Notes under the pieces: model-generated
What the model saw: the letters and a program-made list of their open reading frames with translations, nothing else
The model's database searches: none
Told to the model about the DNA's origin: nothing
Shown: positions 1 through 56,913 of the stretch, piece by piece
Layout: the number at the start of each line of letters is the position of its first letter
How positions within the stretch are numbered: the stretch's first letter is position 1
Source of the DNA: a virus
Reading direction: 5' to 3' (one strand)
DNA length: 56,913 nucleotides
IMG/VR virus record: IMGVR_UViG_3300043548_000643
Location: 1-56,913 of that record
Program-made: the position numbers and the translations under genes

Positions 1-478
1 GGGTGCCCTGAGTGCCCTGAGTACCTTGCTCACCTTGTGTGCCCTGAGTTCCCTGAGTTCCCTGTTCACCCTGGGTGCCTTGAGTACCTTGCTCACCTTG
101 GGTGCCCTGAGTGCCCTGAGTACCTTGCTCACCTTGTGTGCCCTGAGTTCCCTGAGTGCCTTGCTCACCTTGGGTGCCTTGCTGGCCCTGAGTTCCCTGT
201 TCACCTTGTGTGCCTTGCTGGCCCTGAGTTCCCTGTTCACCTTGTGTGCCCTGAGTACCTTGCTCACCTTGTGTGCCCTGAGTTCCCTGAGTGCCTTGCT
301 CACCTTGGGTGCCTTGCTGGCCCTGAGTTCCCTGAGTGCCTTGCTCACCTTGGGTGCCTTGAGTGCCCTGAGTACCTTGCTCACCTTGGGTGCCCTGAGT
401 TCCCTGAGTTCCCTGTTCACCCTGGGTGCCTTGAGTGCCCTGAGTTCCCTGTTGGCCTTGGGTACCTTGGTCTCCCTT
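1..478 (-). repeat. Collagen-like Gly-X-Gln coding repeat
   Basis: This is a low-complexity tandem repeat in which every third codon is Gly and the codon before each Gly is Gln. Triplets alternate among GTQ, GEQ and GQQ, with larger units of roughly 18-45 nt repeated imperfectly. The two long forward-strand open frames here (Leu/Ser-rich and Cys/Pro-rich) are artefacts of this repeat. Confidence 0.9.
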
Positions 479-1273
479 AGCTCCAGTCAGAGCAGCCGCA
501 AATAAACCTGTACCGTTACTAAAGCCATCAGTACTCGCTGCGCCGATACTGGCCACCAAATCAACAGGAATTTTCCAGTATCTAGGTGCAACTGGGTTAG
601 TGGTTGCGTCTACAAGTACTGGAGTATCAGAAATAACAAATTTTTGATAGCTTTCACTGTCCCCTATAGCTTGAATAGTGATGTCTTGATTGACTGCAAG
701 CAAAGCCAAAAATATATCCACATCTAGACCGTCGCTTGTTTTATGGGACAGCTTGATATGGTCTGAGTTTTTTTGATTTGCACCAGCCTTCTCCCAGCTA
801 AGAAAACCGTCCGCAGGGTTAACATCTGCCGAGTCTGTAGCGGCCTTGTAGCGATACATTGTAGAAGAATACCCTGTAGTACCTTGGGTACCTTGTTGAC
901 CCTGAGAACCCTGAGCCCCAGTCAATCCAACTGGAGCCCAGTTAGCTTCTGCGTTAGGTAATGCTCCTGTAGTAGAACTTCTGGGACCGTCACCAGCAAC
1001 CGGCTTATATTGATAATATGTTTCGGCTGCTCTGGTTTTGGTAACCACATTGGGAGCAGCACCTTCTTCATAAGTATATGAGTTTTTGACATACACCATC
1101 ATCCCTTCAGTAATTCTCTGCCCAGGAATATTTGCAAGTTTGTCGCCAGCATCTCCACTAATACTCTGTAATGTTCCACGCAGTTCTGTATCGAGAGCAA
1201 TAGGTGCACTACCTGCAGGACTCCATGTTCCCGGCCATGCGTTTCTTGTCAATCCGTCGTAATTTGTAGCCAT
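1..1273 (-). CDS. Collagen-like tail fibre protein (3' end beyond window)
   Basis: The frame opens at ATG 1273 (protein begins MATNYDGLTRNAWP) and stays open to the window edge, so at least 424 residues are visible and the C-terminus is missing. The N-terminal ~120 residues look like a fibre attachment domain. A short Gly-X-Gln stretch follows (bases 875-915), then a globular middle domain, then from about base 478 to base 1 an uninterrupted run of Gly-X-Gln triplets (GTQ, GEQ, GQQ). Such repeats form collagen-like triple helices in phage fibres; Gln instead of Pro in the third position is typical of phage versions. It is the first of a set of fibre genes on this strand. Certain as a collagen-like protein, likely a tail or head fibre. 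Confidence 0.85.
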   Translation of the reverse strand, partial: MATNYDGLTRNAWPGTWSPAGSAPIALDTELRGTLQSISGDAGDKLANIPGQRITEGMMVYVKNSYTYEEGAAPNVVTKTRAAETYYQYKPVAGDGPRSSTTGALPNAEANWAPVGLTGAQGSQGQQGTQGTTGYSSTMYRYKAATDSADVNPADGFLSWEKAGANQKNSDHIKLSHKTSDGLDVDIFLALLAVNQDITIQAIGDSESYQKFVISDTPVLVDATTNPVAPRYWKIPVDLVASIGAASTDGFSNGTGLFAAALTGAKGDQGTQGQQGTQGTQGTQGEQGTQGTQGTQGEQGTQGTQGTQGEQGTQGTQGQQGTQGEQGTQGTQGTQGEQGTQGTQGEQGTQGQQGTQGEQGTQGQQGTQGEQGTQGTQGTQGEQGTQGTQGTQGEQGTQGTQGEQGTQGTQGTQGEQGTQGTQGT

Positions 1274-1312
1274 AATTTTGTTATTTAATGTTATTGTCTA
1301 GATTTAAGCGAA

Positions 1313-2623
1313 TTAAGCAATTCTGACGTATGTTTGTCCTGGTTGAAGAATAATCCCGTACAGATTGTATGTCTCTGCAGTATATCCTACAGGAACAACG
1401 TCCGGAGCCAAGGCAACCGTAGAAGTAACGACGCCAGAATAATCACTCAAAAGTGAAGCACTGGTACCTGTCTGGAATACTGTTGGTTGAGATGCACCAC
1501 TCGCTTTGATCGCAAACCAGAAAGCTCTAGCTTGAGACTCTGTATTGTTAATGATACCAGCGAACGCTTTGGCCTTATCGCCAAGTACAGTTACTGCGCT
1601 AGCATCGAGAGCAGACTCGTCAACACAATCTGAGCGAGTAGGCTTGGTGGCGGTGCCACTAGTCCATGTATAGAAGCTAGGATACGTGAAGCTAGCCGAA
1701 CTATTAACCGAAGAAGATTCTGCGGTAAGCGGTGTATCGTATGCTGTACCTGTGACGGCAGCAGGTCTGCTGATCTTAGCACTCAATGAAACCTTTGTAG
1801 TGGTGCTAGAGGCGTTCGTTTTGTGAATTGGTGTCGTGAACGTGATGCTGTGTGTTCCTGCCGCTTTTACGCCAGGGTTTGTGGCGTTCGTGGCGCTTAC
1901 AGTATATTCACAATTTGAATCGATATCTGCGATATTTGTAATGCTTGGAGTAAATGTAGACTCTGTGTACGTTTCAAGAAAAGTCTTACCTGTCAACGCG
2001 CCCAACGTGATAGAGGCAACAGGAGTTCCCCAGTTGATGGTGAAGTCTGCGTTATCTGTGGTGAAGGGTTTTACTGTGCCGTCGTTGTATGTAAACGAAA
2101 CTATGCCCTTGGCTGTACCACCAGTACTTCCTGTGCCGTTAGAGCGAATATAAGAGCTACCTCCGGCTGTAAATTCTTGCGTCCAGTCAACTCCGCCAGC
2201 AGGAGTAACTGATTTAGCTCCTGCTGTGTATGCGCTGAGTGTTTCACTTACGCTAGTACCATTTCCAGCTGCAATGCCTACCACCGCATCAATAAAAGAT
2301 GAAGGAAAATCGTCCGGATTTGCGACAGTCACTGAAAATCCTGTGGCTGCCTCGTCCCAGTTCAAACTAGCCCCAGGTAAACCTGCAGCGGCAAGTGTAG
2401 GAGTAAATGTGGCAAGTTCAATTTGAAGCAATCCATTATTATTGAAACTCGCACTACGGATCGTATTATCAACGCCTCCGACTTTAAACTTGCTGAGAGT
2501 ATTTGTGCTTCCTACAGTATCGAAAACAAGAGGACTTCCTGCTCCTGAGAGAGTGACAGCTGTTTTAATCTTATCCGTCACGTCCGCATCTAACATGTCG
2601 TATTTTACTTTTGTTAATGGCAT
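1313..2623 (-). CDS. Virion surface/tail fibre-like protein, beta-rich
   Basis: This 436-residue protein is rich in Thr, Ser, Ala and Gly and has almost no charged clusters, as is typical of beta-rich virion proteins. The N-terminus (MPLTKVKYDMLDADVTDKI) resembles starts of phage fibre proteins. The middle (about residues 95-290) looks like repeated Ig-like strands, and the C-terminus (YNLYGIILQPGQTYVRIA) resembles the closing strand of a receptor-binding head. It lies between a collagen-like fibre and another fibre-type gene, with short gaps. The specific role (fibre, baseplate decoration) cannot be told from sequence. Confidence 0.6.
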   Translation of the reverse strand: MPLTKVKYDMLDADVTDKIKTAVTLSGAGSPLVFDTVGSTNTLSKFKVGGVDNTIRSASFNNNGLLQIELATFTPTLAAAGLPGASLNWDEAATGFSVTVANPDDFPSSFIDAVVGIAAGNGTSVSETLSAYTAGAKSVTPAGGVDWTQEFTAGGSSYIRSNGTGSTGGTAKGIVSFTYNDGTVKPFTTDNADFTINWGTPVASITLGALTGKTFLETYTESTFTPSITNIADIDSNCEYTVSATNATNPGVKAAGTHSITFTTPIHKTNASSTTTKVSLSAKISRPAAVTGTAYDTPLTAESSSVNSSASFTYPSFYTWTSGTATKPTRSDCVDESALDASAVTVLGDKAKAFAGIINNTESQARAFWFAIKASGASQPTVFQTGTSASLLSDYSGVVTSTVALAPDVVPVGYTAETYNLYGIILQPGQTYVRIA

Positions 2624-2635
2624 ATGCTTTTATGT

Positions 2636-3151
2636 TTAATAGGGTTGAACTGAAATTTTAACATTTTTGGGAGGAGCCTCGTCAAATATGACTTTTCCTC
2701 CATCACTCAAGTTTAATGTATATGAATATGTTGGCTGCTGCACTACTCCACCGACTACTACTAGGCATTTATTTGGATCTATGCTAGAAAGCCCTGGAAC
2801 AGGCCCAAACTCGAGCTTTACACCGTCTCCATCAAAAAAACTTATTTGAGGGACCAGCGCACTTCTCAGATTTGCTAGCGATATTAAATTATACCATGGA
2901 CCATCCTGAGGTTGCCACTGAATAATGCCATTATCTATACGAATTTTTACTTTATCTGGATCTACAGTAGACCCTCCGCCTCCAGAAGGTGCCCCTTTTA
3001 TGCCTGCGGCAACAATATCTCTTATCGCACCTACAGTAGTTCTTCGCACTTTGCTAGTGCCTTGAATATACTGGCTCACTATAAGCAAGTCGCTAGTCTT
3101 GAGTGGCTCAGCAGGCCTTAAATCTGCAATTCTCTTAATAATTGGATCCAT
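2636..3151 (-). CDS. Tail fibre-associated structural protein
   Basis: This 171-residue protein starts with a pattern common at fibre N-termini: ADLRPAEPLKTSDLLIVSQY followed by a TTVGAIRDIV segment. A Gly-Ser linker follows (about residues 55-62). The C-terminal ~60 residues contain LVVVGGVVQQPTYSYTL and IFDEAPPKNVKI, a motif recurrent in phage tail proteins, in which a Gly-Val-Val-Gln strand precedes an Ala-Pro-Pro turn. It is 12 nt upstream of the previous gene, likely one transcript. Confidence 0.6.
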   Translation of the reverse strand: MDPIIKRIADLRPAEPLKTSDLLIVSQYIQGTSKVRRTTVGAIRDIVAAGIKGAPSGGGGSTVDPDKVKIRIDNGIIQWQPQDGPWYNLISLANLRSALVPQISFFDGDGVKLEFGPVPGLSSIDPNKCLVVVGGVVQQPTYSYTLNLSDGGKVIFDEAPPKNVKISVQPY

Positions 3152-3178
3152 AAATGCTTGCTCATCTTATAAGATGAC

Positions 3179-3823
3179 TTAGCGATTTACAACATTATTT
3201 AACAATTGCCCGATCTTGGCTTTATTTAGCTTTGTATAGTAATATTCCTGTTCGCTCAGATGGTCTTTAGCTATCTCTCTAGCTAGCCCTTTATCTTTTG
3301 TGTGCTCTAGCTCGTGAGCTACACCTTTACGCAGTTCTTTTTTATTAAAAACGCTATCTGGCTTATTATCCCCTAGCCCACCCTTAAGCTTTTCTACGAC
3401 TTTTCGCTTTTCGCTAGCTGTCTTGCTGTACCAACGAGCTAGTGCGCTGCTTTTATACATGTTGTTCTGAAGAGCCTCCATAGTAGCCTCTGTCTCTTCT
3501 TTCGTTATAGGAGCTATACGCCCAAAGTTACTCATTACTCCTGGATTGCCTAATCCTAGATGTATTTTTTGTGTAGCTTTTGGGATGTTTCCACCAAGAA
3601 TAGCGTCAAGCAGCCCTGAGGGTTTAGCTGATGCCGCAATAGCTGCCCCAGGAACCTTTTGGATTATAGGATTTTTTAGCAACTGTTTATATTGCAGCTC
3701 TTGAGCATCGTGCTCTCTATCTCTACGCTCAAGAGCGTCCATCATAGATTCGCCATGCTCTGGAGCAGGCATTCTATTTCTACCAAAGAGTATTTTACTA
3801 ACCTGGCTGTTTCTAGGATCCAT
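3179..3823 (-). CDS. DUF5661-domain virion-cluster protein
   Basis: This is a 214-residue protein. The C-terminal part (about residues 158-205) carries the DUF5661 signature: GVAHELEHTKDKGLAREIA followed by a DHLSE and tandem-Tyr motif. This small helical domain is found in many phages and its function is unknown. The N-terminal 120 residues are helical and low in similarity to anything recognised. The start codon overlaps the end of the upstream DUF3008 gene by one base, so the two are probably translationally coupled. Its position among structural genes suggests a virion or cargo protein; this is inference. Confidence 0.6.
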   Translation of the reverse strand: MDPRNSQVSKILFGRNRMPAPEHGESMMDALERRDREHDAQELQYKQLLKNPIIQKVPGAAIAASAKPSGLLDAILGGNIPKATQKIHLGLGNPGVMSNFGRIAPITKEETEATMEALQNNMYKSSALARWYSKTASEKRKVVEKLKGGLGDNKPDSVFNKKELRKGVAHELEHTKDKGLAREIAKDHLSEQEYYYTKLNKAKIGQLLNNVVNR

Positions 3824-4269
3824 TATTTTTTAGAAGCCCTGTCCATCTCTCTTCCGTAAGCCTGTAGTTTATCTAGTCTTCTCATGTTCATAAGGGCAGG
3901 TATTCCCTTTTTCTGTTTATCAATAAATCCTTTAAATATAGAATCTGACTTGGGATCTTCGTGCTTCTTGATGTACTTTTTAATTTTATCTAATGTATTG
4001 GCTGTTTTGTATAGCTCTTCAGCAATCTTTACAGCTTCAACTATTTCATTTTCAGAGTAACCATATTCAGCTGCTCTTTTCATGAAGCCTTCAATATAAG
4101 CTTTCTTCTCAGGTAAGTCGCTATGCTTAGTTTTAGCAAAGTCCCTCAGTTGCTTTTCAGTCATACTATCAGCAATTTCTTGAACTTTAGAGCCAAAACG
4201 ACCCTTGCCTCTTTTAGAGGCAAGAGCCATCCCCATGAGTCTTTGTTGAGCTTCGCTTTTTGCGGGCAT
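3823..4269 (-). CDS. DUF3008 protein carrying the shared AYIEGF module internally
   Basis: Residues 1-53 match the DUF3008 pattern seen in phage proteins (SEAQQRLMGMALASKRGKG, then ADSMTEKQLRDFAKTKH). Immediately after, residues ~55-90 contain KAYIEGFMKRAAEYGYSENE, the module that sits at the very N-terminus of five neighbouring proteins. The module is therefore mobile between proteins. The remaining ~55 residues are Lys-rich and helical. It is followed after 1 nt by another module-bearing gene. Function unknown; the cluster suggests a virion-packaged protein. Confidence 0.65.
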   Translation of the reverse strand: MPAKSEAQQRLMGMALASKRGKGRFGSKVQEIADSMTEKQLRDFAKTKHSDLPEKKAYIEGFMKRAAEYGYSENEIVEAVKIAEELYKTANTLDKIKKYIKKHEDPKSDSIFKGFIDKQKKGIPALMNMRRLDKLQAYGREMDRASKK

Positions 4270-4270
4270 A

Positions 4271-4768
4271 CTACCACCCTTGTTCTTGCTTTGTTTGATT
4301 GATCAGCTCATCCAGCTTTTGGTTGTAGCGTCTAACTCCTAAGCCTGCACCTAGAGCTCTTCCTCCAAGTCTACCTGAACTAACAGCACTTTGTATTGCT
4401 TCAGGGTCAGTTTGGCCTAGTAAATGAGATAGTCCATAGCCTGCAGCCCCTCCAGCGATGTCTCCCAGGAATGTGCCTCCAGAGATATTAGCTGTTCTGC
4501 TTGGAGAGCCCTCTTCGCTTGTGAGATCTTGATAAGCGTTATATGCAATAGGAGCCATCCCACCAGCTTCACCACCAACACTATCAGGAGCAACTCTACC
4601 CATCATCATAGCTCCTAGCATGTTCATCATTGGGTTAGCCTTCTGTTGTTCGAGGTTATAGACGTTTCTTTCGGCACGCTTCAGTAGCGCAACAGCCTCA
4701 GCTTCATTGAAGCCGTATTCACTTGCTCTCTTAACGAATCCTTCGATGTATGCTTGCTCGTTAGTCAT
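4271..4768 (-). CDS. Tagged protein with Gly/Ala-rich hydrophobic segment
   Basis: This 165-residue protein begins with the shared N-terminal module (QAYIEGFVKRASEYGFNEAE, residues 5-24). A Met-rich patch follows (about 45-56), then a Gly/Ala-rich stretch (about 96-148) that resembles glycine-zipper membrane-inserting regions, and a Lys/Gln-rich tail. It abuts tagged genes on both sides with 1-nt gaps, so all are cotranscribed. The glycine-zipper reading is only composition-based. Confidence 0.55.
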   Translation of the reverse strand: MTNEQAYIEGFVKRASEYGFNEAEAVALLKRAERNVYNLEQQKANPMMNMLGAMMMGRVAPDSVGGEAGGMAPIAYNAYQDLTSEEGSPSRTANISGGTFLGDIAGGAAGYGLSHLLGQTDPEAIQSAVSSGRLGGRALGAGLGVRRYNQKLDELINQTKQEQGW

Positions 4769-4769
4769 A

Positions 4770-5006
4770 TTAGAATTGTTCGTCGGCGGGCATAGGGACG
4801 AGAGGTTTTTTAGGAGGATTAGCTACATCATTAGCATTTCCCTTGATCGCGCTCGGTACCTTAGGTGCTGGTGCTTTAGGCTTACCAGCCATAGGCATTT
4901 CTCCTGCAGCCTGCTTTAAAAAATTAATAGCTTCAGCTTCATTAAAGCCATATTCAGCTGCTCTCTTTACGAATCCCTCGATGTATGCTTGTTCTTGTTG
5001 TGTCAT
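4770..5006 (-). CDS. Short tagged protein, Pro/Lys-rich tail
   Basis: This 78-residue protein is essentially the shared module (residues 5-34, AYIEGFVKRAAEYGFNEAE and LKQAA) plus a short disordered tail rich in Pro, Lys and Ala. It is the smallest carrier of the tag in the window, which suggests the tag itself is the functional part. It lies 1 nt from the next tagged gene and 2 nt after the HNH gene. Confidence 0.55.
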   Translation of the reverse strand: MTQQEQAYIEGFVKRAAEYGFNEAEAINFLKQAAGEMPMAGKPKAPAPKVPSAIKGNANDVANPPKKPLVPMPADEQF

Positions 5007-5008
5007 AG

Positions 5009-5353
5009 TTATTCTGGTCTAGTTTTAAGTTTATTTCTCCAAAGGTCCACATCTTCTCTGACATTCTCATTTAAGCTTTTATAGTTACCCAAGTGGCCAA
5101 AGAATAAATGACAATATACTCCATTACCTTTATCTTCGCAAAGAGTAATTAGGTTATTTGGGTCGAGTTCTAGCTCAGGGTTTAAGTGAAAAGGCTTTAT
5201 ATGATGAACCTCTAGCTTCTTCGTACCCTCGCAGAGAGCACAGGTAGGGTTGTTCTTGATGTGGTTCTTTCTAACAGTACGCCAATGCGACGATCTTTTG
5301 TGCAGGGGCTCTTTACCCTCCTGCATTTCTTTAAGTGTCGTTACGTTAGCCAT
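5009..5353 (-). CDS. HNH endonuclease
   Basis: This 114-residue protein has the compact HNH fold signature: a CALC zinc knuckle (about 37-40), LEVHHIKPF with the catalytic His pair (about 48-56), NNLITLCED (about 66-74), and a late Cys-His pair (CHLFFGH). Such free-standing nucleases either home as selfish genes or assist DNA packaging next to terminase; no terminase is nearby here, so a homing role is more likely. It is inserted between tagged structural genes, and an A/T-rich promoter-like stretch lies upstream. Confidence 0.8.
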   Translation of the reverse strand: MANVTTLKEMQEGKEPLHKRSSHWRTVRKNHIKNNPTCALCEGTKKLEVHHIKPFHLNPELELDPNNLITLCEDKGNGVYCHLFFGHLGNYKSLNENVREDVDLWRNKLKTRPE

Positions 5354-5391
5354 AGATAGATTTTATAATACTAGAGTATTTTCTGCAAATA

Positions 5392-5427
5392 TATAAAAGA
5401 AAAGACCCTCAGGTAATGAGAGTCTTT
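5392..5427 (-). terminator. Rho-independent terminator after the 5449-6051 gene
   Basis: On the minus strand an 11-bp stem (AAAGACUCUCA / UGAGGGUCUUU, one G-U pair) with a 5-nt loop is followed by UCUUUU. It separates the tagged gene upstream from the HNH gene. Confidence 0.7.
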
Positions 5428-5448
5428 AGCTTTACTAGGTTAATTAAA

Positions 5449-6051
5449 TTATCTAGCACCAGCAATACCTAGAGTCTGATTTCCTCCAAATGTATTATTT
5501 ACAGCTGGAAGATTGAGTATGGGGCTATCTGCTCCAGGACCGACAGGAGTTCTTTGATACCCTGCTGCCCTTAAGCTTGGACCATAGAAAGTGTGCGCCG
5601 CTTGCTCTGCTCCTTGGCCTAACGATTCTGCAGCTCCTGAGATTCCCTGTCTTAAAGCACTGCCAGCCCCTGAAAAACCTTGTCTTAAAGCGCTACCAGC
5701 TCCTGAAAAGCCTTGCCCCAGTGCCCTACCTGTCTGTCCAACCGTATTCATAGTATCGCGCACTCCTTGGCCTACAGTATTTACAGCGCCCTCAAGCTTC
5801 TGCCCCATATTGGAAGCTAAATTATGTGCTCCCTGGTTCAAGGCCCTACCTGCCCCCATAACCATGTCCTTACCTCTATTAAAGGTATTTCCTACAGCTT
5901 GTACACCGCTGTCGGCCTTTGCTCCAAGCCTTTGACCTAAATCTGCAAAAGAAAAAGCTCTTTTGTATAATTCAATAGCCTCAGCTTCATTATAGCCGTA
6001 TTCACTTGCTCTCTTTACGAATCCGTTGATGTATGCTTGTTGTGTGTTCAT
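5449..6051 (-). CDS. Tagged protein with amphipathic GQGFSGAGSAL repeats
   Basis: Residues 4-31 carry the shared module (QAYINGFVKRASEYGYNEAE). Residues ~45-140 consist of about seven imperfect 11-residue repeats (examples ALRQGFSGAGS, TVGQGVRDTMN, NLASNMGQKLEG). This period is typical of amphipathic helices that bind membranes or line channels. The C-terminus is Gly/Asn/Pro-rich. A TATATT -10-like box and an AGAAG ribosome-binding site precede the ATG. The terminator at 5392-5427 closes the transcript. Role unknown; membrane interaction during genome delivery would be a testable guess. Confidence 0.55.
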   Translation of the reverse strand: MNTQQAYINGFVKRASEYGYNEAEAIELYKRAFSFADLGQRLGAKADSGVQAVGNTFNRGKDMVMGAGRALNQGAHNLASNMGQKLEGAVNTVGQGVRDTMNTVGQTGRALGQGFSGAGSALRQGFSGAGSALRQGISGAAESLGQGAEQAAHTFYGPSLRAAGYQRTPVGPGADSPILNLPAVNNTFGGNQTLGIAGAR

Positions 6052-6095
6052 AATTTCTTCTAGTTTATTCTAAACTCTAGAATATATCAAATATT

Positions 6096-6542
6096 TTATA
6101 GCTTTTTAGTCGCCCTTCTTTTCCCATATGCTTCTAGTATTTTTTCTCGCACAAGCTCATCTTCTTCCTCGATATCTTCCTCGTCTAAACGCAATACGAC
6201 ATAGCCTCCCTTTGTAAGCTTTTGAGTTTTCTGACTGTCCTTGTATTGAGTCATAGCGTCTCCATGCCAGTATGCTCCATCAGCAAAAATAGCCACATTA
6301 GGCTCGATAAAGATGTCAGCGATAGTGACACCTAGAATAGGTTTTTGAGTAACAAACTCTATATCTAGAGCCAAGAGCATAGCTTGCAGCTTAAGTTCTA
6401 TACCTGTCTCTTTTCTGTCTCCAGAAAGATACCCTTTGATACTTGCGCACCGTTTAGAGCAAGTCTTGCCTTCCCGCATTCTTTCACTTTCACGAGGCCA
6501 GAGCTTTCCGCAAGTCTTGCACTCGAATTTTTGCTTTTTCAT
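6096..6542 (-). CDS. Vsr-like PD-(D/E)XK endonuclease with N-terminal zinc knuckle
   Basis: The ATG at 6542 overlaps the DUF1501 stop by one base (TGATG), giving 148 residues. The N-terminus has CKTCGK...CSKRC, a zinc-binding pair. The rest resembles very-short-patch-repair/EDxHD homing nucleases: an early Glu (GIELKLQAML), then ADIFIEPNVAIFADGAYWHG with the metal-binding Asp and the WHG motif, and a C-terminal VVLRLDEEDI strand. In phages such enzymes are usually free-standing homing endonucleases. Its tight coupling to DUF1501 could mean the two travelled together. Confidence 0.7.
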   Translation of the reverse strand: MKKQKFECKTCGKLWPRESERMREGKTCSKRCASIKGYLSGDRKETGIELKLQAMLLALDIEFVTQKPILGVTIADIFIEPNVAIFADGAYWHGDAMTQYKDSQKTQKLTKGGYVVLRLDEEDIEEEDELVREKILEAYGKRRATKKL

Positions 6543-7900
6543 CAAGCAATCAATTCTTTGATCACATTACCATACACGTCAGTGAGCCTAAAGGGTCTGC
6601 CGTTATAGTTATAAATCAAACGTTCATGATCAAATCCCATTAAACGCAAGATAGTAGCATGAAGATCGTGGATGTGTACGATGTCTTTCATAGATTTAGA
6701 GCCCACCTCGTCAGTCTCTCCATACCTTTGACCTCCTTTGACTCCTCCTCCGCACATCCATACACTGAAAGCTTTGCCGTTGTGATCTCTACCTGGAGCT
6801 CCTGCGCCTCCACCACTGGTAACAGTACGTCCAAATTCACCTCCCCACACAATTAATACACTGTCGAATAATCCTCGTTGCTTGAGATCGCCTATAAGTG
6901 CGCTAAAAGCCTGATCATATCTACGAGCTGTGTTACTCATAGCGTTTTTAATATCACTGTGGTGGTCATACCCCCCAACATTTACCTGAACCACACGCAC
7001 ACCACGCTCTACAAGCCTACGAGCAATCAGCATCTTTGCTCCTTCCTCAGTTTTTCCGTAGGCTTCTTTAATATTCTCAGGTTCTTTAGATATATCGAAC
7101 GCGTCGCTAGCCTCTGTCTGCATTTTAAACGCTGTCTCAAACGACTCTATACGGCTTTCTAGCTGTTCGTCTTTTTGAAGCTTCAGCATATGCTCAGTAC
7201 TGAGGCTTTTTGCAAAGTCAAGTTGGCGTCTTTGACGAGATAACGACGAAACCTCGCTCTGAAGGTTAGCCAAAATCTCACTAGATTGTATATTCTGTCG
7301 ATAGTTTACATTGCACCCCTGATACATGCCTGGAAGAAATGCGCACTGACGAGATTCTGGAGAACTATTCAATGAAATGAACCCAGGCATGTTCTCATTT
7401 TGAGTGCCTAACCCATAAACGAGCCAGCTGCCTAGGCTAGGTTTACTAAGCTGCGCTGAACCTGTATGCATAAGCTTGCTAGCTATTCCATGATCAGGGA
7501 TGTCTGTCTGCATGCTGTTGATGATAGCCAGGTCATCAGCATGCTTACCCAACTCTTTCCATACCTCACTGATATTTAATCCTGATTTTCCAAATCTAGG
7601 AAATTCAAACGGTGAAGCTAACAGATTACCGTAGTCGTGCTTCACTCCATCTCGCTTCTGCAGTTCAGGCTTATAGTCGAATGTGTCTACATGACTAGGC
7701 GCACCGCTAGCAAACAATTGAATTATTGCTTTAGCCTTTACTGGGAAGTGTGGAGTCTTAGCAGCCATAGGGCTAGCTGCTTCTAGCGTTGTTGGGTTCA
7801 ACCCAAACACGCTAGCTAGAGACAATCCGCCCAAACCCCAGGCGAATTCGTTTAGGAATTCTCTTCTACTAGAGAACGATGGGTGATTGCCGCAGTTCAT
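6542..7900 (-). CDS. DUF1501 family protein with Tat signal
   Basis: The 452-residue protein starting MNCGNHP at 7900 (1 nt after the upstream stop) is full length for the family. Residues 11-16 (SRREFL) plus a hydrophobic stretch make a twin-arginine export signal. The body carries family motifs: FASGAPSHVDTFDYKP, GSWLVYGLG, VVQVNVGGYDHHSD, WGGEFGRT, GRDHNGKAFSVWMCGGGVKG and HDLHATILRLMGFDH. DUF1501 proteins belong to the alkaline phosphatase/sulfatase superfamily and abound in Planctomycetes and Verrucomicrobia, where they pair with DUF1549/DUF1553 cytochrome-like proteins. No partner is present here. It sits among virion genes, so it is either an auxiliary gene acquired from the host or a virion-associated enzyme. 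Confidence 0.88.
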   Translation of the reverse strand: MNCGNHPSFSSRREFLNEFAWGLGGLSLASVFGLNPTTLEAASPMAAKTPHFPVKAKAIIQLFASGAPSHVDTFDYKPELQKRDGVKHDYGNLLASPFEFPRFGKSGLNISEVWKELGKHADDLAIINSMQTDIPDHGIASKLMHTGSAQLSKPSLGSWLVYGLGTQNENMPGFISLNSSPESRQCAFLPGMYQGCNVNYRQNIQSSEILANLQSEVSSLSRQRRQLDFAKSLSTEHMLKLQKDEQLESRIESFETAFKMQTEASDAFDISKEPENIKEAYGKTEEGAKMLIARRLVERGVRVVQVNVGGYDHHSDIKNAMSNTARRYDQAFSALIGDLKQRGLFDSVLIVWGGEFGRTVTSGGGAGAPGRDHNGKAFSVWMCGGGVKGGQRYGETDEVGSKSMKDIVHIHDLHATILRLMGFDHERLIYNYNGRPFRLTDVYGNVIKELIA

Positions 7901-7901
7901 A

Positions 7902-8642
7902 TTATTTAAACCTTTTTGCAAAAGAGTCGTTAAAAGATTTTTGCCATTCTTTTAAATCAAGATTTTTAACTGTCGCAAAAAAATCGTTTTCTTTTTCGTA
8001 CTCGGACAAATCTGGTATATTCTGAATGGGAGGTCTAAAAGATTTTCCCCATTTAGGGTTGTATTTATTCATATGCTCTTTGAGCATCTTATTGTAGAGA
8101 TACTCTTGAGATGCTGGAAAATCTGGTGAGTTTATGTCTTCCGTGTAAGCATCTACAAATTTATTGCCATCATATTTTTGTGGACGCGGTAAGGGCTTAT
8201 TACGGTACTGGTTTGCGCTTGCAAGATCTCTGAAATGACCACTTGCCATATCTGTAGAGTCAAAGGCGTCTTGCTTGACAGAAGAATCAGGGGGGTCAAA
8301 CCCAAACACAGGTTTTTTACCCATAATATCTCCAAGCCCTTGCACCCACTTGTCTTTCGGCGTCATGCTAGATAAAGGAGCATTTTTCAAAATACTTAAA
8401 TCTTTCTTGTTCGGTGTATATCCTGGTGCACTAGATGCAGGCGCAACACTAGGCGATTGAGTAGTTGTAGCAGAATTAAAGTTCTGCTGCTTAGTTGCAC
8501 CAGCAGGCCACATAGGATCTTGCTGAGCTACCACATTTTGAGCGTTAGCTCTCTTCCACAGCGTGATAGCTTCATTTTCACTGTAGCCATAGTCAGCCGC
8601 CCTCTTTACAAACCCATTGATGTATGCTCGCTGTGTGGTCAT
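7902..8642 (-). CDS. Tagged protein of unknown function, 246 residues
   Basis: The shared module occupies residues 4-31 (RAYINGFVKRAADYGYSENE, then LWKRA). A disordered Gln/Ala/Ser/Pro linker follows to about residue 80. The C-terminal ~110 residues look folded, with aromatic and charged helices (NKMLKEHMNKYNPKWGKSF, EYEKENDFFATVKNLDLKEW). The layout (tag, flexible linker, cargo domain) is what would be expected of a targeted or packaged protein. It ends 1 nt before DUF1501, so both are likely on one mRNA. Confidence 0.5.
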   Translation of the reverse strand: MTTQRAYINGFVKRAADYGYSENEAITLWKRANAQNVVAQQDPMWPAGATKQQNFNSATTTQSPSVAPASSAPGYTPNKKDLSILKNAPLSSMTPKDKWVQGLGDIMGKKPVFGFDPPDSSVKQDAFDSTDMASGHFRDLASANQYRNKPLPRPQKYDGNKFVDAYTEDINSPDFPASQEYLYNKMLKEHMNKYNPKWGKSFRPPIQNIPDLSEYEKENDFFATVKNLDLKEWQKSFNDSFAKRFK

Positions 8643-8668
8643 ATTGCTTTACTCTAACTCAAACGCAA

Positions 8669-8709
8669 ATCAGGGATCACCGAAGCTTTAATCTCCAATG
8701 ATCCCTGAT
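8669..8709 (-). terminator. Perfect 11-bp hairpin after the 8729-9253 gene
   Basis: ATCAGGGATCA pairs perfectly with TGATCCCTGAT across a 19-nt loop. The downstream tract on the minus strand (TTTGCGTTT) is only moderately U-rich, so it may be a weak terminator or an RNA-processing/attenuation structure between two tagged genes. Confidence 0.5.
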
Positions 8710-8728
8710 ATTACTAACGCTTTTTAAG

Positions 8729-9253
8729 TTACTTTCTTCCAGGAGCTGCTGTGGCAGGGGCATTACCCATAACTCCACCGTAAGCATTAGCTGGACTCTT
8801 TCTTGTTCCCTGCATGTTCGGGTTGTTGATACCTAAAAACCCCATGATCTTCTCATTCATGGTAGGATCAGCACTTGCTGCTGCAGAGCCCCCACCAATA
8901 ACAGCAGAGCTAGGGGTTGGTGTAGGTGCCTGAGGCTTGACTGAAGGTGCAAGTGCCTGAGGCTTGACTGAAGGTGCAGCCGCACCTCCACGGTTAAAAA
9001 GACTAGACATGATTTGCGTGTCTGGTGTGCCTGGAGCTGTTAACGGATTAAACCCGTCCGCAGCTTGTTTACGCTGTCTGAGCTTTTTTAGATCAGAACC
9101 TTCAATCTTGCCGTCTTTATCTACATCAAGCTTATGCTGATCTCCTTTGAGCTCAGATGCTCTCTTAAAGATCTCTACAGCCTCATGTTGACTGAAGCCA
9201 TACTCAGCTGCGCGCTTAACGAATCCTTCAATATATGCTTGTTCTAAGTTCAT
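8729..9253 (-). CDS. Tagged protein with an EF-hand/dockerin-like calcium loop
   Basis: The shared module spans residues 4-32 (QAYIEGFVKRAAEYGFSQHE). Right after it, residues ~40-52 (DVDKDGKIEGSD) match the calcium-binding loop of EF-hands and dockerins: Asp at positions 1, 3 and 5 and an acidic residue at 12. The rest is Pro/Ala/Gly-rich and includes a direct duplication of APSVKPQA. Only one loop is present, so calcium binding alone would be weak unless it dimerises. It is a likely virion or cargo protein by context. Confidence 0.5.
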   Translation of the reverse strand: MNLEQAYIEGFVKRAAEYGFSQHEAVEIFKRASELKGDQHKLDVDKDGKIEGSDLKKLRQRKQAADGFNPLTAPGTPDTQIMSSLFNRGGAAAPSVKPQALAPSVKPQAPTPTPSSAVIGGGSAAASADPTMNEKIMGFLGINNPNMQGTRKSPANAYGGVMGNAPATAAPGRK

Positions 9254-9294
9254 GTGATTATTCTATAGTAATGTTTAGAGTGTGTCACTAACTT

Positions 9295-10305
9295 TTAGCT
9301 AAAAAAGAAGAGTAATGCAAGCGTAATAAGTATTGTGAGTACGATGATAAACGGTAGAGCTGGCTTCTTTTCTTCCACAACAACCACAGGTTCTGGTGCA
9401 GGAGGCACAACAGGCTCTACAACCTCAATAACCGGAGGCTCAACAACTGGCTCGACCACAGGTTCAGGCGTAGGCTCAATTACCGGTTCTGGCTTGGGCT
9501 CTTCAACAGGGTCACTCTCATACTCATCGCTAGTCTCTGTAAGTCTGACAGTCCAGAAGTCAAAGCTGTCGTTGCTCATGATATAGCTCAATGGAATATA
9601 GCAATATCCCTTGTCTCCCCAGTTTGTTCCCCAGCTATTCTGCACAATCAGATATTCTTGCCCATTGTAATTTTTAATATACCCTACAGCGAGCATGCAG
9701 TGAGCGCCTACAAACTTCTCTGACTCTCTGTCAGGAGCGAGCATAAACCCTCCCATGAGCTCCATGAAAGGATCGAAGAAAGACGCGTATAAGTTTAATC
9801 CAAACGCAAAAGGATAACCGTCGTTTAGACAGTTGAGCCACTCATCTTTGTTAAAATCGTCTATTTTAAGATATTCTAAAGCCTGATGCTTCTCAGCAAT
9901 CTTCCATGCCTCTTCAGGCGGATTTTCATTATAGTTTTCAATTATATAGGGCCATACCCTCTCCATACTCACACCATCTCTAGCTAAGCTTTTAAGAGCA
10001 TCGCGTATAGCTGCCCCAGAGTCAGTCAATATGGGGGCTACAGCTTTGCGAGTAGCATAGTATGTGAACAGTGGGCTAGGCATCCAGCGAACCATGCTGT
10101 GCTTTCTGCGAACAAAGTCGAACATCGAGGTAGCGGCAAAAGCCGTACACGAACCTATATTTCCTTGGGCTCTAGGAACGCTGCAGTCTTTTCTAAGGTC
10201 TATATTGTTTAGCTCGGTCCAGTGTGTAAGCTTTGGTTTATACGGTCTGTCCCTAGGATCTTCCACTTGTTTATTGCAGCCATGCTTAAAATCTTCAATA
10301 TTCAT
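9295..10305 (-). CDS. Papain-like (C1A) cysteine peptidase with C-terminal membrane anchor
   Basis: This is a 336-residue protein. The papain triad is clear: QGNIGSCTAF (oxyanion Gln47, catalytic Cys53), GAHCMLAVGY (His202) and QNSWGTNWGDKGY (Asn223). After the ~250-residue catalytic domain comes a linker dominated by Pro, Glu and Val (about 260-312). A single hydrophobic helix ends the protein (about 314-336), giving a tail anchor. There is no N-terminal signal or obvious propeptide. C1A peptidases are uncommon in phages; prohead proteases belong to other clans. Possible roles are cleavage of tagged virion proteins encoded next door, or action in the infected host envelope. Family call sure, role open. 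Confidence 0.85.
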   Translation of the reverse strand: MNIEDFKHGCNKQVEDPRDRPYKPKLTHWTELNNIDLRKDCSVPRAQGNIGSCTAFAATSMFDFVRRKHSMVRWMPSPLFTYYATRKAVAPILTDSGAAIRDALKSLARDGVSMERVWPYIIENYNENPPEEAWKIAEKHQALEYLKIDDFNKDEWLNCLNDGYPFAFGLNLYASFFDPFMELMGGFMLAPDRESEKFVGAHCMLAVGYIKNYNGQEYLIVQNSWGTNWGDKGYCYIPLSYIMSNDSFDFWTVRLTETSDEYESDPVEEPKPEPVIEPTPEPVVEPVVEPPVIEVVEPVVPPAPEPVVVVEEKKPALPFIIVLTILITLALLFFFS

Positions 10306-10306
10306 A

Positions 10307-11893
10307 TTATCTATATTTGAGGTTTAATTCAGTCTGTGTTTTATATTCTGATGGTAGATGTACCTTTTTTGGTGCAGCTTCTTCTCCCATATCGAGGAAT
10401 TTTCTAAGCTCAGATTTAGCTTTGTTTCTAGCTCTGCTTTTAACTGCAGCTTTCTGACCTGCTCTTAGAGCAGCTTTATCTCCAGTGAGAATAGCTTTTC
10501 TGATATGATCTGGCATAGCTGCAGTTTTTTCGTAAGGATATTCTTTTAGCTTAACGTGCTTGTTGAAAAATTTACCAGGGCTCTTCACTCGTTTAATCCG
10601 ATCGAATATAGTTTTAGGAACATCTAGATATTTATATTCAGAACCACTATGGAAAGCTACATCTAGAGATTTACTAGGTTTGTCGTACCCTACAGCTCGG
10701 ATGTTAGAGCTCTTTAATGGATAGGTTGCTTCGCTTGATTTTAATACGCAGCCTATTTTCTCGAACAATGAACTGTGATCTTCGCCACACTTACAATTCC
10801 ACTTCCTTAAGGACTTGTTGATACGACTGTCTGGATCACTCTGAGCTTTGCTTCCTGTGTTCACTCGCTTCATCCCACACATACGACTACAGAAGCTGTT
10901 TTGACGCTTAGCTCTATCTCCTTTAGGGTTGCTCTCTGTGACTGGAGCTTTGAGTGTTCCTCCTGTTTGTTTTTTATAGCTGGCTCTTCCTTTAGCATTC
11001 AATCCGCCTTCAGGATTCTTGCCTTCGCTACGCTGCCATGCAGGACTAGCTGCAGATTCTTTACTCAATTTATCCCATTGTTTCTTGTCTGGATAATCCT
11101 CATCTCCAGGTTTAGCAGCTTTCTCTCCACGCTTTCTCTTTGCATGAATATTTGCCCATAGGCCAGGACGCTCAGCAGACTGCTTTTCCATTGAAGCAGT
11201 CTTCTCTACAGGACAACATAGATCACCTTTTACCTCATAACCCTCTGGAACACTATATTCCATTTCCTTGAGATACTCACCACTGAATGCTTTACCTTCA
11301 TCTACTAGCTTAGCTACCTCTTTAGGTACCCCTGCAACCTTCTCTATATACGCGTACAGGTCCAACACTTCACTTGTTTTCTCTAACTCAGTATAGCCTT
11401 CAACCTCAAACCCTAGTTTACCCAATAACTCAACATCTTCATTATTTACGAACAAGCCACCATCAACATCAGCTATTCCAGTATTACGACTATATGCTAT
11501 AGCTCTCTTACTTAACAATGTTCCTTCTCTAGGATCGGTTGGCTTTGATATATCTGGCAGCTTCTCTAATACTCGTGGAATCTTTGTGAACTGCTTGTTA
11601 TGCTGTGGCGCTGGTACACCTGTGTTATATCCTCGTGCAGGATTAGATACAGGTGTAGTTATTGCAGGCTTGGCTGAACTTGCGCCTGACAATGGAACAC
11701 TGTTAGGGTTAGTCACAGTAGGTTGTAGAGATTTAATCTTATTCTCTAATGAACTCTCGTCAGGGTTAGGATTATCCTGCTCACCGTTCTCTGATGGTGC
11801 GTAGCCCTGAAGCTCTAGAGCAGTTTTTTCTTTTTTTCTGTTTTCTGCTGAAGAAAGTTTGAGAAAATTGAGATATTGTACAAGCGCAGACAT
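10307..11893 (-). CDS. Multidomain protein with DUF6321 and KTSC domains
   Basis: This is a 528-residue protein, first in the late transcript. The N-terminal ~150 residues are disordered (Pro/Asn/Ser-rich). The middle contains RPGLWANIHAKRKRG and a DUF6321 pattern: SPAWQRSEGKNPEGGLNAKG, then KNSF-like FCSRMCGMKR and DPDSRINKSLRKWNC. After that comes a KTSC domain (SNIRAVGYDKPSKSLDVAF ... YKYLDVPKTIFDRI ... GKFFNKHVK). These domains recur in phage structural and packaging clusters without known biochemical role. Several Cys pairs (CC, CKC) may bind zinc. The C-terminus is Lys/Arg-rich. Confidence 0.65.
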   Translation of the reverse strand: MSALVQYLNFLKLSSAENRKKEKTALELQGYAPSENGEQDNPNPDESSLENKIKSLQPTVTNPNSVPLSGASSAKPAITTPVSNPARGYNTGVPAPQHNKQFTKIPRVLEKLPDISKPTDPREGTLLSKRAIAYSRNTGIADVDGGLFVNNEDVELLGKLGFEVEGYTELEKTSEVLDLYAYIEKVAGVPKEVAKLVDEGKAFSGEYLKEMEYSVPEGYEVKGDLCCPVEKTASMEKQSAERPGLWANIHAKRKRGEKAAKPGDEDYPDKKQWDKLSKESAASPAWQRSEGKNPEGGLNAKGRASYKKQTGGTLKAPVTESNPKGDRAKRQNSFCSRMCGMKRVNTGSKAQSDPDSRINKSLRKWNCKCGEDHSSLFEKIGCVLKSSEATYPLKSSNIRAVGYDKPSKSLDVAFHSGSEYKYLDVPKTIFDRIKRVKSPGKFFNKHVKLKEYPYEKTAAMPDHIRKAILTGDKAALRAGQKAAVKSRARNKAKSELRKFLDMGEEAAPKKVHLPSEYKTQTELNLKYR

Positions 11894-11914
11894 AAAGGGG
11901 CAGGTTTAACTCTT

Positions 11915-11932
11915 ATTTGATTATATCTGATA
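11915..11932 (-). promoter_or_regulatory. Promoter for the late minus-strand operon
   Basis: Minus strand ATCAGATATAATCAAAT contains a perfect TATAAT (11920-11925) about 27 nt upstream of ATG 11893. It lies just downstream of the terminators of the previous unit, as expected for the start of the 11.9-to-1 kb transcript. Confidence 0.5.
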
Positions 11933-11946
11933 GCCTAGGTCTCTAA

Positions 11947-11975
11947 TAGCTAAAAAAAAGAATATTTTAAATACT
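11947..11975 (-). terminator. A/T-rich hairpin with U8-AGCTATTAG linker
   Basis: The minus strand reads AAGTATTTAAAATATTC then T8 and AGCTATTAG. The hairpin is weak, but the U-tract plus AGCT linker is the same as at seven other terminators in the window. Probably a backup terminator. Confidence 0.4.
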
Positions 11976-11993
11976 TATTATTTTATTAGTTGA

Positions 11994-12024
11994 TAGCTAA
12001 AAAAATGCCGGATTCACCTCCGGC
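11994..12024 (-). terminator. Terminator after the 12044-12358 gene
   Basis: The minus strand has stem GCCGGA/TCCGGC with loop GGTGAA, then A and T7, then the AGCTATCA linker. A GGTACC sits just upstream of the stem. Confidence 0.7.
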
Positions 12025-12043
12025 TGGTACCTGAATGACAGGC

Positions 12044-12358
12044 TTATTTAAAAACAATCGCCTTTGCGGCGATTATGGCTGCGGGAACTATATCAAATCC
12101 CCGAGCTGGTATGCTGATAGCCTCATCCTCTGAACCACCCGCCAACTCTTTGGCGGTGACACTAAGGAATTTGGTGGCTATTAACGGTAATAGATCCGCA
12201 CCATCTCTTTTAAAGGAGAGGCACACACCCCCCTCTAGGGAAGGGTGTCCGAAAATAATGGTGGGGTTTGTTGCCCCTCTCCACCATTTCCAGACCCACC
12301 CTCTGAAGCTGACCATACCGTTAAGCATGTCCATGATTCTTTTCATTTCAGTATCCAT
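12044..12358 (-). CDS. Small protein of unknown function
   Basis: This 104-residue protein was preferred over the opposite-strand frame because it has its own promoter (12454-12462) and terminator (11994-12024) on this strand. It has a Trp-rich patch (GWVWKWWRG, about 20-28) and an Ala/Ile-rich C-terminus (FDIVPAAIIAAKAIVFK) that might associate with membrane. The ~90-nt leader can form a 7-bp hairpin (CCTCTAC/GTAGAGG). Confidence 0.5.
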   Translation of the reverse strand: MDTEMKRIMDMLNGMVSFRGWVWKWWRGATNPTIIFGHPSLEGGVCLSFKRDGADLLPLIATKFLSVTAKELAGGSEDEAISIPARGFDIVPAAIIAAKAIVFK

Positions 12359-12445
12359 AATTCAAAAACTTAAACCTCTACTAGGTTAAAAACAATTTAG
12401 GGTAGAGGCCCACAACTGTTAAATCAAAAGCTAGTCAGCCTCTGA

Positions 12446-12464
12446 TTCAATTTACTATACCACT
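12446..12464 (-). promoter_or_regulatory. Extended -10 promoter for the 12044-12358 gene
   Basis: The minus strand TGGTATAGTAAATTGA has extended -10 TGG + TATAGT (12454-12459) and matches the family seen at 14525, 18073 and 28108 (TGGTATAATATATTG). Confidence 0.55.
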
Positions 12465-12484
12465 AACTATGCAGTTTATCTGAG

Positions 12485-12532
12485 GGGGGGGTACCTAATA
12501 GCTAAAAAAAGAGAGGGATCGAGCCTCTCTGG
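12485..12532 (-). terminator. Terminator with T-arm-like loop and GGTACC/C-run linker
   Basis: The minus strand has stem AGAGAGG/CCTCTCT with 7-nt loop CTCGATC, then T7, AGCTATTA, GGTACC and a run of eight C. The stem-loop closely mimics a tRNA T-arm. Upstream sequence (12533-12565) also looks D-arm-like (GCGGTAGAGTGGTTAGGC), so this may be a tRNA relic turned terminator. It ends the 12581-12808 gene. Confidence 0.65.
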
Positions 12533-12580
12533 ACTATAGCTAGTCAGCCTAACCACTCTACCGCAGGTTACGCGCTTTTG

Positions 12581-12808
12581 TTAATCTTCTTCCTTGTGTA
12601 GGTCCTCATCAAGGACATACACATTGATTCCTGGGCTCAGGGTGTCGTCGTTCCAGAAGGTTTTTCCTTCCAGATCGATACACATCCCACCAGGGTGGGA
12701 GAACTCCCAATCCGGAATAACGACTCGAGAATGGTCGTCATTATACAACACTAATTCTGGCTCCTCTACAGAGGCCGCAAAATCAGGCCAATTTAATACT
12801 AAGTGCAT
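12581..12808 (-). CDS. Small acidic protein of unknown function
   Basis: This 75-residue acidic protein (many Asp/Glu, PGGMCIDLEGKTFWNDDTL) has no recognised family. A TATAGA -10-like box lies at 12820-12825, giving a leader of only ~15 nt. It is terminated by the hairpin at 12510-12530, so it forms its own transcription unit. Confidence 0.5.
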   Translation of the reverse strand: MHLVLNWPDFAASVEEPELVLYNDDHSRVVIPDWEFSHPGGMCIDLEGKTFWNDDTLSPGINVYVLDEDLHKEED

Positions 12809-12883
12809 AACTGAACTGATCTATACCTTTTCTAAGGGCAGTACGACTAGGGCGATCAATCCTAGAAGCGCTTAATAAACACT

Positions 12884-12937
12884 GTATCTTCACATGAAGA
12901 TAGGGGATAGAGCGCTTCGAATCACCCTATCCCCTAT
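12884..12937 (-). other. Two adjacent intergenic dyads (possible structured RNA or binding site)
   Basis: ATAGGGGATAG (12900-12910) pairs perfectly over 11 bp with CTATCCCCTAT (12927-12937) around a 16-nt loop. It directly abuts an 8-bp-arm palindrome TATCTTCA/TGAAGATA (12885-12902). No U-tract follows, so this is not a standard terminator. The surrounding gap 12809-13024 has no convincing gene. Confidence 0.45.
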
Positions 12938-13024
12938 GACTTGTACCATGTACTTGTCTTCAGTGCCTTTCGGCGGAAATTGTGTAAGTTTATTTATAGT
13001 CGAGAGCTCACTTCGACTAGCTGA

Positions 13025-13189
13025 CTAAGCATTGAAACCAGAAGTGACTACTACGGTTTCCTCTTCTTCTACCTCTTCTGTCAGTTCCCAAGGATCTACG
13101 TCACTGAATGACGTAGTGTCCCAAATATTGACAGCTGCCATACCGTTAACAGTCAAAACCAACATAAGGCTAAGGGCTAATGTCTTCAT
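13025..13189 (-). CDS. Tiny secreted acidic peptide with VDPWE motif
   Basis: The start was placed at ATG 13189 (MKTLALSLMLVLTVNGMAAVN), giving a 54-residue protein with a classical signal peptide (cleavage near residue 18-19). The mature part is a short acidic peptide with VDPWE and a poly-Glu stretch (EEVEEEET). The peptide at 15252-15425 has the same layout and VDPWE. A -10 box lies only ~9 nt upstream, so the mRNA may be nearly leaderless. Probably exported; target unknown. Confidence 0.6.
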   Translation of the reverse strand: MKTLALSLMLVLTVNGMAAVNIWDTTSFSDVDPWELTEEVEEEETVVVTSGFNA

Positions 13190-13210
13190 AGTACCATAAT
13201 ATACCATAAC
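13187..13210 (-). promoter_or_regulatory. Promoter of the VDPWE peptide gene
   Basis: The minus strand TTATGGTATATTATGG contains extended -10 TGG + TATATT (13198-13203). The predicted start of transcription is within a few bases of the ATG at 13189. Confidence 0.4.
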
Positions 13211-13236
13211 CGTGTTGTTTTATCTATGGGGGGTGG

Positions 13237-13296
13237 GGAGGGGTACCCAAGAGCTAAAAAAAGAGTCTTACTCCCCTCAGAGGGGACGCTCTTTAA
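13237..13296 (-). terminator. Terminator with linker after the 13303-13506 gene
   Basis: Inner stem CCCCT/AGGGG and outer AAAGAG/CTCTTT are followed by T7, AGCTCTT, GGGTACC and C-rich sequence. This is the same module as at 12485 and 15200. Confidence 0.6.
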
Positions 13297-13302
13297 ATTC
13301 AG

Positions 13303-13506
13303 CTAGCGCATTCCAGCTTCTTGTTGCTGGATGATAACGAAGGCTACCCTTGCTATTCCAAGATTAGTCTCTCGGAAATCTCTGAGCTCCCAACCACGGA
13401 TTTTTTCGTGGTTGCTTTTAGGTTCTAGAGCTTTTGCTCTGAGTCTCGCTATTTCTATATCTGCCTTCTCAAGCAGATCTTTTTTCGGTTTTGTTTTTGT
13501 GGGCAT
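13303..13506 (-). CDS. Small basic helical protein
   Basis: This 67-residue protein has a Lys-rich N-terminus (MPTKTKPKKDLLEKAD) and then a helical segment (IEIARLRAKALE). No family is recognised. It is followed at 3-10 nt by a terminator and is the last gene of a short operon starting at 14480. Confidence 0.5.
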   Translation of the reverse strand: MPTKTKPKKDLLEKADIEIARLRAKALEPKSNHEKIRGWELRDFRETNLGIARVAFVIIQQQEAGMR

Positions 13507-13555
13507 AAAAAGTGTGGAATATTATTTAAGGTCGTTATCCACATCGACCAGCAGA

Positions 13556-13906
13556 CTAGGCTAGCACGCTCTTTTTGAGTCGATACTTATCAGCCAATTC
13601 AGCCAATGCATCTCTCCAGAGTTTTACGACGAGGTCATCATGGATCTCTTGCAGTTCTCTGATCAGCTTGAGATGCTTCTTGGGGGCATAGTTCGTTTCA
13701 ACTAGATCTCTCCAAGTTTTCATCTCAATTTTGCGGTCATACTCATCATCCGCAATGAGACAACCTGCTGCACATCGAAGCGGACCATGATGATATCTGC
13801 ATGTCACCTGTGTGGCGCTTCGCACGTTTTGTTCGAGCAGGTGCTTTGCTACCTGATCGAAGACTTGCTGCCTCGTGCTCTTATTGAGTGTTTTCAGTGT
13901 GATCAT
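13556..13906 (-). CDS. CAAGCLI family phage protein (copy 1 of 5)
   Basis: The start at ATG 13906 (MITLKTLNKSTRQQVFDQVA) is fixed by alignment with four paralogues at 34986, 35345, 41598 and 50288 and by a 4-nt ATGA overlap with the upstream stop. Length is 116 residues. Conserved features are FDQVAKHLLEQ, a Cys before LRCAAGCLIADDEYD, ELQEIHD and a W-x(4)-L C-terminal helix. The three Cys could bind a metal. This family is common in phages with no known function. This copy is the only one far from the others. Confidence 0.7.
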   Translation of the reverse strand: MITLKTLNKSTRQQVFDQVAKHLLEQNVRSATQVTCRYHHGPLRCAAGCLIADDEYDRKIEMKTWRDLVETNYAPKKHLKLIRELQEIHDDLVVKLWRDALAELADKYRLKKSVLA

Positions 13907-14241
13907 AGATATCCGTGGGTTTCGAACTTTCCATTTTCTTTTTCTAGCAGTATTTGGAAATTCGTTTTCTCGAATTTGCATATGAGGTTGTGTAGAACCT
14001 CTATATGCTTTTTGAATATGAAAACCCCGATTACTGTCTCTCCATCGAGGTTCGGCTTCAGCTCTTCTAGCGTAGCCTGTAGGGGTTTTACCCTACTATC
14101 AATAACCATACCCACAACCGGAGTACAGTCTCGCAGTTTTGGAAAAGCTGCGGCAAGATGACTATGAGATATCTTCTCGATATCTTCACCACTCTTGTTG
14201 TCTTTTGTGGGGACTACCACAATCGCCGTTTTAATCTTCAT
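13903..14241 (-). CDS. Unknown protein in a three-gene operon
   Basis: This 112-residue protein has an alternating strand/helix pattern (KTAIVVVPTKDN, TPVVGMVIDSR, TVIGVFIFKKH). It overlaps both neighbours by 4 nt, so translation is coupled. No family recognised. Confidence 0.55.
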   Translation of the reverse strand: MKIKTAIVVVPTKDNKSGEDIEKISHSHLAAAFPKLRDCTPVVGMVIDSRVKPLQATLEELKPNLDGETVIGVFIFKKHIEVLHNLICKFEKTNFQILLEKENGKFETHGYL

Positions 14242-14480
14242 AGCCAGTGTCTGTTTCTGATTAATTCGATCATAGCGTTTTTGTTGCTGACAGGCCCAAC
14301 AGCACCAATATTTGGGCTCGTGATTTTCTCACGGCGGCCATACTGCTTCGCTAAAAGCGTACTCATTTTTTTTCTGACATCCTCAAGATTGAGGTCCCTC
14401 ACCATGGACCTCTTCTCTCTTGTTAGTTTTACCTCCTCTTTAACGAGTTGGAGGAACTCGCTGTTTTCAGTTTTTTTCAT
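14238..14480 (-). CDS. Small charged helical protein, first gene of operon
   Basis: This 80-residue protein is highly charged in its first half (LVKEEVKLTREKRSMVRDL), probably coiled-coil. It is preceded by a strong extended -10 promoter at 14525 and overlaps the next gene by 4 nt. Function unknown. Confidence 0.55.
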   Translation of the reverse strand: MKKTENSEFLQLVKEEVKLTREKRSMVRDLNLEDVRKKMSTLLAKQYGRREKITSPNIGAVGPVSNKNAMIELIRNRHWL

Positions 14481-14516
14481 TTTGGTTTAGGGTTAAGCTA
14501 GAGGCTAAATTTCTCT

Positions 14517-14537
14517 AGCAATATATTATACCAAAAA
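14517..14537 (-). promoter_or_regulatory. Strong extended -10 promoter
   Basis: The minus strand TTTGGTATAATATATTG has TATAAT at 14525-14530 preceded by TGG. An identical core, TTGGTATAATATATTG, occurs near 18073 and 28108, so it is a recurring phage promoter. It drives the 14480-13303 genes. Confidence 0.65.
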
Positions 14538-14552
14538 AAGAGCCTAAAATCT

Positions 14553-14594
14553 GATAGCTAAAAAAAGAGAGGGATTGAACCTACTCTTTTTACT
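14553..14594 (-). terminator. Terminator with T-arm-like loop
   Basis: An 11-bp stem (AAAAAGAG-AGG / CCTCTCTTTTT with a bulged T) closes a 7-nt TTCAATC loop, then T7 and AGCTATCAG. The loop matches the tRNA T-loop consensus. It ends the 15108-14604 operon. Confidence 0.7.
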
Positions 14595-14603
14595 GTCTCA
14601 GGA

Positions 14604-14735
14604 CTAACGCACAAGGCGCTTGAGTCCTGAAACTCCAATCAGGATGAACATCACCGGCACGAGTACAGGTGACAGTTCAATCAGAAGGGTGACCACACAG
14701 GCAACCCACAATACTAAGGCTAGAATTTTAACCAT
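14604..14735 (-). CDS. 43-residue membrane miniprotein
   Basis: ATG 14735 to TAG 14604 encodes a protein that is almost all hydrophobic (KILALVLWVACVVTLLIELS, then VLVPVMFILIGVSG) and ends in a basic tail (LKRLVR). It probably makes one long or two short membrane helices. It overlaps the preceding 26-codon frame by 16 nt and ends 10 nt before the terminator stem. Possibly holin-like, but unproven. Confidence 0.5.
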   Translation of the reverse strand: MVKILALVLWVACVVTLLIELSPVLVPVMFILIGVSGLKRLVR

Positions 14736-14800
14736 AGGATTAGTGCTGTTAATTTTAACAGAACGCTCACAACAATCACTGAGAGAAACATGTTTCTCAT
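14720..14800 (-). CDS. 26-residue membrane peptide, ATGA-coupled
   Basis: The frame starts at ATG 14800 inside an ATGA overlap with the stop of the secreted protein upstream. It reads MRNMFLSVIVV then SVLLKLTALILWLKF, a single hydrophobic helix. Its small size makes it uncertain, but the exact stop-start overlap argues for translation. Confidence 0.35.
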   Translation of the reverse strand: MRNMFLSVIVVSVLLKLTALILWLKF

Positions 14801-15108
14801 TTCTTTAGAGAGTTTATTTTCACTATTACTTCTTCTGTCAACTTATTTACTGCATTGCTCGCCTCCTTCAAGGCTTTGTCAAACCTGACCTTGATTGCTT
14901 GCTCAAGATCAGGTTCCTCACGCATTTTTGCTATAACAGCTTTTGCTGCCTGAAGCTCTGCGTGAACACGAAGAATTTCTTCATCCTTCGATACACCTTC
15001 CGCCTCCATCTTACTCAGCAGAAGCCGAATCTCTTCGGCTGGTGAGCTCGCGTTCGCAAAGAAACTGAAAGTGATAACTGCCAACACTGCAATGATGAGT
15101 TTTTTCAT
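14797..15108 (-). CDS. Secreted coiled-coil protein
   Basis: This 103-residue protein has a clear signal peptide (KKLIIAVLAVITFSFFANA, cleavage near residue 20). The mature part is entirely helical and charged (RLLLSKMEAEGVSKDEEILR, LEQAIKVRFDKALKEASNAV), predicting a periplasmic coiled coil. It is followed by two coupled membrane mini-ORFs, an arrangement reminiscent of spanin/holin sets. It has its own promoter at 15171. Confidence 0.6.
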   Translation of the reverse strand: MKKLIIAVLAVITFSFFANASSPAEEIRLLLSKMEAEGVSKDEEILRVHAELQAAKAVIAKMREEPDLEQAIKVRFDKALKEASNAVNKLTEEVIVKINSLKK

Positions 15109-15164
15109 GGTTTGGTTTGGTTAACTGAAGAATCTGTGTAGCTGAATGCTACTAGTTCCAGATT

Positions 15165-15200
15165 CAAAGTATTATCCCACGAATATCTTATTTTTAACAG
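15165..15200 (-). promoter_or_regulatory. Promoter of the secreted coiled-coil operon
   Basis: The minus strand has -35-like GTTAAAAATAAG and extended -10 TGG + GATAAT (15171-15176), followed by ACTTTGAA. The promoter at 15452 shares both boxes. Confidence 0.55.
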
Positions 15201-15250
15201 GGGGGGTACCCAGGAGCTAAAAAAAGAGAGGGATTGAACCTTTCTTTTAT
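15200..15250 (-). terminator. Terminator and GGTACC/C-run linker after the 57-residue peptide gene
   Basis: Minus strand stem AAAGAAAGG/CCTCTCTTT (one mismatch) with TTCAATC loop, T7, then AGCTCCTGGGTACC and seven C. The loop again mimics a tRNA T-loop. Confidence 0.7.
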
Positions 15251-15251
15251 A

Positions 15252-15425
15252 CTATGCACCGACACTTCCGTTTTCAGCCGGATGAGTACCGGCATCAAAC
15301 GCAGGGGACTCATGCACGTCTTCCCACGGATCCACTGGGGACCATGGAAGTGAGGATTCGATTACGGTGAACGCATCAGCATTCACCGCAGCCAATACAA
15401 TAATTAACAATACAAGTTTTTTCAT
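15252..15425 (-). CDS. 57-residue secreted peptide with VDPWE motif
   Basis: ATG 15425 to TAG 15252. The signal peptide is MKKLVLLIIVLAAVNADA, followed by a short acidic mature part with SLPWSPVDPWEDVHES. The VDPWE core and overall plan match the peptide at 13025-13189. It is a monocistronic unit with promoter at 15452 and terminator at 15214-15250. Likely exported small effector or envelope peptide; function unknown. Confidence 0.55.
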   Translation of the reverse strand: MKKLVLLIIVLAAVNADAFTVIESSLPWSPVDPWEDVHESPAFDAGTHPAENGSVGA

Positions 15426-15738
15426 AATATCTAATAGTTCCTACTTAAAGCATTATCCCAGAATAACCTTATTTTAACTGTGGGGGGGAGGGGCTAAAAA
15501 ATTCAATATTGCTCCACCACATTATATGTTGGTGCATTGCATTATTACAATGAATTGTACTAGTGCCTCTCGAGCGCTCGATCTGTCTGACTGACTCTCA
15601 TCAATCATTCTGACTCGTCGTAACGTTTCAAAGTATTATATCAGATATTATCGGATATCCCTAGGGGGGGGTACCTGAGAGCTAAAAAAAGGGAGAGCTG
15701 TGAAGCCCTCCCTTTCTTATACTAACTATTGACCCAGG
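15426..15738 (-). promoter_or_regulatory. 312-nt intergenic region: two promoters and a terminator/linker
   Basis: From right to left on the minus strand it holds the terminator of the 15739 gene (15681-15716: stem AAAGGGAG.GCT/AGC.CTCCCTTT, T7, AGCTCTCAGGTACC and eight C). Next is an extended -10 promoter TGA + TATAAT (15635-15640). Then comes a ~120-nt transcribed stretch that ends in a T6-AGCC/C-run linker (15483-15508). Last is promoter GTTAAAATAAG ... TGG + GATAAT (15452-15457) for the 57-residue peptide. The stretch between has only a doubtful 28-codon frame (15522-15608), so a small RNA is possible. Confidence 0.5.
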
Positions 15739-15933
15739 CTACGCAGCCATCAGATCAACTACAGTGTTGCGCTTACCGCTAACCGATTTAGCGCACCCGC
15801 GCCACGGCGAACGACGCTTGTTGTCTGGATTCTTCGCTTTATCAGCAAAGCTGGTAAGACAAATCTTACCATGGAAATGCTGCTTTGCCTTACGAGTTGC
15901 CGACGCTTTTGCTTTTGTTGCTTTGTTAGCCAT
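15739..15933 (-). CDS. Small basic protein
   Basis: The start was set at ATG 15933 because longer versions run into the tRNA. The 64-residue protein is very basic at its N-terminus (ANKATKAKASATRKAKQHF) and has RRSPWRGCAKSVSGKRN. It may bind nucleic acid. It lies 28 nt downstream of the tRNA-Arg 3' end and is closed by a strong terminator. Confidence 0.5.
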   Translation of the reverse strand: MANKATKAKASATRKAKQHFHGKICLTSFADKAKNPDNKRRSPWRGCAKSVSGKRNTVVDLMAA

Positions 15934-16003
15934 AATACTGATATTTACTGCGTTACTGAAATGGTGCACCAGGCAGGACTCGAACCTGCGACCAACCACT
16001 TAG

Positions 16004-16602
16004 CTTCCTACTCTATATTACTATAGCCAACTCATGTTGTTGTAGGCTGGACTATGTCTTCACCTTTACAGGTGGAATGCGTATAGTCTCTACGGAACCC
16101 CTGTGACTGGGTTTCCTCGGCGTTGTCCATAAACCTAGTATAGACTTCTTGGATATTCGCCGAAATAGCATTCTCCACTTCTACGGTTTTTACACCCAAC
16201 TGTATATTTCTAGAGAGCTTTCCTCTGCATGCTTTCGAACAACAAGTATACTTGCCGTTTTTACTCAGATGTGTTTGGTTGTGTACTCTATCAAATATAA
16301 CTCCACAATTTGGACATTTTAGTTTTACCCATTTACGTCCATGCTCGTGTGCGTGTAAGGTAGCGTGCTCATTTAAAATCATAACTTCTAGATTCTCTAT
16401 ACGATTATCTTTTTTATTATGGTTTTTATGATGCACAACTTCCGATTTATCGAGAATACGGTTCAGGTGATTTTCAACTACGATGCGATGCTCTAGCACA
16501 TATCCATGCTTGGTAGCATTAGGATGTGCTTTAACTTTCATATAGTTGTATTCTCCTTTACTGATCACTTTCTCGATTTTCCACATAGAAGGCTCCTAAC
16601 TG
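16004..16602 (-). ncRNA. Group I self-splicing intron in tRNA-Arg
   Basis: The intron is 599 nt. P1 can form between exon CUU and intron C-AGUUA-GGAG, giving the diagnostic U-G pair at the 5' splice site. Near the 3' end GACTATACGC (16079-16088) and AAGACATAGTCC (16049-16060) form P7, with a CACC/GGTG P8 hairpin between, and a GGAAACCC...GGGGTTCC helix precedes them. These are classic group I core elements. It encloses an HNH gene whose frame runs into the core. Confidence 0.8.
16032..16586 (-). CDS. Intron-encoded HNH homing endonuclease
   Basis: This 184-residue protein starts 16 nt inside the intron. An HNH core lies at residues ~26-80 (GYVLEHRIVVENHLNRIL, SEVVHHKNHNKKDNRIENLE, EHATLHAHEH). 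It is followed by a zinc knuckle (LKCPNCGVIF...CCSKACRGK, about 88-125). The last ~50 residues are translated from the ribozyme core (GEDIVQP is the P7 strand), so they probably add nothing to nuclease function. Presumably cleaves intronless tRNA-Arg alleles. Confidence 0.85.
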   Translation of the reverse strand: MWKIEKVISKGEYNYMKVKAHPNATKHGYVLEHRIVVENHLNRILDKSEVVHHKNHNKKDNRIENLEVMILNEHATLHAHEHGRKWVKLKCPNCGVIFDRVHNQTHLSKNGKYTCCSKACRGKLSRNIQLGVKTVEVENAISANIQEVYTRFMDNAEETQSQGFRRDYTHSTCKGEDIVQPTTT

Positions 16603-16639
16603 AAGGCAGTTGCTCTATCCAACTGAGCTACTGGTGCGT

Positions 16640-16727
16640 TGGTGGCCTAGGCGGGACTTGAACCCGCACGGGGAGTGCTCCCCAACAGATTTTAAGTCTG
16701 TCGTGTCTGCCATTTCACCACAGGGCC
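16640..16727 (-). tRNA. tRNA-Leu(UAA)
   Basis: This class II tRNA is 88 nt with encoded CCA. It has D-arm GGTGAAATGGCAGAC, anticodon arm ACAGA-CTTAAAA-TCTGT (UAA), a long variable arm (GGGGAGCACTCCCC) and T-arm GCGGG-TTCAAGT-CCCGC. The acceptor stem GGCCCTG/CTAGGCC has two mismatches (C-A, U-U) at pairs 5 and 6. Its 3' end is 2 nt from tRNA-Arg, so they are probably one precursor. Confidence 0.85.
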
Positions 16728-16739
16728 TTTAACTAAAAA

Positions 16740-17057
16740 CTATTTCCTAGAACGTCTCTTGTCTAGGCTATAGTTTACGAATTGTGCGTCTTCCAGCGCA
16801 ATACCTTTGCCCTGAATAAACGCAGACGAACTCACATCTTCAAGTGAGCGGAACTCCCACTCGCCAGTCTTCATGTTGTACTGGGCAAACTCTCGCTTGA
16901 CCAGCTCAAGCTTCCATTGAGCGTCCGTAATTTTACGGACAGCAGCAACCTTTGCCTCGTTGAGTGCTGCGGAAAAATACATTCCGTCAACAACTCCGAG
17001 CAAGAGCACACCTGCCGTGTACGCTGCCAGCTTAAACCAGCTATAGTTCATAAGCAT
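16740..17057 (-). CDS. Small single-pass membrane protein
   Basis: This 105-residue protein has an N-terminal hydrophobic helix (FKLAAYTAGVLLLGVVDGMYF, about 8-28) and a soluble charged domain. An alternative ATG lies two codons in. It overlaps the upstream gene by 17 nt and ends 12 nt before tRNA-Leu. No family recognised. Confidence 0.55.
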   Translation of the reverse strand: MLMNYSWFKLAAYTAGVLLLGVVDGMYFSAALNEAKVAAVRKITDAQWKLELVKREFAQYNMKTGEWEFRSLEDVSSSAFIQGKGIALEDAQFVNYSLDKRRSRK

Positions 17058-17427
17058 AGTTTGCGTGTGGATGATTGAGATTCAGTCTAACTCTTTTGCC
17101 AGTAACCACACGGTCACCGACAAGCCAAGCTTTGCTAGTCCAGGCGTTACCCTGATCTAGCGAGCCTAGGTATTTACGGGCCTCGGCTATCCGATTTTCT
17201 GCGAACCAGCGAGGGGTAGCATAGTGCCCGTTAACCTTTCCGGTTACTTCGATTACTGTCATCGACGACGGCCTCCACTCGGAGCTAGGCCAGGCGTTAG
17301 TGCAAACACCACTACTCTTTGTGAGTTTAGGCATCTGCGCTACCACATCGCTTGAGCTCATAGTTTTTGCTATGTGCTCGATCTCTGCAGCGATTGTCTG
17401 CAGCTTTTGCATGACTTCAGAATTCAT
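17041..17427 (-). CDS. Unknown protein, paralogue of the upstream gene
   Basis: This 128-residue protein shares with the 17427-17918 product the pattern VTGK-x(3)-A...F-x-A/S...AR-x-LxSLDxGxxW. This points to tandem duplication of a ~55-residue domain, fused here to a short helical N-terminus. Stop and start overlap by one base with the upstream gene. Confidence 0.55.
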   Translation of the reverse strand: MNSEVMQKLQTIAAEIEHIAKTMSSSDVVAQMPKLTKSSGVCTNAWPSSEWRPSSMTVIEVTGKVNGHYATPRWFAENRIAEARKYLGSLDQGNAWTSKAWLVGDRVVTGKRVRLNLNHPHANYAYEL

Positions 17428-17918
17428 TACTTTTTCGCTTTCTTGGGTTTGATTGTGTAGCCGATGTATTCGAGCCTCTGACGGCTAATATAGATCGCAA
17501 AGGGCTTGCGCCCCCAAAGAGTACCACGACCCTTCTTTATTTCTGTGGCCCACATAGTCCCAGAGTCTAGGCTATTTAGGTGCCCGCGAGCGTCATCTTG
17601 CGATCTGAATACCTGGTTAGCAACCTGCGCGCCAGCAAGCTTTCCCGTAACCAGGAAAGCTTCTACAGGTTCGCTTTCGTCTGACACATAGAACGCTTTG
17701 TAGTCCGCTTGAATTGCTAGCATCTGTTGTTTGTCAGACCATACCGAGTCTATGTGCTGGCGCTTTTGCTCTTCTTCGGCTTTAGCTTTCGCTTCAGCTT
17801 CCGCGTCCACAGACTTTGCTTGCGTTGTGGTGTGCACCTGAAGGGCCAAACCAATCAACTCCTCAATGTTGACGGTTATTCTTTTGAGGGTATCCAATAC
17901 TGCGTTTTCGATGTTCAT
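17427..17918 (-). CDS. Unknown protein with Ala/Glu/Lys coiled segment
   Basis: This 163-residue protein has an N-terminal helix, an Ala/Glu/Lys-rich stretch (about 36-52), then the domain shared with its downstream paralogue (VTGKLAGAQVANQVFRSQDD, HLNSLDSGTMW). It is the first protein gene after the CAU tRNA and probably uses the 18073 promoter. Confidence 0.55.
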   Translation of the reverse strand: MNIENAVLDTLKRITVNIEELIGLALQVHTTTQAKSVDAEAEAKAKAEEEQKRQHIDSVWSDKQQMLAIQADYKAFYVSDESEPVEAFLVTGKLAGAQVANQVFRSQDDARGHLNSLDSGTMWATEIKKGRGTLWGRKPFAIYISRQRLEYIGYTIKPKKAKK

Positions 17919-17950
17919 TTTATCGGTTTATTTGGGGTTAGATAAATAAA

Positions 17951-18026
17951 TGGTAGGCCTGGTTGGAATTGAACCAACAACCAAGCGTTTATGAGACGCC
18001 TGCTCTAACCATTGAGCTACAGGCCC
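17951..18026 (-). tRNA. tRNA with CAU anticodon, probably tRNA-Ile2
   Basis: This 76-nt tRNA with encoded CCA has acceptor GGGCCTG/CAGGCCT (G-U at pair 1), D-arm GCTCAATGGTTAGAGC, anticodon arm GGCGT-CTCATAA-ACGCT and T-arm TTGG-TTCAATT-CCAA. The body AGCAGGCG-x-CTCATAA-x-CGCTTGGT closely matches enterobacterial tRNA-Ile2 rather than initiator or elongator Met. If so, C34 must be converted to lysidine by host TilS to read AUA. The promoter lies ~40 nt upstream. Confidence 0.8.
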
Positions 18027-18061
18027 ATTCATTTATCGAGTGATTTGAAAGCTAATGCTTC

Positions 18062-18085
18062 CCTATCAATATATTATACCAAAAA
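18062..18085 (-). promoter_or_regulatory. Extended -10 promoter for the tRNA/17.9 kb operon
   Basis: The minus strand TTTGGTATAATATATTG has TATAAT at 18073-18078, identical over the core to the promoters at 14525 and 28108. The tRNA 5' end is 47 nt downstream of the -10 box. Confidence 0.65.
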
Positions 18086-18102
18086 CAAACCAAAAATCGT
18101 AA

Positions 18103-18351
18103 TTACACAGTGATCTTTCTATGCTCTTTTTCTTTAGCTTTGAGCGTCTTACTAAGCTCGTGTTTTATAGCTTCTATTTCTTTTTTTAGTGCTGCAACTT
18201 CAGCTTTTAACAGAGCAAACTCATGCACACTACCAAGGCCAGACATAAACGATCCACCCATATCGTTAGCTACTACAACTCGTCTATGATCTATGTATAG
18301 ATCTGGTCGTGGAGTGTCAGTCCCTGTAGTTGTGGTAATTATATAGCTCAT
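18103..18351 (-). CDS. Small coiled-coil protein
   Basis: This 82-residue protein has an N-terminal part rich in Asp/Arg/Val and a C-terminal half that is a heptad-like coiled coil (HEFALLKAEVAALKKEIEAI, then LSKTLKAKEKEHRK). It lies 3 nt after the metallophosphoesterase and is presumably co-expressed with it. Function unknown. Confidence 0.55.
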   Translation of the reverse strand: MSYIITTTTGTDTPRPDLYIDHRRVVVANDMGGSFMSGLGSVHEFALLKAEVAALKKEIEAIKHELSKTLKAKEKEHRKITV

Positions 18352-18354
18352 GAT

Positions 18355-19878
18355 TTATGAGTAACAGTACACTATTTCTTTAATACCAGACTCATCTACT
18401 ACAAAGCAACTCTGACGAGAGATATTATTTAACCCAAAAGCCTCACTATGCTTGTCTCCTTTGACTGAGGTAGAAAGCATATAGTGTTCGAACTCTGCAT
18501 ACTCTCGCATTTCCAGGTGATGCTGATCTGCAGTCACCAACACTTTTTGCTTAACTCCGATCAGCTCTTCAGGCTTACTTAGAAAAAGGTTTGCGATGTA
18601 TTTTTCTCTATCTTTACCGCTAGGTAGTCTGCCTTTGTACTCTGCACTATAGCCGTGAGAGATTACGAACAATGTGCTTTTGACTTTAAAGAGCCCGTGG
18701 TCTGTCTGGAACACATCGATAGAGATTCTTGGCTCTGAGCGATAATAGGCCTGCAGCGTCTTAAAGAGTACCCAGTCCCCAAAGTCATTGTGGTTTCCTT
18801 TAACGCTGTTGACTCGAACTTTCGGAAAGATTTCAAGCAAAGAGTCGATCAGCAGAACAATGCTACTGAAGGCGCTAGAGAACTGTTCCTCCTTGATGCA
18901 ATCGTGTACAAGCATAGTTCCTTTGGTGGTGAAGCCTGCTCCAGTAGTGTGTAGGATATCACCCATGGCAGCAAGCACACACTCGTCAAAACTGTAATTC
19001 CTTGATTCGACTGCTTCTTTAATCTCTTGAACATATTTTTTGATGTAGTTTATTGCGTCTTGTGTGCTGTAGCCCTTGTTTCTGTATGAGTCTTTAGGGT
19101 TAGACTTTGCACCAAAATGCACGTCAGACAAACCTACAACAAAAGACTTTCTAGTTTTATTGTCTTTCTTCTCCCCTTTGTAAACTACTTTTTCTTTAGC
19201 TGGAGGATCCCATGAGCTAATAAAATTAGTGAAAGGGTCTAGAACACCTTCCTGCAATCTTCTCCATTTAGAGGCATCTTCCTCTGTTTCTTTCCAGCTA
19301 CGCTTCTGAAACTCTTGATAGAGGTTAAACTTTTTCTTTTGAAGAATGTCTTTGGCGATGTCTTTTACATCACGCTCTTTGATCTGTTCATCTGTGACAG
19401 GTTCACTGTCATGAGTGATGCCTAGAACTTTAAGAATCTCTACAAGGTAGTTCCTAGGAATTTGATAGTTTCTGCACACCTGATTGATTGTGTGCTCTTC
19501 ACCAATCCAGTTTGAATAGTTCTCTTTGATTCCTCTGACAGTGTCGCCTGGAAGCACAATGTTTCCATTAGCAGACTTAAGATACATGATATACTTGTCG
19601 TCTTGCTTGTTGTAAATGTACTTTTCAGCGAATTTGAGGCTACTCTCCCATTCAATACTGTTGTCTGTAGACACATCTTCTTCTTGAAGGGTAATATCTT
19701 TTTTTAGCTCTTCAAAAACACTAGCTACCTGAGAGCTCGTATAGGAAAGGTTTTCGTACAGATACTTCGCAACACCTTTCTTTGCCGCTCTGAGTTTTCG
19801 GCACTTGTCGAGGACACTAGCAGGGACACTCATTTTTATTTTTTTTGATTTCGCTCTTTTTTGCTTTTTAGTTCGCAT
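18355..19878 (-). CDS. Metallophosphoesterase with N-terminal helix-turn-helix
   Basis: This is a 507-residue protein. The C-terminal half has calcineurin-like metal-binding motifs in order: GLSDVHFG, AAMGDILHTTG, VKGNHNDFGDW, VISHGYSAEYKGRL and TADQHH. The N-terminal ~160 residues are basic and helical, with a likely DNA-binding helix-turn-helix (EHTINQVCRNYQIPRNYLVE, about 128-150). The combination of HTH and phosphoesterase is seen in phage proteins annotated as metallophosphatases; a nuclease or RNA-phosphatase role is plausible. It is preceded by a TGTACA operator-like array. Confidence 0.75.
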   Translation of the reverse strand: MRTKKQKRAKSKKIKMSVPASVLDKCRKLRAAKKGVAKYLYENLSYTSSQVASVFEELKKDITLQEEDVSTDNSIEWESSLKFAEKYIYNKQDDKYIMYLKSANGNIVLPGDTVRGIKENYSNWIGEEHTINQVCRNYQIPRNYLVEILKVLGITHDSEPVTDEQIKERDVKDIAKDILQKKKFNLYQEFQKRSWKETEEDASKWRRLQEGVLDPFTNFISSWDPPAKEKVVYKGEKKDNKTRKSFVVGLSDVHFGAKSNPKDSYRNKGYSTQDAINYIKKYVQEIKEAVESRNYSFDECVLAAMGDILHTTGAGFTTKGTMLVHDCIKEEQFSSAFSSIVLLIDSLLEIFPKVRVNSVKGNHNDFGDWVLFKTLQAYYRSEPRISIDVFQTDHGLFKVKSTLFVISHGYSAEYKGRLPSGKDREKYIANLFLSKPEELIGVKQKVLVTADQHHLEMREYAEFEHYMLSTSVKGDKHSEAFGLNNISRQSCFVVDESGIKEIVYCYS

Positions 19879-19907
19879 AACTGGTTGCTTTAGTCTGTCT
19901 TAGGTAG

Positions 19908-19951
19908 TGTACAATATTTGTACAATTTTTGGCTGTTTTTAAAATTGTACA
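19908..19951. promoter_or_regulatory. TGTACA operator-like array
   Basis: Three TGTACA sites lie at 19908, 19919 and 19946. The last two form an 11-bp perfect inverted repeat TGTACAATTTT/AAAATTGTACA, and the first two are 11 bp apart, one helical turn. They sit in the 116-nt gap upstream of the metallophosphoesterase. Such spacing suits a dimeric repressor; no cognate regulator is recognised in the window. Confidence 0.5.
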
Positions 19952-19994
19952 GTTTACATAACTACCAGAGAAGCTATTGCGTATTAGTCTTTTT

Positions 19995-20954
19995 TTAAGA
20001 GGCTAGCGTTGTCGCTGTTTCGGTATCTGAAGCTACTCCGTAACCTTGAGCGTCAATTCCTCGTATTTTTATATCGTAAGCTGTACTATTAGCTAACCCA
20101 GTGATTACTAAAGGTGAAACTGCACTCGCAGGAGTTCTCGCAGCCCATGTAGCTCCTGCATTAAGGCTGTATTCGTAGTTAACAATATTCTTGTTGGTAG
20201 ATATGAACTCGATTGTAAGCTGTGTAGCTGTGGGCACAATATTGTCTATTATGGCTGCTGCAGGATTTACTGTGTTTATTACGAAGTCAGACGACTCAGG
20301 ACCATATAAGCTGCCTCCAAAGTATGCTCTCAGCTTCAAGTTATATGTGGTGTTGTTACTGAGTCCTCTTATCGTTATGGGAGAATTTAAACTTCCTGGC
20401 ATTCTATCTTTCCAGGTGGTACCTCCATCAAGACTATACTGATAGTTTAACGGCGTACTGCCTTGAGGTGTGACCGCAGCTGTAAAGTTGACTGTTACGC
20501 TTTCGTCCTCATAGCTTCTAACTATACTACCTATTGTTGGGGCCTCAGAAAGCTCTAACACAGCGTCAAGAGCAGTGATATTGTATATAGCCGCAGCCCC
20601 AAGAACCTCAAGATCAGTCAAGTCTACTACAAGTTTTTTTACTTCATATATCAAGCTGTCAAACACAGTAGTTAGCCACTCAGGAGTTCTACCTATCAGC
20701 TCGATAGTATTTGTCCTGAAATAAGAGGAACCTTCTCCAGGAAGATCCTCTTCAAAGTCTTCTAGTTGCGCGGGCGTACACACAGCCACAAAAGTTTCAT
20801 CTATGGTATTTTTTGCAAAATTACGCACGCGCTGCTTTACAAATATTTTGTCAGGCATTTCTTCAGCGTTTGCTGTACTAACAACAAGCTTGTAAGACGA
20901 GATATCTGGTAGAGCGACGGTGCTTTGCTTGACTAGCTGTATGCTTTTTGCCAT
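19995..20954 (-). CDS. Virion surface protein with two FN3 domains
   Basis: The start was set at ATG 20954 (MAKSIQLVKQS), giving 319 residues. An N-terminal ~150-residue domain is followed by two tandem fibronectin type III domains. Each ends in NxTxYxLKLRA or NSTAYDIKIRGID and contains a paired YQYSLDGGTTW / YEYSLNAGATW motif. FN3 domains decorate phage heads and tails and help adhesion to polysaccharide. It is divergent from the portal operon. Confidence 0.75.
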   Translation of the reverse strand: MAKSIQLVKQSTVALPDISSYKLVVSTANAEEMPDKIFVKQRVRNFAKNTIDETFVAVCTPAQLEDFEEDLPGEGSSYFRTNTIELIGRTPEWLTTVFDSLIYEVKKLVVDLTDLEVLGAAAIYNITALDAVLELSEAPTIGSIVRSYEDESVTVNFTAAVTPQGSTPLNYQYSLDGGTTWKDRMPGSLNSPITIRGLSNNTTYNLKLRAYFGGSLYGPESSDFVINTVNPAAAIIDNIVPTATQLTIEFISTNKNIVNYEYSLNAGATWAARTPASAVSPLVITGLANSTAYDIKIRGIDAQGYGVASDTETATTLAS

Positions 20955-21031
20955 TTGCTTATAATAAAATGATTGCCTATTGGTAGATATAGTATACAAC
21001 AAGCCTAGACCAGGACAACAACAATAACTTT
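20955..21031. promoter_or_regulatory. Divergent intergenic promoter region
   Basis: TATAGTATAC around 20987-20997 can be read on both strands (TATACTATA on minus). It lies about 35-40 nt from the start codons at 20954 (minus) and 21032 (plus). Confidence 0.4.
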
Positions 21032-21607
21032 ATGTCAAACCAACAAGATAATAGCATCTACAGAACAGGAGATCTAGTGATCGGAAGCTCTGACCCAAGC
21101 AAATCGGTATATTCTTCAACAGGGCAGAAGCTCTCTGAGTCAGGGGTGTCTATTTTCGGTTCGCCTGAAGACCTTGAAGGGCAGTACAAAGCTATCGTAA
21201 GATCTGCCACAATGAGCGGAGGCACAAAAATTCCAATTTCAGGGTTGAAGAAAGCAAAAAAACCAAAGAACTCAGCAAGAACAACCGAGTTTCAGCAAAA
21301 TTGGCCAAATCTTCAAGCAGAACCTACCCCTCCTGTACCGGTGAAGCTGAAAACAATTCAATTTGAAAACGATTTTGGTAAAATTAAAGCAAAAGTAGAG
21401 CAAATACTTAACCACGACCAGGCCTATATGCTTGTTTTTTCTGACGAAGACGCTGTTGTTTTTGAGCCTAAGGTTGGCGAGCACCTCGTATTGCATACAG
21501 ATCATGGAGCAGAAACCGTTTACTATCCAGGAGTTACTTTTAACTGGCCACAAGACACTAAAAAGCTTATGATTCTGTTCAAAGTCCCTGAGGAATCACA
21601 AGAATAA
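21032..21607 (+). CDS. Unknown protein, first gene of the portal operon
   Basis: This 191-residue protein has a disordered N-terminal half (Ser/Gly/Pro/Lys-rich). The C-terminal ~85 residues look like a beta-rich domain (TIQFENDFGKIKAKVEQIL, YMLVFSDEDAVVFEPKVGEH, VYYPGVTFNW). It precedes the portal gene, so it may be a structural or assembly protein. No family recognised. Confidence 0.5.
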   Translation: MSNQQDNSIYRTGDLVIGSSDPSKSVYSSTGQKLSESGVSIFGSPEDLEGQYKAIVRSATMSGGTKIPISGLKKAKKPKNSARTTEFQQNWPNLQAEPTPPVPVKLKTIQFENDFGKIKAKVEQILNHDQAYMLVFSDEDAVVFEPKVGEHLVLHTDHGAETVYYPGVTFNWPQDTKKLMILFKVPEESQE

Positions 21608-21610
21608 GCT

Positions 21611-21778
21611 ATGGAAAAACATGGAATGCTTACAAGCAATAGTCAAAGCGACTATGACAGCACAAAGAAAGCTGAATACTATGACGCTGAGGGCTACCTG
21701 GTAGCCGACGAAGCAAACAAGAGCAAATTAGCTCGCCCAGAAAAGATCAGTAAGCCAGAGAACACAGAGAAAGAATAG
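21611..21778 (+). CDS. Small charged protein between 21032 gene and portal
   Basis: ATG 21611 to TAG 21776-21778 encodes 55 residues, highly charged and probably disordered (YDSTKKAEYYDAEGYLVADE, EKISKPENTEKE). It fills the gap exactly: 3 nt after the previous stop and 1 nt before the portal start. Confidence 0.5.
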   Translation: MEKHGMLTSNSQSDYDSTKKAEYYDAEGYLVADEANKSKLARPEKISKPENTEKE

Positions 21779-21779
21779 C

Positions 21780-23555
21780 ATGACTACACCTGACGATCCT
21801 CAATCCTACTTCAAAGTAGGAGATAACGGTAGAGATAGATACTCTAATCCGTTCTATAACATCCCGCTCCAATATTTGCCGATGAATATTGAGGGTATGC
21901 TCTTGTGGGCAGAGCATCTCTTGTTCCGTAATGGTTTTTATAAGCAGGCACTTAATAGAATCGCAAACTATTTCATCACTTCTCTATCTATTGAGTGCGA
22001 TGATGAAGAGGCCAAGCAAGAGTATACGCGGGTTTTTGAGCAGCTGCAGTGGAAAAAGATATGCTCTAAAGCAGGCTTGAACATGCTAGCCTTTGGAAAT
22101 GAATTTATTACGGTCAACCAAGGCTTTAACAGGTATCTATCTTGTCCTAGCTGCAACAAGACTACAAACATCAGCAAAATATTCAATTACGAATTTCATA
22201 AGAATAAGTATTCTATGGGCTGCTTGAAGTGCGGCTACAAAGGAGAGCACAAGTGCCTAGACAAACCTGCCACAGACGTTGATAAGATTCACGTAGTTCA
22301 TTGGCCTGCTAAAGAAATCAAGATTCGTTACGAGGAAACTACAGGCGAGTCTGAGTATTTCTGGGATATTCCTCAGCAGTACGCTAAAAAGGTTACAACC
22401 AAGAATAATAAGTTCTATAGTAAAAAGACCCCACAAATAATTTACGAGTGCATTCATAACAAAACGATGCTCGCGTTCAATCCTAAGAACTTTATCCATC
22501 TAAAGCTTGATACGCCTAACACTATCAGGACGGACGGTAAGGCAATTCCTCCAAGTATGTTTATTTTTGAGGATTTCTTTATGCTTCAAACCTTGAAGAG
22601 ATATAACGAGGTTATCTGTTTTGAAGATATTGCTCCTTTCCGAGTAATTTCTATGGGTGATGGCTCAAACCCAGCAGCAAACCCTCTTCTTAACCAGAAT
22701 GGTGCTGTTTGGACCAACGCTGTGGATGAAATGATTGAGGAGCACAGACGAGATCCGGGGTCATATCATAAATTTGCATTTCCTTTGAGCTACCAGCAGC
22801 TAGGAGGAGAAGGTACCAAGCTCGCGCCTGTCGAAATGATGGATCAAGCAAAGAAAAACATACTAAATGCTCTAGATATTCCTGTAGAGATGTTTGAAAT
22901 GACTTTTCAGCAGCAGGCAGCAGCTCCAATGTTGCGCATGTTCGAAAATGCCTGGAGTGTTATACCCTCAAACTACAACACTCTGTTAAACCACCTAGGC
23001 ACTGTTGTAGGTAATATCCTTGGTCTACCTAAAGCCAAGGTATCAATCATTCCAATTACGTTTTCTGACGATATTGAGCGTAAGGGTGTTATTAGCCAGC
23101 TTGTTTCAGCTAATTCCATTGCCCGTAGCGAGCTTCTCAAGCTCTACAACTTCGATTACGAAGACCAGATCAGAAAGAAAATGGAAGAAGATCGCATTAC
23201 ACAAGAAATCCAGCAAGAAGAGAAAGAAAAACAAGAGCTCGCTCAGGCAGGGCAGCAAAACGTTCTTCAGGTACTTCAAGGCCAAGCTCAAGGAGGAGCT
23301 CAAGGACAGCCAGGACAACCTGGTCAAGTCCCATCAGGAGGAGGCACGCCTCAAGATGCTCTTGAGCAGGCTCAACAGATGGCGCAACAGCTATTCCCTC
23401 TCGATGGTGCTCAGCGCAGAGCCCAGCTGCAGCAGATCAAGGCTCAAGACCAGGATATGTATGCTCAGGTTAAAGCCCAGCTGGAGCAAATGACATCTCA
23501 ATCTCGGTCCCAAGGATTACAAGGGGCTAAACAACAAGCAGCCCAAGGAGGATAA
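21780..23555 (+). CDS. Portal protein with zinc-knuckle insertion
   Basis: This 591-residue protein follows the portal plan of large phages: LPMNIEGMLLWAEHLLFRNG and RIANYFITSLSI near the N-terminus, a wing rich in beta strands, then VEMMDQAKKNILNALDIPVE and a long helix leading to a Gln/Gly/Pro-rich tail (about 490-591). Unusually, residues 122-159 contain CPSC...CLKC...C, a likely zinc knuckle in the clip/wing region. Portals form the dodecameric DNA gate; this anchors the structural module on the plus strand. Terminase is not in the window. Confidence 0.75.
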   Translation: MTTPDDPQSYFKVGDNGRDRYSNPFYNIPLQYLPMNIEGMLLWAEHLLFRNGFYKQALNRIANYFITSLSIECDDEEAKQEYTRVFEQLQWKKICSKAGLNMLAFGNEFITVNQGFNRYLSCPSCNKTTNISKIFNYEFHKNKYSMGCLKCGYKGEHKCLDKPATDVDKIHVVHWPAKEIKIRYEETTGESEYFWDIPQQYAKKVTTKNNKFYSKKTPQIIYECIHNKTMLAFNPKNFIHLKLDTPNTIRTDGKAIPPSMFIFEDFFMLQTLKRYNEVICFEDIAPFRVISMGDGSNPAANPLLNQNGAVWTNAVDEMIEEHRRDPGSYHKFAFPLSYQQLGGEGTKLAPVEMMDQAKKNILNALDIPVEMFEMTFQQQAAAPMLRMFENAWSVIPSNYNTLLNHLGTVVGNILGLPKAKVSIIPITFSDDIERKGVISQLVSANSIARSELLKLYNFDYEDQIRKKMEEDRITQEIQQEEKEKQELAQAGQQNVLQVLQGQAQGGAQGQPGQPGQVPSGGGTPQDALEQAQQMAQQLFPLDGAQRRAQLQQIKAQDQDMYAQVKAQLEQMTSQSRSQGLQGAKQQAAQGG

Positions 23556-23557
23556 TT

Positions 23558-23938
23558 ATGGCTAAAAAACAATACAATTGCGTTGTTAGTGGAAAAGTAA
23601 TTCCCAAAGAGCGTGTAGAGGCTTTAAAAATGCTTGGCGTGCCAGAGAACCGTTGGACGTGCGTCGAACACGCATTGGCTATGCCTAGAAAGGGTATATA
23701 CATGGGAGAAAACGGTACAAGCGAACTCAGGATCGTAGACAAGGTGTATAACGACTCTGTTCGATCTGTTTTTGGTAAAGCTAAGAAAGAAAAAGTGTTT
23801 AATGAAGACCCTGTCGTAGAAGAGGAAGAACCTGACAAAGGGCCTTACGAGTCGAGAGAGTTAAACTATTATATTTCTGACGAAGATACCCCCGATCCAG
23901 ACGAAAAAATAGAAATTATTAAGCGACACAACCCATGA
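23558..23938 (+). CDS. DksA/TraR-like zinc-finger protein with acidic tail
   Basis: This is a 126-residue protein. The N-terminus (YNCVVSGKVIPKERVEALKM ... WTCVEHA) resembles the DksA/TraR C4 zinc-finger motif, in which Cys-x2-Ser-Gly-x2-Ile-Pro-x2-Arg is diagnostic; here some Cys are replaced by Ser and His. The acidic C-terminus (EEEEPDKG, DEDTPDPDEKIEII) is disordered. In full-length DksA the acidic coiled-coil tip acts in RNA polymerase; this short form might bind polymerase or just be structural. Confidence 0.5.
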   Translation: MAKKQYNCVVSGKVIPKERVEALKMLGVPENRWTCVEHALAMPRKGIYMGENGTSELRIVDKVYNDSVRSVFGKAKKEKVFNEDPVVEEEEPDKGPYESRELNYYISDEDTPDPDEKIEIIKRHNP

Positions 23939-23939
23939 A

Positions 23940-23957
23940 TTATAGTATAATTATAGT
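23940..23957 (+). promoter_or_regulatory. Promoter of the lysis cassette
   Basis: ATTATAGTATAATTATAG contains TATAAT about 35 nt upstream of ATG 23984. The flank repeats as an imperfect inverted repeat near 23975 (CTATAATTAT), which could also form a hairpin in the leader. Confidence 0.45.
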
Positions 23958-23983
23958 AAGCTTATGCCAGCAAAACTATAATT

Positions 23984-24481
23984 ATGTTAGACGAAAACTT
24001 ACTCCGGGACCTTACAGCTTCGGTTAATTCTTTAGAATCAAGTAGAAGATTAGCCGAAGCAGAGATCACTAATATGCGTGTGCGAGTAGACGCGCATATA
24101 GCCACCACTCAGGAACAATTCAAATCTCTTACGTCCACTATGTCTGAGATAAGAGACATGGCTAGAGACAACAGAAATATTACCATAGGCTTCGATGGCA
24201 ATAATGGGTTGAGAGGTAATTTGACCAATCTAGTTAGAGATGTCACAGACATGGCTAAAGATTTTGAATTTTTACGTCAAACAGCTAAAAACTATATGGA
24301 AATGAAAACCTGGTTTGTGCGGTTACTCATCACCTCACTCTGTGCCATTTTTTTCCAGCTGGTTGGAAGTCTCTGGAGCTTAAATGAGCAGAGGGCTAAG
24401 CAAGATTCTTTGCGTGAAGATATCTCAAAGCTTATGTCTTATGTAGACCAGCAAAAAGACGGCGCAGCCAAACCTCGCTAG
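23984..24481 (+). CDS. Coiled-coil membrane protein in lysis cassette
   Basis: This 165-residue protein has a long coiled-coil N-terminal region (about 1-105), one transmembrane helix (RLLITSLCAIFFQLVGSLW, about 112-131), and a short charged tail. Similar membrane proteins in phages accompany holins or form inner-membrane spanin-like parts. It is the first gene of a five-gene block ending in a muramidase. Confidence 0.5.
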   Translation: MLDENLLRDLTASVNSLESSRRLAEAEITNMRVRVDAHIATTQEQFKSLTSTMSEIRDMARDNRNITIGFDGNNGLRGNLTNLVRDVTDMAKDFEFLRQTAKNYMEMKTWFVRLLITSLCAIFFQLVGSLWSLNEQRAKQDSLREDISKLMSYVDQQKDGAAKPR

Positions 24482-24488
24482 GGGACTG

Positions 24489-24707
24489 ATGAAACTCTTT
24501 AAGTGCATACTTATCTTGATGTTTTCAAGTTGTGCCAGTCGCGGCAAACTTGAGCTTAGAGCACCATCAAGAACACCTAAACCTGAAGCACTCAAATCCA
24601 CAGAGCGGGCTGTACAAGGACTTAACAATATTAGTAGGCTTATAAACTCAGCAGACTTTAGAGTCGATAGGTTGCAAAGACTTGTAGATGAGTTGGAAAC
24701 TCAATAA
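24489..24707 (+). CDS. Small lipoprotein, candidate o-spanin
   Basis: This 72-residue protein has a lipoprotein signal (KLFKCILILMFSSC, lipobox FSSC, lipidated Cys15) and a mature helical segment ending in DRLQRLVDELETQ. Its size, lipobox and location in the lysis block fit an outer-membrane spanin (Rz1-like), although typical Rz1 Pro-richness is weak. Implies a diderm host. Confidence 0.5.
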   Translation: MKLFKCILILMFSSCASRGKLELRAPSRTPKPEALKSTERAVQGLNNISRLINSADFRVDRLQRLVDELETQ

Positions 24708-24713
24708 TTATCT

Positions 24714-25241
24714 ATGATGCAGACCATACGAGTTATTCTTTTTTTAGCTTGCGCTAGCTTATCTTTTGCAGCGCAACCAAAATTAGATTTGACAGGGATT
24801 AAACAGCAAATTATTGAAGAGCTGTTTGAGCTTAAAAAAGATTTACAGCAAGCTAAAGTTCAGCTGGATAGCTTGGCAGTAAACAACCAGCAAATTAAAA
24901 TATCACTTAACGAAATGGAATCGTGGGGGTTATTGCAGCAAGAAGAAAAAGAACGCTACTACGCGCAGGCAATTGAAGCTTCCGCAGAAACAGAAACTAT
25001 ACGTGCGCAATTAGATCAAGAAAAGGCGCTCAGAGCCAAAGTATCGAGCAGCTACAACAGAATTAAAAATATTCTAGGTTGTTTATTTGGAACAATGCTA
25101 GCTATACTTGTATTCAAGCTTAATAACAGTTTTCTTGGTTCTCTTGGAGCATCCGCGTTACCTCAACTCAGATTGCTAGGGTTTGTAGCTCCTGTGGCCG
25201 GGTTTGCTTTAGGTTATTTAGCAATATATCTATACTTTTAA
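24714..25241 (+). CDS. Secreted/membrane coiled-coil protein, candidate i-spanin
   Basis: This 175-residue protein has an N-terminal signal or anchor (RVILFLACASLSFAA), a long coiled coil (about 28-110), then two C-terminal membrane helices (ILGCLFGTMLAILVFKL and LLGFVAPVAGFALGYLAIYL). A long periplasmic coiled coil beside a small lipoprotein suggests a spanin partnership, though two C-terminal membrane helices are unusual for an i-spanin. Confidence 0.45.
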   Translation: MMQTIRVILFLACASLSFAAQPKLDLTGIKQQIIEELFELKKDLQQAKVQLDSLAVNNQQIKISLNEMESWGLLQQEEKERYYAQAIEASAETETIRAQLDQEKALRAKVSSSYNRIKNILGCLFGTMLAILVFKLNNSFLGSLGASALPQLRLLGFVAPVAGFALGYLAIYLYF

Positions 25242-25242
25242 T

Positions 25243-25689
25243 ATGCTAAATCAGCTTCAGACAATAGCTAAAACAGCAGCCTCTTTTTTACAGCAGGGTG
25301 TTGCTCCTCCTAATACTCCCGAAAATCTAAAAGAAAAACTTTCTGAGAAAAACCATTTAGCGTCTAAAAAGTTTTTTTTAGCCTTCTCAGGTTTCATTAT
25401 CCTGGCCGTGTTTTTTGTGTTTAGTGTGGGGTTGCTCTATAGCATGATTAACTACCCAGTCATACTGCCTTCTTATACGTTGATATTTACAAAAACTATT
25501 GAAGTTTTTGCTGTAATCATGGTGGTTTATCTTGGAGGACAGGCTGCAGTAGATCTAAAATACAACAGCTCAAGCAGCACAGAAAACGTAACTTCTACCG
25601 AAAATATAAATAGTTATCAAAAAATTGATATCACCGAGACTGTGGCTATCGAAAAGGAAGATGACTATACTTTGGAGGTTGAAGAATGA
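25243..25689 (+). CDS. Holin-like protein with two membrane helices
   Basis: This 148-residue protein has two hydrophobic helices (FFLAFSGFIILAVFFVFSVG, about 46-66, and LIFTKTIEVFAVIMVVYLGG, about 80-100) and a Ser/Thr/Glu-rich soluble tail. It overlaps the muramidase gene by 4 nt, the usual position of a holin. No specific holin family recognised. Confidence 0.55.
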   Translation: MLNQLQTIAKTAASFLQQGVAPPNTPENLKEKLSEKNHLASKKFFLAFSGFIILAVFFVFSVGLLYSMINYPVILPSYTLIFTKTIEVFAVIMVVYLGGQAAVDLKYNSSSSTENVTSTENINSYQKIDITETVAIEKEDDYTLEVEE

Positions 25690-26282
25690 ATATCAACGAA
25701 GCTGGAGAAGCATTTATAATACAGGAAGAAACAGGTGGAAAAGGCTACTATGAAAAAGTGTACAGAAACTCATTTATATGGCCTGGGAGCAGTAGCGGTC
25801 CTACTGCTCTTGTTGGTGTCGATATCGGATATTATACAGAGACAGAAGTAAACGATATCTTTAAGCCGCTTACGAACTCTAAAGAGCTAGAACTGATACA
25901 GGCAGGTAGAGGGCTTAAAAAGAGAGCTGCTGAAGAATATGTTCCAAAACTTAAGCATATCCTTTTCCCCTGGGAAGAAGCCGTAGCTGTGTTTAGAAAA
26001 ATTATACTTCCTAAGTTTACAAAATTAACTAGAGCCGTTTTTCCTGGGGTAGAGGAGCTCTCTTCAGCAGCACAAACTGCATTATTATCTATTGTTTTTA
26101 ACCGAGGCGTTTCTTTAAAGGGTCCCTCAAGGAAAGAAATGCTAGAGATACGTAACCTCGTAGCCAGAAAAGATTATAATGGAATAGCTGCACAGATAAA
26201 ATCTATGAAGCGTTTGTGGAGCTCGGGCGGGCTTCCAGCAAGAAGAGACAGAGAGGCAGCCTTAGTACTTAAACCTGACTAA
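25686..26282 (+). CDS. Endolysin: pesticin/T4-type muramidase
   Basis: This 198-residue protein has an active-site layout matching pesticin-like and T4-like lysozymes: Glu14/15 (IIQEETGGKGYYE), Thr40 and Asp46 in SGPTALVGVDIGYYT, with the Thr to Asp spacing of six residues as in pesticin. The C-terminal part (SAAQTALLSIVFNRG, GLPARRDREAALVL) is the helical lobe. It cleaves host peptidoglycan at lysis. There is no signal peptide, so holin-dependent release is expected. It converges with the next gene, overlapping by 4 nt. Confidence 0.7.
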   Translation: MNINEAGEAFIIQEETGGKGYYEKVYRNSFIWPGSSSGPTALVGVDIGYYTETEVNDIFKPLTNSKELELIQAGRGLKKRAAEEYVPKLKHILFPWEEAVAVFRKIILPKFTKLTRAVFPGVEELSSAAQTALLSIVFNRGVSLKGPSRKEMLEIRNLVARKDYNGIAAQIKSMKRLWSSGGLPARRDREAALVLKPD

Positions 26283-26599
26283 AAGCCTCTGTCGTCGTCT
26301 TCATCATCCTCATCGTCGTCTTTTCCTTCATCCAGATTTTCCAAAGCGTCCTGGATATTTTCGACGTATTCTTCTTCTTTAAGCGCCATATTATGCATGT
26401 GTGTAAGCGCTGCAGATATGTGCATATCTGCAAAGTTAATTAGCCCGAGTTTTATTACCGCATTGTCATAGGCTTCGTGGATATACAAATCACCAGCCTC
26501 GTTACAAACAAGAAGCATGTACCCTTGTGTGTACTCACCTAACTGGTTTAAAAAACTTTCTGGTATTCTGAATCCTTGCGGTTTGTGGCGATCATCCAT
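26279..26599 (-). CDS. Small acidic-tailed protein
   Basis: This 106-residue protein has a mixed alpha/beta body (GYMLLVCNEAGDLYIHEAY) and a C-terminal tail of almost only Asp/Glu (GKDDDEDDEDDD). Such tails can mimic DNA or mediate binding to basic proteins. It is the last gene of the minus-strand early block, with its own promoter 8 nt upstream. Confidence 0.55.
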   Translation of the reverse strand: MDDRHKPQGFRIPESFLNQLGEYTQGYMLLVCNEAGDLYIHEAYDNAVIKLGLINFADMHISAALTHMHNMALKEEEYVENIQDALENLDEGKDDDEDDEDDDRGF

Positions 26600-26604
26600 G
26601 TACT

Positions 26605-26616
26605 CAATTATACCTA
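26605..26616 (-). promoter_or_regulatory. Promoter for the acidic-tail gene
   Basis: The minus strand AGGTATAATTGAG has TATAAT at 26607-26612, so the transcript would start within a few bases of the ATG at 26599 (very short leader). Confidence 0.45.
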
Positions 26617-26621
26617 TTCTA

Positions 26622-26670
26622 ATAGCTAAAAAAAAGGAAAAACCCCCGTTAGGAGGAGTTTCCTTTTTAA
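26622..26670 (-). terminator. Terminator with U8-AGCTATTAG linker
   Basis: The minus strand has a long stem AAAAAGGAAAC.CC / GG.GTTTTTCCTTTTT, then T8 and AGCTATTAG. It is the only copy of the AGCT linker outside the 11.9-15.7 kb region. A-rich on the other side, so it may act on both strands. Confidence 0.7.
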
Positions 26671-26673
26671 TGG

Positions 26674-27250
26674 CTACGCAAGGAGCTCATCACAGGAAAT
26701 TGCATTAGCCTTATCCCACTTTTTACCGTACTTTTTTAAGTATAGTAAAAACCATTTATATTCTACAGGACTACACCGATTTAAGCTGTTTTTTTGCACA
26801 CCCAAAGCTTTAAAAATCTGGTCATTACTTAACCCTTTGAGCCTCGCATACGCTTCGTCTATAGCTTTCAGTGCTGTGCTCGGAGGATTTCCAAACGTTA
26901 CAATCTCGCTAGGTATTTCAACACTTGTTCTGTTCTGGCAATTAAACCTGACGAAGTCATCATAAAAAGGTTTATTTGCACTATATTCATCAACTATTTT
27001 TTTGATTATCTTTAAACCTAACTTGCACCTGTTTACTTCTTTGTTGTACTCTACAATTGACAACGGAGATGTTTTTGACTCTTTGTTTTTTTGCTCGTAC
27101 TTCAAGAATGCCTCCAATGCTTACCGCGACCAATAAACAAACGCTTATGACAATATAACCCACAGCAAGCACATTGCTGCGGGTTGCTACTGCAACTATA
27201 CCAAGGCTGGCAATACTTGCAGTCACACCTGTCAAAATTTTAGCTTTCAT
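26674..27250 (-). CDS. Membrane-anchored protein, probably one gene split by a frameshift
   Basis: Two frames overlap here. The upstream one (27250-26990) starts at ATG and encodes two membrane helices (ILTGVTASIASLGIVAVAT, VGYIVISVCLLVAVSIGGIL), then drifts into basic sequence. The downstream one (27117-26674) encodes a 147-codon helical domain but has no ATG and can only start at TTG. They overlap across an A7 run (bases 27086-27092). Dropping one A joins them into a single ~191-residue protein, membrane anchor plus cytoplasmic domain. This may be a real mutation, a sequencing error or slippage expression. Confidence 0.55.
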
Positions 27251-27256
27251 TGTTTG

Positions 27257-27290
27257 AAGCCTGCAGGGGTTGGACCCGCAGGCTTTTTAA
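27257..27290. terminator. GC-rich hairpin between two early genes
   Basis: AGCCTGCAGGGG-TTGGA-CCCGCAGGCT forms a strong stem. A T5 tract follows on the plus strand, and only TTCAAA follows on the minus strand, so it is a better terminator for plus-strand (antisense) transcripts than for the gene ending at 27297. Confidence 0.5.
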
Positions 27291-27296
27291 ATATGT

Positions 27297-28013
27297 TTAA
27301 CGTTTAAACTGACCGAAAGTCAGTTTTTTTCTGATTGGCGGCTGCTTTTCTTGCCAGTCCCTGTCTCCAAGAGAAACAAACATATCTCCCAGTTCTGCAC
27401 AGGGCTGTGTTTGTGTGTCTATCCCAGGCACCCAGCCAAGGAAATACATATTGTCTCTCCTGATTTTTACGCTTACGCAATGGTACTTCGCGTACTGGTC
27501 TTGAGGAATCTCATCCTCGCCTCGATCAGTCCAGACAGGAGGTAGGTCAACGCAAAGCATCTTTAAGACGTTTGGTCGGCCTTCTTGTCTGTTCTTGAAG
27601 CTCTTTACCACTAACCCGTCCCCACGGCTGCCGTAGGCTATATTATAGTAACGCTCAGGCACGTCCTTGAGCATAATGTTGCTAACTCTACATATATAAG
27701 AGTCACTCAACATCACCCTGAGTACATATACGTACTCATGGTCAGCCCCATGGTAAGCAGACTCATGAATAATCTCAGGGCTGTCCTTGACCAGTTCAAT
27801 TAACTGCTTTGAAGAAGAAACTATGTAATCATCTTCTCTGTGCTGCACAAAACAGTCTTTTTTCTTAATACGGTTCGGGAACCGGTGGATATCGACCCCT
27901 TCACGGGCTTCGGCTGCCCGAGCCATCACTGTCTGCGTGAGGCTATAGATGATTACTTCTTGCGCACTAGCGTCGTCTGGCAGAACTACTGAGGATTCAA
28001 TTTGGTCGTGCAT
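27297..28013 (-). CDS. Unknown protein, 238 residues
   Basis: Mixed alpha/beta protein with several Cys and aromatic residues (YHCVSVKIRRDNMYFLGWVP, PNVLKMLCVDLPPVW). No domain recognised. It is preceded by a promoter/hairpin leader (28041-28113) and followed by a hairpin, so it is an independent unit at the end of the early block. Confidence 0.5.
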   Translation of the reverse strand: MHDQIESSVVLPDDASAQEVIIYSLTQTVMARAAEAREGVDIHRFPNRIKKKDCFVQHREDDYIVSSSKQLIELVKDSPEIIHESAYHGADHEYVYVLRVMLSDSYICRVSNIMLKDVPERYYNIAYGSRGDGLVVKSFKNRQEGRPNVLKMLCVDLPPVWTDRGEDEIPQDQYAKYHCVSVKIRRDNMYFLGWVPGIDTQTQPCAELGDMFVSLGDRDWQEKQPPIRKKLTFGQFKR

Positions 28014-28040
28014 ATCTTTGTTATCTAGAACTTAGCTTAT

Positions 28041-28116
28041 AGTATAAAGAAGAAACCGCCATGACACTCATCATGGCGGCTAAACCCTCTTTAATACTAT
28101 TCAATATATTATACCA
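28041..28116 (-). promoter_or_regulatory. Promoter plus leader hairpin, possible attenuator
   Basis: The extended -10 TTGGTATAATATATTG (TATAAT at 28108-28113) is followed ~30 nt later by a perfect 9-bp hairpin CCGCCATGA/TCATGGCGG (28057-28079). A TTTCTTCTTT tract follows, before the gene at 28013. Either the hairpin terminates the upstream gene and a second -10 (TATACTATA, ~28040) drives 28013, or it attenuates the promoter. Confidence 0.5.
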
Positions 28117-28125
28117 ATTTTAAGC

Positions 28126-28575
28126 TTATAAATCTACGTACACAGGATGAAAGTACTCTAGGTAATTCATGAACGGTTCGATTACATAACCAGTCTTTTG
28201 GTCCATATCTGCACGCACAAAAACACCACCCAAGCCTTCATAAAAGTCACCCAAGCTTACGCACATGAGCTGCCCTCCAGAATAGAAAACAACTACATCT
28301 GCTGAGTAATTTTTAAGTAGATTCACAGCCTCGCTGTAAAAATCAGTTTTACTAAACGTTTTAAACAGTATTGTTTTACCTATCGAGACTGTTGACCTGG
28401 TTGAACCTATAACCAGAGTTCGATGGTGGTGCTCGTTAAACTTGTTAAGGTTTAACGTAGTTATTGGAGACTTTTCATCTTCTGTACCTGCTTTAAGCTC
28501 ATCCTGCGCTATTTGCTTTTTAATTTTATAGTGCCGAGCCAGCGCAGCAGCTACACCATTTTGCTCTGTAGTCAT
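28126..28575 (-). CDS. Unknown protein, 149 residues
   Basis: Predicted alpha/beta protein with a hydrophobic strand pair (ADVVVFYSGGQLMCVSLGDF) and an N-terminal basic helix. It abuts the secreted zinc-ribbon gene by 1 nt. No family recognised. Confidence 0.5.
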   Translation of the reverse strand: MTTEQNGVAAALARHYKIKKQIAQDELKAGTEDEKSPITTLNLNKFNEHHHRTLVIGSTRSTVSIGKTILFKTFSKTDFYSEAVNLLKNYSADVVVFYSGGQLMCVSLGDFYEGLGGVFVRADMDQKTGYVIEPFMNYLEYFHPVYVDL

Positions 28576-28576
28576 A

Positions 28577-28876
28577 CTATTCGTTGCCGCAATAGGTGCA
28601 TTTAGTTTTTCCGTCGTCGTGCAGTGTTAAAACACCGATAGAGCATTTCTCGCAGTGATGGTATATTTCAACACCATTTTCATCTTTAAGCACCGGAAAA
28701 CCCTGTTCTGCTGCTCTAGCTGTCCCTACTATAGGACACCAAGAAATGGTTGTTGTAATGATATTGCGGTCCTTAACTGTCTCTTTAATCTGTGGCGCTT
28801 TATCTTTTGCTCCAGCCAGTTCGTACATGGATGCAATCACCACCGACAACGATAATAGTAAAATAATCTTTTTCAT
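28577..28876 (-). CDS. Exported small zinc-ribbon protein
   Basis: This 99-residue protein has a signal peptide (KKIILLLSLSVVIASMYELAGA, cleavage about 23). The C-terminus is a zinc ribbon: HHCEKCSIGVL and CTYCGNE. A secreted zinc ribbon encoded in a phage early block is unusual; it may act in the periplasm or be membrane-held by an uncleaved signal. Partner unknown. Confidence 0.55.
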   Translation of the reverse strand: MKKIILLLSLSVVIASMYELAGAKDKAPQIKETVKDRNIITTTISWCPIVGTARAAEQGFPVLKDENGVEIYHHCEKCSIGVLTLHDDGKTKCTYCGNE

Positions 28877-28877
28877 A

Positions 28878-29129
28878 CTAGTTTAAGCTATATTGTTCTA
28901 TTTTTTCTTTAAGGGTTTCAATACACTTACTGAGGTCATCAATATTTTTGTTGAATACGATATCGAACAACCAGGCTTCAGGGCTGGAGCTATTTTCTTT
29001 TTCATACACATCAAACCCAATATCTTTAATAAGTTGATCGTAGATTTTGTCCTGCATTCTCTGCAGTGTAGATATAACTTCACGAGCGTGTCTAATTTCT
29101 GCAATGTTTTCTTTTGTTAATTTACTCAT
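28878..29129 (-). CDS. Small coiled-coil protein
   Basis: 83 residues, two helices (IRHAREVISTLQRMQDKIYD, DDLSKCIETLKEKIEQYS) separated by a loop. It overlaps the upstream gene by 8 nt. No known function. Confidence 0.5.
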   Translation of the reverse strand: MSKLTKENIAEIRHAREVISTLQRMQDKIYDQLIKDIGFDVYEKENSSSPEAWLFDIVFNKNIDDLSKCIETLKEKIEQYSLN

Positions 29130-29682
29130 TATTTTTATACTCGGTTACTTCTTTCTCACCATAACGGGCCACTGCATGCTGAACACACAGTGTTTTATGC
29201 CAACCCAGCATATATGTTCTGCCGCTGTTTCCACATTCTTCACAGGTACACTCACTCATGAGCTCTGCGTATGTGATTAGCTCGTTATCAGAACTTGAGG
29301 TATTGTCCATATACACTCGCAAAGTTCCATATTTTTCTTTTACTTGTGTAAATCTAGGCAAGCTCTTTAACTGCTCCTCTACTTCGGCAGAAAGCCCAGC
29401 TATAGAACTTTCGAGTTTCAATCTAAGTGTGTCTTCTGTTTCGGTATTACCATACACCCTTTGCCTTGCAACATAACCTTTGAAATTTTCTAGGTTTTGT
29501 TTTAACCTCTCAAGCTCTTGAGATCCGCGTCTATAGTCGCGGTAAAGCATATAACACAGCTTGTCTATAATATCATACCAACCCGTGTTGCACTCAAAAC
29601 CGAACAGATTGAAAGGTTCGAGCTCGCTGGTACCCTCAAATAGTTTAGGGTACTTATTTCTGATGTCGTTGAAGTCTTTCAT
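29122..29682 (-). CDS. Phage protein of the GWYDII family with C-terminal zinc knuckle
   Basis: This 186-residue protein follows a pattern frequent in phage genomes: FGFECNTGWYDIIDKLCYML, later TQVKEKYGTLRVYM, then AELMSECTCEECGNSG and GWHKTLCVQHA. The Cys/His residues probably bind zinc. The 55394-56158 product is a divergent relative. Function unknown. Confidence 0.65.
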   Translation of the reverse strand: MKDFNDIRNKYPKLFEGTSELEPFNLFGFECNTGWYDIIDKLCYMLYRDYRRGSQELERLKQNLENFKGYVARQRVYGNTETEDTLRLKLESSIAGLSAEVEEQLKSLPRFTQVKEKYGTLRVYMDNTSSSDNELITYAELMSECTCEECGNSGRTYMLGWHKTLCVQHAVARYGEKEVTEYKNNE

Positions 29683-29948
29683 GGTTCAAATCTCTGCAAG
29701 AACGCAGGTGTGTTGGGTCCTACATAAGCACCTTCTACATTAAATTGGAAGTATTCTTCAGCTTCTTCGTGTGTCATTTCTCTCATAAGAATCTCGATAC
29801 ACTTAGCTCTATCGAACATAGCAATAGCTTTATCAAACTGATAGGCTATCCCGATAAATGCCTCTTCAAACCCATCAGCCAACAGTATTTCTTGGTCGTG
29901 GTGTGTTTCTTCCACCCATTCGTCGATACGTGTTCTAAGATCACTCAT
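29679..29948 (-). CDS. Small acidic protein
   Basis: 89 residues, helical and acidic (EWVEETHHDQEILLADGFEE, EMTHEEAEEYFQFN). It overlaps both neighbours by 4 nt. Not recognised. Confidence 0.5.
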   Translation of the reverse strand: MSDLRTRIDEWVEETHHDQEILLADGFEEAFIGIAYQFDKAIAMFDRAKCIEILMREMTHEEAEEYFQFNVEGAYVGPNTPAFLQRFEP

Positions 29949-30184
29949 ACGAGGTCGTTTAGCTTTTTCTGGTTACGTACAAGCCTCTTGAGCTTGATTA
30001 GTGTGCAGTCGTCTCCGTCTGCAAGATTACGGTTCTCTTCCAAGACTTCCTCGATACCAGTAACGAGCTCCTGCAACCTATTTGCTGCCTCGTAGATTAC
30101 ACTGTTAGCCACACCGTCTTCTGAGTCGATATCGCGCCCTAGAATCTCTAGGGCGCTTATTAATACTTTGTCGGATGATTTCAT
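29945..30184 (-). CDS. Small helical protein
   Basis: The start was set at ATG 30184 (MKSSDKVL) because it overlaps the upstream stop in ATGA. The 79-residue product is a helical bundle with a basic C-terminus (LIKLKRLVRNQKKLND). Not recognised. Confidence 0.5.
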   Translation of the reverse strand: MKSSDKVLISALEILGRDIDSEDGVANSVIYEAANRLQELVTGIEEVLEENRNLADGDDCTLIKLKRLVRNQKKLNDLV

Positions 30185-30516
30185 ACTTCTATATGTGTCC
30201 ATTTGCTGTGGTTGAAAGTATAGACGTATTCACACCATACCTTTTCAGCGTGCTTTTTAAGTTCTGTTAGAGTCTTGCTTCTGTGTACTTTTAATTCTTC
30301 TCCGCTCTTGGTATAGAACTCACAATCTTTTACCTCTGCGCCTAGACTACTCATAGCTCCTCCATTGATGAGCTCTCTGATCTTTTCCTCTGAAGTGTAG
30401 TGTTTTTTTAGCTTATATCCTACACCAGGATCCTCAGGATATCCGTCAAAGTGACAATACACAGCGTCGTAGGTATCGTCAGGATTTTTAATTGCGATTA
30501 GTGATCGTGTTGCCAT
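30181..30516 (-). CDS. MATRSLIAI-type phage protein
   Basis: The start at ATG 30516 gives 111 residues beginning MATRSLIAIKNPDD, followed by AVYCHFDGYPEDPGVGYKLKK and INGGAMSSLG. This start (MATRxLIA...YxHxDGYP) is a well-known phage family of unknown function. The longer frame would run into the upstream gene. Confidence 0.65.
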   Translation of the reverse strand: MATRSLIAIKNPDDTYDAVYCHFDGYPEDPGVGYKLKKHYTSEEKIRELINGGAMSSLGAEVKDCEFYTKSGEELKVHRSKTLTELKKHAEKVWCEYVYTFNHSKWTHIEV

Positions 30517-30518
30517 AA

Positions 30519-30965
30519 TTATTCGGTAAACTTCTGCTTCATGTATACAAGGAATCTGCGTGTGTTTGCAGCTCCGTCGTTTACTACAAGCCAATCTCCA
30601 TCAAGATACGTATCTCCAAAGGCAGCAACCATATCTCCTCCACAGCGTATCAGCTTAAACACCTTGTTTGCGTAATCCATATAGCTGAGTCTCCAAATAT
30701 ATTCGCTGCCGTCTGTGAATACAGGATCGCGCACCAGGAGCTCTTTGAGCCGCTTAGGATCAATAGGTTTCTGTTTTACCTGCTTACGTATCTCAACTTT
30801 CGTAAGAGTAGTCTCAATCACACGAGCTGCGTACACATTAGCTGTCTCACGTACCTTCTTGTTCATAGCTGCTTCGGCGGCTGCGAGAGTATCATAACTG
30901 TCGTAACGATACCAAGAAGCTCCGTCATATTCCTGACATTCAACAGTGTAGTTTGTAGTTTTCAT
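30519..30965 (-). CDS. YxVEY-domain protein (family A)
   Basis: This 148-residue protein has an N-terminal ~55-residue alpha/beta domain (TNYTVECQEYDGASWYRYDS, YDTLAAAEAAM). It is followed by a second domain with LKELLVRDPVFTDGSEYIWR and a basic strand region. The same two-part layout occurs in the next three genes, making a tandem array. Function unknown. Confidence 0.6.
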   Translation of the reverse strand: MKTTNYTVECQEYDGASWYRYDSYDTLAAAEAAMNKKVRETANVYAARVIETTLTKVEIRKQVKQKPIDPKRLKELLVRDPVFTDGSEYIWRLSYMDYANKVFKLIRCGGDMVAAFGDTYLDGDWLVVNDGAANTRRFLVYMKQKFTE

Positions 30966-30967
30966 AT

Positions 30968-31411
30968 TTAGATTTTTTCTACTGGGCGGAATACCTTAAA
31001 ACTGTAAGTGCTTCCGTATTGTCTATCTTCTGCTTTTAGTTCTCCGTTAACCATTCGCACACACTTGAATTTAAAGTCTATACAACCTGTATAGTTACGT
31101 AGTGTAAATTCCTTTCTAAAGAGGTTAATGCTTTCTAACCGATAGGCGGTATTGCCGTGTAGAAATAAATTATCCACCTGTAGCAATTCAAGTAGCTTAT
31201 CTTCGTCGATTGGAGTATGCACAATTCTTTCATCTACAATAGTAATATCATGTCTCTCGATACGCCAGTGAGTGTATCGCATGTATCCTGACGACTCCAT
31301 CGCCTCCTCAAGACCTTTTTCTGCCTCTTTCTGACTGTTGTATTGGCACATCTCATAGTATGTGCTCCCGTCCGTATCTCTGTATTGTACGCTGTATCTT
31401 GACTTGTTCAT
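30968..31411 (-). CDS. YxVEY-domain protein (family A), tandem copy
   Basis: 147 residues. The N-terminus SRYSVQYRDTDGSTYYEMCQ plus helix QKEAEKGLEEAM is the family A domain. The C-terminal part (LLELLQVDNLFLHGNTAYRL) matches the second domain of its neighbours. Spacing is 2 nt to both sides. Confidence 0.6.
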   Translation of the reverse strand: MNKSRYSVQYRDTDGSTYYEMCQYNSQKEAEKGLEEAMESSGYMRYTHWRIERHDITIVDERIVHTPIDEDKLLELLQVDNLFLHGNTAYRLESINLFRKEFTLRNYTGCIDFKFKCVRMVNGELKAEDRQYGSTYSFKVFRPVEKI

Positions 31412-31413
31412 GT

Positions 31414-32088
31414 TTAGATTTTGCTTACGTCTGTTTTAAGAAACACTTTGAATTCCAACACGGTTCCGGTCTTGGTTTGTAATCGCACCCCATCACCAAA
31501 ATGCCATACATCGCAATAGCGAACATTTAGTATTTCTGGTGTGAAGTGAACCGCTTTCTTTTTACTACGCAATTCAAACTCCCCCTTTTCATTGCTGTGC
31601 CAGTTTAAATGATAAAAATTATGTTCTGCGCAGAAAAACTTAGGATCTTTATCTAGTAGGGCAATCAATTTCTCTCGAGCTAGAAGCTGAGGACTGTCTA
31701 CGCTTTTTACTACTGAGGTTTCTCTAACTTGTTTCCTGATTCTCCAAGGTCTAGGGGATAGCTCCTGCAGGCACTTTTCCAACCGTAGCTCAGCTTCCTC
31801 GAGAGTGTAGAAGTCGCAATACTTACACCAGTCATCATCAGCATTGCGAAAATACTCTAAATCGTATGTTTCTATCTTCATGGTTTTGTCTTCTTTTGTT
31901 GCTTCCGGTCGTACAGTCTTCAGTATAGTGCGATATGCTTGAAAATCTTCAGAGATAACCCAACGGTACTTTGGATGGTCCTTCTGTATCCGGTTTAGCC
32001 CTTCCTCAGCTTTTTCAAAAGTAGCGTATCTTGCCCAGAGCTTCCAAGAGCCTTCGAAAAAATACTCTACACAGAATTTCTTTTCCAT
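31414..32088 (-). CDS. Double YxVEY-domain protein (family A)
   Basis: This 224-residue protein has two family A domains in series (KFCVEYFFEGSWKLWARYAT, about 3-55, and TYDLEYFRNADDDWCKYCDF, about 73-125). The shared C-terminal domain follows (REKLIALLDKDPKFFCAEHN). It probably arose by domain duplication within the array. Unknown function. Confidence 0.6.
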   Translation of the reverse strand: MEKKFCVEYFFEGSWKLWARYATFEKAEEGLNRIQKDHPKYRWVISEDFQAYRTILKTVRPEATKEDKTMKIETYDLEYFRNADDDWCKYCDFYTLEEAELRLEKCLQELSPRPWRIRKQVRETSVVKSVDSPQLLAREKLIALLDKDPKFFCAEHNFYHLNWHSNEKGEFELRSKKKAVHFTPEILNVRYCDVWHFGDGVRLQTKTGTVLEFKVFLKTDVSKI

Positions 32089-32090
32089 GT

Positions 32091-32597
32091 TTATTCAGGT
32101 AGGTTCAATTGCTTTTTAAGGTCTGTTTTACTATAGACTTTGTAGTCTACATAGCGAGCGCCATATATGATCCTCAGTTTATCCCCAACGATAGCTGCCC
32201 CTCCAGAACCGAAAACAAGGCGGTCAGGTTTACCAAACTCTACATACTCGTAGGTATCAAGAGCGGCTCTCGCATCTGTCGCGATGCTTGTAATCATGTA
32301 ATATTTATTTAGCCCGTCTTTTTTAGTTTCGACGAGGAAGGGAAAGTCCCTAAGCAGTTGATTTAACTGCTGACGACTTAATAGTACTGGTTGCTCTAGA
32401 ACAAAAGTCTCTTCCTCGCAAACTTGAATTACCCTAGCTTTCAAGACGTCAATAGACTTGCGTTTAAGTTGCCTCTCGGCTTCCTCGATTGCAATTTCCT
32501 CGCAACTGACTCTATGCCCAGAGTCTTCCCAGATGACTGAGTTGCGTGCAGCTGCAGGCTTCTGAATCTCTACTCGATAGTATACGTTAGTTTTCAT
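32091..32597 (-). CDS. YxVEY-domain protein (family A), tandem copy
   Basis: This 168-residue protein has the family A domain (NVYYRVEIQKPAAARNSVIW, CEEIAIEEAERQL) and the second domain (QLNQLLRDFPFLVETKKDG). It is the most divergent and most upstream member of the 30.5-32.6 kb array. Confidence 0.55.
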   Translation of the reverse strand: MKTNVYYRVEIQKPAAARNSVIWEDSGHRVSCEEIAIEEAERQLKRKSIDVLKARVIQVCEEETFVLEQPVLLSRQQLNQLLRDFPFLVETKKDGLNKYYMITSIATDARAALDTYEYVEFGKPDRLVFGSGGAAIVGDKLRIIYGARYVDYKVYSKTDLKKQLNLPE

Positions 32598-32598
32598 T

Positions 32599-32820
32599 TT
32601 AGTTTTGCTGGTTGAATTCTTTCAGTGATACGAAGTCTACGAATGTCATGGTTACTTGCCCACCAGCCCTATCCCAGCTGGTGTCTAGGTAATATACCAT
32701 TACACACGGATAACTGATTTCATAGTCTTCATTTAACTCTAAAACACTATCTGCTGAGTATGCTGGGTTGTGAAGATATTCTACTCCGTCTTCTTCTTCA
32801 CATTCTTCTTCAATAGGCAT
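32599..32820 (-). CDS. Small acidic protein
   Basis: 73 residues, very acidic N-terminus (PIEEECEEEDGVEYL), then a strand-rich half (CVMVYYLDTSWDRAGGQVTM). One nt from the next gene. Not recognised. Confidence 0.45.
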   Translation of the reverse strand: MPIEEECEEEDGVEYLHNPAYSADSVLELNEDYEISYPCVMVYYLDTSWDRAGGQVTMTFVDFVSLKEFNQQN

Positions 32821-32850
32821 AAACCCTAGTATTTCTACTAGCTTATCTTG

Positions 32851-33138
32851 CTAGACTTCACCACATACATCCTTGCGGTCTTTCTTTTCTCCTGCTTCCT
32901 CATGCTTTGTCATGTAAAAATCGAAGCTTTCACGTACTTCAGGAGGCATATTTCCCGGAGCCCCTTTACGCTCATCATTCCATTTAAAGAACGGCTTTAA
33001 CTTAGGAAGATCTTCCTCTTCCCAGATACTCGCTTCTTCCCAGTGACCCTCTTCGTTAATCTTACCATACAGGCTGATGTAGTTTTTCCACACCCAGGCC
33101 CAATGTTCTTCTTTATTGTTGAATAGTACTTTTTTCAT
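32851..33138 (-). CDS. Trp-rich small protein
   Basis: 95 residues with a run of aromatic residues (EEHWAWVWKNYISLYGKI, HWEEASIWEEEDL) and a charged C-terminus. It abuts the upstream stop directly. Not recognised. Confidence 0.45.
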   Translation of the reverse strand: MKKVLFNNKEEHWAWVWKNYISLYGKINEEGHWEEASIWEEEDLPKLKPFFKWNDERKGAPGNMPPEVRESFDFYMTKHEEAGEKKDRKDVCGEV

Positions 33139-33636
33139 TTATTTTTCTATATTGAATGCTGCTTTGAGCTGCTTTCGAAGACTCTCAACAGCTTCGTCTA
33201 TAACTAAATTAACCGCTTCCATTTGCTCTTTTGAGAGGGTTGCTTTAAGTATTTGCGCTGCTGTTTTTTCTCTTTCTAGTCCTAGGGCTTTAGGAAATAC
33301 CCAGTCGTACCTAGGATCGACAGTTTCACACTCACAACGAAATCCATCATAGTACACCAGACACGTCCGACACTTTAAGCACTTCGGCTGCATAGCAGAA
33401 AGCTCAAGGTACCATGTAGGGTAATCCTGGAGATAGCCTTCACCCTCATGGTTCTCACACTCACTATTACTGCAGGCACACCAGTAGTCATGTTGAGCAG
33501 CTTCTGGTCTTGCAGCTACCAGTTGTTCGTTTGCAAGGTAATGAAGCACCGGATCGTTACAATCTCTACAGATACCTACATAGTTCTCAAGCAAGTCTCT
33601 AGGAGCTATCACTCCTTCAATTTCATTAATCAGCAT
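33139..33636 (-). CDS. Protein with multiple zinc ribbons
   Basis: 165 residues with ordered Cys pairs: GICRDCNDPV, WCACSNSECENHEG, KCLKCRTCLVYYDGFRCECE. They predict two treble-clef or ribbon zinc sites. The C-terminal helix (AVNLVIDEAVESLRKQLKAA) could be a coiled coil. It likely binds nucleic acid or protein; no named family. Confidence 0.55.
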   Translation of the reverse strand: MLINEIEGVIAPRDLLENYVGICRDCNDPVLHYLANEQLVAARPEAAQHDYWCACSNSECENHEGEGYLQDYPTWYLELSAMQPKCLKCRTCLVYYDGFRCECETVDPRYDWVFPKALGLEREKTAAQILKATLSKEQMEAVNLVIDEAVESLRKQLKAAFNIEK

Positions 33637-33937
33637 AGGTATAGGTGGCTTTAATTTCTACGTTTTCGAAATCTTCCAACGCTTCAAAGGTGATATTTAC
33701 CTTTATAATTTCGAATCCTTCTGTAAGCTCTGGATATTCACGCCTAACCTCGTCGAAGTCTTCTTCGATAATGTTTCTGCTGTGGTACAAGATAGCGTCA
33801 TGCAAGGCTACATACCCCACATCATCTATAAAGCGCTCACGTTCTCCTGAGGATCTAGTTATATAGCTGTAGTCCCAATACAGCCATTGTTTCGTCTCAG
33901 GATGTCTGTAACCGTATTTAGTTATTTTATTGTCCAT
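33626..33937 (-). CDS. Unknown small protein
   Basis: The start was set at ATG 33937 (MDNKITKYGYRHPET), giving 103 residues. It has an Asp/Glu-rich middle and a C-terminal strand pair (IIKVNITFEALEDFENVEIK). It overlaps neighbours by about 11 nt each side. Confidence 0.45.
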   Translation of the reverse strand: MDNKITKYGYRHPETKQWLYWDYSYITRSSGERERFIDDVGYVALHDAILYHSRNIIEEDFDEVRREYPELTEGFEIIKVNITFEALEDFENVEIKATYTYAD

Positions 33938-34409
33938 TGTTTTTAAGTACTTCACTCAATAGTGCTCTGTTTGATAGTATCAGCTGGTTGGTTAGATCCT
34001 TGTTCTCTTTTTCTAGCACAAGAATCTTATTTTGAAGGTCTCCAATCATGTCGTTGCAGACTTTCATCTTTTCTTTCAGCTCTAGTTCAAGGTCTTTTGC
34101 TTTTTGTTCGCTAGACTTTTTTGGTAGATCTCTTGTGTATTCAGAGCTGATCTTTACTGCGCACCCATCCTTTAAATAGACTGTGTTTTTTGGAGTGCAG
34201 TCTACATATCTAACAACTTCTTTGAAGTGAGCTACTATCCTCAGCTTTGTATGGCTGTAGTCTCGTTGACTATCTAGATACTCTGAAGCTCCTTCAAACG
34301 TGTCAAAAGTGGCCATTGTGGTCCACCAAAAATGAAGTGTTTCATTACATGCGTAGCGTTGCACCTCGTATTTGTGTGTTCCCATTTCTTCTGTTGTATT
34401 TTGTGTCAT
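33927..34409 (-). CDS. YxVEY domain plus coiled coil (family A)
   Basis: The start at ATG 34409 (MTQNTTEEM) lies 2 nt after the upstream stop and gives 160 residues. A family A domain (HKYEVQRYACNETLHFWWTT, FEGASEYL) is followed by a long coiled coil (KAKDLELELKEKMKVCNDMI, ILVLEKENKDLTNQLIL), so it is probably an oligomer. Confidence 0.55.
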   Translation of the reverse strand: MTQNTTEEMGTHKYEVQRYACNETLHFWWTTMATFDTFEGASEYLDSQRDYSHTKLRIVAHFKEVVRYVDCTPKNTVYLKDGCAVKISSEYTRDLPKKSSEQKAKDLELELKEKMKVCNDMIGDLQNKILVLEKENKDLTNQLILSNRALLSEVLKNNGQ

Positions 34410-34411
34410 AT

Positions 34412-34624
34412 TTAAGGTAGTTCCCAAATTTCGTCGTTTTCTTCATCTAACCCTGAGATTGTTGCATCTATGCCGAGAGCCTCAAGAATGAGGATTAAGG
34501 CCATATCATCATCAGAGCCATCATACACTTCTTTACCGTCAAGCTTCCACTTTGTCGCGTTCCAGCTACAGCAACGATCTCCACATTCGTAATAGTAATC
34601 TTGCTTAGTTATTTTGTGTTTCAT
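34412..34624 (-). CDS. Small Asp-rich protein
   Basis: 70 residues with Cys cluster ECGDRCCSW and an acidic C-terminal half (DGSDDDMALILILEALGIDA). It overlaps the upstream gene by 20 nt. Unknown. Confidence 0.45.
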   Translation of the reverse strand: MKHKITKQDYYYECGDRCCSWNATKWKLDGKEVYDGSDDDMALILILEALGIDATISGLDEENDEIWELP

Positions 34625-34982
34625 CAGGGGGAGTTACTGTAAACGTGATATTTATATGCTCGGCAGATATCGCAGGTTTGACTGTGCCTACAATATCTAT
34701 ATGCAATATATTGTCCTTTAGCAGAGGGTCGTTGTTTCTCTCGTCACAAATTACCTCGGTGACTTTCAGCTCTCCAAACTCGGTAGGCAAGTAGACTGTT
34801 GGGTTAGTCAAGTAATCTTCGAAAGCCTTCTGCGCTTGTTGCATTTTTTGCTTTATCAAAAACCGCTCACAACCTTCCTCGAGCGCTTGGCATATATGAC
34901 TATATACCTCTGGGTTAATCTGTTTACCTACAAAGCTAGCAAGATCCTCTTGCAGCTTGGCTGCGAATTCTTCTTCAGTCAT
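34605..34982 (-). CDS. Unknown alpha/beta protein
   Basis: 125 residues: helical N-terminal half (EEFAAKLQEDLASFVGKQIN, LIKQKMQQAQKAFEDYL) and a strand-rich C-terminal half (ILHIDIVGTVKPAISAEHIN). Not recognised, though this helical-then-beta plan recurs in phage genomes. Confidence 0.45.
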   Translation of the reverse strand: MTEEEFAAKLQEDLASFVGKQINPEVYSHICQALEEGCERFLIKQKMQQAQKAFEDYLTNPTVYLPTEFGELKVTEVICDERNNDPLLKDNILHIDIVGTVKPAISAEHINITFTVTPPDETQNN

Positions 34983-34985
34983 AAT

Positions 34986-35348
34986 TTAAGAGTCTATAAC
35001 TGCACAATCTAGCTGAAATAGTTGAGCAATCGTGGCAAGCTCTTCCCGCCATTGAAAAACATCGTATTCGTCGTGGATCTTCTGCAGTTCTCTTATTAAA
35101 TGATCGTGCGTCTTTGGCACTTTCTTAAACCTAGTCAAATCAAACCACGTATTGCTCTCTAGGCTGAAGTTATACTCATCATCACCGATGAGACATCCTG
35201 CAGCGCATTTTAGTCCTTCGTCATTTCTGTATACGCAGAATTTATTATCGCTATCCTGACACCTTTTACCTTGTTTTAGTAAGTGCTCTGCAACCTGGTC
35301 AAATACCTCTTGTGCGGTTGCTTGCTCTAGTGTTGCTAGTGTGATCAT
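34986..35348 (-). CDS. CAAGCLI family phage protein
   Basis: 120 residues. Starts ITLATLEQATAQEVFDQVAE, with LKCAAGCLIGDDEY in the middle and ELQKIHDEYDVFQWREEL near the end. It is a tandem duplicate of the next gene (ATGA overlap); the first ~23 residues of the two are almost identical, which suggests recent duplication or conversion. Confidence 0.7.
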   Translation of the reverse strand: MITLATLEQATAQEVFDQVAEHLLKQGKRCQDSDNKFCVYRNDEGLKCAAGCLIGDDEYNFSLESNTWFDLTRFKKVPKTHDHLIRELQKIHDEYDVFQWREELATIAQLFQLDCAVIDS

Positions 35349-35740
35349 TTGTTTTCAAATTGGTCAATTATTGTACTGTTAAGGTTTCTTAGCTCTGCAA
35401 TGTTCTTCAATCTAACTATCCAATCTTCTTCTGGATAATACTGTGAATTGTCGTGAATACCCTGCAATTCTGATATGAGTCTGCTATGCTTATTACTAAG
35501 CACAACTCCTTGACTAATCAAGGTTGACCAAGGAGTAGTATTCATCCCCTGAGATGACACAAACTTCGCTTCTTCGTCACTCATCAAGCATCCTGCAGCG
35601 CATTTGAGTCCACCGTCCCCTCGATAGGCACAAACATCATGATTGATCATACTTCTCTGTTTCTGAGTGAGCATATGTGCTGCCACCTGGTCAAACACTT
35701 CCTGTGCTGTGGCTTGTTCTAATGTTGCTAGTGTGATCAT
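35345..35740 (-). CDS. CAAGCLI family phage protein, tandem copy
   Basis: 131 residues. The N-terminal part (ITLATLEQATAQEVFDQVAA) is near-identical to the 34986 product, and LKCAAGCLMSDEEAK replaces the usual DDEY. The middle carries an insertion. It overlaps both neighbours by 4 nt. Confidence 0.7.
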   Translation of the reverse strand: MITLATLEQATAQEVFDQVAAHMLTQKQRSMINHDVCAYRGDGGLKCAAGCLMSDEEAKFVSSQGMNTTPWSTLISQGVVLSNKHSRLISELQGIHDNSQYYPEEDWIVRLKNIAELRNLNSTIIDQFENK

Positions 35741-35955
35741 TCCTTAGATTCTTCGATTTTTCTTGTTGTGTAGTCTACCCTAACTTCTCTAGACCAGCTG
35801 AAGGTTTTATCGCATTCAGCACATTCAGTTTCTCCACTATCCTCTTGCGTGGAACCTTTGGCGCTCACAATACCAAGGTCCCAGCTGTCTTCTCCTTCTG
35901 CTCCGCAATATGGGCAGACCACTTCAGGTGTGCAATCAGTGTCTATGTCGCTCAT
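35737..35955 (-). CDS. Zinc-ribbon protein
   Basis: 72 residues with a textbook zinc ribbon: VVCPYCGAEGEDSWDLG and TECAECDKTFSWSREV. Comparable small ribbon proteins are widespread in phages; they may bind nucleic acid or RNA polymerase. It is coupled to both neighbours through 4-nt overlaps. Confidence 0.65.
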   Translation of the reverse strand: MSDIDTDCTPEVVCPYCGAEGEDSWDLGIVSAKGSTQEDSGETECAECDKTFSWSREVRVDYTTRKIEESKE

Positions 35956-36614
35956 TTTAGTGTGTTATATTTTTTTGCAGCGCTCACAGCGACCCAGTCG
36001 CTATAGTTCTTTTTCGCGGTATTCATAGCCGAATTCAACCCGTCTACCACAAGCTTTACTTCACCAGGCAATTGTTCAATGAACTCAATGCTAGCTTTCT
36101 CTGATATAGCGCTACCATTACCCAGATTTTCTGCAATCTTACAGATCACTTTACGCAGGCGGGTAGTCTCTTCTTCAAGAGCTTCTCGTTTCTGTTTCTC
36201 TTCTGTAAGTCGAAGCATCTCTTCTTGAAGCTCTTTTCTTCTTGTTGTCTGCGCTGATAACTCACAGATATAGTGCTGTATAGTTCCAGGAAGACTGTCG
36301 AGTGTGTGGTTTTTAAGGTACCCTGCAGGCAATTCTCCAAGAATATCTAGAACTAACTTTTGAAGTCTACGCAGACAAGCCTCAGTTTCTTCATCATTCA
36401 TCCCATCTACAGATCCCAAAGGGTCTAGAGGAGCACAGATTGTTTCGACAGTAGAATGCTCTGTCTTTTTGATCCATGCTTTTTGTACTCTAGGAAACCG
36501 TAAAACTTCCTGAGCGTCTGCCCTAGCTTCTTCTAGCGTAGTTTTGTTGTTGCTGTATATTCTTCCTTCTTCTTCTTGGCTGCTGTACCAGACAGAATAT
36601 ATTTGTGTAACCAT
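35952..36614 (-). CDS. YxVEY domain plus long helices (family A)
   Basis: The start was set at ATG 36614 (MVTQIYSVWYSSQEEEGR), which aligns with family A, giving 220 residues. The domain is followed by a helical region with a coiled coil (KELQEEMLRLTEEKQKREAL) and a C-terminal helix. It is the longest family A fusion besides the double-domain copy. Confidence 0.5.
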   Translation of the reverse strand: MVTQIYSVWYSSQEEEGRIYSNNKTTLEEARADAQEVLRFPRVQKAWIKKTEHSTVETICAPLDPLGSVDGMNDEETEACLRRLQKLVLDILGELPAGYLKNHTLDSLPGTIQHYICELSAQTTRRKELQEEMLRLTEEKQKREALEEETTRLRKVICKIAENLGNGSAISEKASIEFIEQLPGEVKLVVDGLNSAMNTAKKNYSDWVAVSAAKKYNTLK

Positions 36615-36683
36615 ATTATTTTTGTTTGATCGCTCAGTGATCTCCAACCGTCAACCGATAGTTGACAGTTCAGTTAGTTCTTC

Positions 36684-36992
36684 TTAATCGCGTTTTGGTG
36701 GAAGCTTTCCGAGAATGTTTGCGAAAATTTTGTCGAATGCTTTGAAGAGGTCTTCTTCTGACATTTCTGGTAAAACTTTAAGTTTATCTACACAATCATT
36801 TGATTTAAAGTCATCTAGCACATCCATCACCTGGTTTTCCCAAGTATCTTCGCCCAGCTTATCCACCATTTCCTCTACCGAAGCATCCATTTCGTTTACT
36901 ATTTCTACTTCTTCAACCTTCCAATTTTCTCCATTTTCGCTAGTGAGAGTACCGCGTTTTTTAGTGTCTGCTTGTTCGTTTGAATTTTCCAT
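36684..36992 (-). CDS. Acidic helical protein
   Basis: 102 residues, acidic and helical (DASVEEMVDKLGEDTWENQV, SEEDLFKAFDKIFANILG). It overlaps the candidate membrane gene upstream by 88 nt. The 67 nt between its stop and the next start contain a short inverted repeat (CAACCGTCAACCG near 36644) of unclear meaning. Confidence 0.45.
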   Translation of the reverse strand: MENSNEQADTKKRGTLTSENGENWKVEEVEIVNEMDASVEEMVDKLGEDTWENQVMDVLDDFKSNDCVDKLKVLPEMSEEDLFKAFDKIFANILGKLPPKRD

Positions 36993-37084
36993 GTTAATTT
37001 TTGTTCGTATATGTGAAGGGCTGCTCCCATAGATACTAGGAGCAGCCCGATAGCGATTAGTCTGAGGCGAGTGTTGTCGCTCAC
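36905..37084 (-). CDS. Candidate GTG-start membrane protein
   Basis: A frame starting at GTG 37084, one nt after the upstream stop, encodes 59 residues. It has one hydrophobic helix (TRLRLIAIGLLLVSMGAALHI) and a basic tail (NAVLSLAKMEKIGRLKK). It fills an otherwise empty gap but overlaps the next gene by 88 nt, so either the overlap is real or its C-terminus is an artefact. Confidence 0.35.
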   Translation of the reverse strand: MSDNTRLRLIAIGLLLVSMGAALHIYEQKLTWKIQTNKQTLKNAVLSLAKMEKIGRLKK

Positions 37085-37085
37085 A

Positions 37086-37427
37086 TTATCCGAGGCTAGC
37101 GATTTCTTTCTTAAGCTTAGCCATCTCTTTCTCCATCTCTTTAAGCTCTTGCTGCTTTTCTTTCTTGAGCTTCTCGGGGCTATTTTCTTCGAACCACTCT
37201 CCGATAGTGAGGCCACTATCATCCATTCCTCCCCAGCTATCAAGAAGACTATAGTAATTATCTTCTGTTATACCTTCTGGAAGTTGCTGGATATTCTTGA
37301 GCTCTGTCATGGAATCTTTGACCAATACCATACAGTTAGGTGTACAGCTTCCCAGATCACTTTTCAGCTTCTTCAGAGAATCGCTTTCGAGAACGACCCA
37401 CATTTTTGCTAGATATAGTTTATTCAT
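37086..37427 (-). CDS. Helical protein with C-terminal coiled coil
   Basis: 113 residues. The C-terminal third is Lys/Glu-rich coiled coil (EKLKKEKQQELKEMEKEMAK). The N-terminal part is mixed. It overlaps the upstream MKKLY-family gene by 4 nt. Not recognised. Confidence 0.5.
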   Translation of the reverse strand: MNKLYLAKMWVVLESDSLKKLKSDLGSCTPNCMVLVKDSMTELKNIQQLPEGITEDNYYSLLDSWGGMDDSGLTIGEWFEENSPEKLKKEKQQELKEMEKEMAKLKKEIASLG

Positions 37428-37747
37428 GGTTTATAGTTTTTTAGTTGGTTTTCAAGTACCTCAATTTCCTTTTTCAGTTTATTGATCTTTTCTATTGTAG
37501 GAGCCTGATATGCGATTTTATCAATGAGTGTACCCAGGTCATCTTCAGCTAAATCGCCGTCTTCATCAATCACTGGATAGTTCGTAATACTCCACTCTGG
37601 CGGAAGCTCGAACTCATTGTTAATTTCATAAATAGATCCTTTCTGAATAAACAAACCTTGGTCTGTGCAGGCTCGGGCGATATCTTCTACCATTTCTTCT
37701 TCGGCGTAAATGACCGTATGATATGTCACTTGATATAATTTTTTCAT
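37424..37747 (-). CDS. MKKLY family protein
   Basis: The start at ATG 37747 (KKLYQVTYHTVIYAEEEMVE) was chosen by alignment with paralogues at 52822 and 53501. The 107 residues contain LPPEWSITNYPV, the family signature, and end in a heptad helix (KINKLKKEIEVLENQLKNY). Probably a small alpha/beta domain with a coiled-coil tail. Unknown function. Confidence 0.55.
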   Translation of the reverse strand: MKKLYQVTYHTVIYAEEEMVEDIARACTDQGLFIQKGSIYEINNEFELPPEWSITNYPVIDEDGDLAEDDLGTLIDKIAYQAPTIEKINKLKKEIEVLENQLKNYKP

Positions 37748-37749
37748 GG

Positions 37750-37956
37750 TTAGTAGGCTGCTAATTTTTCTCCGATATACCAAACGATCGCGGTAAATTT
37801 GTTGTTATTGAATACACCTTCAGGAGCATCATAAGGGTCTAGAACTCCACCCACATCGCCCATCAACTTACCATCAAGGTCTTCAATTATTTCCTTAGCA
37901 AGAATATCTAATTGCTTCTTCTGCTCGTCTGTTAGTTTATAGTTTGATTTTCCCAT
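37750..37956 (-). CDS. Small phage protein
   Basis: 68 residues (LTDEQKKQLDILAKEIIEDL, ending VWYIGEKLAAY). A helical N-terminus and a Gly/Asp loop (GDVGGVLDPYDAPEG). Adjacent to the MKKLY gene by 2 nt. Not recognised. Confidence 0.45.
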   Translation of the reverse strand: MGKSNYKLTDEQKKQLDILAKEIIEDLDGKLMGDVGGVLDPYDAPEGVFNNNKFTAIVWYIGEKLAAY

Positions 37957-37959
37957 GAC

Positions 37960-38367
37960 TTATAAATATCCTGACTTAATTTCCTTGTCGCCCTTGTTAA
38001 AACTAAACCCGTGGCTATAGTAGCCGTTGTGTTTGTTATAGAGATGTAGATAGCGCTCCTGGTTTTTCTTAATCATCCTGAACACAGCGTAATTCTCTTC
38101 GCTCATTTTTTTATCTTCTCGCAATTCGAGAAAGAACTTTGGGTCAAATACCCAGCCTTCTAGTTCTTTGTTTATATGCACTGTTGTGCTGCTCTCTTCT
38201 AATCCCACCACACACTCGGCTGGCGGAGCAGGATTAGTGCTGATGAGCCAACCAAAATCTTCACAGCAGTTAGACCCATAGTCAAAACCTACTACAAGGT
38301 TATTTTCATCTACGAAGTTTATCTTTGAGGCACTCCATCCTAGCCCTGTTGACGGAAAGTATTTCAT
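37960..38367 (-). CDS. Unknown protein, 135 residues
   Basis: Predicted mainly beta, with VVGFDYGSNCCEDFGWLIST and GWVFDPKFFLELRED. This pattern resembles phage proteins that start by describing a metal or ligand site (DYGSNCCE), but no family is confidently named. It overlaps the upstream gene by 4 nt. Confidence 0.45.
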   Translation of the reverse strand: MKYFPSTGLGWSASKINFVDENNLVVGFDYGSNCCEDFGWLISTNPAPPAECVVGLEESSTTVHINKELEGWVFDPKFFLELREDKKMSEENYAVFRMIKKNQERYLHLYNKHNGYYSHGFSFNKGDKEIKSGYL

Positions 38368-39086
38368 ACTTTGCTTTGTGCTTGCTTGACGGCTATGTAT
38401 TTTTTCAAAAGGTTATCGTCGTTAGCTATCGCACTCATAGTCTCCGGCGAGTACCAATCCACACCGGTTCCATCTATTTTAATGGTGTATTCGTTACCGT
38501 CTTCATCAACTATTAATTGTCCCGCAAATGCGTGTTTGTTTTCCGGCTGCTTTTGCATAGATTGCTTGAGATAGTAACGAACCTGGAAGCTGAACACACT
38601 CTTGCTGTGTTTCTTTGCTTTGTCGTTTTCTATCCAAGCGTATTCGACCATATCATTCTTAGAGCTGATAACAACCACTTCAATCCCTGCTCCGTCACAG
38701 CTGGTCCATACCTGTCCAGGTTTGATCTCATCTTCTTTTAACCATTTCTTGTACTCGTCACTCATCTTGACTGATTTACCCTCTTTTTTAACCAGGTATT
38801 CTTCAATCTGTACAGGTGCCAACAATTCGATTTTCACAATATCGTCGTCTGTGTCGTATAGAAACATAGCATCTCCATGTATTTCTACCTCTCTATTATT
38901 TTCTTCACGGAACTTGAGACAGTACTCATTTCCGCCATCAGCCCACCCCAAATACATAAACTCGTGTTCATCTTCTCCGGTTAAGCCGTCTAGCAATGGG
39001 CACAATATTATTCCATTATCGACCCTGAGTACTTCTGCCTTTTGTTCGAGAAGCCTGAAAGCTTCCTGTAGAGTTATCTTTTTCAT
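38364..39086 (-). CDS. Unknown protein with two similar beta domains
   Basis: 240 residues. The first part (LQEAFRLLEQKAEVLRVDNG ... HEFMYLGWADGGNEYCLKF) and the part from ~115 (DEIKPGQVWTSCDGAGIEVV) look like small beta-barrel-type domains. The second half has an Asp/Gly-rich DEDGNEYTIKIDGTGV. Coupled by one-base overlap to the upstream gene. Confidence 0.45.
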   Translation of the reverse strand: MKKITLQEAFRLLEQKAEVLRVDNGIILCPLLDGLTGEDEHEFMYLGWADGGNEYCLKFREENNREVEIHGDAMFLYDTDDDIVKIELLAPVQIEEYLVKKEGKSVKMSDEYKKWLKEDEIKPGQVWTSCDGAGIEVVVISSKNDMVEYAWIENDKAKKHSKSVFSFQVRYYLKQSMQKQPENKHAFAGQLIVDEDGNEYTIKIDGTGVDWYSPETMSAIANDDNLLKKYIAVKQAQSKV

Positions 39087-39364
39087 TAACTTTCTAATTC
39101 TATATATGCTCCACGTTGTTCGAGCTCTGCGAGTTTTTCATCTACTTGATATCTTAGTGCAGTCTCATCCGAGTCTAGTGAAGACATCACTTCGTCAAAC
39201 CAGGATTTAAACCTATCCACACTAATTAGGGTATGGTCGTTATCGCCCCAACTGAAGGGCGCGTCGTCGCTAATCAGGTCAAATATCCAAGTTCTCCACT
39301 CTTCAGGGAAAAGCTGACCCATTGGGTATGCTTCAAACTTTATAGTCTCTAGCTTTATTTTCAT
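39086..39364 (-). CDS. Unknown small protein
   Basis: 92 residues, acidic, Trp/Phe-containing first half (EWRTWIFDLISDDAPFSWGD) and a helical C-terminus (ALRYQVDEKLAELEQRGAYI). Stop and start share a base with both neighbours. Confidence 0.45.
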   Translation of the reverse strand: MKIKLETIKFEAYPMGQLFPEEWRTWIFDLISDDAPFSWGDNDHTLISVDRFKSWFDEVMSSLDSDETALRYQVDEKLAELEQRGAYIELES

Positions 39365-39624
39365 TAGGGGTATTTGATTAATCTGACGTTATTTTGAATG
39401 CTGCGCAGTTCATCCATACAGTCAAGAAGCTTAGCCTGTACTGAGGCGATAACTTCGTGTTCTGTCACCGGATACATGTTAAGCACGTCATCTGCAGCAC
39501 TTATTAGAGCTCGGCTCCACTCTAAACGTTCTTTGACACATGATGTTTCCAGAGTTAGAGAGCAGCTGTCTCCTCTGACTGTGATCTCTGCGCTAGCCTG
39601 GTTAGCGCTTACGTTGATTTCCAT
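39364..39624 (-). CDS. Unknown small protein
   Basis: 86 residues with beta N-terminus (MEINVSANQASAEITVRGD) and helical remainder (RALISAADDVLNMYP). No family recognised. Confidence 0.45.
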   Translation of the reverse strand: MEINVSANQASAEITVRGDSCSLTLETSCVKERLEWSRALISAADDVLNMYPVTEHEVIASVQAKLLDCMDELRSIQNNVRLIKYP

Positions 39625-39626
39625 AC

Positions 39627-39914
39627 TTACAGCTCGTTACCGTTACTGAAGAAATTTGCTAGCTGGGAGGTTTTAGCTTCCTCAAACTCTATTTTCTTCA
39701 TAACAGGTCTAAACATCTTCAAGGTTTCAAACACAACAATATTGCTCTCTATATCTTGAATCTCATAATTATCAGATATGTATTTTTGACAATCCTCTAG
39801 AGACGAGTGTAAGCTGACGTGTCCGTCGTTTATTTCGTATACGACATACTTGAAGCTAAGAGGGTCGGCTTTAATTTTGTCAGATAGCTTGAAGCTTTTG
39901 GTTTCTGTTTTCAT
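39627..39914 (-). CDS. Unknown small protein
   Basis: 95 residues; strand-helix pattern YVVYEINDGHVSLHSSLEDCQKY is loosely like the family A domain but too divergent to assign. Ends with FFSNGNEL. Confidence 0.4.
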   Translation of the reverse strand: MKTETKSFKLSDKIKADPLSFKYVVYEINDGHVSLHSSLEDCQKYISDNYEIQDIESNIVVFETLKMFRPVMKKIEFEEAKTSQLANFFSNGNEL

Positions 39915-39916
39915 AT

Positions 39917-40285
39917 TTATTCTGTTGGTCGAGGTCTAGGATTACCTGCAGTTATTTCTCTTTCTGGTCCACAAGCATCGAACAAAGGCCAAAGAGATTG
40001 CGCTGTAGTTGGATAAGTTGGATAAGATGCTCCTTGCGGACGCATTTTTCGCTTTCTTGCGCAGAACAAATAACTTGCCCAGGCGTCAAAAGTCCCAACA
40101 TCTTTAATAGACTTCTCGAATAAATCTACGTCTTCCTGACTTTCAATATCTTCAGCGTCTGCGCAACCCCAAAAGAATAGGTCATTACAGAGTACATAAA
40201 AATCCAAGTCTTGATTCCAAAGAATGTCTGATTGCAGATCGTTAGCTGCTACCAGCTTTAATAGGTTAATTTTGTATTGTTCCAT
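39917..40285 (-). CDS. Conserved phage protein (CADAE / MRPQGASYP family)
   Basis: The start was set at ATG 40285 (MEQYKINLLKLVAAND), giving 122 residues. Recognisable phage motifs are FFWGCADAEDIESQED, LFCARKRKMRPQGASYP and PLFDACGPERE with GNP at the end. The family is widespread in phages; function unknown. Confidence 0.7.
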   Translation of the reverse strand: MEQYKINLLKLVAANDLQSDILWNQDLDFYVLCNDLFFWGCADAEDIESQEDVDLFEKSIKDVGTFDAWASYLFCARKRKMRPQGASYPTYPTTAQSLWPLFDACGPEREITAGNPRPRPTE

Positions 40286-40514
40286 ATGTAAATATACCAA
40301 CTTCTTCCTCTGTGACGTGTAGAATAACTGCTACGCTTATTGGATATTCTAGCCTAAAAAGCTCTTTGATTTTGCTCTCAGCATCTTTTCTAGAATAGTA
40401 CCTGGCAGGTCTGCTGTAGCTATCACTGTAAGTCCATTGTTCTTGTGAGAGGTCGGTAAGTCTGACTACGTAATAGTCTTCCTTATCTCTTAATTTATTT
40501 GATTGTGTTTCCAT
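40266..40514 (-). CDS. YxVEY-domain protein, single domain (family A)
   Basis: 82 residues. EDYYVVRLTDLSQEQWTYSD, YYSRKDAESKIKEL and PISVAVILHVTEEE make a minimal family A domain. Unlike the 30-32 kb copies it has no second domain. Confidence 0.5.
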   Translation of the reverse strand: METQSNKLRDKEDYYVVRLTDLSQEQWTYSDSYSRPARYYSRKDAESKIKELFRLEYPISVAVILHVTEEEVGIFTYGTIQN

Positions 40515-40520
40515 ATCGGT

Positions 40521-40655
40521 TTAAAGAAAACGCTCACATATAAATTCACCAAACACGGCTCCAGCTATACAGCTCAAGAACACTGTAATAAACGAAACCA
40601 CAAAAAGTGTAGTGAATAACACAATATCAATCGCCAAATCTAGCTCGTTTTCCAT
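40521..40655 (-). CDS. 44-residue membrane miniprotein
   Basis: ATG 40655 to TAA 40521 fills the gap exactly. Two hydrophobic stretches (LAIDIVLFTTLFVVSFITVF and CIAGAVFGEFICERFL) suggest one or two membrane helices. Starts 2 nt after the upstream stop. Confidence 0.5.
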   Translation of the reverse strand: MENELDLAIDIVLFTTLFVVSFITVFLSCIAGAVFGEFICERFL

Positions 40656-40657
40656 AA

Positions 40658-41110
40658 CTACAGTTTAGTTGTGTTGCGCCAATCTTCCCAATTTTTAGGA
40701 GTAAACCAACAAATCAGGCCATATTTTGTGTTGTTGAAAAACTCGTAGTTGTACTCATAACCTTCTTTAAAAGCATTCTTTTTTGCTGTTGTGAGTGAGA
40801 TACTAATCCACGGAGTGATGTATTGCTCTTTAGATTTGTTCGTCTCTTCAATCAGCTTCTCTAGCTCAGGAAACTCAAAAGAGGCTGTTACAACGTTATA
40901 GTTTTTGCGTTTAACGGGGGCAACATACCCGCCATAGCTCGAGTGCGCTATGTCAACACGCTTAAATTTAAAGAACTCGGCGTTACCAGCATTCGTCCAA
41001 TCTAGTTGCACAGATATGAATCCATTCGTGTGCTTGCTGATCTTTGGCTTTAGAAACTTAATCTGGAACCTCTGTTCGTATTCTTTAAGGTTGCTGAAAA
41101 TAACTTTCAT
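40658..41110 (-). CDS. Unknown protein, 150 residues
   Basis: The start at ATG 41110 (MKVIFSNLKEYEQRFQIKF) overlaps the upstream stop as ATGA. Predicted beta-rich with many aromatic and Lys residues (FKFKRVDIAHSSYGGYVAPV). No family recognised. Confidence 0.5.
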   Translation of the reverse strand: MKVIFSNLKEYEQRFQIKFLKPKISKHTNGFISVQLDWTNAGNAEFFKFKRVDIAHSSYGGYVAPVKRKNYNVVTASFEFPELEKLIEETNKSKEQYITPWISISLTTAKKNAFKEGYEYNYEFFNNTKYGLICWFTPKNWEDWRNTTKL

Positions 41111-41310
41111 ATGTGTAGGTGTACGAGGCAATGTTGTAGTAGTAGTTCTGCGTTGAAGTTTCTACTGAGATATTGTCTCCATATCTCAGGCACGCTAAAA
41201 GGCCTTTTTATATGTGCTAGCTCTTCTTTGATTTGCTTCTGATCTTCTAGGTAGGTTTTGAGGCTATCTAGTATTTCTAACCCTTCCTTTGGTATTCTTT
41301 CAGCTTCCAT
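41107..41310 (-). CDS. Small helical protein
   Basis: The ATG at 41310 was preferred over an upstream TTG, giving 67 residues. Helical, charged N-terminus (EAERIPKEGLEILDSLKTYL). It overlaps both neighbours. Not recognised. Confidence 0.4.
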   Translation of the reverse strand: MEAERIPKEGLEILDSLKTYLEDQKQIKEELAHIKRPFSVPEIWRQYLSRNFNAELLLQHCLVHLHI

Positions 41311-41608
41311 GAACAATTATGTTTGTTAGATCTCCGAGAGATTCTAGCATAATAGACCCTGTCAGGAGTCCTGCTGGTTGTTGTTCTTTGTCGTGCTCCC
41401 AGAAAGTGATCTTTTGTGTTGTGTGTAGAAATTTATCCACATACACCCACATCGTCACTTCGTCTACACTAATACGATAATCAGGGTTGTCTTTATGGCT
41501 TACTGTTTTCCCAGTATAAGCCACTGTTAAACTTCCAACGATCTCGTGCATAGCCTCATCAAGCCTTTCTTGCAAGTGGGCATGCAACGGCATTATTTTA
41601 ATCTCCAT
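41300..41608 (-). CDS. Unknown small protein
   Basis: 102 residues; helix at N-terminus (LHAHLQERLDEAMHEIVG) then strands (YRISVDEVTMWVYVDKFL). Overlaps the CAAGCLI gene upstream by 11 nt. Confidence 0.45.
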   Translation of the reverse strand: MEIKIMPLHAHLQERLDEAMHEIVGSLTVAYTGKTVSHKDNPDYRISVDEVTMWVYVDKFLHTTQKITFWEHDKEQQPAGLLTGSIMLESLGDLTNIIVHGS

Positions 41609-41969
41609 AATTTTGACCTAACACGTCTGTGGATAGGTTGTGTAACGCTGCCAGAGTACCTAGTCTTGATCGCCATTCCTCTACAGGGTCGACATCGTGA
41701 ATGTCTTGAAGCGCTCCAATGAGTAGCGAATGCTTGGGAGTAACGTCAGCTTCATGAATCAAGTCATCCCAGCAAGTGTCTTCCATCTCCATAAAGTACT
41801 CATCTTCACTGATAAGACAACCCGCCGCACATCTAAGTCCTCCCTCTCCGTAATAAGCACAGTTACCCTGCCGAGATAGACTTTTGGCTCCTTGTGTTAA
41901 TAGGTGCTTTGCCACATGATCAAAGACTTCTTGAGCCGTTGCTTTTGGTAATGTTGTTAGCGTGAGCAT
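41598..41969 (-). CDS. CAAGCLI family phage protein
   Basis: 123 residues: LTTLPKATAQEVFDHVAKHL, then LRCAAGCLISEDEYFME, and ALQDIHDVDPVEEWRSRLGT. Same family as at 13556, 34986, 35345 and 50288; the N-terminal ATAQEVFD is closest to the 35 kb pair. Confidence 0.7.
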   Translation of the reverse strand: MLTLTTLPKATAQEVFDHVAKHLLTQGAKSLSRQGNCAYYGEGGLRCAAGCLISEDEYFMEMEDTCWDDLIHEADVTPKHSLLIGALQDIHDVDPVEEWRSRLGTLAALHNLSTDVLGQNYGD

Positions 41970-42166
41970 ATTAATGTTTCTAGATATTTGATGTATTGAT
42001 TGGTTATCTCCCCACCGAAAGGGTCTTTGGCCAAATCCCGCTGCAGAGTATTAATCACTAGCTGAACTGCTTCTTTGCTATAGAAGTCAGGAAGAGCCAC
42101 TGCAGAGAGAAATGCGTCGTAGATCTTTGACGCATCAAGTGTTAGTTCGTCGATTACATTATTCAT
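41957..42166 (-). CDS. Small helical protein
   Basis: 69 residues, helical (DASKIYDAFLSAVALPDFYS, LVINTLQRDLAKDP). Overlaps both neighbours by 8-13 nt. Not recognised. Confidence 0.45.
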   Translation of the reverse strand: MNNVIDELTLDASKIYDAFLSAVALPDFYSKEAVQLVINTLQRDLAKDPFGGEITNQYIKYLETLICSR

Positions 42167-42395
42167 AGTCGTGAATTACCGCGAGCACTTCAATTACTTC
42201 AAGTTTAGTGGTTGTCTCTCTAGCAACCACACTGATGAGTGTATAGTTGTTGGTGATGTTCTTCTGAAGTTTCCTGGCTACACGCAAAGCCTCTTCTTCT
42301 GTTTCATAATAGGTGTCGCACCATACATCCTTGCGATCAAGGCCTTCGCTAACCTCTACGAACCATTCTTTCTTTGTTGTCGTATTTGTCGTCAT
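42159..42395 (-). CDS. YxVEY-domain protein, single domain (family A)
   Basis: 78 residues: KKEWFVEVSEGLDRKDVWCD, TEEEALRVARKL and TLISVVARETTTKLEVIEV. Minimal family A domain. Confidence 0.5.
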   Translation of the reverse strand: MTTNTTTKKEWFVEVSEGLDRKDVWCDTYYETEEEALRVARKLQKNITNNYTLISVVARETTTKLEVIEVLAVIHDYE

Positions 42396-42400
42396 ACTGT

Positions 42401-42604
42401 TTAGTTTTGATAGCTTGAGCGCATTCCGTTATTCCATTTAAAGATAGGTCTCCCATTACTATCTGCCTCGTAATGGGCAGCTCCTGCGTCTATAGCTTCA
42501 CTGTGGATAACCTTACAGTGGCCTTCTCCTATGGCTAGCCCCAGCACAATTCCAACGATTGCTCCAAAGATACATCCCGCAATAACTTCAAATGTGTCGT
42601 GCAT
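42401..42604 (-). CDS. Small membrane protein
   Basis: 67 residues with a Gly-rich membrane helix (VIAGCIFGAIVGIVLGLAIG, about 7-26) and a soluble tail with aromatic/Arg residues. Not recognised. Confidence 0.5.
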   Translation of the reverse strand: MHDTFEVIAGCIFGAIVGIVLGLAIGEGHCKVIHSEAIDAGAAHYEADSNGRPIFKWNNGMRSSYQN

Positions 42605-42624
42605 ATTATTTATTTTGTTAAAGG

Positions 42625-42852
42625 TTAAACTACCAGCGCTACGAAGTCTTTTTGATATGCTTCGTGTATTTCTTCTCTTAATTCTTTTGATGCAAACTCA
42701 TGAGTAAATATTGGTCGACCTAGCCGCTTCTCTACATCCTCGTGAAAGTCTGCAAAGTCGCAGGCGAGTACTCCTGTGTATCCTGTAATGATAAGCCCTT
42801 GCTCTCTCGTGAGTTTAGGTACGGTGTCAGTCTTTGTTTCAGTGCTTTCCAT
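42625..42852 (-). CDS. Conserved phage protein (GRPIFTHEFA type, DUF7736-like)
   Basis: 75 residues with LTREQGLIITGYTGVLACDF and VEKRLGRPIFTHEFASKELR. Similar small proteins occur in many phages (DUF7736-like by memory). Function unknown. Confidence 0.6.
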   Translation of the reverse strand: MESTETKTDTVPKLTREQGLIITGYTGVLACDFADFHEDVEKRLGRPIFTHEFASKELREEIHEAYQKDFVALVV

Positions 42853-43108
42853 AAGGTCTAGTGATGTCTTTTGTGGTTGCTGGAACCTCTAGTAGATTCC
42901 AGAAGTGTTTGTTTATGTTTTTCTCAATCTCTTTTTCAGAGAGCTCGCCGTCTCCGCAACGGTGAGCATAGCTCCAATTGTCTGCGTTTTTCAGCAATGC
43001 TTTGATCCCTGCATCACTGCTACAGATCATGAATAGGTTGATTTGATGCAGAAACCTTTCATACATCTCAACCTTTTGTCGCAGTGTCGGCTTTTTGTTT
43101 TTGTTCAT
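42839..43108 (-). CDS. Conserved phage protein (NADNWSYAHR type)
   Basis: 89 residues with KVEMYERFLHQINLFMICSS, ALLKNADNWSYAHRCGDGEL and NKHFWNLLEVP. This signature recurs in phage genomes. No known role. Confidence 0.6.
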   Translation of the reverse strand: MNKNKKPTLRQKVEMYERFLHQINLFMICSSDAGIKALLKNADNWSYAHRCGDGELSEKEIEKNINKHFWNLLEVPATTKDITRPYGKH

Positions 43109-43431
43109 TTTTCGAACTCTTTCTTCAACTTTTCATAGAGAGCTTTGCGCTCTGTTTTAGCTTTAATTCTTCTTTGCTTTTCTTTTTCACGCTTCAGCTT
43201 TTCGTGCTTCTCTTCTTCAGCTACCCGTTTCTCATATTCGTCATCTGTCTCTTCTCGGTGCTGAGTCAATTCAAACTCGTAGTCGCTACCAAAAAATACA
43301 TCTGTCCAACCAGAGAGTTTATATGCCTGAAACACACCGATTAGGTTGTCAATTTTCCCGTTCAGTTTATTAAGGACAACCGTTGGCCCCACCTTCATAA
43401 GTTGCTGTTTCTCTGATTTATTCTTTTTCAT
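43105..43431 (-). CDS. Lys/Glu-rich protein
   Basis: 108 residues; small N-terminal domain and a long charged helix (KRVAEEEKHEKLKREKEKQR). Probably a single alpha-helix or coiled coil. 4-nt overlap with next gene. Confidence 0.45.
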   Translation of the reverse strand: MKKNKSEKQQLMKVGPTVVLNKLNGKIDNLIGVFQAYKLSGWTDVFFGSDYEFELTQHREETDDEYEKRVAEEEKHEKLKREKEKQRRIKAKTERKALYEKLKKEFEK

Positions 43432-43657
43432 TTTTCTTTCTTATGTATACGTCGAAAAAATCATCTGTTTTGCAATCATAACCTGCATGTTTACACGCTT
43501 GCTCAATATCTACCTGGCACAAGCAAGCGTTAGGGGAAACATCACTGTATCCTTCGGCAAGAGGCAGATCTTCTACTTTTACAGAGAATATTTCTGCTAG
43601 CTCTTTAGGAGATTCGATAGTTTGTCTTGTGTCGGTATTATAGATTTCTACACACAT
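43418..43657 (-). CDS. Small Cys-containing protein
   Basis: 79 residues with PNACLCQVDIEQACKHAGYD. The Cys residues may bind metal, but spacing fits no known ribbon. Overlaps both neighbours. Confidence 0.4.
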   Translation of the reverse strand: MCVEIYNTDTRQTIESPKELAEIFSVKVEDLPLAEGYSDVSPNACLCQVDIEQACKHAGYDCKTDDFFDVYIRKKNEKE

Positions 43658-44019
43658 AACTTATCCTTTTCAAAAATATTGCCGATGACAGTGTAAGTGT
43701 GTTCACTACTCAAACCTATCGCCCAATCTTTGTCTAGGGTACTTACGAGCCTAAAGCCTGTGCCCTCGCTGTCGATAACGTACTGTACTTCATATGTATC
43801 ACCATAGCCCTCGACTAGCAAGAGATCGCCTTCATAGATTTCGTTACCTTTCTTATCTTTTAAACCTGTGAATTGTTGAAAGATAGCTTCTTTGTAAAGA
43901 TCTTTCTCCCAATTACGAATGTAAGCATGCAACGTGCCTTCTTTTGGATATACTAATCCATCATCTCCAAACAACTTGCTACAATGCTTAATGTAAACCC
44001 TGAACTTAATTGTTCTCAT
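43648..44019 (-). CDS. YopX family phage protein
   Basis: 123 residues. The YopX pattern is clear: TIKFRVYIKHCSKLFG, IFQQFTGLKDKKGNEIYEGD and YTVIGNIFE. YopX proteins are common in phages and adopt a beta-barrel; role unknown. A second copy is at 45086-45424. Confidence 0.75.
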   Translation of the reverse strand: MRTIKFRVYIKHCSKLFGDDGLVYPKEGTLHAYIRNWEKDLYKEAIFQQFTGLKDKKGNEIYEGDLLLVEGYGDTYEVQYVIDSEGTGFRLVSTLDKDWAIGLSSEHTYTVIGNIFEKDKLCV

Positions 44020-44020
44020 C

Positions 44021-44674
44021 TTATCTAGGATCTCCAGGGAATTTTTCTAGTTTTTCAGTGTCTGCCAATTGATTTGCTAAATCAGCAACAGTATTGATGG
44101 CTAACGCCAGATCTCTCGCTTTCTGAAGTATCATATCGTCACGCCGCATGAACTCTTCAGCCATTTCTTTTGAACACCAACGCTCTAGTGTCAGATCATG
44201 TATCCTAGTGCAGTGTGCGTTGAACCATGCCTTGAGTTTAGCCATATCCCATTCTTTTTTTGAAACGAGACTGAAGGCTTCCTGTGGGCTATAGTCTACA
44301 TATTTAACTTCCAACCCAAGCATTTTACAGAATCTCGCTCGAGACAGTCCATCTACATTGAAACCTAACCCATGCTCACCGTCATACCCACTCATTCCAT
44401 AATGAGCTATGTTGCACAGTGTACTAGGATATATACCATAGTCTCCTCCCTTATAGCCACTCATATACCCGTGAGACGTAGCAGCTCTAGTCACTTTAAG
44501 CATATCTCCAAGTCTCACATTCTCGGCTGGCCCGAATGCCAACTCTTCGTAAGCTCCTCTCCAGCTATCGAAATCAGCGAAGCCATGTTTAACAGTCTGG
44601 TCTTCGCCGTATTTATTAATAGCCTCAACGAGTAAAGCTGTTACTTCTGACAATTGTAATTTTTTAAAGTTCAT
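44021..44674 (-). CDS. Conserved phage protein (GYKGGDY type)
   Basis: 217 residues. DFDSWRGAYEELAFGPAENV, LKVTRAATSHGYMSGYKGGD and VDYSPQEAFSL are recurrent in phage genomes. Probably one compact domain with a helical C-terminus (ARDLALAINTVADLANQL). Function unknown. Confidence 0.6.
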   Translation of the reverse strand: MNFKKLQLSEVTALLVEAINKYGEDQTVKHGFADFDSWRGAYEELAFGPAENVRLGDMLKVTRAATSHGYMSGYKGGDYGIYPSTLCNIAHYGMSGYDGEHGLGFNVDGLSRARFCKMLGLEVKYVDYSPQEAFSLVSKKEWDMAKLKAWFNAHCTRIHDLTLERWCSKEMAEEFMRRDDMILQKARDLALAINTVADLANQLADTEKLEKFPGDPR

Positions 44675-44856
44675 GATTTTTTGACGATATTTATGAAGAG
44701 ATTTATGAAGGCAAAAGCTATAAGTCCAATTACGAATACTCCGAATCCTAACTGTACACCGTACGCTAGATCTGGATGATCTTTAATAAATTGAGCATTC
44801 CGCTCATCCATCATTTGTTCAGACTTGCTTTTATAAACTATAATAGACTCATTCAT
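44671..44856 (-). CDS. Small membrane protein
   Basis: 61 residues: charged helix (SKSEQMMDERNAQFIKDHPD) then a membrane helix (LGFGVFVIGLIAFAFINLFI) and short basic C-terminus. 4-nt overlap with the next gene. Confidence 0.5.
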   Translation of the reverse strand: MNESIIVYKSKSEQMMDERNAQFIKDHPDLAYGVQLGFGVFVIGLIAFAFINLFINIVKKS

Positions 44857-44867
44857 ATTGAATTTGT

Positions 44868-45089
44868 TTATTTGCGGTTACACGGGTTGGTGATCACTTT
44901 GACTGTTCTAGTCTCTGTCATATAGATCTGCACTGAGAACCCTCCCTCTCTAAACTGCTCAGCGACTTTCTCGGCCTGCTCTAGAGTATCCATACGTCCT
45001 TCCCCTATAGAAAACGCATGGTATCTAAACCATTTATCTGCTCCTTTAGCAAGATACTCAATATAGTAATATTTACCTAGAACGCTCAT
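44868..45089 (-). CDS. YxVEY-domain protein, single domain (family A)
   Basis: 73 residues: KYYYIEYLAKGADKWFRYHA, MDTLEQAEKVAEQF and SVQIYMTETRTVKVIT. It overlaps the YopX gene upstream by 4 nt. Confidence 0.5.
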   Translation of the reverse strand: MSVLGKYYYIEYLAKGADKWFRYHAFSIGEGRMDTLEQAEKVAEQFREGGFSVQIYMTETRTVKVITNPCNRK

Positions 45090-45424
45090 CTCTGAAACCT
45101 TTCTGGTGTTTCGTGAATGTTGCCGATGACTTCTAGCTTATCTCTGTAATACGCTAGGGCTTGATGATCTCCGTCTATGTTTTCAACTTGGTAGCCTGAA
45201 TACTCTAGAGAGTAGCTTACAACATAGATATAAGCTGTACCTCGTCTCTTCACAATGTCGCCTTCATAGATTTCAATACCGTGGATGTCAGTGGAACCGA
45301 TATATTGCTGTACCGGATAATCTTTTTGATCTAGGTACCGATCTGAAAGGTCGAAATCATCAAGTCCGAAATAGGCGAATTTTCCTATATCTGGAATATA
45401 TACTCTGAATTTAAGTGTTCTCAT
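45086..45424 (-). CDS. YopX family phage protein, second copy
   Basis: 112 residues: TLKFRVYIPDIGKFAYFGLD, QQYIGSTDIHGIEIYEGDIV and LEVIGNIHETPE. Same fold as 43648-44019 but well diverged. Confidence 0.75.
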   Translation of the reverse strand: MRTLKFRVYIPDIGKFAYFGLDDFDLSDRYLDQKDYPVQQYIGSTDIHGIEIYEGDIVKRRGTAYIYVVSYSLEYSGYQVENIDGDHQALAYYRDKLEVIGNIHETPERFQR

Positions 45425-45830
45425 TGTTCTCCTCCTGCTTGTCTAGCTCTTCAGATTCTTTAATTCGCCTCAAGACCTCCATGAATGCTTCTGCTTTGTA
45501 TCTGCTAGGAATGTGAAACGTATCGTAGGTATACCCTTGGAGAATATTTTTATACACAAACCAGAACACTTCTCCATACTTGAAGTGCATCAAACACTCT
45601 TCGGCTTTGTGCATAGCGTCGAGACTACTCACATAGTCTGGAACTTTGACATACACTGAAAAGCTGTTAGGTCTAGCGTCAACTATAGACGCAGTCAACA
45701 TATAGCAGTCTAGCCCTGTACCCTCAGCTTCAACTCGTAAATCTACATTTTTATACCCACAAAATTCAGCAATCGCCTTGTTGATCTCGTTTTTTATTTG
45801 TTCTGCTAGTGGTCCTGTTGAGTATTCCAT
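45411..45830 (-). CDS. ABA-sandwich family phage protein
   Basis: 139 residues with the family landmarks: NKAIAEFCGYKN at the start, VPDYVSSLDAMHKAEECL in the middle and KAEAFMEVLRRIKE at the end. Part of a six-copy set at 45.4-48.9 kb. Confidence 0.6.
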   Translation of the reverse strand: MEYSTGPLAEQIKNEINKAIAEFCGYKNVDLRVEAEGTGLDCYMLTASIVDARPNSFSVYVKVPDYVSSLDAMHKAEECLMHFKYGEVFWFVYKNILQGYTYDTFHIPSRYKAEAFMEVLRRIKESEELDKQEENNENT

Positions 45831-46159
45831 TTTCCTAATGTTTTTAAGAATGCTTCTGCTTTTTGACGGGCGGTGGCTGTGAGTAGCTCATCATAATGAT
45901 GACTCTTTGATATACGTGCTGCGTAATCATAAATCAGCACGCCTTTAATTGTTCTAATTACCTTCTCTGCTTCATGCATAGCATCGAGGCTGTTCACATA
46001 ATCTGGCACTCTCTTCCAAACAGCTTCACCTCCATGATGTTCAGCTTCATACCATAAACAAACACCCTCAGGATCAAATTTACCTCTACGAGTGCCTCTT
46101 TTCACTGGAAGGTTAAACACGACTTCTGCGATCTTTTGATTAATTTCAAGGTCAGTCAT
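45806..46159 (-). CDS. ABA-sandwich family phage protein
   Basis: 117 residues: EINQKIAEVVFNLPVKRG, VPDYVNSLDAMHEAEKVI and ARQKAEAFLKTLGKWN. Overlaps the next gene by 25 nt. Confidence 0.65.
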   Translation of the reverse strand: MTDLEINQKIAEVVFNLPVKRGTRRGKFDPEGVCLWYEAEHHGGEAVWKRVPDYVNSLDAMHEAEKVIRTIKGVLIYDYAARISKSHHYDELLTATARQKAEAFLKTLGKWNTQQDH

Positions 46160-46496
46160 TTTCTTTCCACTTTCCTAATGTTTTTAAGTATGCTTCTGCT
46201 CGTTGTCTTGCTCTAGCTGATAACCATCCACGTTTTGCAGGTGTTGGGTTATCCCGCAAAGCTATTAAATATAGTTCATTACTGAATGCTCTGTAGGAGC
46301 TAGTGTCCATGCTTAGCTCAACCTCATGCATAGCATCGAGGCTATTCGCATAGTCTGGGCACTCTTTCAAAAGATATCCTTCTGGATCTCGCTCTGTCTT
46401 TGGTCCACATGGAGTCAGACAATGCGTGATACCATCTGAGACAATAGTGAATCCACGGCTTTTATGGACAGCTATATTGATTTCTTCACTAGTCAT
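46152..46496 (-). CDS. ABA-sandwich family phage protein
   Basis: The ATG at 46496 (MTSEEINIAVHKSRGF) was chosen by alignment with paralogues. 114 residues: CPDYANSLDAMHEVELSM and ARARQRAEAYLKTLGKW. Its C-terminal DNA (KTLGKWKEND) is nearly identical to that of the 47311 gene. Confidence 0.65.
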   Translation of the reverse strand: MTSEEINIAVHKSRGFTIVSDGITHCLTPCGPKTERDPEGYLLKECPDYANSLDAMHEVELSMDTSSYRAFSNELYLIALRDNPTPAKRGWLSARARQRAEAYLKTLGKWKEND

Positions 46497-46497
46497 A

Positions 46498-46656
46498 CTA
46501 TTTCTTCCAGCTAAAACCGAAGAAGTTATACACTTCAAAAAAGCTAGTTTTATTCTCTCTGTGATAACTGTTGTAGCTGATCATGGGGTAATACCACCCT
46601 TTCTCCCATTGAAAATGCCAATACTTGATACGAATGTTAATAAATGTGTTATCCAT
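46498..46656 (-). CDS. Small aromatic protein
   Basis: The ATG at 46656 (MDNTFINIRIKYWHFQWEKG) gives 52 residues, very rich in Tyr, Trp, Phe and His. It fills the gap between neighbours exactly. Not recognised. Confidence 0.4.
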   Translation of the reverse strand: MDNTFINIRIKYWHFQWEKGWYYPMISYNSYHRENKTSFFEVYNFFGFSWKK

Positions 46657-46657
46657 A

Positions 46658-46990
46658 TTATTCTTCTGGAGTCCAAGCAAGAATTAGGTGAAATGTACCA
46701 AAACACATTCCGTGAGAATCGAAAGGAATTTTTCCCATTTCTGGATTAAAATCTTCGTTAATTGCTTCTGAAATATCCCGATCTATATCACATACATCTA
46801 AAACCTTGTCTTCTATTGTATAATTCCTTTGAACTATACGATATATGTCGCCACCATGACATTTTTTCCTAAGTACTATATCTTTTTTTGCTGATTCTAA
46901 ATCAGAATGAACTCCATCAAACGCATCAAACCATGATCTACCTATATGTGATTCATATTGCACAACGTATTTCGTAAAGTCTTTACTCAT
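46658..46990 (-). CDS. YxVEY-domain protein (family A)
   Basis: 110 residues: TKYVVQYESHIGRSWFDAFD, DLESAKKDIVL and DIYRIVQRNYTIEDKV form the family A domain. A short C-terminal extension of unknown fold follows. Confidence 0.5.
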   Translation of the reverse strand: MSKDFTKYVVQYESHIGRSWFDAFDGVHSDLESAKKDIVLRKKCHGGDIYRIVQRNYTIEDKVLDVCDIDRDISEAINEDFNPEMGKIPFDSHGMCFGTFHLILAWTPEE

Positions 46991-46991
46991 A

Positions 46992-47318
46992 TTATTCCTT
47001 CCATTTATCGAATGCTCGCAGCATAGCTTCTACTCTTTGTCTTGCTGTAGCAAAAAATGCTGAGGCAAATTCTTCTGCGTCGGGGTTGTCTCGATCAACA
47101 ATCGCGCAAAGCTCATTTGTAAATATTAGCCTTTTTTCTTCTGTTAGTTTAGGCCAAAGAGCTTCGAATGTATAAGCGTCATCCCAGTAATCAGGTATCA
47201 AGCGTCTATGTCTTCCTTCAGGATTTGTTCCAACATATTCGTAATACTTCAAATCTTTTTCGATATTTGTCCACCCACACAATTCAGCTAGAGCGATATT
47301 GATTTCAAGGTCAGTCAT
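46992..47318 (-). CDS. ABA-sandwich family phage protein
   Basis: 108 residues: LEINIALAELCGWTNIE, then a diverged IPDYWDDAYTFEALWPKL, and ATARQRVEAMLRAFDKWKE. The LDAMHEAE helix is degenerate in this copy. Confidence 0.6.
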   Translation of the reverse strand: MTDLEINIALAELCGWTNIEKDLKYYEYVGTNPEGRHRRLIPDYWDDAYTFEALWPKLTEEKRLIFTNELCAIVDRDNPDAEEFASAFFATARQRVEAMLRAFDKWKE

Positions 47319-47676
47319 TTTCTTTCCACTTTCCTAATGTTTTTAAGTATGCTTCTGCTCTTTGTCTTGCCGAGGCATGAAGTAAATCGAAGTGCTCCGA
47401 CAGATCTATTGCCGAACCATGACACAGAACTAGCAATAACCTGAAAGCGAAATCTCGCCTTTGTTTATCGTCTAGCCGCTCTTCAGCCTCTCTCATGGCG
47501 TTTAGGTTATTGCAATAATCAGGAAACGTGCAACTACCAGCAACAGGAGGAGATCCAATACGCACCATTTCCGGAACATCGCTTACGTCCCAATATTTTT
47601 GTGGTTTTGGTAGCACCTTGCAATTTTTCCACCCAAGTGACTCTGCAATTGCTATATTAATTTCTTCGCTAGTCAT
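47311..47676 (-). CDS. ABA-sandwich family phage protein
   Basis: 121 residues: EEINIAIAESLGWKNCK, FPDYCNNLNAMREAEERL and ASARQRAEAYLKTLGKWKE. It is the most canonical member (PDYxNxLNAMxEAE). Confidence 0.7.
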   Translation of the reverse strand: MTSEEINIAIAESLGWKNCKVLPKPQKYWDVSDVPEMVRIGSPPVAGSCTFPDYCNNLNAMREAEERLDDKQRRDFAFRLLLVLCHGSAIDLSEHFDLLHASARQRAEAYLKTLGKWKEND

Positions 47677-47711
47677 TGGTTATTTCAGGTTCTTTGTATC
47701 AAATCATAGAG

Positions 47712-48038
47712 TTATTCGACTCGCTCGTATGTTTCCTCAAAAATACTAGGCTTGCACGGATAACGCTCACCTTTTACTCCTGTGATAATATAATCACCAG
47801 GACATACTCGATGCCCGCCTTCAAGTGTATCTATCCAGCCGTGGTGATGAATTAGCTTATGACAATGTGAGCATTCATAATGTCCAGCTATATCAGGGTG
47901 CCTGAAGTATCTCACAACCTTACCTTCGCTCAGGAAAGCTGGATTAGCGTCAATAAGAACGCACTGGTCATCTGGGTGGTCTCCGTTTTTAAACCATTGC
48001 GTGGCTTCTATAACTACTGGTTTCTTTCGATATTTCAT
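47712..48038 (-). CDS. Conserved phage protein (KPVVIEATQW type)
   Basis: 108 residues: MKYRKKPVVIEATQWFKNGD at the start and PGDYIITGVKGERYPCKPSI near the end. A CSHC/HH cluster in the middle may bind zinc. This is one of the commonest small phage proteins; it is probably small and beta-rich. A truncated second copy lies at 48433-48516. Confidence 0.7.
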   Translation of the reverse strand: MKYRKKPVVIEATQWFKNGDHPDDQCVLIDANPAFLSEGKVVRYFRHPDIAGHYECSHCHKLIHHHGWIDTLEGGHRVCPGDYIITGVKGERYPCKPSIFEETYERVE

Positions 48039-48071
48039 AGTGATACTGTTTCTTCTAGGTTAATTTCTTCG

Positions 48072-48203
48072 TCATTGATGTCCATAGACAAACATGAAGT
48101 AAACAAAGGTCATTCCGACATTGAGACCCATAAGAAAGAATCCAAATAGATAGTTCTCAGGGTTCTCACAGATTTCTTTTCTAATTTGAGGTGGGATCTT
48201 CAT
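48072..48203 (-). CDS. 43-residue membrane miniprotein
   Basis: ATG 48203 overlaps the Lar-like stop (ATGA); stop TGA at 48072. One hydrophobic helix (NYLFGFFLMGLNVGMTFVYF). Its 3' end lies against a ~40-nt remnant of the ABA gene tail. Confidence 0.5.
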   Translation of the reverse strand: MKIPPQIRKEICENPENYLFGFFLMGLNVGMTFVYFMFVYGHQ

Positions 48204-48427
48204 TGCTGTCTTTCGTTCCAAATCTTGATCAGCTTAGCAGGAAATATAAAATCATCCCAAAATTGTTCAATCAGTTCTCGTTTGAGGTAAGACCAAGGCC
48301 CAGCACAGCCACAGTCGTGACAAACAACATTAGCTGGTACTCCTTCTCTGTCTTCTGTGCTAGTCTGGATATTCAGATCCTTTGAACCACAGAAAGGACA
48401 AGGTTTGATATCTTCGTTCACTTTCAT
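48200..48427 (-). CDS. Lar-family restriction-alleviation-like zinc protein
   Basis: 75 residues: IKPCPFCGSKDLNIQTS, VVCHDCGCAGPW and a C-terminal IKIWNERQQ match the small Lar-type ribbon proteins of phages and prophages. E. coli Lar stimulates host modification and relieves restriction; the function here is inferred only from the ribbon pattern. Confidence 0.6.
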   Translation of the reverse strand: MKVNEDIKPCPFCGSKDLNIQTSTEDREGVPANVVCHDCGCAGPWSYLKRELIEQFWDDFIFPAKLIKIWNERQQ

Positions 48428-48432
48428 ATTAG

Positions 48433-48516
48433 CTAGAACGCACTGGTCATCTCGATGATCTCCATTTTTAACGATTGCGCGGCCTCTATAACTACTGGTT
48501 TCTTTCGATATTTCAT
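48433..48516 (-). pseudogene. Truncated copy of the KPVVIEA gene
   Basis: ATG 48516 opens MKYRKKPVVIEAAQS, matching the start of the 47712-48038 gene. A small deletion then shifts the frame and it stops at 48433. The DNA remains similar to 47950-48038 up to GATGACCAGTGCGTTCT. It still begins in an ATGA overlap with the ABA gene. Clearly a duplication remnant. Confidence 0.75.
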
Positions 48517-48890
48517 AGTGATACTGTTTCTTCTAGTTTAATTTCTTCGTTTTTGCTATCTAAGGTTACAATCAAGGCACGTACACGATCTCTAGCAGAA
48601 CTAGACAGATATGCACGCTGCCAATCTTTTACACTTTTAGAGTATTCTTTAGCTATATACCACAAGAGCCATCTGTATTTCTCGAATTGCTCCTCAGAGA
48701 GCGTCCGCTCTATTTTGTGAACAATATCCAAATCTTGTGTGTATGTGTTTACAGCTACAAAAGCTCTCATAGGAAAAACCATTCCCATCAAAACTCCTTG
48801 CATCTTTTTAATGCCGTGCCATCCGAGGAGTTCAGCCAGCTGCTTGTCAAGTCTCTCGTCAGATGTTAATTCTTCTTCATCATTTTCCAT
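48513..48890 (-). CDS. ABA-sandwich family phage protein
   Basis: 125 residues: LDKQLAELLGWHGIK, and a C-terminal SSARDRVRALIVTLDSK. The PDY motif is lost (VNTYTQDLDIVHKIERTL). The last ~12 codons (EEIKLEETVSL) are duplicated at 48040-48075, next to the intact KPVVIEA gene. Confidence 0.6.
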   Translation of the reverse strand: MENDEEELTSDERLDKQLAELLGWHGIKKMQGVLMGMVFPMRAFVAVNTYTQDLDIVHKIERTLSEEQFEKYRWLLWYIAKEYSKSVKDWQRAYLSSSARDRVRALIVTLDSKNEEIKLEETVSL

Positions 48891-49074
48891 ATTCTAGTTT
48901 GTAGATGATCTTGTACGCTTCTTCGATGTTCTTGTTTAGTTCCTCTTCAACAGGGCACTGCACTGAAAGACAATGTCTGTGTTTTTTAGGATGATGTAGG
49001 TCTCCGCAAAAGGGCCTAGGGATGTACCCTAGGACCCTACGGAGAATGTTTATTTCCTTTTTGCTTATCTTCAT
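48880..49074 (-). CDS. Small Cys/His protein
   Basis: 64 residues with PRPFCGDLHHPKKHRHCLSVQCP, a possible zinc site, flanked by helices. Overlaps the next gene by 11 nt. Not recognised. Confidence 0.45.
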   Translation of the reverse strand: MKISKKEINILRRVLGYIPRPFCGDLHHPKKHRHCLSVQCPVEEELNKNIEEAYKIIYKLEYGK

Positions 49075-49083
49075 TACTGAAGA

Positions 49084-49878
49084 CTACTTGTAGTTTCCGA
49101 GACTGGCGTCAGACTTTGGAGCATACTTTTCCAGGATATGGAAGAAGTCTTCTCGAGCTAGCTGTCTGCCGCTACTATCCATTTGCTTGGCAAGCCTGTT
49201 TCCGTAATAACCTCCAAGCTGCTCTTTGAGCACTTCAGGATTGCTGATATCCAACTTTGCAATATCGTACACAATTTTTATCAATTCAGAGGCAGGAAGC
49301 TTCCAGCCACGCTTAGTGAATTTCATAGCCCTAGAAAGAGCTGCTACAGGAAAACCGCTACCTGCATAGACTAGCTCTTTAGTTACAATACTCTCGAGAC
49401 TCTTTTGAGTTAATATGAGCCCTTCGTCGACTGTGTAGTAGCTTCTTGTGTGAGCAAAATCGAACGTTTTATGTATGCTATCTACCTTACCACAGAATCG
49501 TAAGATGATCTGCAGTCCTCCTGTAAGAGTAATTGCATTCTGCGAGTAGTGAACTGGAGAATATAACTCGCTAGATATTGGTATTGCTCGCCCAAGTTTA
49601 ATGACGCCCTGGTTCAGTGTCACTCTATTAAGGCTAGGCGCATCCACAGCGTTATAACCTAAATGAGCTGTATAATGCTTCGCTAGTAAGTAAGCAGTAT
49701 TAACCTCTTTGAAGTAGAGGTCATAATCACGTACAGGCTCATTCAAGAGCATAGACGCGATACAACCACCACTCACAATTACATCTCTTTTTGCAGCTGC
49801 CTTGAGGTTTGCTGGCAGGCTCTTGAACCATAGGGTCAGAGCTTTTTCAATGTTTTCTTGAATTTGTCGTTTGTTCAT
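49084..49878 (-). CDS. Nucleotidyltransferase-fold protein
   Basis: 264 residues. VIVSGGCIASMLLNEPVRDY followed by DLYF matches the GG...DxD signature of pol-beta type nucleotidyltransferases (GG at ~37-38, D-Y-D at ~50-52). Further conserved stretches shared with the 51010 product are the QNAITLTG...IILRFCG block, the FDFAHT motif and FTKRGWKLPASELIKIVYD. tRNA CCA-adding enzymes, MntA-type toxins and kinases share the head; substrate unknown. Confidence 0.7.
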   Translation of the reverse strand: MNKRQIQENIEKALTLWFKSLPANLKAAAKRDVIVSGGCIASMLLNEPVRDYDLYFKEVNTAYLLAKHYTAHLGYNAVDAPSLNRVTLNQGVIKLGRAIPISSELYSPVHYSQNAITLTGGLQIILRFCGKVDSIHKTFDFAHTRSYYTVDEGLILTQKSLESIVTKELVYAGSGFPVAALSRAMKFTKRGWKLPASELIKIVYDIAKLDISNPEVLKEQLGGYYGNRLAKQMDSSGRQLAREDFFHILEKYAPKSDASLGNYK

Positions 49879-49884
49879 GTGTTG

Positions 49885-50295
49885 CTAGGTTGCTTCTGGG
49901 AAATACTCTAGAAACAGTTTGACCGCTTCTCTGAGTACAGGTATGCACATTTGTCTTTTTAGCCAGGCACGATCATCCTCAACATCTTTATAAAGCGAGG
50001 TTTCTATATACACTTGATGATATCGGTAAGAGGCAGAAAGAATACTGTCTCCCATAAGCATCATCTGACCATCCTGATAGAAATGAGGGCGGTATGACAT
50101 AGCTTCGGCGTCAAATATTATGATTTTAGCTATAAAAGCACCCGACGCCTGCTTAGGCTCAATTCTCACAACAAAGCCAGGCTCATCAAATATACTGCTA
50201 GGAGTGAGCCTGAATTCTCGATCAGGTACCGGCCAGATATTAGGACAACCTCGCTTTCTGGTAACACCTTTATCTACAAAATAAAATCTATTCAT
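49885..50295 (-). CDS. PNxWPV family protein
   Basis: 136 residues: FYFVDKGVTRKRGCPNIWPV, FVVRIEPKQASG, and a helical end REAVKLFLEYFPEA. It pairs with the gene at 54145-54576. No domain recognised; it sits directly beside the nucleotidyltransferase. Confidence 0.55.
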   Translation of the reverse strand: MNRFYFVDKGVTRKRGCPNIWPVPDREFRLTPSSIFDEPGFVVRIEPKQASGAFIAKIIIFDAEAMSYRPHFYQDGQMMLMGDSILSASYRYHQVYIETSLYKDVEDDRAWLKRQMCIPVLREAVKLFLEYFPEAT

Positions 50296-50653
50296 CTGTA
50301 GCGTCTATAGCCTTTGTGTTGAGTTTGTATTTTTTCGCTATCTCCTCTAAGTAGCTTTTCCACTCTGCAACTTCGACAGTGTCGTGCATGAGCTGCAGTT
50401 CCAAAATCAGCATCTCGTGATTTCGAGAGGCATCATACTCATCTAACACTCCTCGCCAATCAATACCTTCCATATGATTGTCATACTCATCATCTGCGAT
50501 GAGGCACCCTGCTGCACACTTAAGTCCATCACAATTGCGATAAGAGCAGCTTGCGCCGTCCAGACTGCGCTTGTTCTGTGCGAGTAAGTGAGTAGCCACC
50601 TGGTCAAATACTTCCTGAGCTGAGGCTTCTCCTAGTGTTTTAAGCGTGATCAT
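50288..50653 (-). CDS. CAAGCLI family phage protein
   Basis: 121 residues: LKTLGEASAQEVFDQVATHL, LKCAAGCLIADDEYDNHM and ELQLMHDTVEVAEWKSYL. Fifth copy in the window. Confidence 0.7.
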   Translation of the reverse strand: MITLKTLGEASAQEVFDQVATHLLAQNKRSLDGASCSYRNCDGLKCAAGCLIADDEYDNHMEGIDWRGVLDEYDASRNHEMLILELQLMHDTVEVAEWKSYLEEIAKKYKLNTKAIDATDE

Positions 50654-50656
50654 ATT

Positions 50657-50833
50657 CTAGCCTTTAATTGCTGCGTATATTACATAGAACCATCCCAACA
50701 GTGTGTGCAATAACGCCCACAAGATAGACTTGTTTTTTGTGTAGCTGATCACCATCGCCAATACAGCTCCTAGCTTGAGTCCTTCAGAGCTGGTAATCTT
50801 CAACTTAAGTTGTTTCGGTTTCGAGTGTTCCAT
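50657..50833 (-). CDS. 58-residue membrane miniprotein
   Basis: ATG 50833 to TAG 50657: basic N-terminus (EHSKPKQLKLKITSS), then two hydrophobic helices (GLKLGAVLAMVISY and SILWALLHTLLGWFYVIYAA). It overlaps the upstream gene by 29 nt and fills the gap before the CAAGCLI gene. Confidence 0.5.
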   Translation of the reverse strand: MEHSKPKQLKLKITSSEGLKLGAVLAMVISYTKNKSILWALLHTLLGWFYVIYAAIKG

Positions 50834-51023
50834 TTTTTGCTTTTTCTGTTAATTCTTCGTATTTTGAAATAGCCTCTTTGATTTGCTGCCTTTCTTTATC
50901 ATATCTCACATAGCCTTTACCCCAGGTTTCGAGCTGCACTAATGCTTCTCGAGCATAGTCTACAAGATCGTCAGCGCAAGAGCGCCAAGCATCCCTTTCT
51001 TCCTTAAGATTATTCTTCTGCAT
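50805..51023 (-). CDS. Small charged helical protein
   Basis: The ATG at 51023 (MQKNNLKEERDAWRSCADDL) was chosen because longer starts overlap the nucleotidyltransferase more. 72 residues, helical. It resembles the small coiled proteins often found in phage early regions; no function. Confidence 0.45.
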   Translation of the reverse strand: MQKNNLKEERDAWRSCADDLVDYAREALVQLETWGKGYVRYDKERQQIKEAISKYEELTEKAKNGTLETETT

Positions 51024-51903
51024 CTTCCTTTTCTGTTTCAGTTTCTTCCTCAGTAGCCTCGTCTTCTCGAGCTTCATCAAATACCTTATTGATTACCTCA
51101 AACAAATAGCCGCGCTCAAGAGGACGACCATCCATTCTCAATAGCTCGATCATACGTGCAAAGTAGCTCGTATCTACTCCTGTAAGCTGATCTTCGAGAA
51201 TCTCATAGTTTTGCAGGTCTAGCTGACTAGCATCATAGATGATCTTGAACATTTCGCCAGCAGTGATGTTCCAGCCACGCTTGATGAACTTTTTGATCCT
51301 GAACAACGAGCATACAGGGTAGAGACTTCCTACATATTTGAGCTCTTTAGAGAGAATGCTCTCAAGAGCTGCAGGATGCAGTACGAGATCAGTGTTTTGG
51401 CTGAAGTAGTTTGTCGCATGCACGAAGTCGTAGTTCTTGTGAATCTGGGAAGCATCTCCCACAAACCTGAGTACGAGCTGGATTTCGTTGGTGAGAGTGA
51501 TCGCATTAGAAGTGATCATACTCACACGATACCGGCCTTTGTTCTCAGCGCCTTCAACTGCGTCAAATTTATCGAGCACACCTTTGTCAAAGATCTTTAC
51601 CTCTACGCGATCTTCTGACTCGATGACATCTGCGAAATCACTATAGTGCTCACCTACAAGTTGCTTCAGATAGTATTTAGCAAGCCTCGCTGCAACACTA
51701 GCATCATCGAAATAGATGTCATAGTCGTTGGGGAGGTCTCCCTGAAGCATACTTGCAATAGCTCCTCCTGTGAGGATATAGTGAGATTTAACATCTCTTC
51801 GGAGATCTTCGTCGTTGATTGTCTTGAGCCAGCCAGCGATCTTGTGCTTGATGGTCTGCTCGATTGTCTTGCGCTTGAATCCGCGTTTGTTGTTGTCGTT
51901 CAT
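51010..51903 (-). CDS. Nucleotidyltransferase-fold protein, paralogue
   Basis: 297 residues. YILTGGAIASMLQGDLPNDY then DIYF carries the GG...DxD motif, and the SNAITLTNEIQLVLRFVGDA, FDFVHA-like YDFVHATNYF and IKKFIKRGWNITAGEMFKII blocks match the 49084 product. The C-terminus is very acidic (EATEEETETEKED). Duplicated within 2 kb, so the pair may act together or on different targets. Confidence 0.7.
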   Translation of the reverse strand: MNDNNKRGFKRKTIEQTIKHKIAGWLKTINDEDLRRDVKSHYILTGGAIASMLQGDLPNDYDIYFDDASVAARLAKYYLKQLVGEHYSDFADVIESEDRVEVKIFDKGVLDKFDAVEGAENKGRYRVSMITSNAITLTNEIQLVLRFVGDASQIHKNYDFVHATNYFSQNTDLVLHPAALESILSKELKYVGSLYPVCSLFRIKKFIKRGWNITAGEMFKIIYDASQLDLQNYEILEDQLTGVDTSYFARMIELLRMDGRPLERGYLFEVINKVFDEAREDEATEEETETEKEDAEE

Positions 51904-51926
51904 AAATAAGTTTGATTTGTTAAGGT

Positions 51927-52160
51927 TTATAATGCTGCTCGGGTTTCTTGTACCGTCACCTCTTCCCAGGAATACACAAGTGCTGATAGAGGTTCTTTAG
52001 CTATTTCGTATCCACCCTCTGTTAACTCTATTTTCGTACGCATTGGTCGAGGCTCGTTTGAAGGATACATCATTGCCCCTCTTTCAGTCATAGATACGAT
52101 CTGCATAGGATTGATAAAAACTGTCTCGTCTTTTTCTGTGGTGATTTTAAGTAAACGCAT
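51927..52160 (-). CDS. FlbD-like small beta protein
   Basis: 77 residues: LLKITTEKDETVFINPMQIV, then KIELTEGGYEIAKEPLSALV. The alternation fits the FlbD-type fold (a strand, an INxxxI motif, then the V/K-E-P-L motif). A relative is at 56339-56680. Not a flagellar gene here. Confidence 0.5.
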   Translation of the reverse strand: MRLLKITTEKDETVFINPMQIVSMTERGAMMYPSNEPRPMRTKIELTEGGYEIAKEPLSALVYSWEEVTVQETRAAL

Positions 52161-52171
52161 AATTTTATTTG

Positions 52172-52426
52172 TTAAGGGTTGTGGACAATTACAGCGTCGG
52201 CTAGTCCTGCGTCATAGCCTCGGCTATATTCTTCTTCTACCTTTTCTTCCAGCCTTTCAATTTTACTTTCGAGCTCTTTGATCTCTTCTCTTAGCTCGTC
52301 TAGCAACCTTTCTGCTTCATCATGCTCGACATATTCTCCATGATAGCGATCCGCTAGCATCTCGGATTCTATAAAGTTATTTCCGCACTCCTCACAGGAG
52401 GAAACATACATTTTGTATCTTGTCAT
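52172..52426 (-). CDS. Zinc-knuckle/coiled-coil protein
   Basis: The ATG at 52426 (MTRYKMYVSSCEECGNNFIE) abuts the upstream stop. 84 residues; a CEEC half-ribbon and then a long coiled coil (LLDELREEIKELESKIERLE). Confidence 0.5.
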   Translation of the reverse strand: MTRYKMYVSSCEECGNNFIESEMLADRYHGEYVEHDEAERLLDELREEIKELESKIERLEEKVEEEYSRGYDAGLADAVIVHNP

Positions 52427-52427
52427 A

Positions 52428-52667
52428 TTATAGTGCTTTTCCGTTGAGTTGTGCGTACCGTACATCATCGCCAGCTACACTCAGCGAAGATGCAAATACT
52501 TTAGAGCTTTGAGGGCCTCCATAATAAAACCATACCCTTACAATATCTCCTTCTCTGCTATCGGTACGCTCGTCTAGGTTAACCAGCCCATGTTTACCGT
52601 GCAAACGATGATCTGGTTGCAGAGTGCTAGGTTGATTGACCCATACTCTGGTCATCTGGGTTTCCAT
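52428..52667 (-). CDS. Conserved phage protein (VNQPSTLQP type)
   Basis: 79 residues: RVWVNQPSTLQPDHRLHGKH and IVRVWFYYGGPQSSKVFASS with LS near the end. The pattern recurs in phage genomes. Function unknown. Confidence 0.55.
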   Translation of the reverse strand: METQMTRVWVNQPSTLQPDHRLHGKHGLVNLDERTDSREGDIVRVWFYYGGPQSSKVFASSLSVAGDDVRYAQLNGKAL

Positions 52668-52670
52668 AGC

Positions 52671-52820
52671 TTACAAGTTTGTATAGTAGATTGCGGTTGT
52701 CTCGGCATCGAGAACGACTGCTTCATGCCAGGCAACAAACTCGTCCTGGTTCCATTCTTTGTTGAATACTTTATCGAACGCCTCTCTGGCTGAGATTTTG
52801 ATCAGTTCTTCGTGAGACAT
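52671..52820 (-). CDS. Small protein (49 residues)
   Basis: ATG 52820 to TAA 52671, 3-4 nt from the neighbours. SHEELIKISAREAFDKVFNK, WNQDEFVAWHEAVVLD. No family recognised; gap-filling position supports it. Confidence 0.5.
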   Translation of the reverse strand: MSHEELIKISAREAFDKVFNKEWNQDEFVAWHEAVVLDAETTAIYYTNL

Positions 52821-52821
52821 A

Positions 52822-53142
52822 TTAAATATCTTTACTAAGCTCATCGACTTCTTTTTGAAGCGCTGCGATCTGCCCGTTTAGTACGTGTACTTTATCAAGG
52901 GTTTTTTGTCTTTCTCTTTGTCTATCATCAAGAATGTCGCCTATCGTCTTATCTTCCCATATACTTCTAATTGGATAACCGTCGATACTCCAATGCGCAG
53001 GCAGATCTTCTTTGTGATTTATCTCACACACAGAAGACACTGTACATTTGTATCCACAAGCCGCGCCTACAATTAATCCAGCAGCATCACGGTCGTCTGC
53101 CACCACAACCGCGTCTAACTGCACTTTGTATAATTTTTTCAT
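52822..53142 (-). CDS. MKKLY family protein
   Basis: 106 residues: KKLYKVQLDAVVVADDRDAA, LPAHWSIDGYPIR and a heptad helix tail (VHVLNGQIAALQKEVDELSK). Same family as 37424 and 53501. Confidence 0.55.
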   Translation of the reverse strand: MKKLYKVQLDAVVVADDRDAAGLIVGAACGYKCTVSSVCEINHKEDLPAHWSIDGYPIRSIWEDKTIGDILDDRQRERQKTLDKVHVLNGQIAALQKEVDELSKDI

Positions 53143-53193
53143 ATTTACTTTCTTATTCCCCAGATGTCGTATTTTTGAGGTGTAGTTTTTATA

Positions 53194-53499
53194 TTACCAA
53201 ACAATATAGAACAGAATGTCTTCGTCTTGTGTGAGATTGTAATGCTTAACCAATAGGCTGTTGAATTGGTTGATTAAATCTTCATCGCTCTCACGGAAAT
53301 AATCTAAGCTATCAGTTATTCGCCATGGCAGATAACAACCATTAGTGATAGTGACAGGTACGTAAGATTTCCCATCTGTATCTGTAAGCAGACTCCAGAG
53401 AGTGTCCTCGAGATCAAAATTTTCCTGAGCTCTGAAGAAATCTATCAGGCTCATATAGTCAATTACTTTTGTAGTTTCAAATTCTGGTTTTTGTTGCAT
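53194..53499 (-). CDS. Unknown small protein
   Basis: The ATG at 53499 (MQQKPEFETTKVIDYMSLID) lies 1 nt after the upstream stop. 101 residues with acidic and aromatic residues (DYFRESDEDLINQFNSLLVK). Not recognised. Confidence 0.45.
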   Translation of the reverse strand: MQQKPEFETTKVIDYMSLIDFFRAQENFDLEDTLWSLLTDTDGKSYVPVTITNGCYLPWRITDSLDYFRESDEDLINQFNSLLVKHYNLTQDEDILFYIVW

Positions 53500-53500
53500 T

Positions 53501-53824
53501 TTATTCAGAAGTTTTTCCATAAAGTAGTTTTTCCAGTTCTTCAATGCGTGCCTTGAGTCTTAGGTTCTCTTCAGAGATGTATTTCTCGCTGAGCTTTTCC
53601 AAAATAAACCTTATTGAATCGTCCGCAATAGCTCCGTCGGTTGCTTCAATCGGGCTGTATGTAATCTTCCAGCCGGTAGGTATATCTGCCTCTGATTTAA
53701 TTTCACTCAAAGAATTTGGTACATATCCCATTGAGTCTTCGTGGAGAGCTCTAGCAAATTCAAGACTCTCCTCAGGCTCAACGAGGATGACTGCACTGTA
53801 TGTTGCTTTATATAGTCTTTTCAT
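53501..53824 (-). CDS. MKKLY family protein
   Basis: The ATG at 53824 (KRLYKATYSAVILVEPEESL) was chosen by alignment. 107 residues with IPTGWKITYSPI and C-terminal coiled coil (SEENLRLKARIEELEKLLYG). Confidence 0.55.
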   Translation of the reverse strand: MKRLYKATYSAVILVEPEESLEFARALHEDSMGYVPNSLSEIKSEADIPTGWKITYSPIEATDGAIADDSIRFILEKLSEKYISEENLRLKARIEELEKLLYGKTSE

Positions 53825-53825
53825 G

Positions 53826-54125
53826 TTAACTTTTCTTGATAATTTTCCTGATAAAAATATGCCAAACAAAACCATTCACATGAACAGTCTTTAGATGAGT
53901 CAGCTCGTCAGCATCTTCAATCTCCCAGCCTGTACCGTAAATTTCGAGGTTAACAGGAATTGGGGGTTGGCTAGGATCTACAACCGCCCAAAGATATAGC
54001 TCAGATCCTTGGAATTCGAAGTCGATAATATCGTCCCAAGCCCAGCGCGGCAGTTCGACACTTGCTTTGTGTGGAGCGTCATGAGCTCTATCCCAATTGA
54101 CCAGGTATTTATAGATTTTCTTCAT
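53826..54125 (-). CDS. DUF7352-like phage protein
   Basis: The ATG at 54125 (KKIYKYLVNWDRAHDAP) gives 99 residues. VELPRWAWDDIIDFEFQGSE, LYLWAVVDPSQPPIPVNLEI and VNGFVWHIFIRK match a beta-sandwich-like pattern (KY...LP..A.I..V....L.LWA.VDP). The family is common in phages, probably DUF7352; function unknown. Confidence 0.6.
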   Translation of the reverse strand: MKKIYKYLVNWDRAHDAPHKASVELPRWAWDDIIDFEFQGSELYLWAVVDPSQPPIPVNLEIYGTGWEIEDADELTHLKTVHVNGFVWHIFIRKIIKKS

Positions 54126-54144
54126 GTTTGTTGTGTTAGTGTGC

Positions 54145-54576
54145 TTATTGTGTGCTGGGTTGGATGTCTGGAAAATAAGCTCTAAACAGATCAACTGCTT
54201 CTTGTGCGATCAAAAGCGCCTGACAGCGTCGAGAATATTTTTCCATGTTTTCACTAGAGTCTCTAGTTAACTCAAACCCTGAACCCATATGTACATAATG
54301 ATTGCTATATGTCAGATGTAGAATAGACCCGCCGCACATATTCTCCTGGTTTGCAGAAATCTGACGGAACATCACTCTTCTAGCGTCGTAAATAGTGATT
54401 TCTGCCACTGGCGCTGTTAACCCTTTTGGTGGTTTTGGATTGATATACACTACAAAATCCTCTTCGGCAAAAACGCTTCTAGGTGTTCTATAAAGAAACT
54501 TATCAGCTACAGGCCAAAGGTTAGGGCAATTTTTCTCTCGAGTGTGAGGTCTGTTTGCAAAGTAAATTTTATGCAT
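54145..54576 (-). CDS. PNxWPV family protein, second copy
   Basis: The ATG at 54576 (MHKIYFANRPHTREKNCPNL) gives 143 residues. WPVADKFLYRTPRSVF, FVVYINPKPPKG and AQEAVDLFRAYFPDI match the 49885 product along the whole length. Confidence 0.55.
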   Translation of the reverse strand: MHKIYFANRPHTREKNCPNLWPVADKFLYRTPRSVFAEEDFVVYINPKPPKGLTAPVAEITIYDARRVMFRQISANQENMCGGSILHLTYSNHYVHMGSGFELTRDSSENMEKYSRRCQALLIAQEAVDLFRAYFPDIQPSTQ

Positions 54577-54580
54577 AGCT

Positions 54581-55390
54581 CTATTCAAGTGCGGCTGTTT
54601 TATGAATTAACAACTCGTTATTTTCGATTGTGATGTAGTGGTCTAGATGTGTATCTATGTTTATGTTGTAGCTCGTACCTGGTTTTAAGATATACTTGCT
54701 TATAGACACAACATCGCTATCAGGGGCTATAGTTGTTCTATAAGCATCTAATACTTCAGGAGTAGCTAGCGGAGTATGCCCTACAATTTGACTTAATGTA
54801 GGTATAGGTTCATACTCATATCGCCAATCCATCCAGGTTATTCCTCCAACCACTTCTCTGCCTCCTCGGGCAATGCCTGCACTTAAGATCGGATCGTCGA
54901 GCCCCATGGCTAGCAACCTCTCAGCAACTTCGCATCTTTCGATAATATCTTTTGCTGTGAGCTCGTCTGTGAATGGCTTTGCAAAATGATGCTCGCTTGC
55001 CCCAGCATGACTTAGCAACAAATCGTAACATCCTTCGATCTCTAGTCTATAGGCCAGCTTTGGACTATAACCAATAACCGTAGACCCTTGGAATACGCTG
55101 TTGATTGCCTTCAGCTTCTCTCTAGTGTTACCGCTGCATGCGTGTCTGTCGTATGTAGCGGGGTACAGATAAGGGATGTCGTGGTTACCTAGTAGCCAGA
55201 TAAAATTGTCACCGTACTTACTGTATAAATCTACAATGTATCTAGCTGTATTCTCTGTCTGCTCGGGTGTGTCGTAGAAATCGTCAAACCAATCGCCTAG
55301 GGAGATTAGCCTATCAAAAGTATTGTTATTTATTATTCTAGACAATTTGTCTAGCTTTTGATGCACGTCAGGAATGATTAATGTTCTCAT
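54581..55390 (-). CDS. Calcineurin-like metallophosphoesterase
   Basis: 269 residues with all five metal motifs: IIPDVHQ, LGDWFDDFY, LLGNHDIPY, LSHAGASEHH and GHTPLA. It is a single-domain phosphoesterase near in size to protein phosphatases or cAMP/Ap4A hydrolases; the specific substrate cannot be read. It could act on host phospho-signalling or RNA ends. Confidence 0.8.
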   Translation of the reverse strand: MRTLIIPDVHQKLDKLSRIINNNTFDRLISLGDWFDDFYDTPEQTENTARYIVDLYSKYGDNFIWLLGNHDIPYLYPATYDRHACSGNTREKLKAINSVFQGSTVIGYSPKLAYRLEIEGCYDLLLSHAGASEHHFAKPFTDELTAKDIIERCEVAERLLAMGLDDPILSAGIARGGREVVGGITWMDWRYEYEPIPTLSQIVGHTPLATPEVLDAYRTTIAPDSDVVSISKYILKPGTSYNINIDTHLDHYITIENNELLIHKTAALE

Positions 55391-55393
55391 TGT

Positions 55394-56158
55394 TTAGAAT
55401 TTTTCGGCCTTCGAAGCACATTCGTAGCATAATGTTTTCCATGAAGTGCAAGAGTGAAGTTCTCCTGGCGACCCGTCGTTCTCGCAAGTTTTCTTACTGA
55501 GCGCCTCAGCATAGTCAACAACACCTGCCACCCAACCAAGATACTTACTACGCTCAATATCAATAGTCCTACTGTTAAACATAGTAACGTCACTAGGCTT
55601 AAAACAATCAACAACCTTATATTGTACGCGTAATACACCAAACTTTTCTTTAATTCTAACAATCTTTGTCTTAAACCCATTGAAGTGTGCATATCGCCTG
55701 TTTAATTTTTGAGAGTATAGCGCGTAAGATGGAATACCAAAGAGTCTTTCAACCCTCCTGGCCATGTTGTGTAGCATAACATCAAGCTTATAGGCTCCCC
55801 AAAAAGGCTCTTTAACTTCAGCAATAAAAGACTGCTCTCCTCCTAGGTGTTCACAAACTAGTCTGATGATCTGCTCCCAGCCATCTCCGCAGGCTATATC
55901 TCCAATATTTCTTACAGTGCCGCCGTTACCATCACTAGTAAAAAATAAGTCTTTGAAGTCTTCAAATAGTGCTAGTTGAATAGCGTCGTTCATTTTGTTT
56001 TTCGTTGTTTTTAAGCACGGTTTACCATTTTTCCATGGTAGCTCTATTCTAAGGGTGGTTTTTACTTTCGCTGCTATTGGTGGTGTGTTGAATTTGGCGT
56101 GGTTGGCTGTGAAGGCTACAAGCTCTCCATGAGGGCTCGACCACAATTTACTTTTCAT
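55394..56158 (-). CDS. GWxxII family phage protein (long form)
   Basis: The start was moved to ATG 56158 (MKSKLWSSPHGELVAF) because the upstream region encodes another small gene. 254 residues. ACGDGWEQIIRLVCEHLG, IKEKFGVLRVQYKVV and WKTLCYECA align with 29122-29682. It also has a ~55-residue N-terminal extension and a Cys cluster (TCENDG...HSC). Confidence 0.6.
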   Translation of the reverse strand: MKSKLWSSPHGELVAFTANHAKFNTPPIAAKVKTTLRIELPWKNGKPCLKTTKNKMNDAIQLALFEDFKDLFFTSDGNGGTVRNIGDIACGDGWEQIIRLVCEHLGGEQSFIAEVKEPFWGAYKLDVMLHNMARRVERLFGIPSYALYSQKLNRRYAHFNGFKTKIVRIKEKFGVLRVQYKVVDCFKPSDVTMFNSRTIDIERSKYLGWVAGVVDYAEALSKKTCENDGSPGELHSCTSWKTLCYECASKAEKF

Positions 56159-56159
56159 A

Positions 56160-56327
56160 CTATTCGATAAGTAGATGCCTGTATTCTTTGTCGCATAAGA
56201 CAGAAAAAGCGATACTGAGTTGTAGCTCAATATCGCTGTTGTTTTCACTGTTCTTTCGTTCTAGTTTTTCTTTAGCTACTGTTTTTACGATACCTAGTAT
56301 TTGCTCTAGTGTTTTTTCGTTTAGCAT
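56160..56327 (-). CDS. Small helical protein (55 residues)
   Basis: ATG 56327 to TAG 56160, directly before the 56158 start. LNEKTLEQILGIVKTVAKEK then LQLSIAFSVLCDKEYRHLL. Its existence is the reason for the shorter start of the next gene. Confidence 0.5.
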   Translation of the reverse strand: MLNEKTLEQILGIVKTVAKEKLERKNSENNSDIELQLSIAFSVLCDKEYRHLLIE

Positions 56328-56338
56328 CAAATTGTGTT

Positions 56339-56680
56339 TTATTGTGTTTGCTTTCCGTATTCTACAAACAATGTCCTAGCTTGCTCTAGGGCATGAAGAG
56401 CCGCTGTACGCGAGTCTAGATGGGTCCTTGTGTTAGCGTGCATTGCTGCCAGAATATCTCCAGCTACAGCTAACGCGCTAGGAATACGTGAGCGTACTGT
56501 GGCTTCTTGATACTTTTTGTGGACTTCTTCAAGAGGCTCTTGTACTGCAAAACTATGACCGTCATGAAGAACAATCATGGTGTTACAATTTTTACTTTTT
56601 CCGTCATAAAACGAATTTATCTTATCTACCACACAATAAACTTTACTATCGTCAAGTGATGTAAGTGTTAATAAACTCAT
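56339..56680 (-). CDS. FlbD-like domain plus helical tail
   Basis: 113 residues: LLTLTSLDDSKVYCVVDKIN, TMIVLHDGHSFAVQEPLEEV, then a helical tail (AALHALEQARTLFVEYG). N-terminal half resembles 51927-52160. 4-nt overlap with the next gene. Confidence 0.5.
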   Translation of the reverse strand: MSLLTLTSLDDSKVYCVVDKINSFYDGKSKNCNTMIVLHDGHSFAVQEPLEEVHKKYQEATVRSRIPSALAVAGDILAAMHANTRTHLDSRTAALHALEQARTLFVEYGKQTQ

Positions 56681-56913
56681 AGTCTGTCTTCGTTGTATGC
56701 TTTTTGTAGATTCTCTGGGCTATCCCAATGGTAGATTTGGTCCATCAGTGCAAAGCAAATCTCTCGCTTTGGCTCGCCTTCAACAAGATTAGTGGTCCCT
56801 TCCTTTGTGTGGTGCTGCACTGTCCAAAGGAAGGGAAATTTACCCTCGTCTTCTTGAATTACAGTATATCTTTCTTTGTTGTATGTGACACCGAATCTCT
56901 TTGTACTGTGATG
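56677..56913 (-). CDS. Unknown protein, 5' end beyond window
   Basis: The last 78 codons are visible, ending at TGA 56677. RFGVTYNKERYTVIQEDEGK and FPFLWTVQHHTKEG precede ALMDQIYHWDSPENL. No family recognised; the start is outside the window. Confidence 0.5.
   Translation of the reverse strand, partial: HHSTKRFGVTYNKERYTVIQEDEGKFPFLWTVQHHTKEGTTNLVEGEPKREICFALMDQIYHWDSPENLQKAYNEDRL

Follow-up and report, generated by a model that had tools for sequence, protein, structure and literature searches.

Why should five virus proteins of otherwise different sequence begin with the same leader of about 30 residues? The initial annotation reported such a leader in the window (the whole analysed stretch of 56,913 nucleotides from IMG/VR record IMGVR_UViG_3300043548_000643), and the five ORFs are indeed present where it placed them, all on the minus strand (Table 1). 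The leader, hereafter called the tag, probably loads its otherwise unrelated small proteins into the virus head, since in related records it is repeated in a protein encoded between the capsid protease and shell genes. The evidence for this reading is given below.

Table 1. Tag copies, tagged proteins and neighbouring features in the window
Feature	Positions	Strand	Basis
N-terminal tag of ORF 4271-4768; cargo Gly-zipper-like	4667..4768	-	leader HMM
N-terminal tag of ORF 4770-5006; cargo a short tail rich in Pro/Ala	4905..5006	-	leader HMM, AlphaFold
N-terminal tag of ORF 5449-6051; 11-mer repeats seen by eye in the cargo	5953..6051	-	leader HMM
N-terminal tag of ORF 7902-8642	8544..8642	-	leader HMM
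N-terminal tag of ORF 8729-9253; an EF-hand-like loop comes after it	9152..9253	-	leader HMM
Internal tag (sixth copy), behind the DUF3008 domain of ORF 3823-4269	4015..4107	-	leader HMM
Tagged protein, 165 aa	4271..4768	-	
Tagged protein, 78 aa	4770..5006	-	
Tagged protein, 200 aa; weak tape-measure-like match across its repeats	5449..6051	-	
Tagged protein, 246 aa	7902..8642	-	
Tagged protein, 174 aa; its EF-hand-like loop does not reach the Pfam cut-off	8729..9253	-	
DUF3008 protein with internal tag, 148 aa	3823..4269	-	
Untagged homolog of proteins tagged in G001, G004, G006 and G008	10307..11893	-	64-88% identity over 104-177 aa
HNH endonuclease	5009..5353	-	
DUF559/Vsr-like endonuclease	6096..6545	-	

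The tag was recognised in the window as follows: an HMM of the five leaders, run against the six-frame translated window, regained all five at E 7.9e-23 or better and found a sixth, internal copy (E 4.8e-14) at about residue 55 of its ORF; beyond these six the best match had an E value of only 3.1. Leave-one-out models regained every omitted leader (E 4.6e-20 to 1.2e-23) from a database that included 1,194 shuffled six-frame window segments, the best match of which across the five runs was E 0.75. The conserved columns are G-F-x-K-x-A and a final K-x-A; the motif as first written describes a genuinely shared leader but is too strict, as ORF 7902 begins R-A-Y (not Q-A-Y) and ORF 4770 ends K-Q-A (not K-R-A). 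The tags of the five ORFs are 0.69-0.80 identical to one another in DNA, against 0.16-0.35 for the sequence upstream and 0.17-0.39 for that downstream; because the similarity begins and stops with the tag, a shared promoter or RNA element was rejected as its cause.

Counting the window, we found 96 tag copies in 83 proteins of 18 IMG/VR records (up to 204 kb in length; labels such as G001 denote records bearing the tag). A single N-terminal copy is present in 60 proteins, whose cargo forms 42 clusters, 34 of them singletons (two cargos shorter than 25 aa were excluded from the comparison and counted as singletons, and the identical protein of G010 and G011 entered the copy and cargo counts twice but was omitted from the codon comparison). 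Outside the set of core proteins described below, the sole copy lies past residue 15 in 11 of 72 proteins; a Met directly precedes the tag in five of these, which are perhaps mis-started ORFs, and one copy is C-terminal. Tag residue identity is nearly equal within genomes (0.544) and between genomes (0.519), so concerted evolution was rejected as the main cause of the likeness. At identical tag residues the same codon is used in a fraction of 0.454 between genomes (0.384 expected from usage) and 0.515 within them. Residues conserved across genomes, with codons near the usage expectation, point to purifying selection on the tag peptide.

The view that the tag is undescribed is supported by the searches made. 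The best matches in profile libraries were at chance level (PHROGs E 0.028, to phrog_21018, 3/44 members at E 1; Pfam E 0.019, 1/44; NCBIfam E 0.017, 1/44), tblastn of one tag against 50,697 phage records at E 10 gave no match, and the tag did not appear in the literature searched. Two pattern scans of bacterial and archaeal genome contigs gave 51 and 97 stretches, none of which was confirmed; the motif's presence in unrelated non-phage proteins, which would have spoken against a phage tag, was looked for and not found.

Where, then, does the tag lie relative to the head genes? In 11 of the 11 records that hold both protease and major capsid protein (MCP) genes, the gene adjoining the protease gene is tagged, and in 10 of these it carries two or three scored copies. 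The protease matches phrog_18299, head maturation protease (E 2.4e-9), and the MCP is homologous to the annotated MCP of phage Arash (E 6e-26). The acidic tagged protein, whose gene adjoins that of the prohead protease and precedes the MCP gene, is here called the core-position protein, its gene lying at the place of T4 gene 22 (scaffold core gp22), to which it is likened by gene position. The two-tag core-position protein of G005 had no PHROGs match at E 0.01 and no phage-record match at E 1, and a search by sequence for relatives of solved structure gave nothing better than E 0.037 for the MCP and 0.064 for the core protein, both of unrelated kinds. In nine of the 11 MCP records, another tagged gene, of only 77-87 aa, stands several kilobases behind the MCP among putative tail genes, so the tag may not be confined to head proteins. 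Neither the protease nor the MCP of G005 has a homolog in the window, and the description of its tagged genes as a virion gene cluster therefore rests on their relatives and on collagen-like and fibre-like neighbours.

The cargo is diverse. The initial annotation's statement that nothing is common after the tag is accurate within the window as far as examined, but it does not extend outside it: core-position proteins in G004, G005, G012 and G017 also have the EF-hand-like loop of ORF 8729-9253, and Gly-zipper-like ends recur, by eye, in core-position proteins. Gly-zipper-like segments were also seen by eye in a few cargos (one, G003 118560, falls below Pfam's cut-off). The cargo of ORF 7902-8642 has a homolog in G003 that bears the tag too, and the DUF3008 protein has homologs with an internal tag in G003 and G009. 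The cargo at 10307-11893 is untagged in the window and tagged in the four other records given in Table 1, a DUF6321 domain being named in its G008 homolog. Defence-system models matched none of nine window proteins.

AlphaFold predicts two helices and a turn for the tag (helices 3-18 and 23-33 in ORF 4770-5006), presumably a hairpin. The model of the whole two-tag protein has a low mean pLDDT of 53, with about 80 in the first tag and 62-72 in the second.

Do the head proteins also carry the mark of a protease that might remove the tag? Gapped residue pairs were ranked in each head block in a blind scan, and K.A (that is, K-x-A) took rank 1 in all seven blocks (G003, G004, G005, G007 and G009, in which the tags were masked, Salmonella phage Arash and Vibrio phage D69) and never in 69 blocks outside the module. 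As the five G genomes are close (91-97% in MCP), these seven scans represent no more than about three lineages; the module borders and the head blocks were drawn by hand, and ORFs below 60 aa were excluded from motif counts. In T4, whose gp21 protease site is given as L/I-X-E in the sections of PMC9026906 consulted, the same scan placed I.E at rank 1 of 1,584 and L.E at rank 10 (in gp22 alone, L.E at rank 1 of 94); the SPN3US positive control failed, its known A.E reaching only rank 218 of 1,564. In the seven head blocks L.E ranks 100 to 1,127 and I.E 169 to 1,666, so that with K.A at the top L/I-x-E is not indicated as their protease site; A.E ranks 55 to 924 and S.E 324 to 1,325. A phiKZ-type A-x-E does stand at the middle of the tag in 59/96 copies, but A.E is not among the top head-block pairs. 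Over the whole head-tail module of G007, K.A ranks only 96th.

The positions of K-x-A are also regular. Near the MCP N-terminus it occupies one alignment column in all 13 MCPs (one partial), those of Arash and D69 included. Accessory tags have a mid K-x-A in 56/59 and an end K-x-A in 49/59 copies (2/61 being unplaceable; a stricter pattern gives 53/61 and 48/61), whereas core copies have one directly before the unit in 22/23 and a mid one in only 9/23. The cargo holds 40 K-x-A against 57.8 ± 6.8 in shuffles (1/300 as low), while 686 other ORFs hold 568 against 551 expected; as 40 of 2,012 residue pairs are depleted more in the same cargo, this depletion stands out less than a comparison with shuffles alone would imply. 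No K-x-A enrichment was found in core-position proteins outside their tags (49 versus 46.0) or in the accessory cluster at 3-12 kb of the window (18 versus 19.2). We infer from this pattern that the prohead protease site is K-x-A.

Cultured phage Arash offers a comparison. Mass spectrometry of its virions includes head-block gp218, gp220-gp224 and the MCP (PMC10585845 Table 2). Its 59 proteins annotated as structural hold 69 motif sites against 35.8, of which 29, against 3.75, are in gp218 and gp220-gp223; 36 'other' proteins hold 18 against 21.7, these having been chosen by annotation and several being in the mass spectrometry table (RNA polymerase, ribonucleotide reductase and others), so that they are not 'non-virion'. 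The Arash repeat shows only weak homology to the tag (hhalign 76%, covering 17 columns of the second helix only; tag HMM versus the Arash record, E 0.10), and the mass spectrometry result therefore does not extend to the tag. Arash gp223 was considered as an ortholog of the two-tag protein, which the comparison did not support (hhalign 13%; 0.1% against the 299-aa neighbour family). The literature searched yielded no virion proteomics for any tagged phage.

Could the two-helix unit instead never be cut, serving virion proteins in general, from the head, tail and fibre region, as a permanent module for oligomerisation or docking, with K-x-A as part of a helix-helix interface? Internal copies and the C-terminal one would suit this, as would the tagged gene among putative tail genes, and the G and A of G-F-x-K-x-A, identical in 96/96 copies, are unexplained by a protease site alone. 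We nevertheless consider it rather unlikely: the mid K-x-A so regularly kept in accessory copies is mostly missing from core copies, so its K is not needed for the tag fold, and K-x-A leads the head-block pairs even with tags masked and is not frequent in cargo.

A tag unrelated to virions, which would direct proteins to another place in the cell, such as the membrane or a replication compartment, or into degradation or regulation, would accord with the Gly-zipper-like segments of a few cargos; this is an improbable account given a multi-copy form fixed between protease and MCP genes in 11/11 records and the occurrence in virions of Arash proteins encoded at the matching place. The neighbouring endonucleases raise the further idea that the tag is a functionless by-product of duplication or shuffling of adjacent genes, these among them: in the 13 records with at least three tagged genes besides the core one, the tagged genes have a DUF559/Vsr-like homolog in their midst in 10 (all except G012, G013 and G016) and an HNH homolog in six, and codon sharing is slightly higher within genomes than between them. 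Such an origin is very improbable, as similarity ends at the tag borders, residues are kept across genomes, and codons lie near the usage expectation.

We therefore favour, at a probability of roughly 0.6, a prohead-core docking tag that is cut by a K-x-A prohead protease, with a proposed course of docking, packaging, cleavage and ejection as follows: The tag would be a short unit of two helices by which accessory proteins dock into the prohead core, whose scaffold would be the acidic protein with two or three copies of the same unit encoded between protease and MCP. Accessory proteins with one N-terminal, sometimes internal, tag would co-assemble with the core during shell formation; the prohead protease would then cut their tags at the mid and end K-x-A, setting cargo free inside the head, and the core protein just before each tag copy. 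Once free, the cargo would remain in the virion, to be delivered along with the DNA. The earlier interpretation is thus partly borne out: a capsid-targeting leader, probably protease-processed, has the best support (a tag repeated beside the protease gene, head-block-specific K-x-A), with the correction that the tag is not always N-terminal. A more elaborate form, a homotypic docking code, is put forward only tentatively: passengers with the core's own two-helix unit might be built in as core subunits, two K-x-A cuts inside the passenger unit (mostly only beside the core's) might release the cargo, the K-x-A protease class might reach from these uncultivated phages to Salmonella phage Arash and the Vibrio D69 group, and the hypervariable cargo might be new virion-delivered early proteins.

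If docking and cleavage occur as proposed, this group of uncultivated phages with genomes up to 204 kb would have an independent capsid targeting sequence with more passengers per genome, for which both secondary structure and protease code are predicted, and the K-x-A prediction is testable in Arash. The tagged proteins are ready candidates for virion-delivered proteins, and the tag is a candidate means of loading proteins into phage heads.

How does the tag compare with known systems? To our knowledge, capsid targeting sequences are known from few phages (T4 and P1). The MuF domain is much larger than the ~30-residue tag, whose best match in Pfam or PHROGs has E 0.019. Like the tagged proteins, the MuF-domain and polyvalent head-packaged effectors presented in part of PMC9503650 join a head module to variable effector cargo. 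The N-terminal 30 residues of P1 DarB suffice to send a reporter to the capsid, a signal about as long as the tag by its description, although the relevant passages of PMC9024508 describe it for one antirestriction protein. The phiKZ and SPN3US N-terminal propeptides likewise contain several copies of a P3-x-P1 motif (SPN3US preferring Ser at P1'), but according to the portions used of PMC9026906 and PMC10052503 their head motif is S/A-x-E or A-x-E, not the K-x-A predicted here, and most SPN3US propeptides have 111-254 residues (two have 20-24), with no single sequence described there as shared by unrelated cargo. In T4, IPI-IPIII and Alt carry capsid targeting sequences, are core-associated and have the peptide cut off by the prohead protease, as outlined in parts of PMC9026906 and PMC3012670. 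The likeness lies in a conserved N-terminal peptide on proteins with differing mature parts (here 60 proteins in 42 cargo clusters). The T4 core gene lies beside the prohead protease gene, a place taken here by a tag-bearing gene. T4 is described in those parts as needing 10 residues and an L/I-x-E site; here there are about 30 residues, two predicted helices and putative K-x-A sites, a single genome can have as many as ten tagged genes in addition to the core one (G005), and the unit also recurs several times in the core-position protein. The best reading is that the tag works like the T4 capsid targeting sequence, but with a new sequence and a new cleavage code.

The initial annotation had five window proteins of otherwise different sequence sharing an N-terminal leader, and this held: the five ORFs lie where it placed them, all on the minus strand (table below), and whenever one leader (the "tag", about 30 residues) is left out of the model, the remaining four still recover it, at E 4.6e-20 to 1.2e-23, in a database with 1,194 shuffled segments. 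Against the six-frame window the leader model matches these five leaders and a sixth copy inside a DUF3008 ORF, with no further match better than E 3.1. DNA identity is 0.69-0.80 in the tag and about chance level immediately up- and downstream, and the unit is therefore a peptide and not a regulatory element. Run on one of the window proteins (ORF 4770-5006) together with 26 other tags, AlphaFold places helices at 3-18 and 23-33 (pLDDT about 85-92; low confidence elsewhere); the two are presumed to form a hairpin. Its model of a two-tag protein from record G005 (G000-G017 denote IMG/VR records with tag copies) has helices 126-138/143-170 and 298-320/325-341 at the tags and low overall confidence. 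Endonuclease genes alternate with the tagged genes in the window, which also encodes a DUF1501 protein, a family typical of Planctomycetes-type bacteria.

Features of the window and of related records
Record	Coordinates	Strand	Feature	Observation
Window	3179-3823	-	Second module common to virion-type proteins	Resembles G005 1,203-aa tape-measure-like protein (E 2e-15); in relatives, mainly its N-terminal part; C-terminal end is DUF5661
Window	3823-4269		DUF3008 ORF	Internal tag copy
Window	4271	-	Tagged ORF	
Window	4770-5006	-	Tagged ORF	
Window	5009-5353	-	HNH endonuclease	
Window	5449	-	Tagged ORF	
Window	6096-6545	-	DUF559/Vsr-like endonuclease	
Window	6542-7921	-	DUF1501 (Pfam E 1.9e-131)	TTG start overlaps tagged ORF 7902; homologs in phage records G009, G003, G007 (62-81% identity) and G001 (30%)
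Window	7902	-	Tagged ORF	
Window	8729	-	Tagged ORF	EF-hand-like loop behind tag
Window	9295-10305	-	Peptidase-like, phrog_16701	Pro/Glu-rich linker, hydrophobic C-terminus (by eye); homologs near tagged genes in G009 (84%), G003 (52%)
Window	10307-11893		Untagged protein	Domain tagged in G001, G004, G006, G008; G008 homolog is DUF6321
Window	45411-47676	-	Several ORFs of ~110-140 aa	Probably paralogs, since they match the same relatives (G009 102428, G003 54809, G015 145708)
G005	144776-145015		Small tagged gene	
Arash OQ632216.1	174466-175335		gp242, virion protein outside head block	8 phi-x-K-x-A sites vs 1.1 expected; candidate further protease substrate

Scans of viral contigs with tag and MCP queries added 17 records to the window, the longest of 204 kb; across these 18 records an iterated tag model detects 96 copies, spread over 83 proteins. 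Sixty proteins have a single N-terminal copy, 12 a single copy past residue 15, 10 two or three copies past residue 15, and one an N-terminal and a second copy. Among the 12 is the G013 protein encoded between prohead protease and MCP (the core position); in 5 of the other 11 Met directly precedes the tag, and these may be mis-started ORFs. The G and the last A of the motif G-F-x-K-x-A are identical in 96/96 copies. Clustering the cargo of the 60 single N-terminal-copy proteins yields 42 groups, of which 34 have a single member. A G005 protein whose ATP-grasp match is slightly under Pfam's cut-off bears one copy at its C-terminus. Tag residues agree at 0.544 within and 0.519 between genomes, and codons at identical residues at 0.515 and 0.454, respectively (about 0.39 expected from usage); purifying selection thus seems to act on the peptide, along with some recent local copying. 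In the 13 records with at least three tagged genes besides the core one, DUF559 genes lie among the tagged genes in 10 (G000-G009) and HNH genes in 6, and both may help to shuffle cargo.

The window is an IMG/VR virus record of 56.9 kb, and many of its genes are collinear with the 184-kb record G009, among the matches listed. Neither the protease nor the MCP of G005 has a homolog in the window; statements about the head module rest on its relatives. Their protease is phrog_18299 (E 2.4e-9) and their MCP phrog_2522 (E 1.5e-3). The MCP shares 28% identity (E 6e-26) with the one annotated in Salmonella phage Arash, and Vibrio phages D69, D181 and D148 also encode related proteins. The myovirus Arash is described in PMC10585845 as an orphan and placed in a new genus. 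The module's long genes are taken for tail genes from size and order; a PHROGs scan of three of them named none. As to whether tag matches lie near capsid genes, the gene adjoining the protease is tagged in 11/11 records with both protease and MCP (G003, G004, G005, G007, G009 and G012-G017; G017 MCP partial). A small tagged gene (77-87 aa) lies some kilobases behind the MCP in 9/11, outside the head block and among genes taken for tail genes. The core-position proteins (244-603 aa) have two or three scored copies in 10/11 records and one in G013, where further degenerate copies are seen by eye. Also by eye, they begin with a mostly acidic, low-complexity stretch, followed by tag units, in four of them by an EF-hand-like loop like that of window ORF 8729, and mostly by a Gly-zipper-like stretch.

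Inspection by eye first pointed to K-x-A as the end of the tag and as a motif abundant in head proteins. With tags masked, phi-x-K-x-A occurs in the head-tail module of five genomes at 1.85-2.26 times the shuffled expectation (z 4.8-6.4), and outside it at 1.14-1.40 times. So that the motif was not chosen beforehand, we ranked every residue pair with enough expected counts at spacings 1-6, and K-x-A takes rank 1 in seven head blocks, those of G003, G004, G005, G007, G009, Arash and D69. When the whole head-tail module is ranked, four genomes still place it between 2 and 9, but G007 at 96. None of 69 blocks from outside the module has K-x-A at rank 1: it is third in one and below rank 5 in the other 68. 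The identical scan puts I-x-E at rank 1 and L-x-E at rank 10 in the T4 head block and L-x-E at rank 1 in gp22, the known gp21 protease motif being L/I-X-E (PMC9026906); it fails to recover A-X-E, the established SPN3US protease motif (PMC10052503), at rank 218 of 1,564. K-x-A occupies one alignment column in 13/13 aligned MCPs (the A falls at residue 26 for G005, at 28 for G013 and at 29 for both Arash and D69). S or A directly follows 48 of the 96 K-x-A sites of Arash and D69. Herpesvirus assemblins cut Ala-Ser. SPN3US prefers S directly after its motif (PMC10052503).

We consider docking of the tagged protein into the prohead core, followed by cleavage at K-x-A, the most likely mechanism. 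Accessory copies have K-x-A mid-tag in 56/59 and at the end in 49/59 (2 of 61 could not be positioned); core copies have it directly ahead of the unit in 22/23, mid-unit in 9/23 (one, in G017, matching an adjoining stretch) and at the end in 6/23. Cargo of 59 accessory proteins has 40 K-x-A vs 57.8 +/- 6.8 expected from composition, a count reached or undercut by 1 of 300 shuffles (568 vs 551 in 686 other ORFs). This is modest support, since in the same cargo depletion is stronger for 40 out of 2,012 residue pairs. Against cleavage at K-x-A count the lack of enrichment outside tags in the multi-tag proteins (49 vs 46.0) and in the window's accessory cluster (18 vs 19.2), as well as SPN3US-type A-x-E in 59/96 copies; A-x-E is not among the top pairs of head blocks. 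A search for virion evidence for the tagged phages found none. Mass spectrometry of Arash virions, as given in PMC10585845, detected the protease gp222, gp218, gp220, gp221, gp223 (100% coverage), gp224 and the MCP gp226 (86.6%). The gp223 repeats resemble the second tag helix only (hhalign 76% over 17 columns), and these data therefore support the head block, not the tag.

Searches of the PMC literature, which leaves out most subscription papers, turned up no account of a K-x-A prohead protease or of the tag, as the initial annotation had supposed for the latter. The core-position gene lies between protease and MCP as scaffold-core gene 22 lies between protease gene 21 and MCP gene 23 in T4. 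We propose that the tag works in the manner of T4's capsid targeting sequence; we do not assign it to that family, because the cleavage motif tested differs (K-x-A vs L/I-X-E).

Follow-up and report, generated by a model that had tools for sequence, protein, structure and literature searches.

What interrupts the anticodon of a phage tRNA-Arg, and could a working tRNA still be made from the two halves? The DNA analyzed here, termed the window, is the whole 56,913-nt stretch of IMG/VR record IMGVR_UViG_3300043548_000643, in which the tRNA-Arg(UCU) gene is split in the middle of the anticodon by a 599-nt insert. Run at this locus in its default setting, without introns, ARAGORN reports tRNA-Leu(UAA) at 16640–16727 and tRNA-Met only, and the tRNA-Arg is missed. 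With introns allowed, it places tRNA-Arg(TCT) at 16637..15962 with an intron of 599 nt. The joined halves form a standard 77-nt tRNA with a canonical cloverleaf and an encoded CCA, in agreement with the first-pass annotation of this DNA, which had claimed that the halves give a complete tRNA only if 599 nt are removed; the 2-nt gap to tRNA-Leu(UAA) is also as it described (16637 versus 16640). Of the arginine codons in the window ORFs counted, 58% are AGA or AGG, so a working tRNA-Arg would suit the phage. Near the window tRNAs, no clear promoter or terminator was seen. The features of the locus are collected in Table 1.

The insert has the core of a group I intron. A search with the Rfam covariance model, which the first-pass annotation had proposed as a check, finds a group I core: RF00028 aligns over its full length (model positions 1–253) at 16251..16028 on the minus strand, with 36.8 bits and an E-value of 1.1e-7 in a search of 801 nt or 1.9e-9 in a search of the whole record. 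The score is below the Rfam gathering score of 50 bits, a curated cut-off and not a biological feature. Rejection of the insert by this threshold alone was overturned by rescoring of the region and by a held-out covariance model (R2), built from the cores of 13 phage relatives with the window excluded. The held-out model gives the window 177 bits (E=3.4e-54) at 16180..16004, with the end of the match precisely on the predicted terminal G, and the window core follows it over all 182 positions with no pair broken.

The boundaries of the insert are also those of a group I intron. As had been claimed, the window has the U(-1)-G pair of P1, the terminal G and the two strands of P7 (GACUAU/AUAGUC). 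Within P1, CUU|C pairs with GGAG, an arrangement kept in all 14 phage introns. The terminal G in the window is G16004, and the relatives' introns end in G as well, a G having been a requirement in choosing their 3' boundaries. In the curated tRNA-Arg(UCU) joins of the relatives, every break falls after U34; ARAGORN misassigns some of these joined tRNAs (as Gln, Ser or Stop), and the curated joins are Arg(UCU). The window splice boundary carries a 1-nt ambiguity, as C begins both the intron and the 3' exon. The ambiguity is absent in relatives whose introns start with U, and the U-G and terminal-G rules also settle it. The original claim was that a group I intron splits this phage tRNA-Arg(UCU) after U34. 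It is borne out by the covariance models, and likewise by the covariation, by introns at the same site in 14 relatives and by an allele that lacks the intron (the last three described below). The sequence evidence thus supports this identification, with splicing as the expected consequence. P7.1/P7.2 and P5abc are absent from the phage intron alignments; this absence and the tRNA setting make subgroup IC3 a likely assignment. Assignment to class IA, suggested by a T4-like P7, was dropped because P7.1/P7.2 are absent.

Table 1. Features of the interrupted tRNA-Arg(UCU) locus, in window coordinates.
Feature	Position	Strand	Basis
tRNA-Leu(UAA), intronless, 2 nt upstream of tRNA-Arg	16640..16727	-	tRNA search
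tRNA-Arg(UCU) 5' half, ends U33-U34	16603..16637	-	ARAGORN intron mode
tRNA-Arg(UCU) 3' half, from C35, encoded CCA	15962..16003	-	ARAGORN intron mode
Group I intron, 599 nt, between U34 and C35, terminal G16004	16004..16602	-	RF00028; held-out model; boundaries in relatives
Internal guide UUAGGAG, P1/P10 with anticodon loop CUUCUAA	16593..16599	-	Sole such intron 7-mer; conserved GGAG and spacing
P2 5' strand CUUCUAUG, holds AUG of HNH ORF	16584..16591	-	Covarying helix
P2 3' strand CGUAGAAG	16178..16185	-	Covarying helix
HNH endonuclease ORF, 184 aa, in P2 loop and on through catalytic core	16032..16586	-	PF13392; PHROG HNH families; dN/dS
Catalytic core P3-P9 and 3' end	16004..16180	-	Held-out covariance model
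P3 5' strand GAAUGC, partner 16075-16080	16168..16173	-	Double changes in 4/6 pairs
P3 3' strand GCAUUC	16075..16080	-	Covariation
P4 (UCGGCG/CGCCGA) around P5	16117..16163	-	Covariation
P7 5' strand GACUAU, guanosine-binding helix	16083..16088	-	Compensatory change in L003, L005, L014
P7 3' strand AUAGUC	16050..16055	-	Covariation
P8 hairpin	16061..16074	-	Covariation
P9 domain, outer stem and two hairpins	16007..16046	-	P9b covaries in 5/5 pairs

Covariation was analyzed in an alignment of 14 phage cores. P2, P3, P4, P5, P6, P7, P8 and P9b all covary across these introns. The named structure, including the P3/P7 pseudoknot, is paired in 99.2% of cells versus 35–43% when slid; drawing the structure on the window sequence favors this percentage, and does not favor the double changes, which are found at 17 pairs of the pseudoknotted core. 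The core covariation score is 0.374, compared with 0.144 for shuffled and at most 0.071 for slid controls. In P7, GACUAU/AUAGUC is replaced by GACUUU/AAAGUC in three relatives (L003, L005 and L014). P2, an 8-bp helix in the window, covaries as CUUCUAUG/CGUAGAAG, GUUUAUGUG/CACAUAAAC and CUUCGUGUG/CACACGAAG.

The intron carries an ORF that was missing from the first-pass annotation of 15962–16637. It matches PF13392 HNH_3 (8e-9) and PHROG HNH families, and the H and N residues of the motif are invariant in ten relatives. A search of its profile against the PDB matched no solved homing endonuclease. For the N-terminal part, dN is 0.33 and dS about 2.5 between the window and L003, with dS saturated against the other relatives; the ORF is under purifying selection. 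The ORF starts inside P2, and in the window its reading frame continues past P7 through the core. Translation of the 3' end, which overlaps the catalytic core, could therefore disturb folding. The annotated phages GX15bay, SOVA965 and Javan74 also have HNH relatives, none of which lies within a tRNA intron.

We asked whether an HNH gene could simply have inserted alone into the tRNA gene, with the likeness to a group I intron arising by chance. The ORF fills 555 of the 599 intron nt, and free-standing HNH genes do occur near phage tRNAs, as in SOVA965. However, the covariation of the pseudoknotted core and the 177-bit match to the held-out model refute this explanation, and the core is kept in relatives without the HNH gene; we assign it a negligible probability. 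The same relatives bear on the possibility that the element is a decayed intron or tRNA pseudogene, which no longer splices or yields a tRNA and in which selection acts on the HNH gene alone. Two G-U pairs in the anticodon stem of the spliced tRNA-Arg and the Rfam score under gathering are in line with decay. In contrast, the window core fits the relatives' model without a broken pair, and in L005, L014 and L010 (introns of 300–305 nt; three of the 14 same-site contigs) the HNH frame is lost while the core and tRNA halves are intact, indicating that the RNA is kept without the HNH gene. Decay is very unlikely.

Upstream of the ORF, the guide sequence appears to have a second role. UUAGGAG is the only intron 7-mer that pairs with the entire loop CUUCUAA; the frequency of such 7-mers in the window is 0.41 per kb. 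Its AGGAG lies 6 nt before the AUG of the HNH ORF, and likely doubles as the Shine-Dalgarno sequence of the ORF, an overlap also missing from the first-pass annotation. In 12 of the 14 introns, an AUG or GUG follows the guide GGAG at a distance of 5 or 6 nt; the ORFs of L013 and L019 start elsewhere. As the exon CUU demands a GGAG-like guide, the insertion site by itself may account for the overlap. As a tentative and rather doubtful idea, P1 and P2 would mask the ribosome site in the unspliced precursor, and excision of the intron would free the guide, such that the endonuclease is made mainly from excised intron. If true, mobility would be coupled to the success of tRNA splicing, exploiting the GGAG guide demanded by the CUUCUAA loop.

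Relatives were found first by the ORF of the insert and then by DNA patterns from the 3' core. The same-site tRNA-Arg(UCU) intron is present in 14 IMG/VR contigs besides the window (L002, L003, L005, L007, L009–L016, L018 and L019), one of which, L002, is from the same species as the window. L008 also has the tRNA-Arg(UCU) version, with its core cut off by the contig end. Related introns are found in other phage tRNAs, namely Leu(UAA), Leu(UAG), Lys(UUU) and Ile(UAU), with at most two cores per record. The tRNA-Leu(UAA) of the window is intronless; several other phages have related introns in theirs. Short introns are seen in the tRNA-Lys(UUU) (193 nt) and tRNA-Arg(UCU) (175 nt) of LR756508.1 (L047), a 484-kb phage, at about 12080–12730. 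A 210-nt intron was also observed in the tRNA-Ile(UAU) of LR745208.1 (L048), a 484–485 kb phage, at about 167800–168090; both records are unannotated. In the INPHARED collection, no record covers most of the window intron.

The phage covariance model also matches bacterial tRNA introns. Same-site tRNA-Arg(UCU) introns in bacterial metagenome-assembled genomes (MAGs) contain a PD-(D/E)XK ORF (L031, and similarly L030), a LAGLIDADG ORF (L037) or no ORF (L028); the ORF of L031 matches PF11645 PDDEXK_5 at 1e-25. A related core is present in 8 of 149 genomes of the phylum of L029. Some of the MAG contigs could be phage themselves. The element belongs to a recurrent phage family with bacterial cousins at the same site, instead of being a lone oddity, a point that the first-pass annotation had missed. 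Further related introns were observed in Acidobacteria and Methylococcales MAGs (L020, L022–L025, L027, L034, L036 and L038–L042); their best join is tRNA-Lys(CUU), and several have a PD-(D/E)XK-like ORF.

The bacterial introns at this site could mean that intron and tRNA were acquired together from a bacterial host and that the intron has been passively inherited, immobile among phages. Two observations argue against this. First, an HNH ORF in P2 is common to the phage copies, but the bacterial same-site introns examined have an ORF of the PD-(D/E)XK or LAGLIDADG type, or none. Second, a syntenic phage relative, L054, lacks the intron. This 14-kb contig of a related phage has a flank 88% identical to the window over 848 nt and contains, in order, tRNA-Met, the same genes, tRNA-Leu(UAA), an intronless tRNA-Arg(UCU) at 1903–1979 and the same downstream gene. 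Viral contigs searched for the exact joined exons gave none, and the L054 site was reached via the neighboring gene. The tRNA-Arg exons of the window and L054 diverge more than the flanks. This empty site fits gain of the intron by homing, or clean loss. Passive inheritance is unlikely.

We suggest that the insert is a mobile group I intron in phage tRNA-Arg(UCU), located after U34, that would splice itself and home through its HNH enzyme; we put the probability of this reading, with splicing, cutting and homing inferred, at roughly 0.9. In the tRNA transcript, the guide UUAGGAG would pair with the anticodon loop, and the intron would excise itself by two guanosine-started transesterifications. 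Ligation of the halves would yield a working tRNA-Arg reading AGA and AGG. The HNH enzyme encoded in the P2 loop would cut or nick intronless tRNA-Arg(UCU) alleles of co-infecting phages, its putative targets, and repair of the cut allele would copy the intron in.

Group I introns in tRNA genes are known from Anabaena tRNA-Leu(UAA), Azoarcus tRNA-Ile(CAU) and Agrobacterium tRNA-Arg(CCU), which belong to subgroup IC3. The window intron is like these bacterial and plastid tRNA introns in its insertion in the anticodon loop, its P1/P10 on anticodon-loop bases and its compact core without P7.1/P7.2 or P5abc; it differs in its host, a phage tRNA-Arg(UCU), and in the HNH ORF in P2. HNH endonucleases are also encoded by group I introns of phages, among them those of SPO1 (I-HmuI), Bastille (I-BasI) and Twort. 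The window intron shares with them the HNH ORF of a mobile phage intron, mobility being inferred here, but they interrupt protein genes and not a tRNA gene. I-Ssp6803I, a PD-(D/E)XK endonuclease of the cyanobacterial tRNA-fMet intron, likewise combines a tRNA intron with a homing enzyme, and the bacterial same-site L031 has the PDDEXK_5 type, in contrast to the HNH in the P2 loop of the phage versions.

According to Hausner et al. (2014; PMC3984707, which has I-BasI in its reference list), every phage group I intron known at that time lay in a protein-coding gene, although phages have many tRNAs; a study of crAss-like phages describes core phage protein genes that contain group I introns (PMC7886860). 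The main text of the huge-phage paper leaves introns unmentioned (PMC7162821). For Vibrio phage pVa5, a 2.5-kb insert in a ‘tRNA-Stop’ was presented as the first case of an intron in a phage tRNA, and its authors note that it may be an artefact; unlike for the window intron, the accessible text reports no group I core in this tRNA (PMC5746245). No credible earlier account of a group I intron in a phage tRNA came up in the open-access literature, and one may exist elsewhere. The window locus and its relatives indicate that phage tRNA introns exist and recur. A suggested cause of their being missed is that tRNA finders without intron settings skip them, as default ARAGORN did here; phage tRNA inventories from default scans are probably undercounts. 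The family points to introns common to phages and bacteria, with endonucleases of different types at a single anticodon position, and offers a small test case of splicing and endonuclease translation sharing one sequence.

Several other features were observed in the relatives. The tRNA-Leu(UAA) intron of L017 (IMGVR_UViG_3300028591_000432, 8371–8612) has an insert of ~110 nt in P9 with a cloverleaf-like fold and a sequence resembling a degenerate tRNA-Leu, so that a tRNA-like element sits inside a tRNA intron. A permuted tmRNA (RF04321, 83.6 bits) is located near the intron locus in L013, at 4069–4392, and an ARAGORN tmRNA call in L003 is flagged as permuted.

Elsewhere in the window, four minus-strand ORFs (4271–4768, 5449–6051, 7902–8642 and 8729–9253) share the N-terminal module AYIxGFVKRAxxYGxxExEAxxLxKRA and are otherwise unlike; the module is possibly a targeting sequence or cleaved leader. 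The minus-strand ORF at 9295–10305 matches a PHROG peptidase family (3e-10), and looks papain-like by eye; its tail is rich in proline, and a hydrophobic stretch lies at the C terminus. At 26–505 on the plus strand, a Leu/Ser-rich ORF of short repeats probably reads the opposite strand of a repeat array close to the end of the contig.
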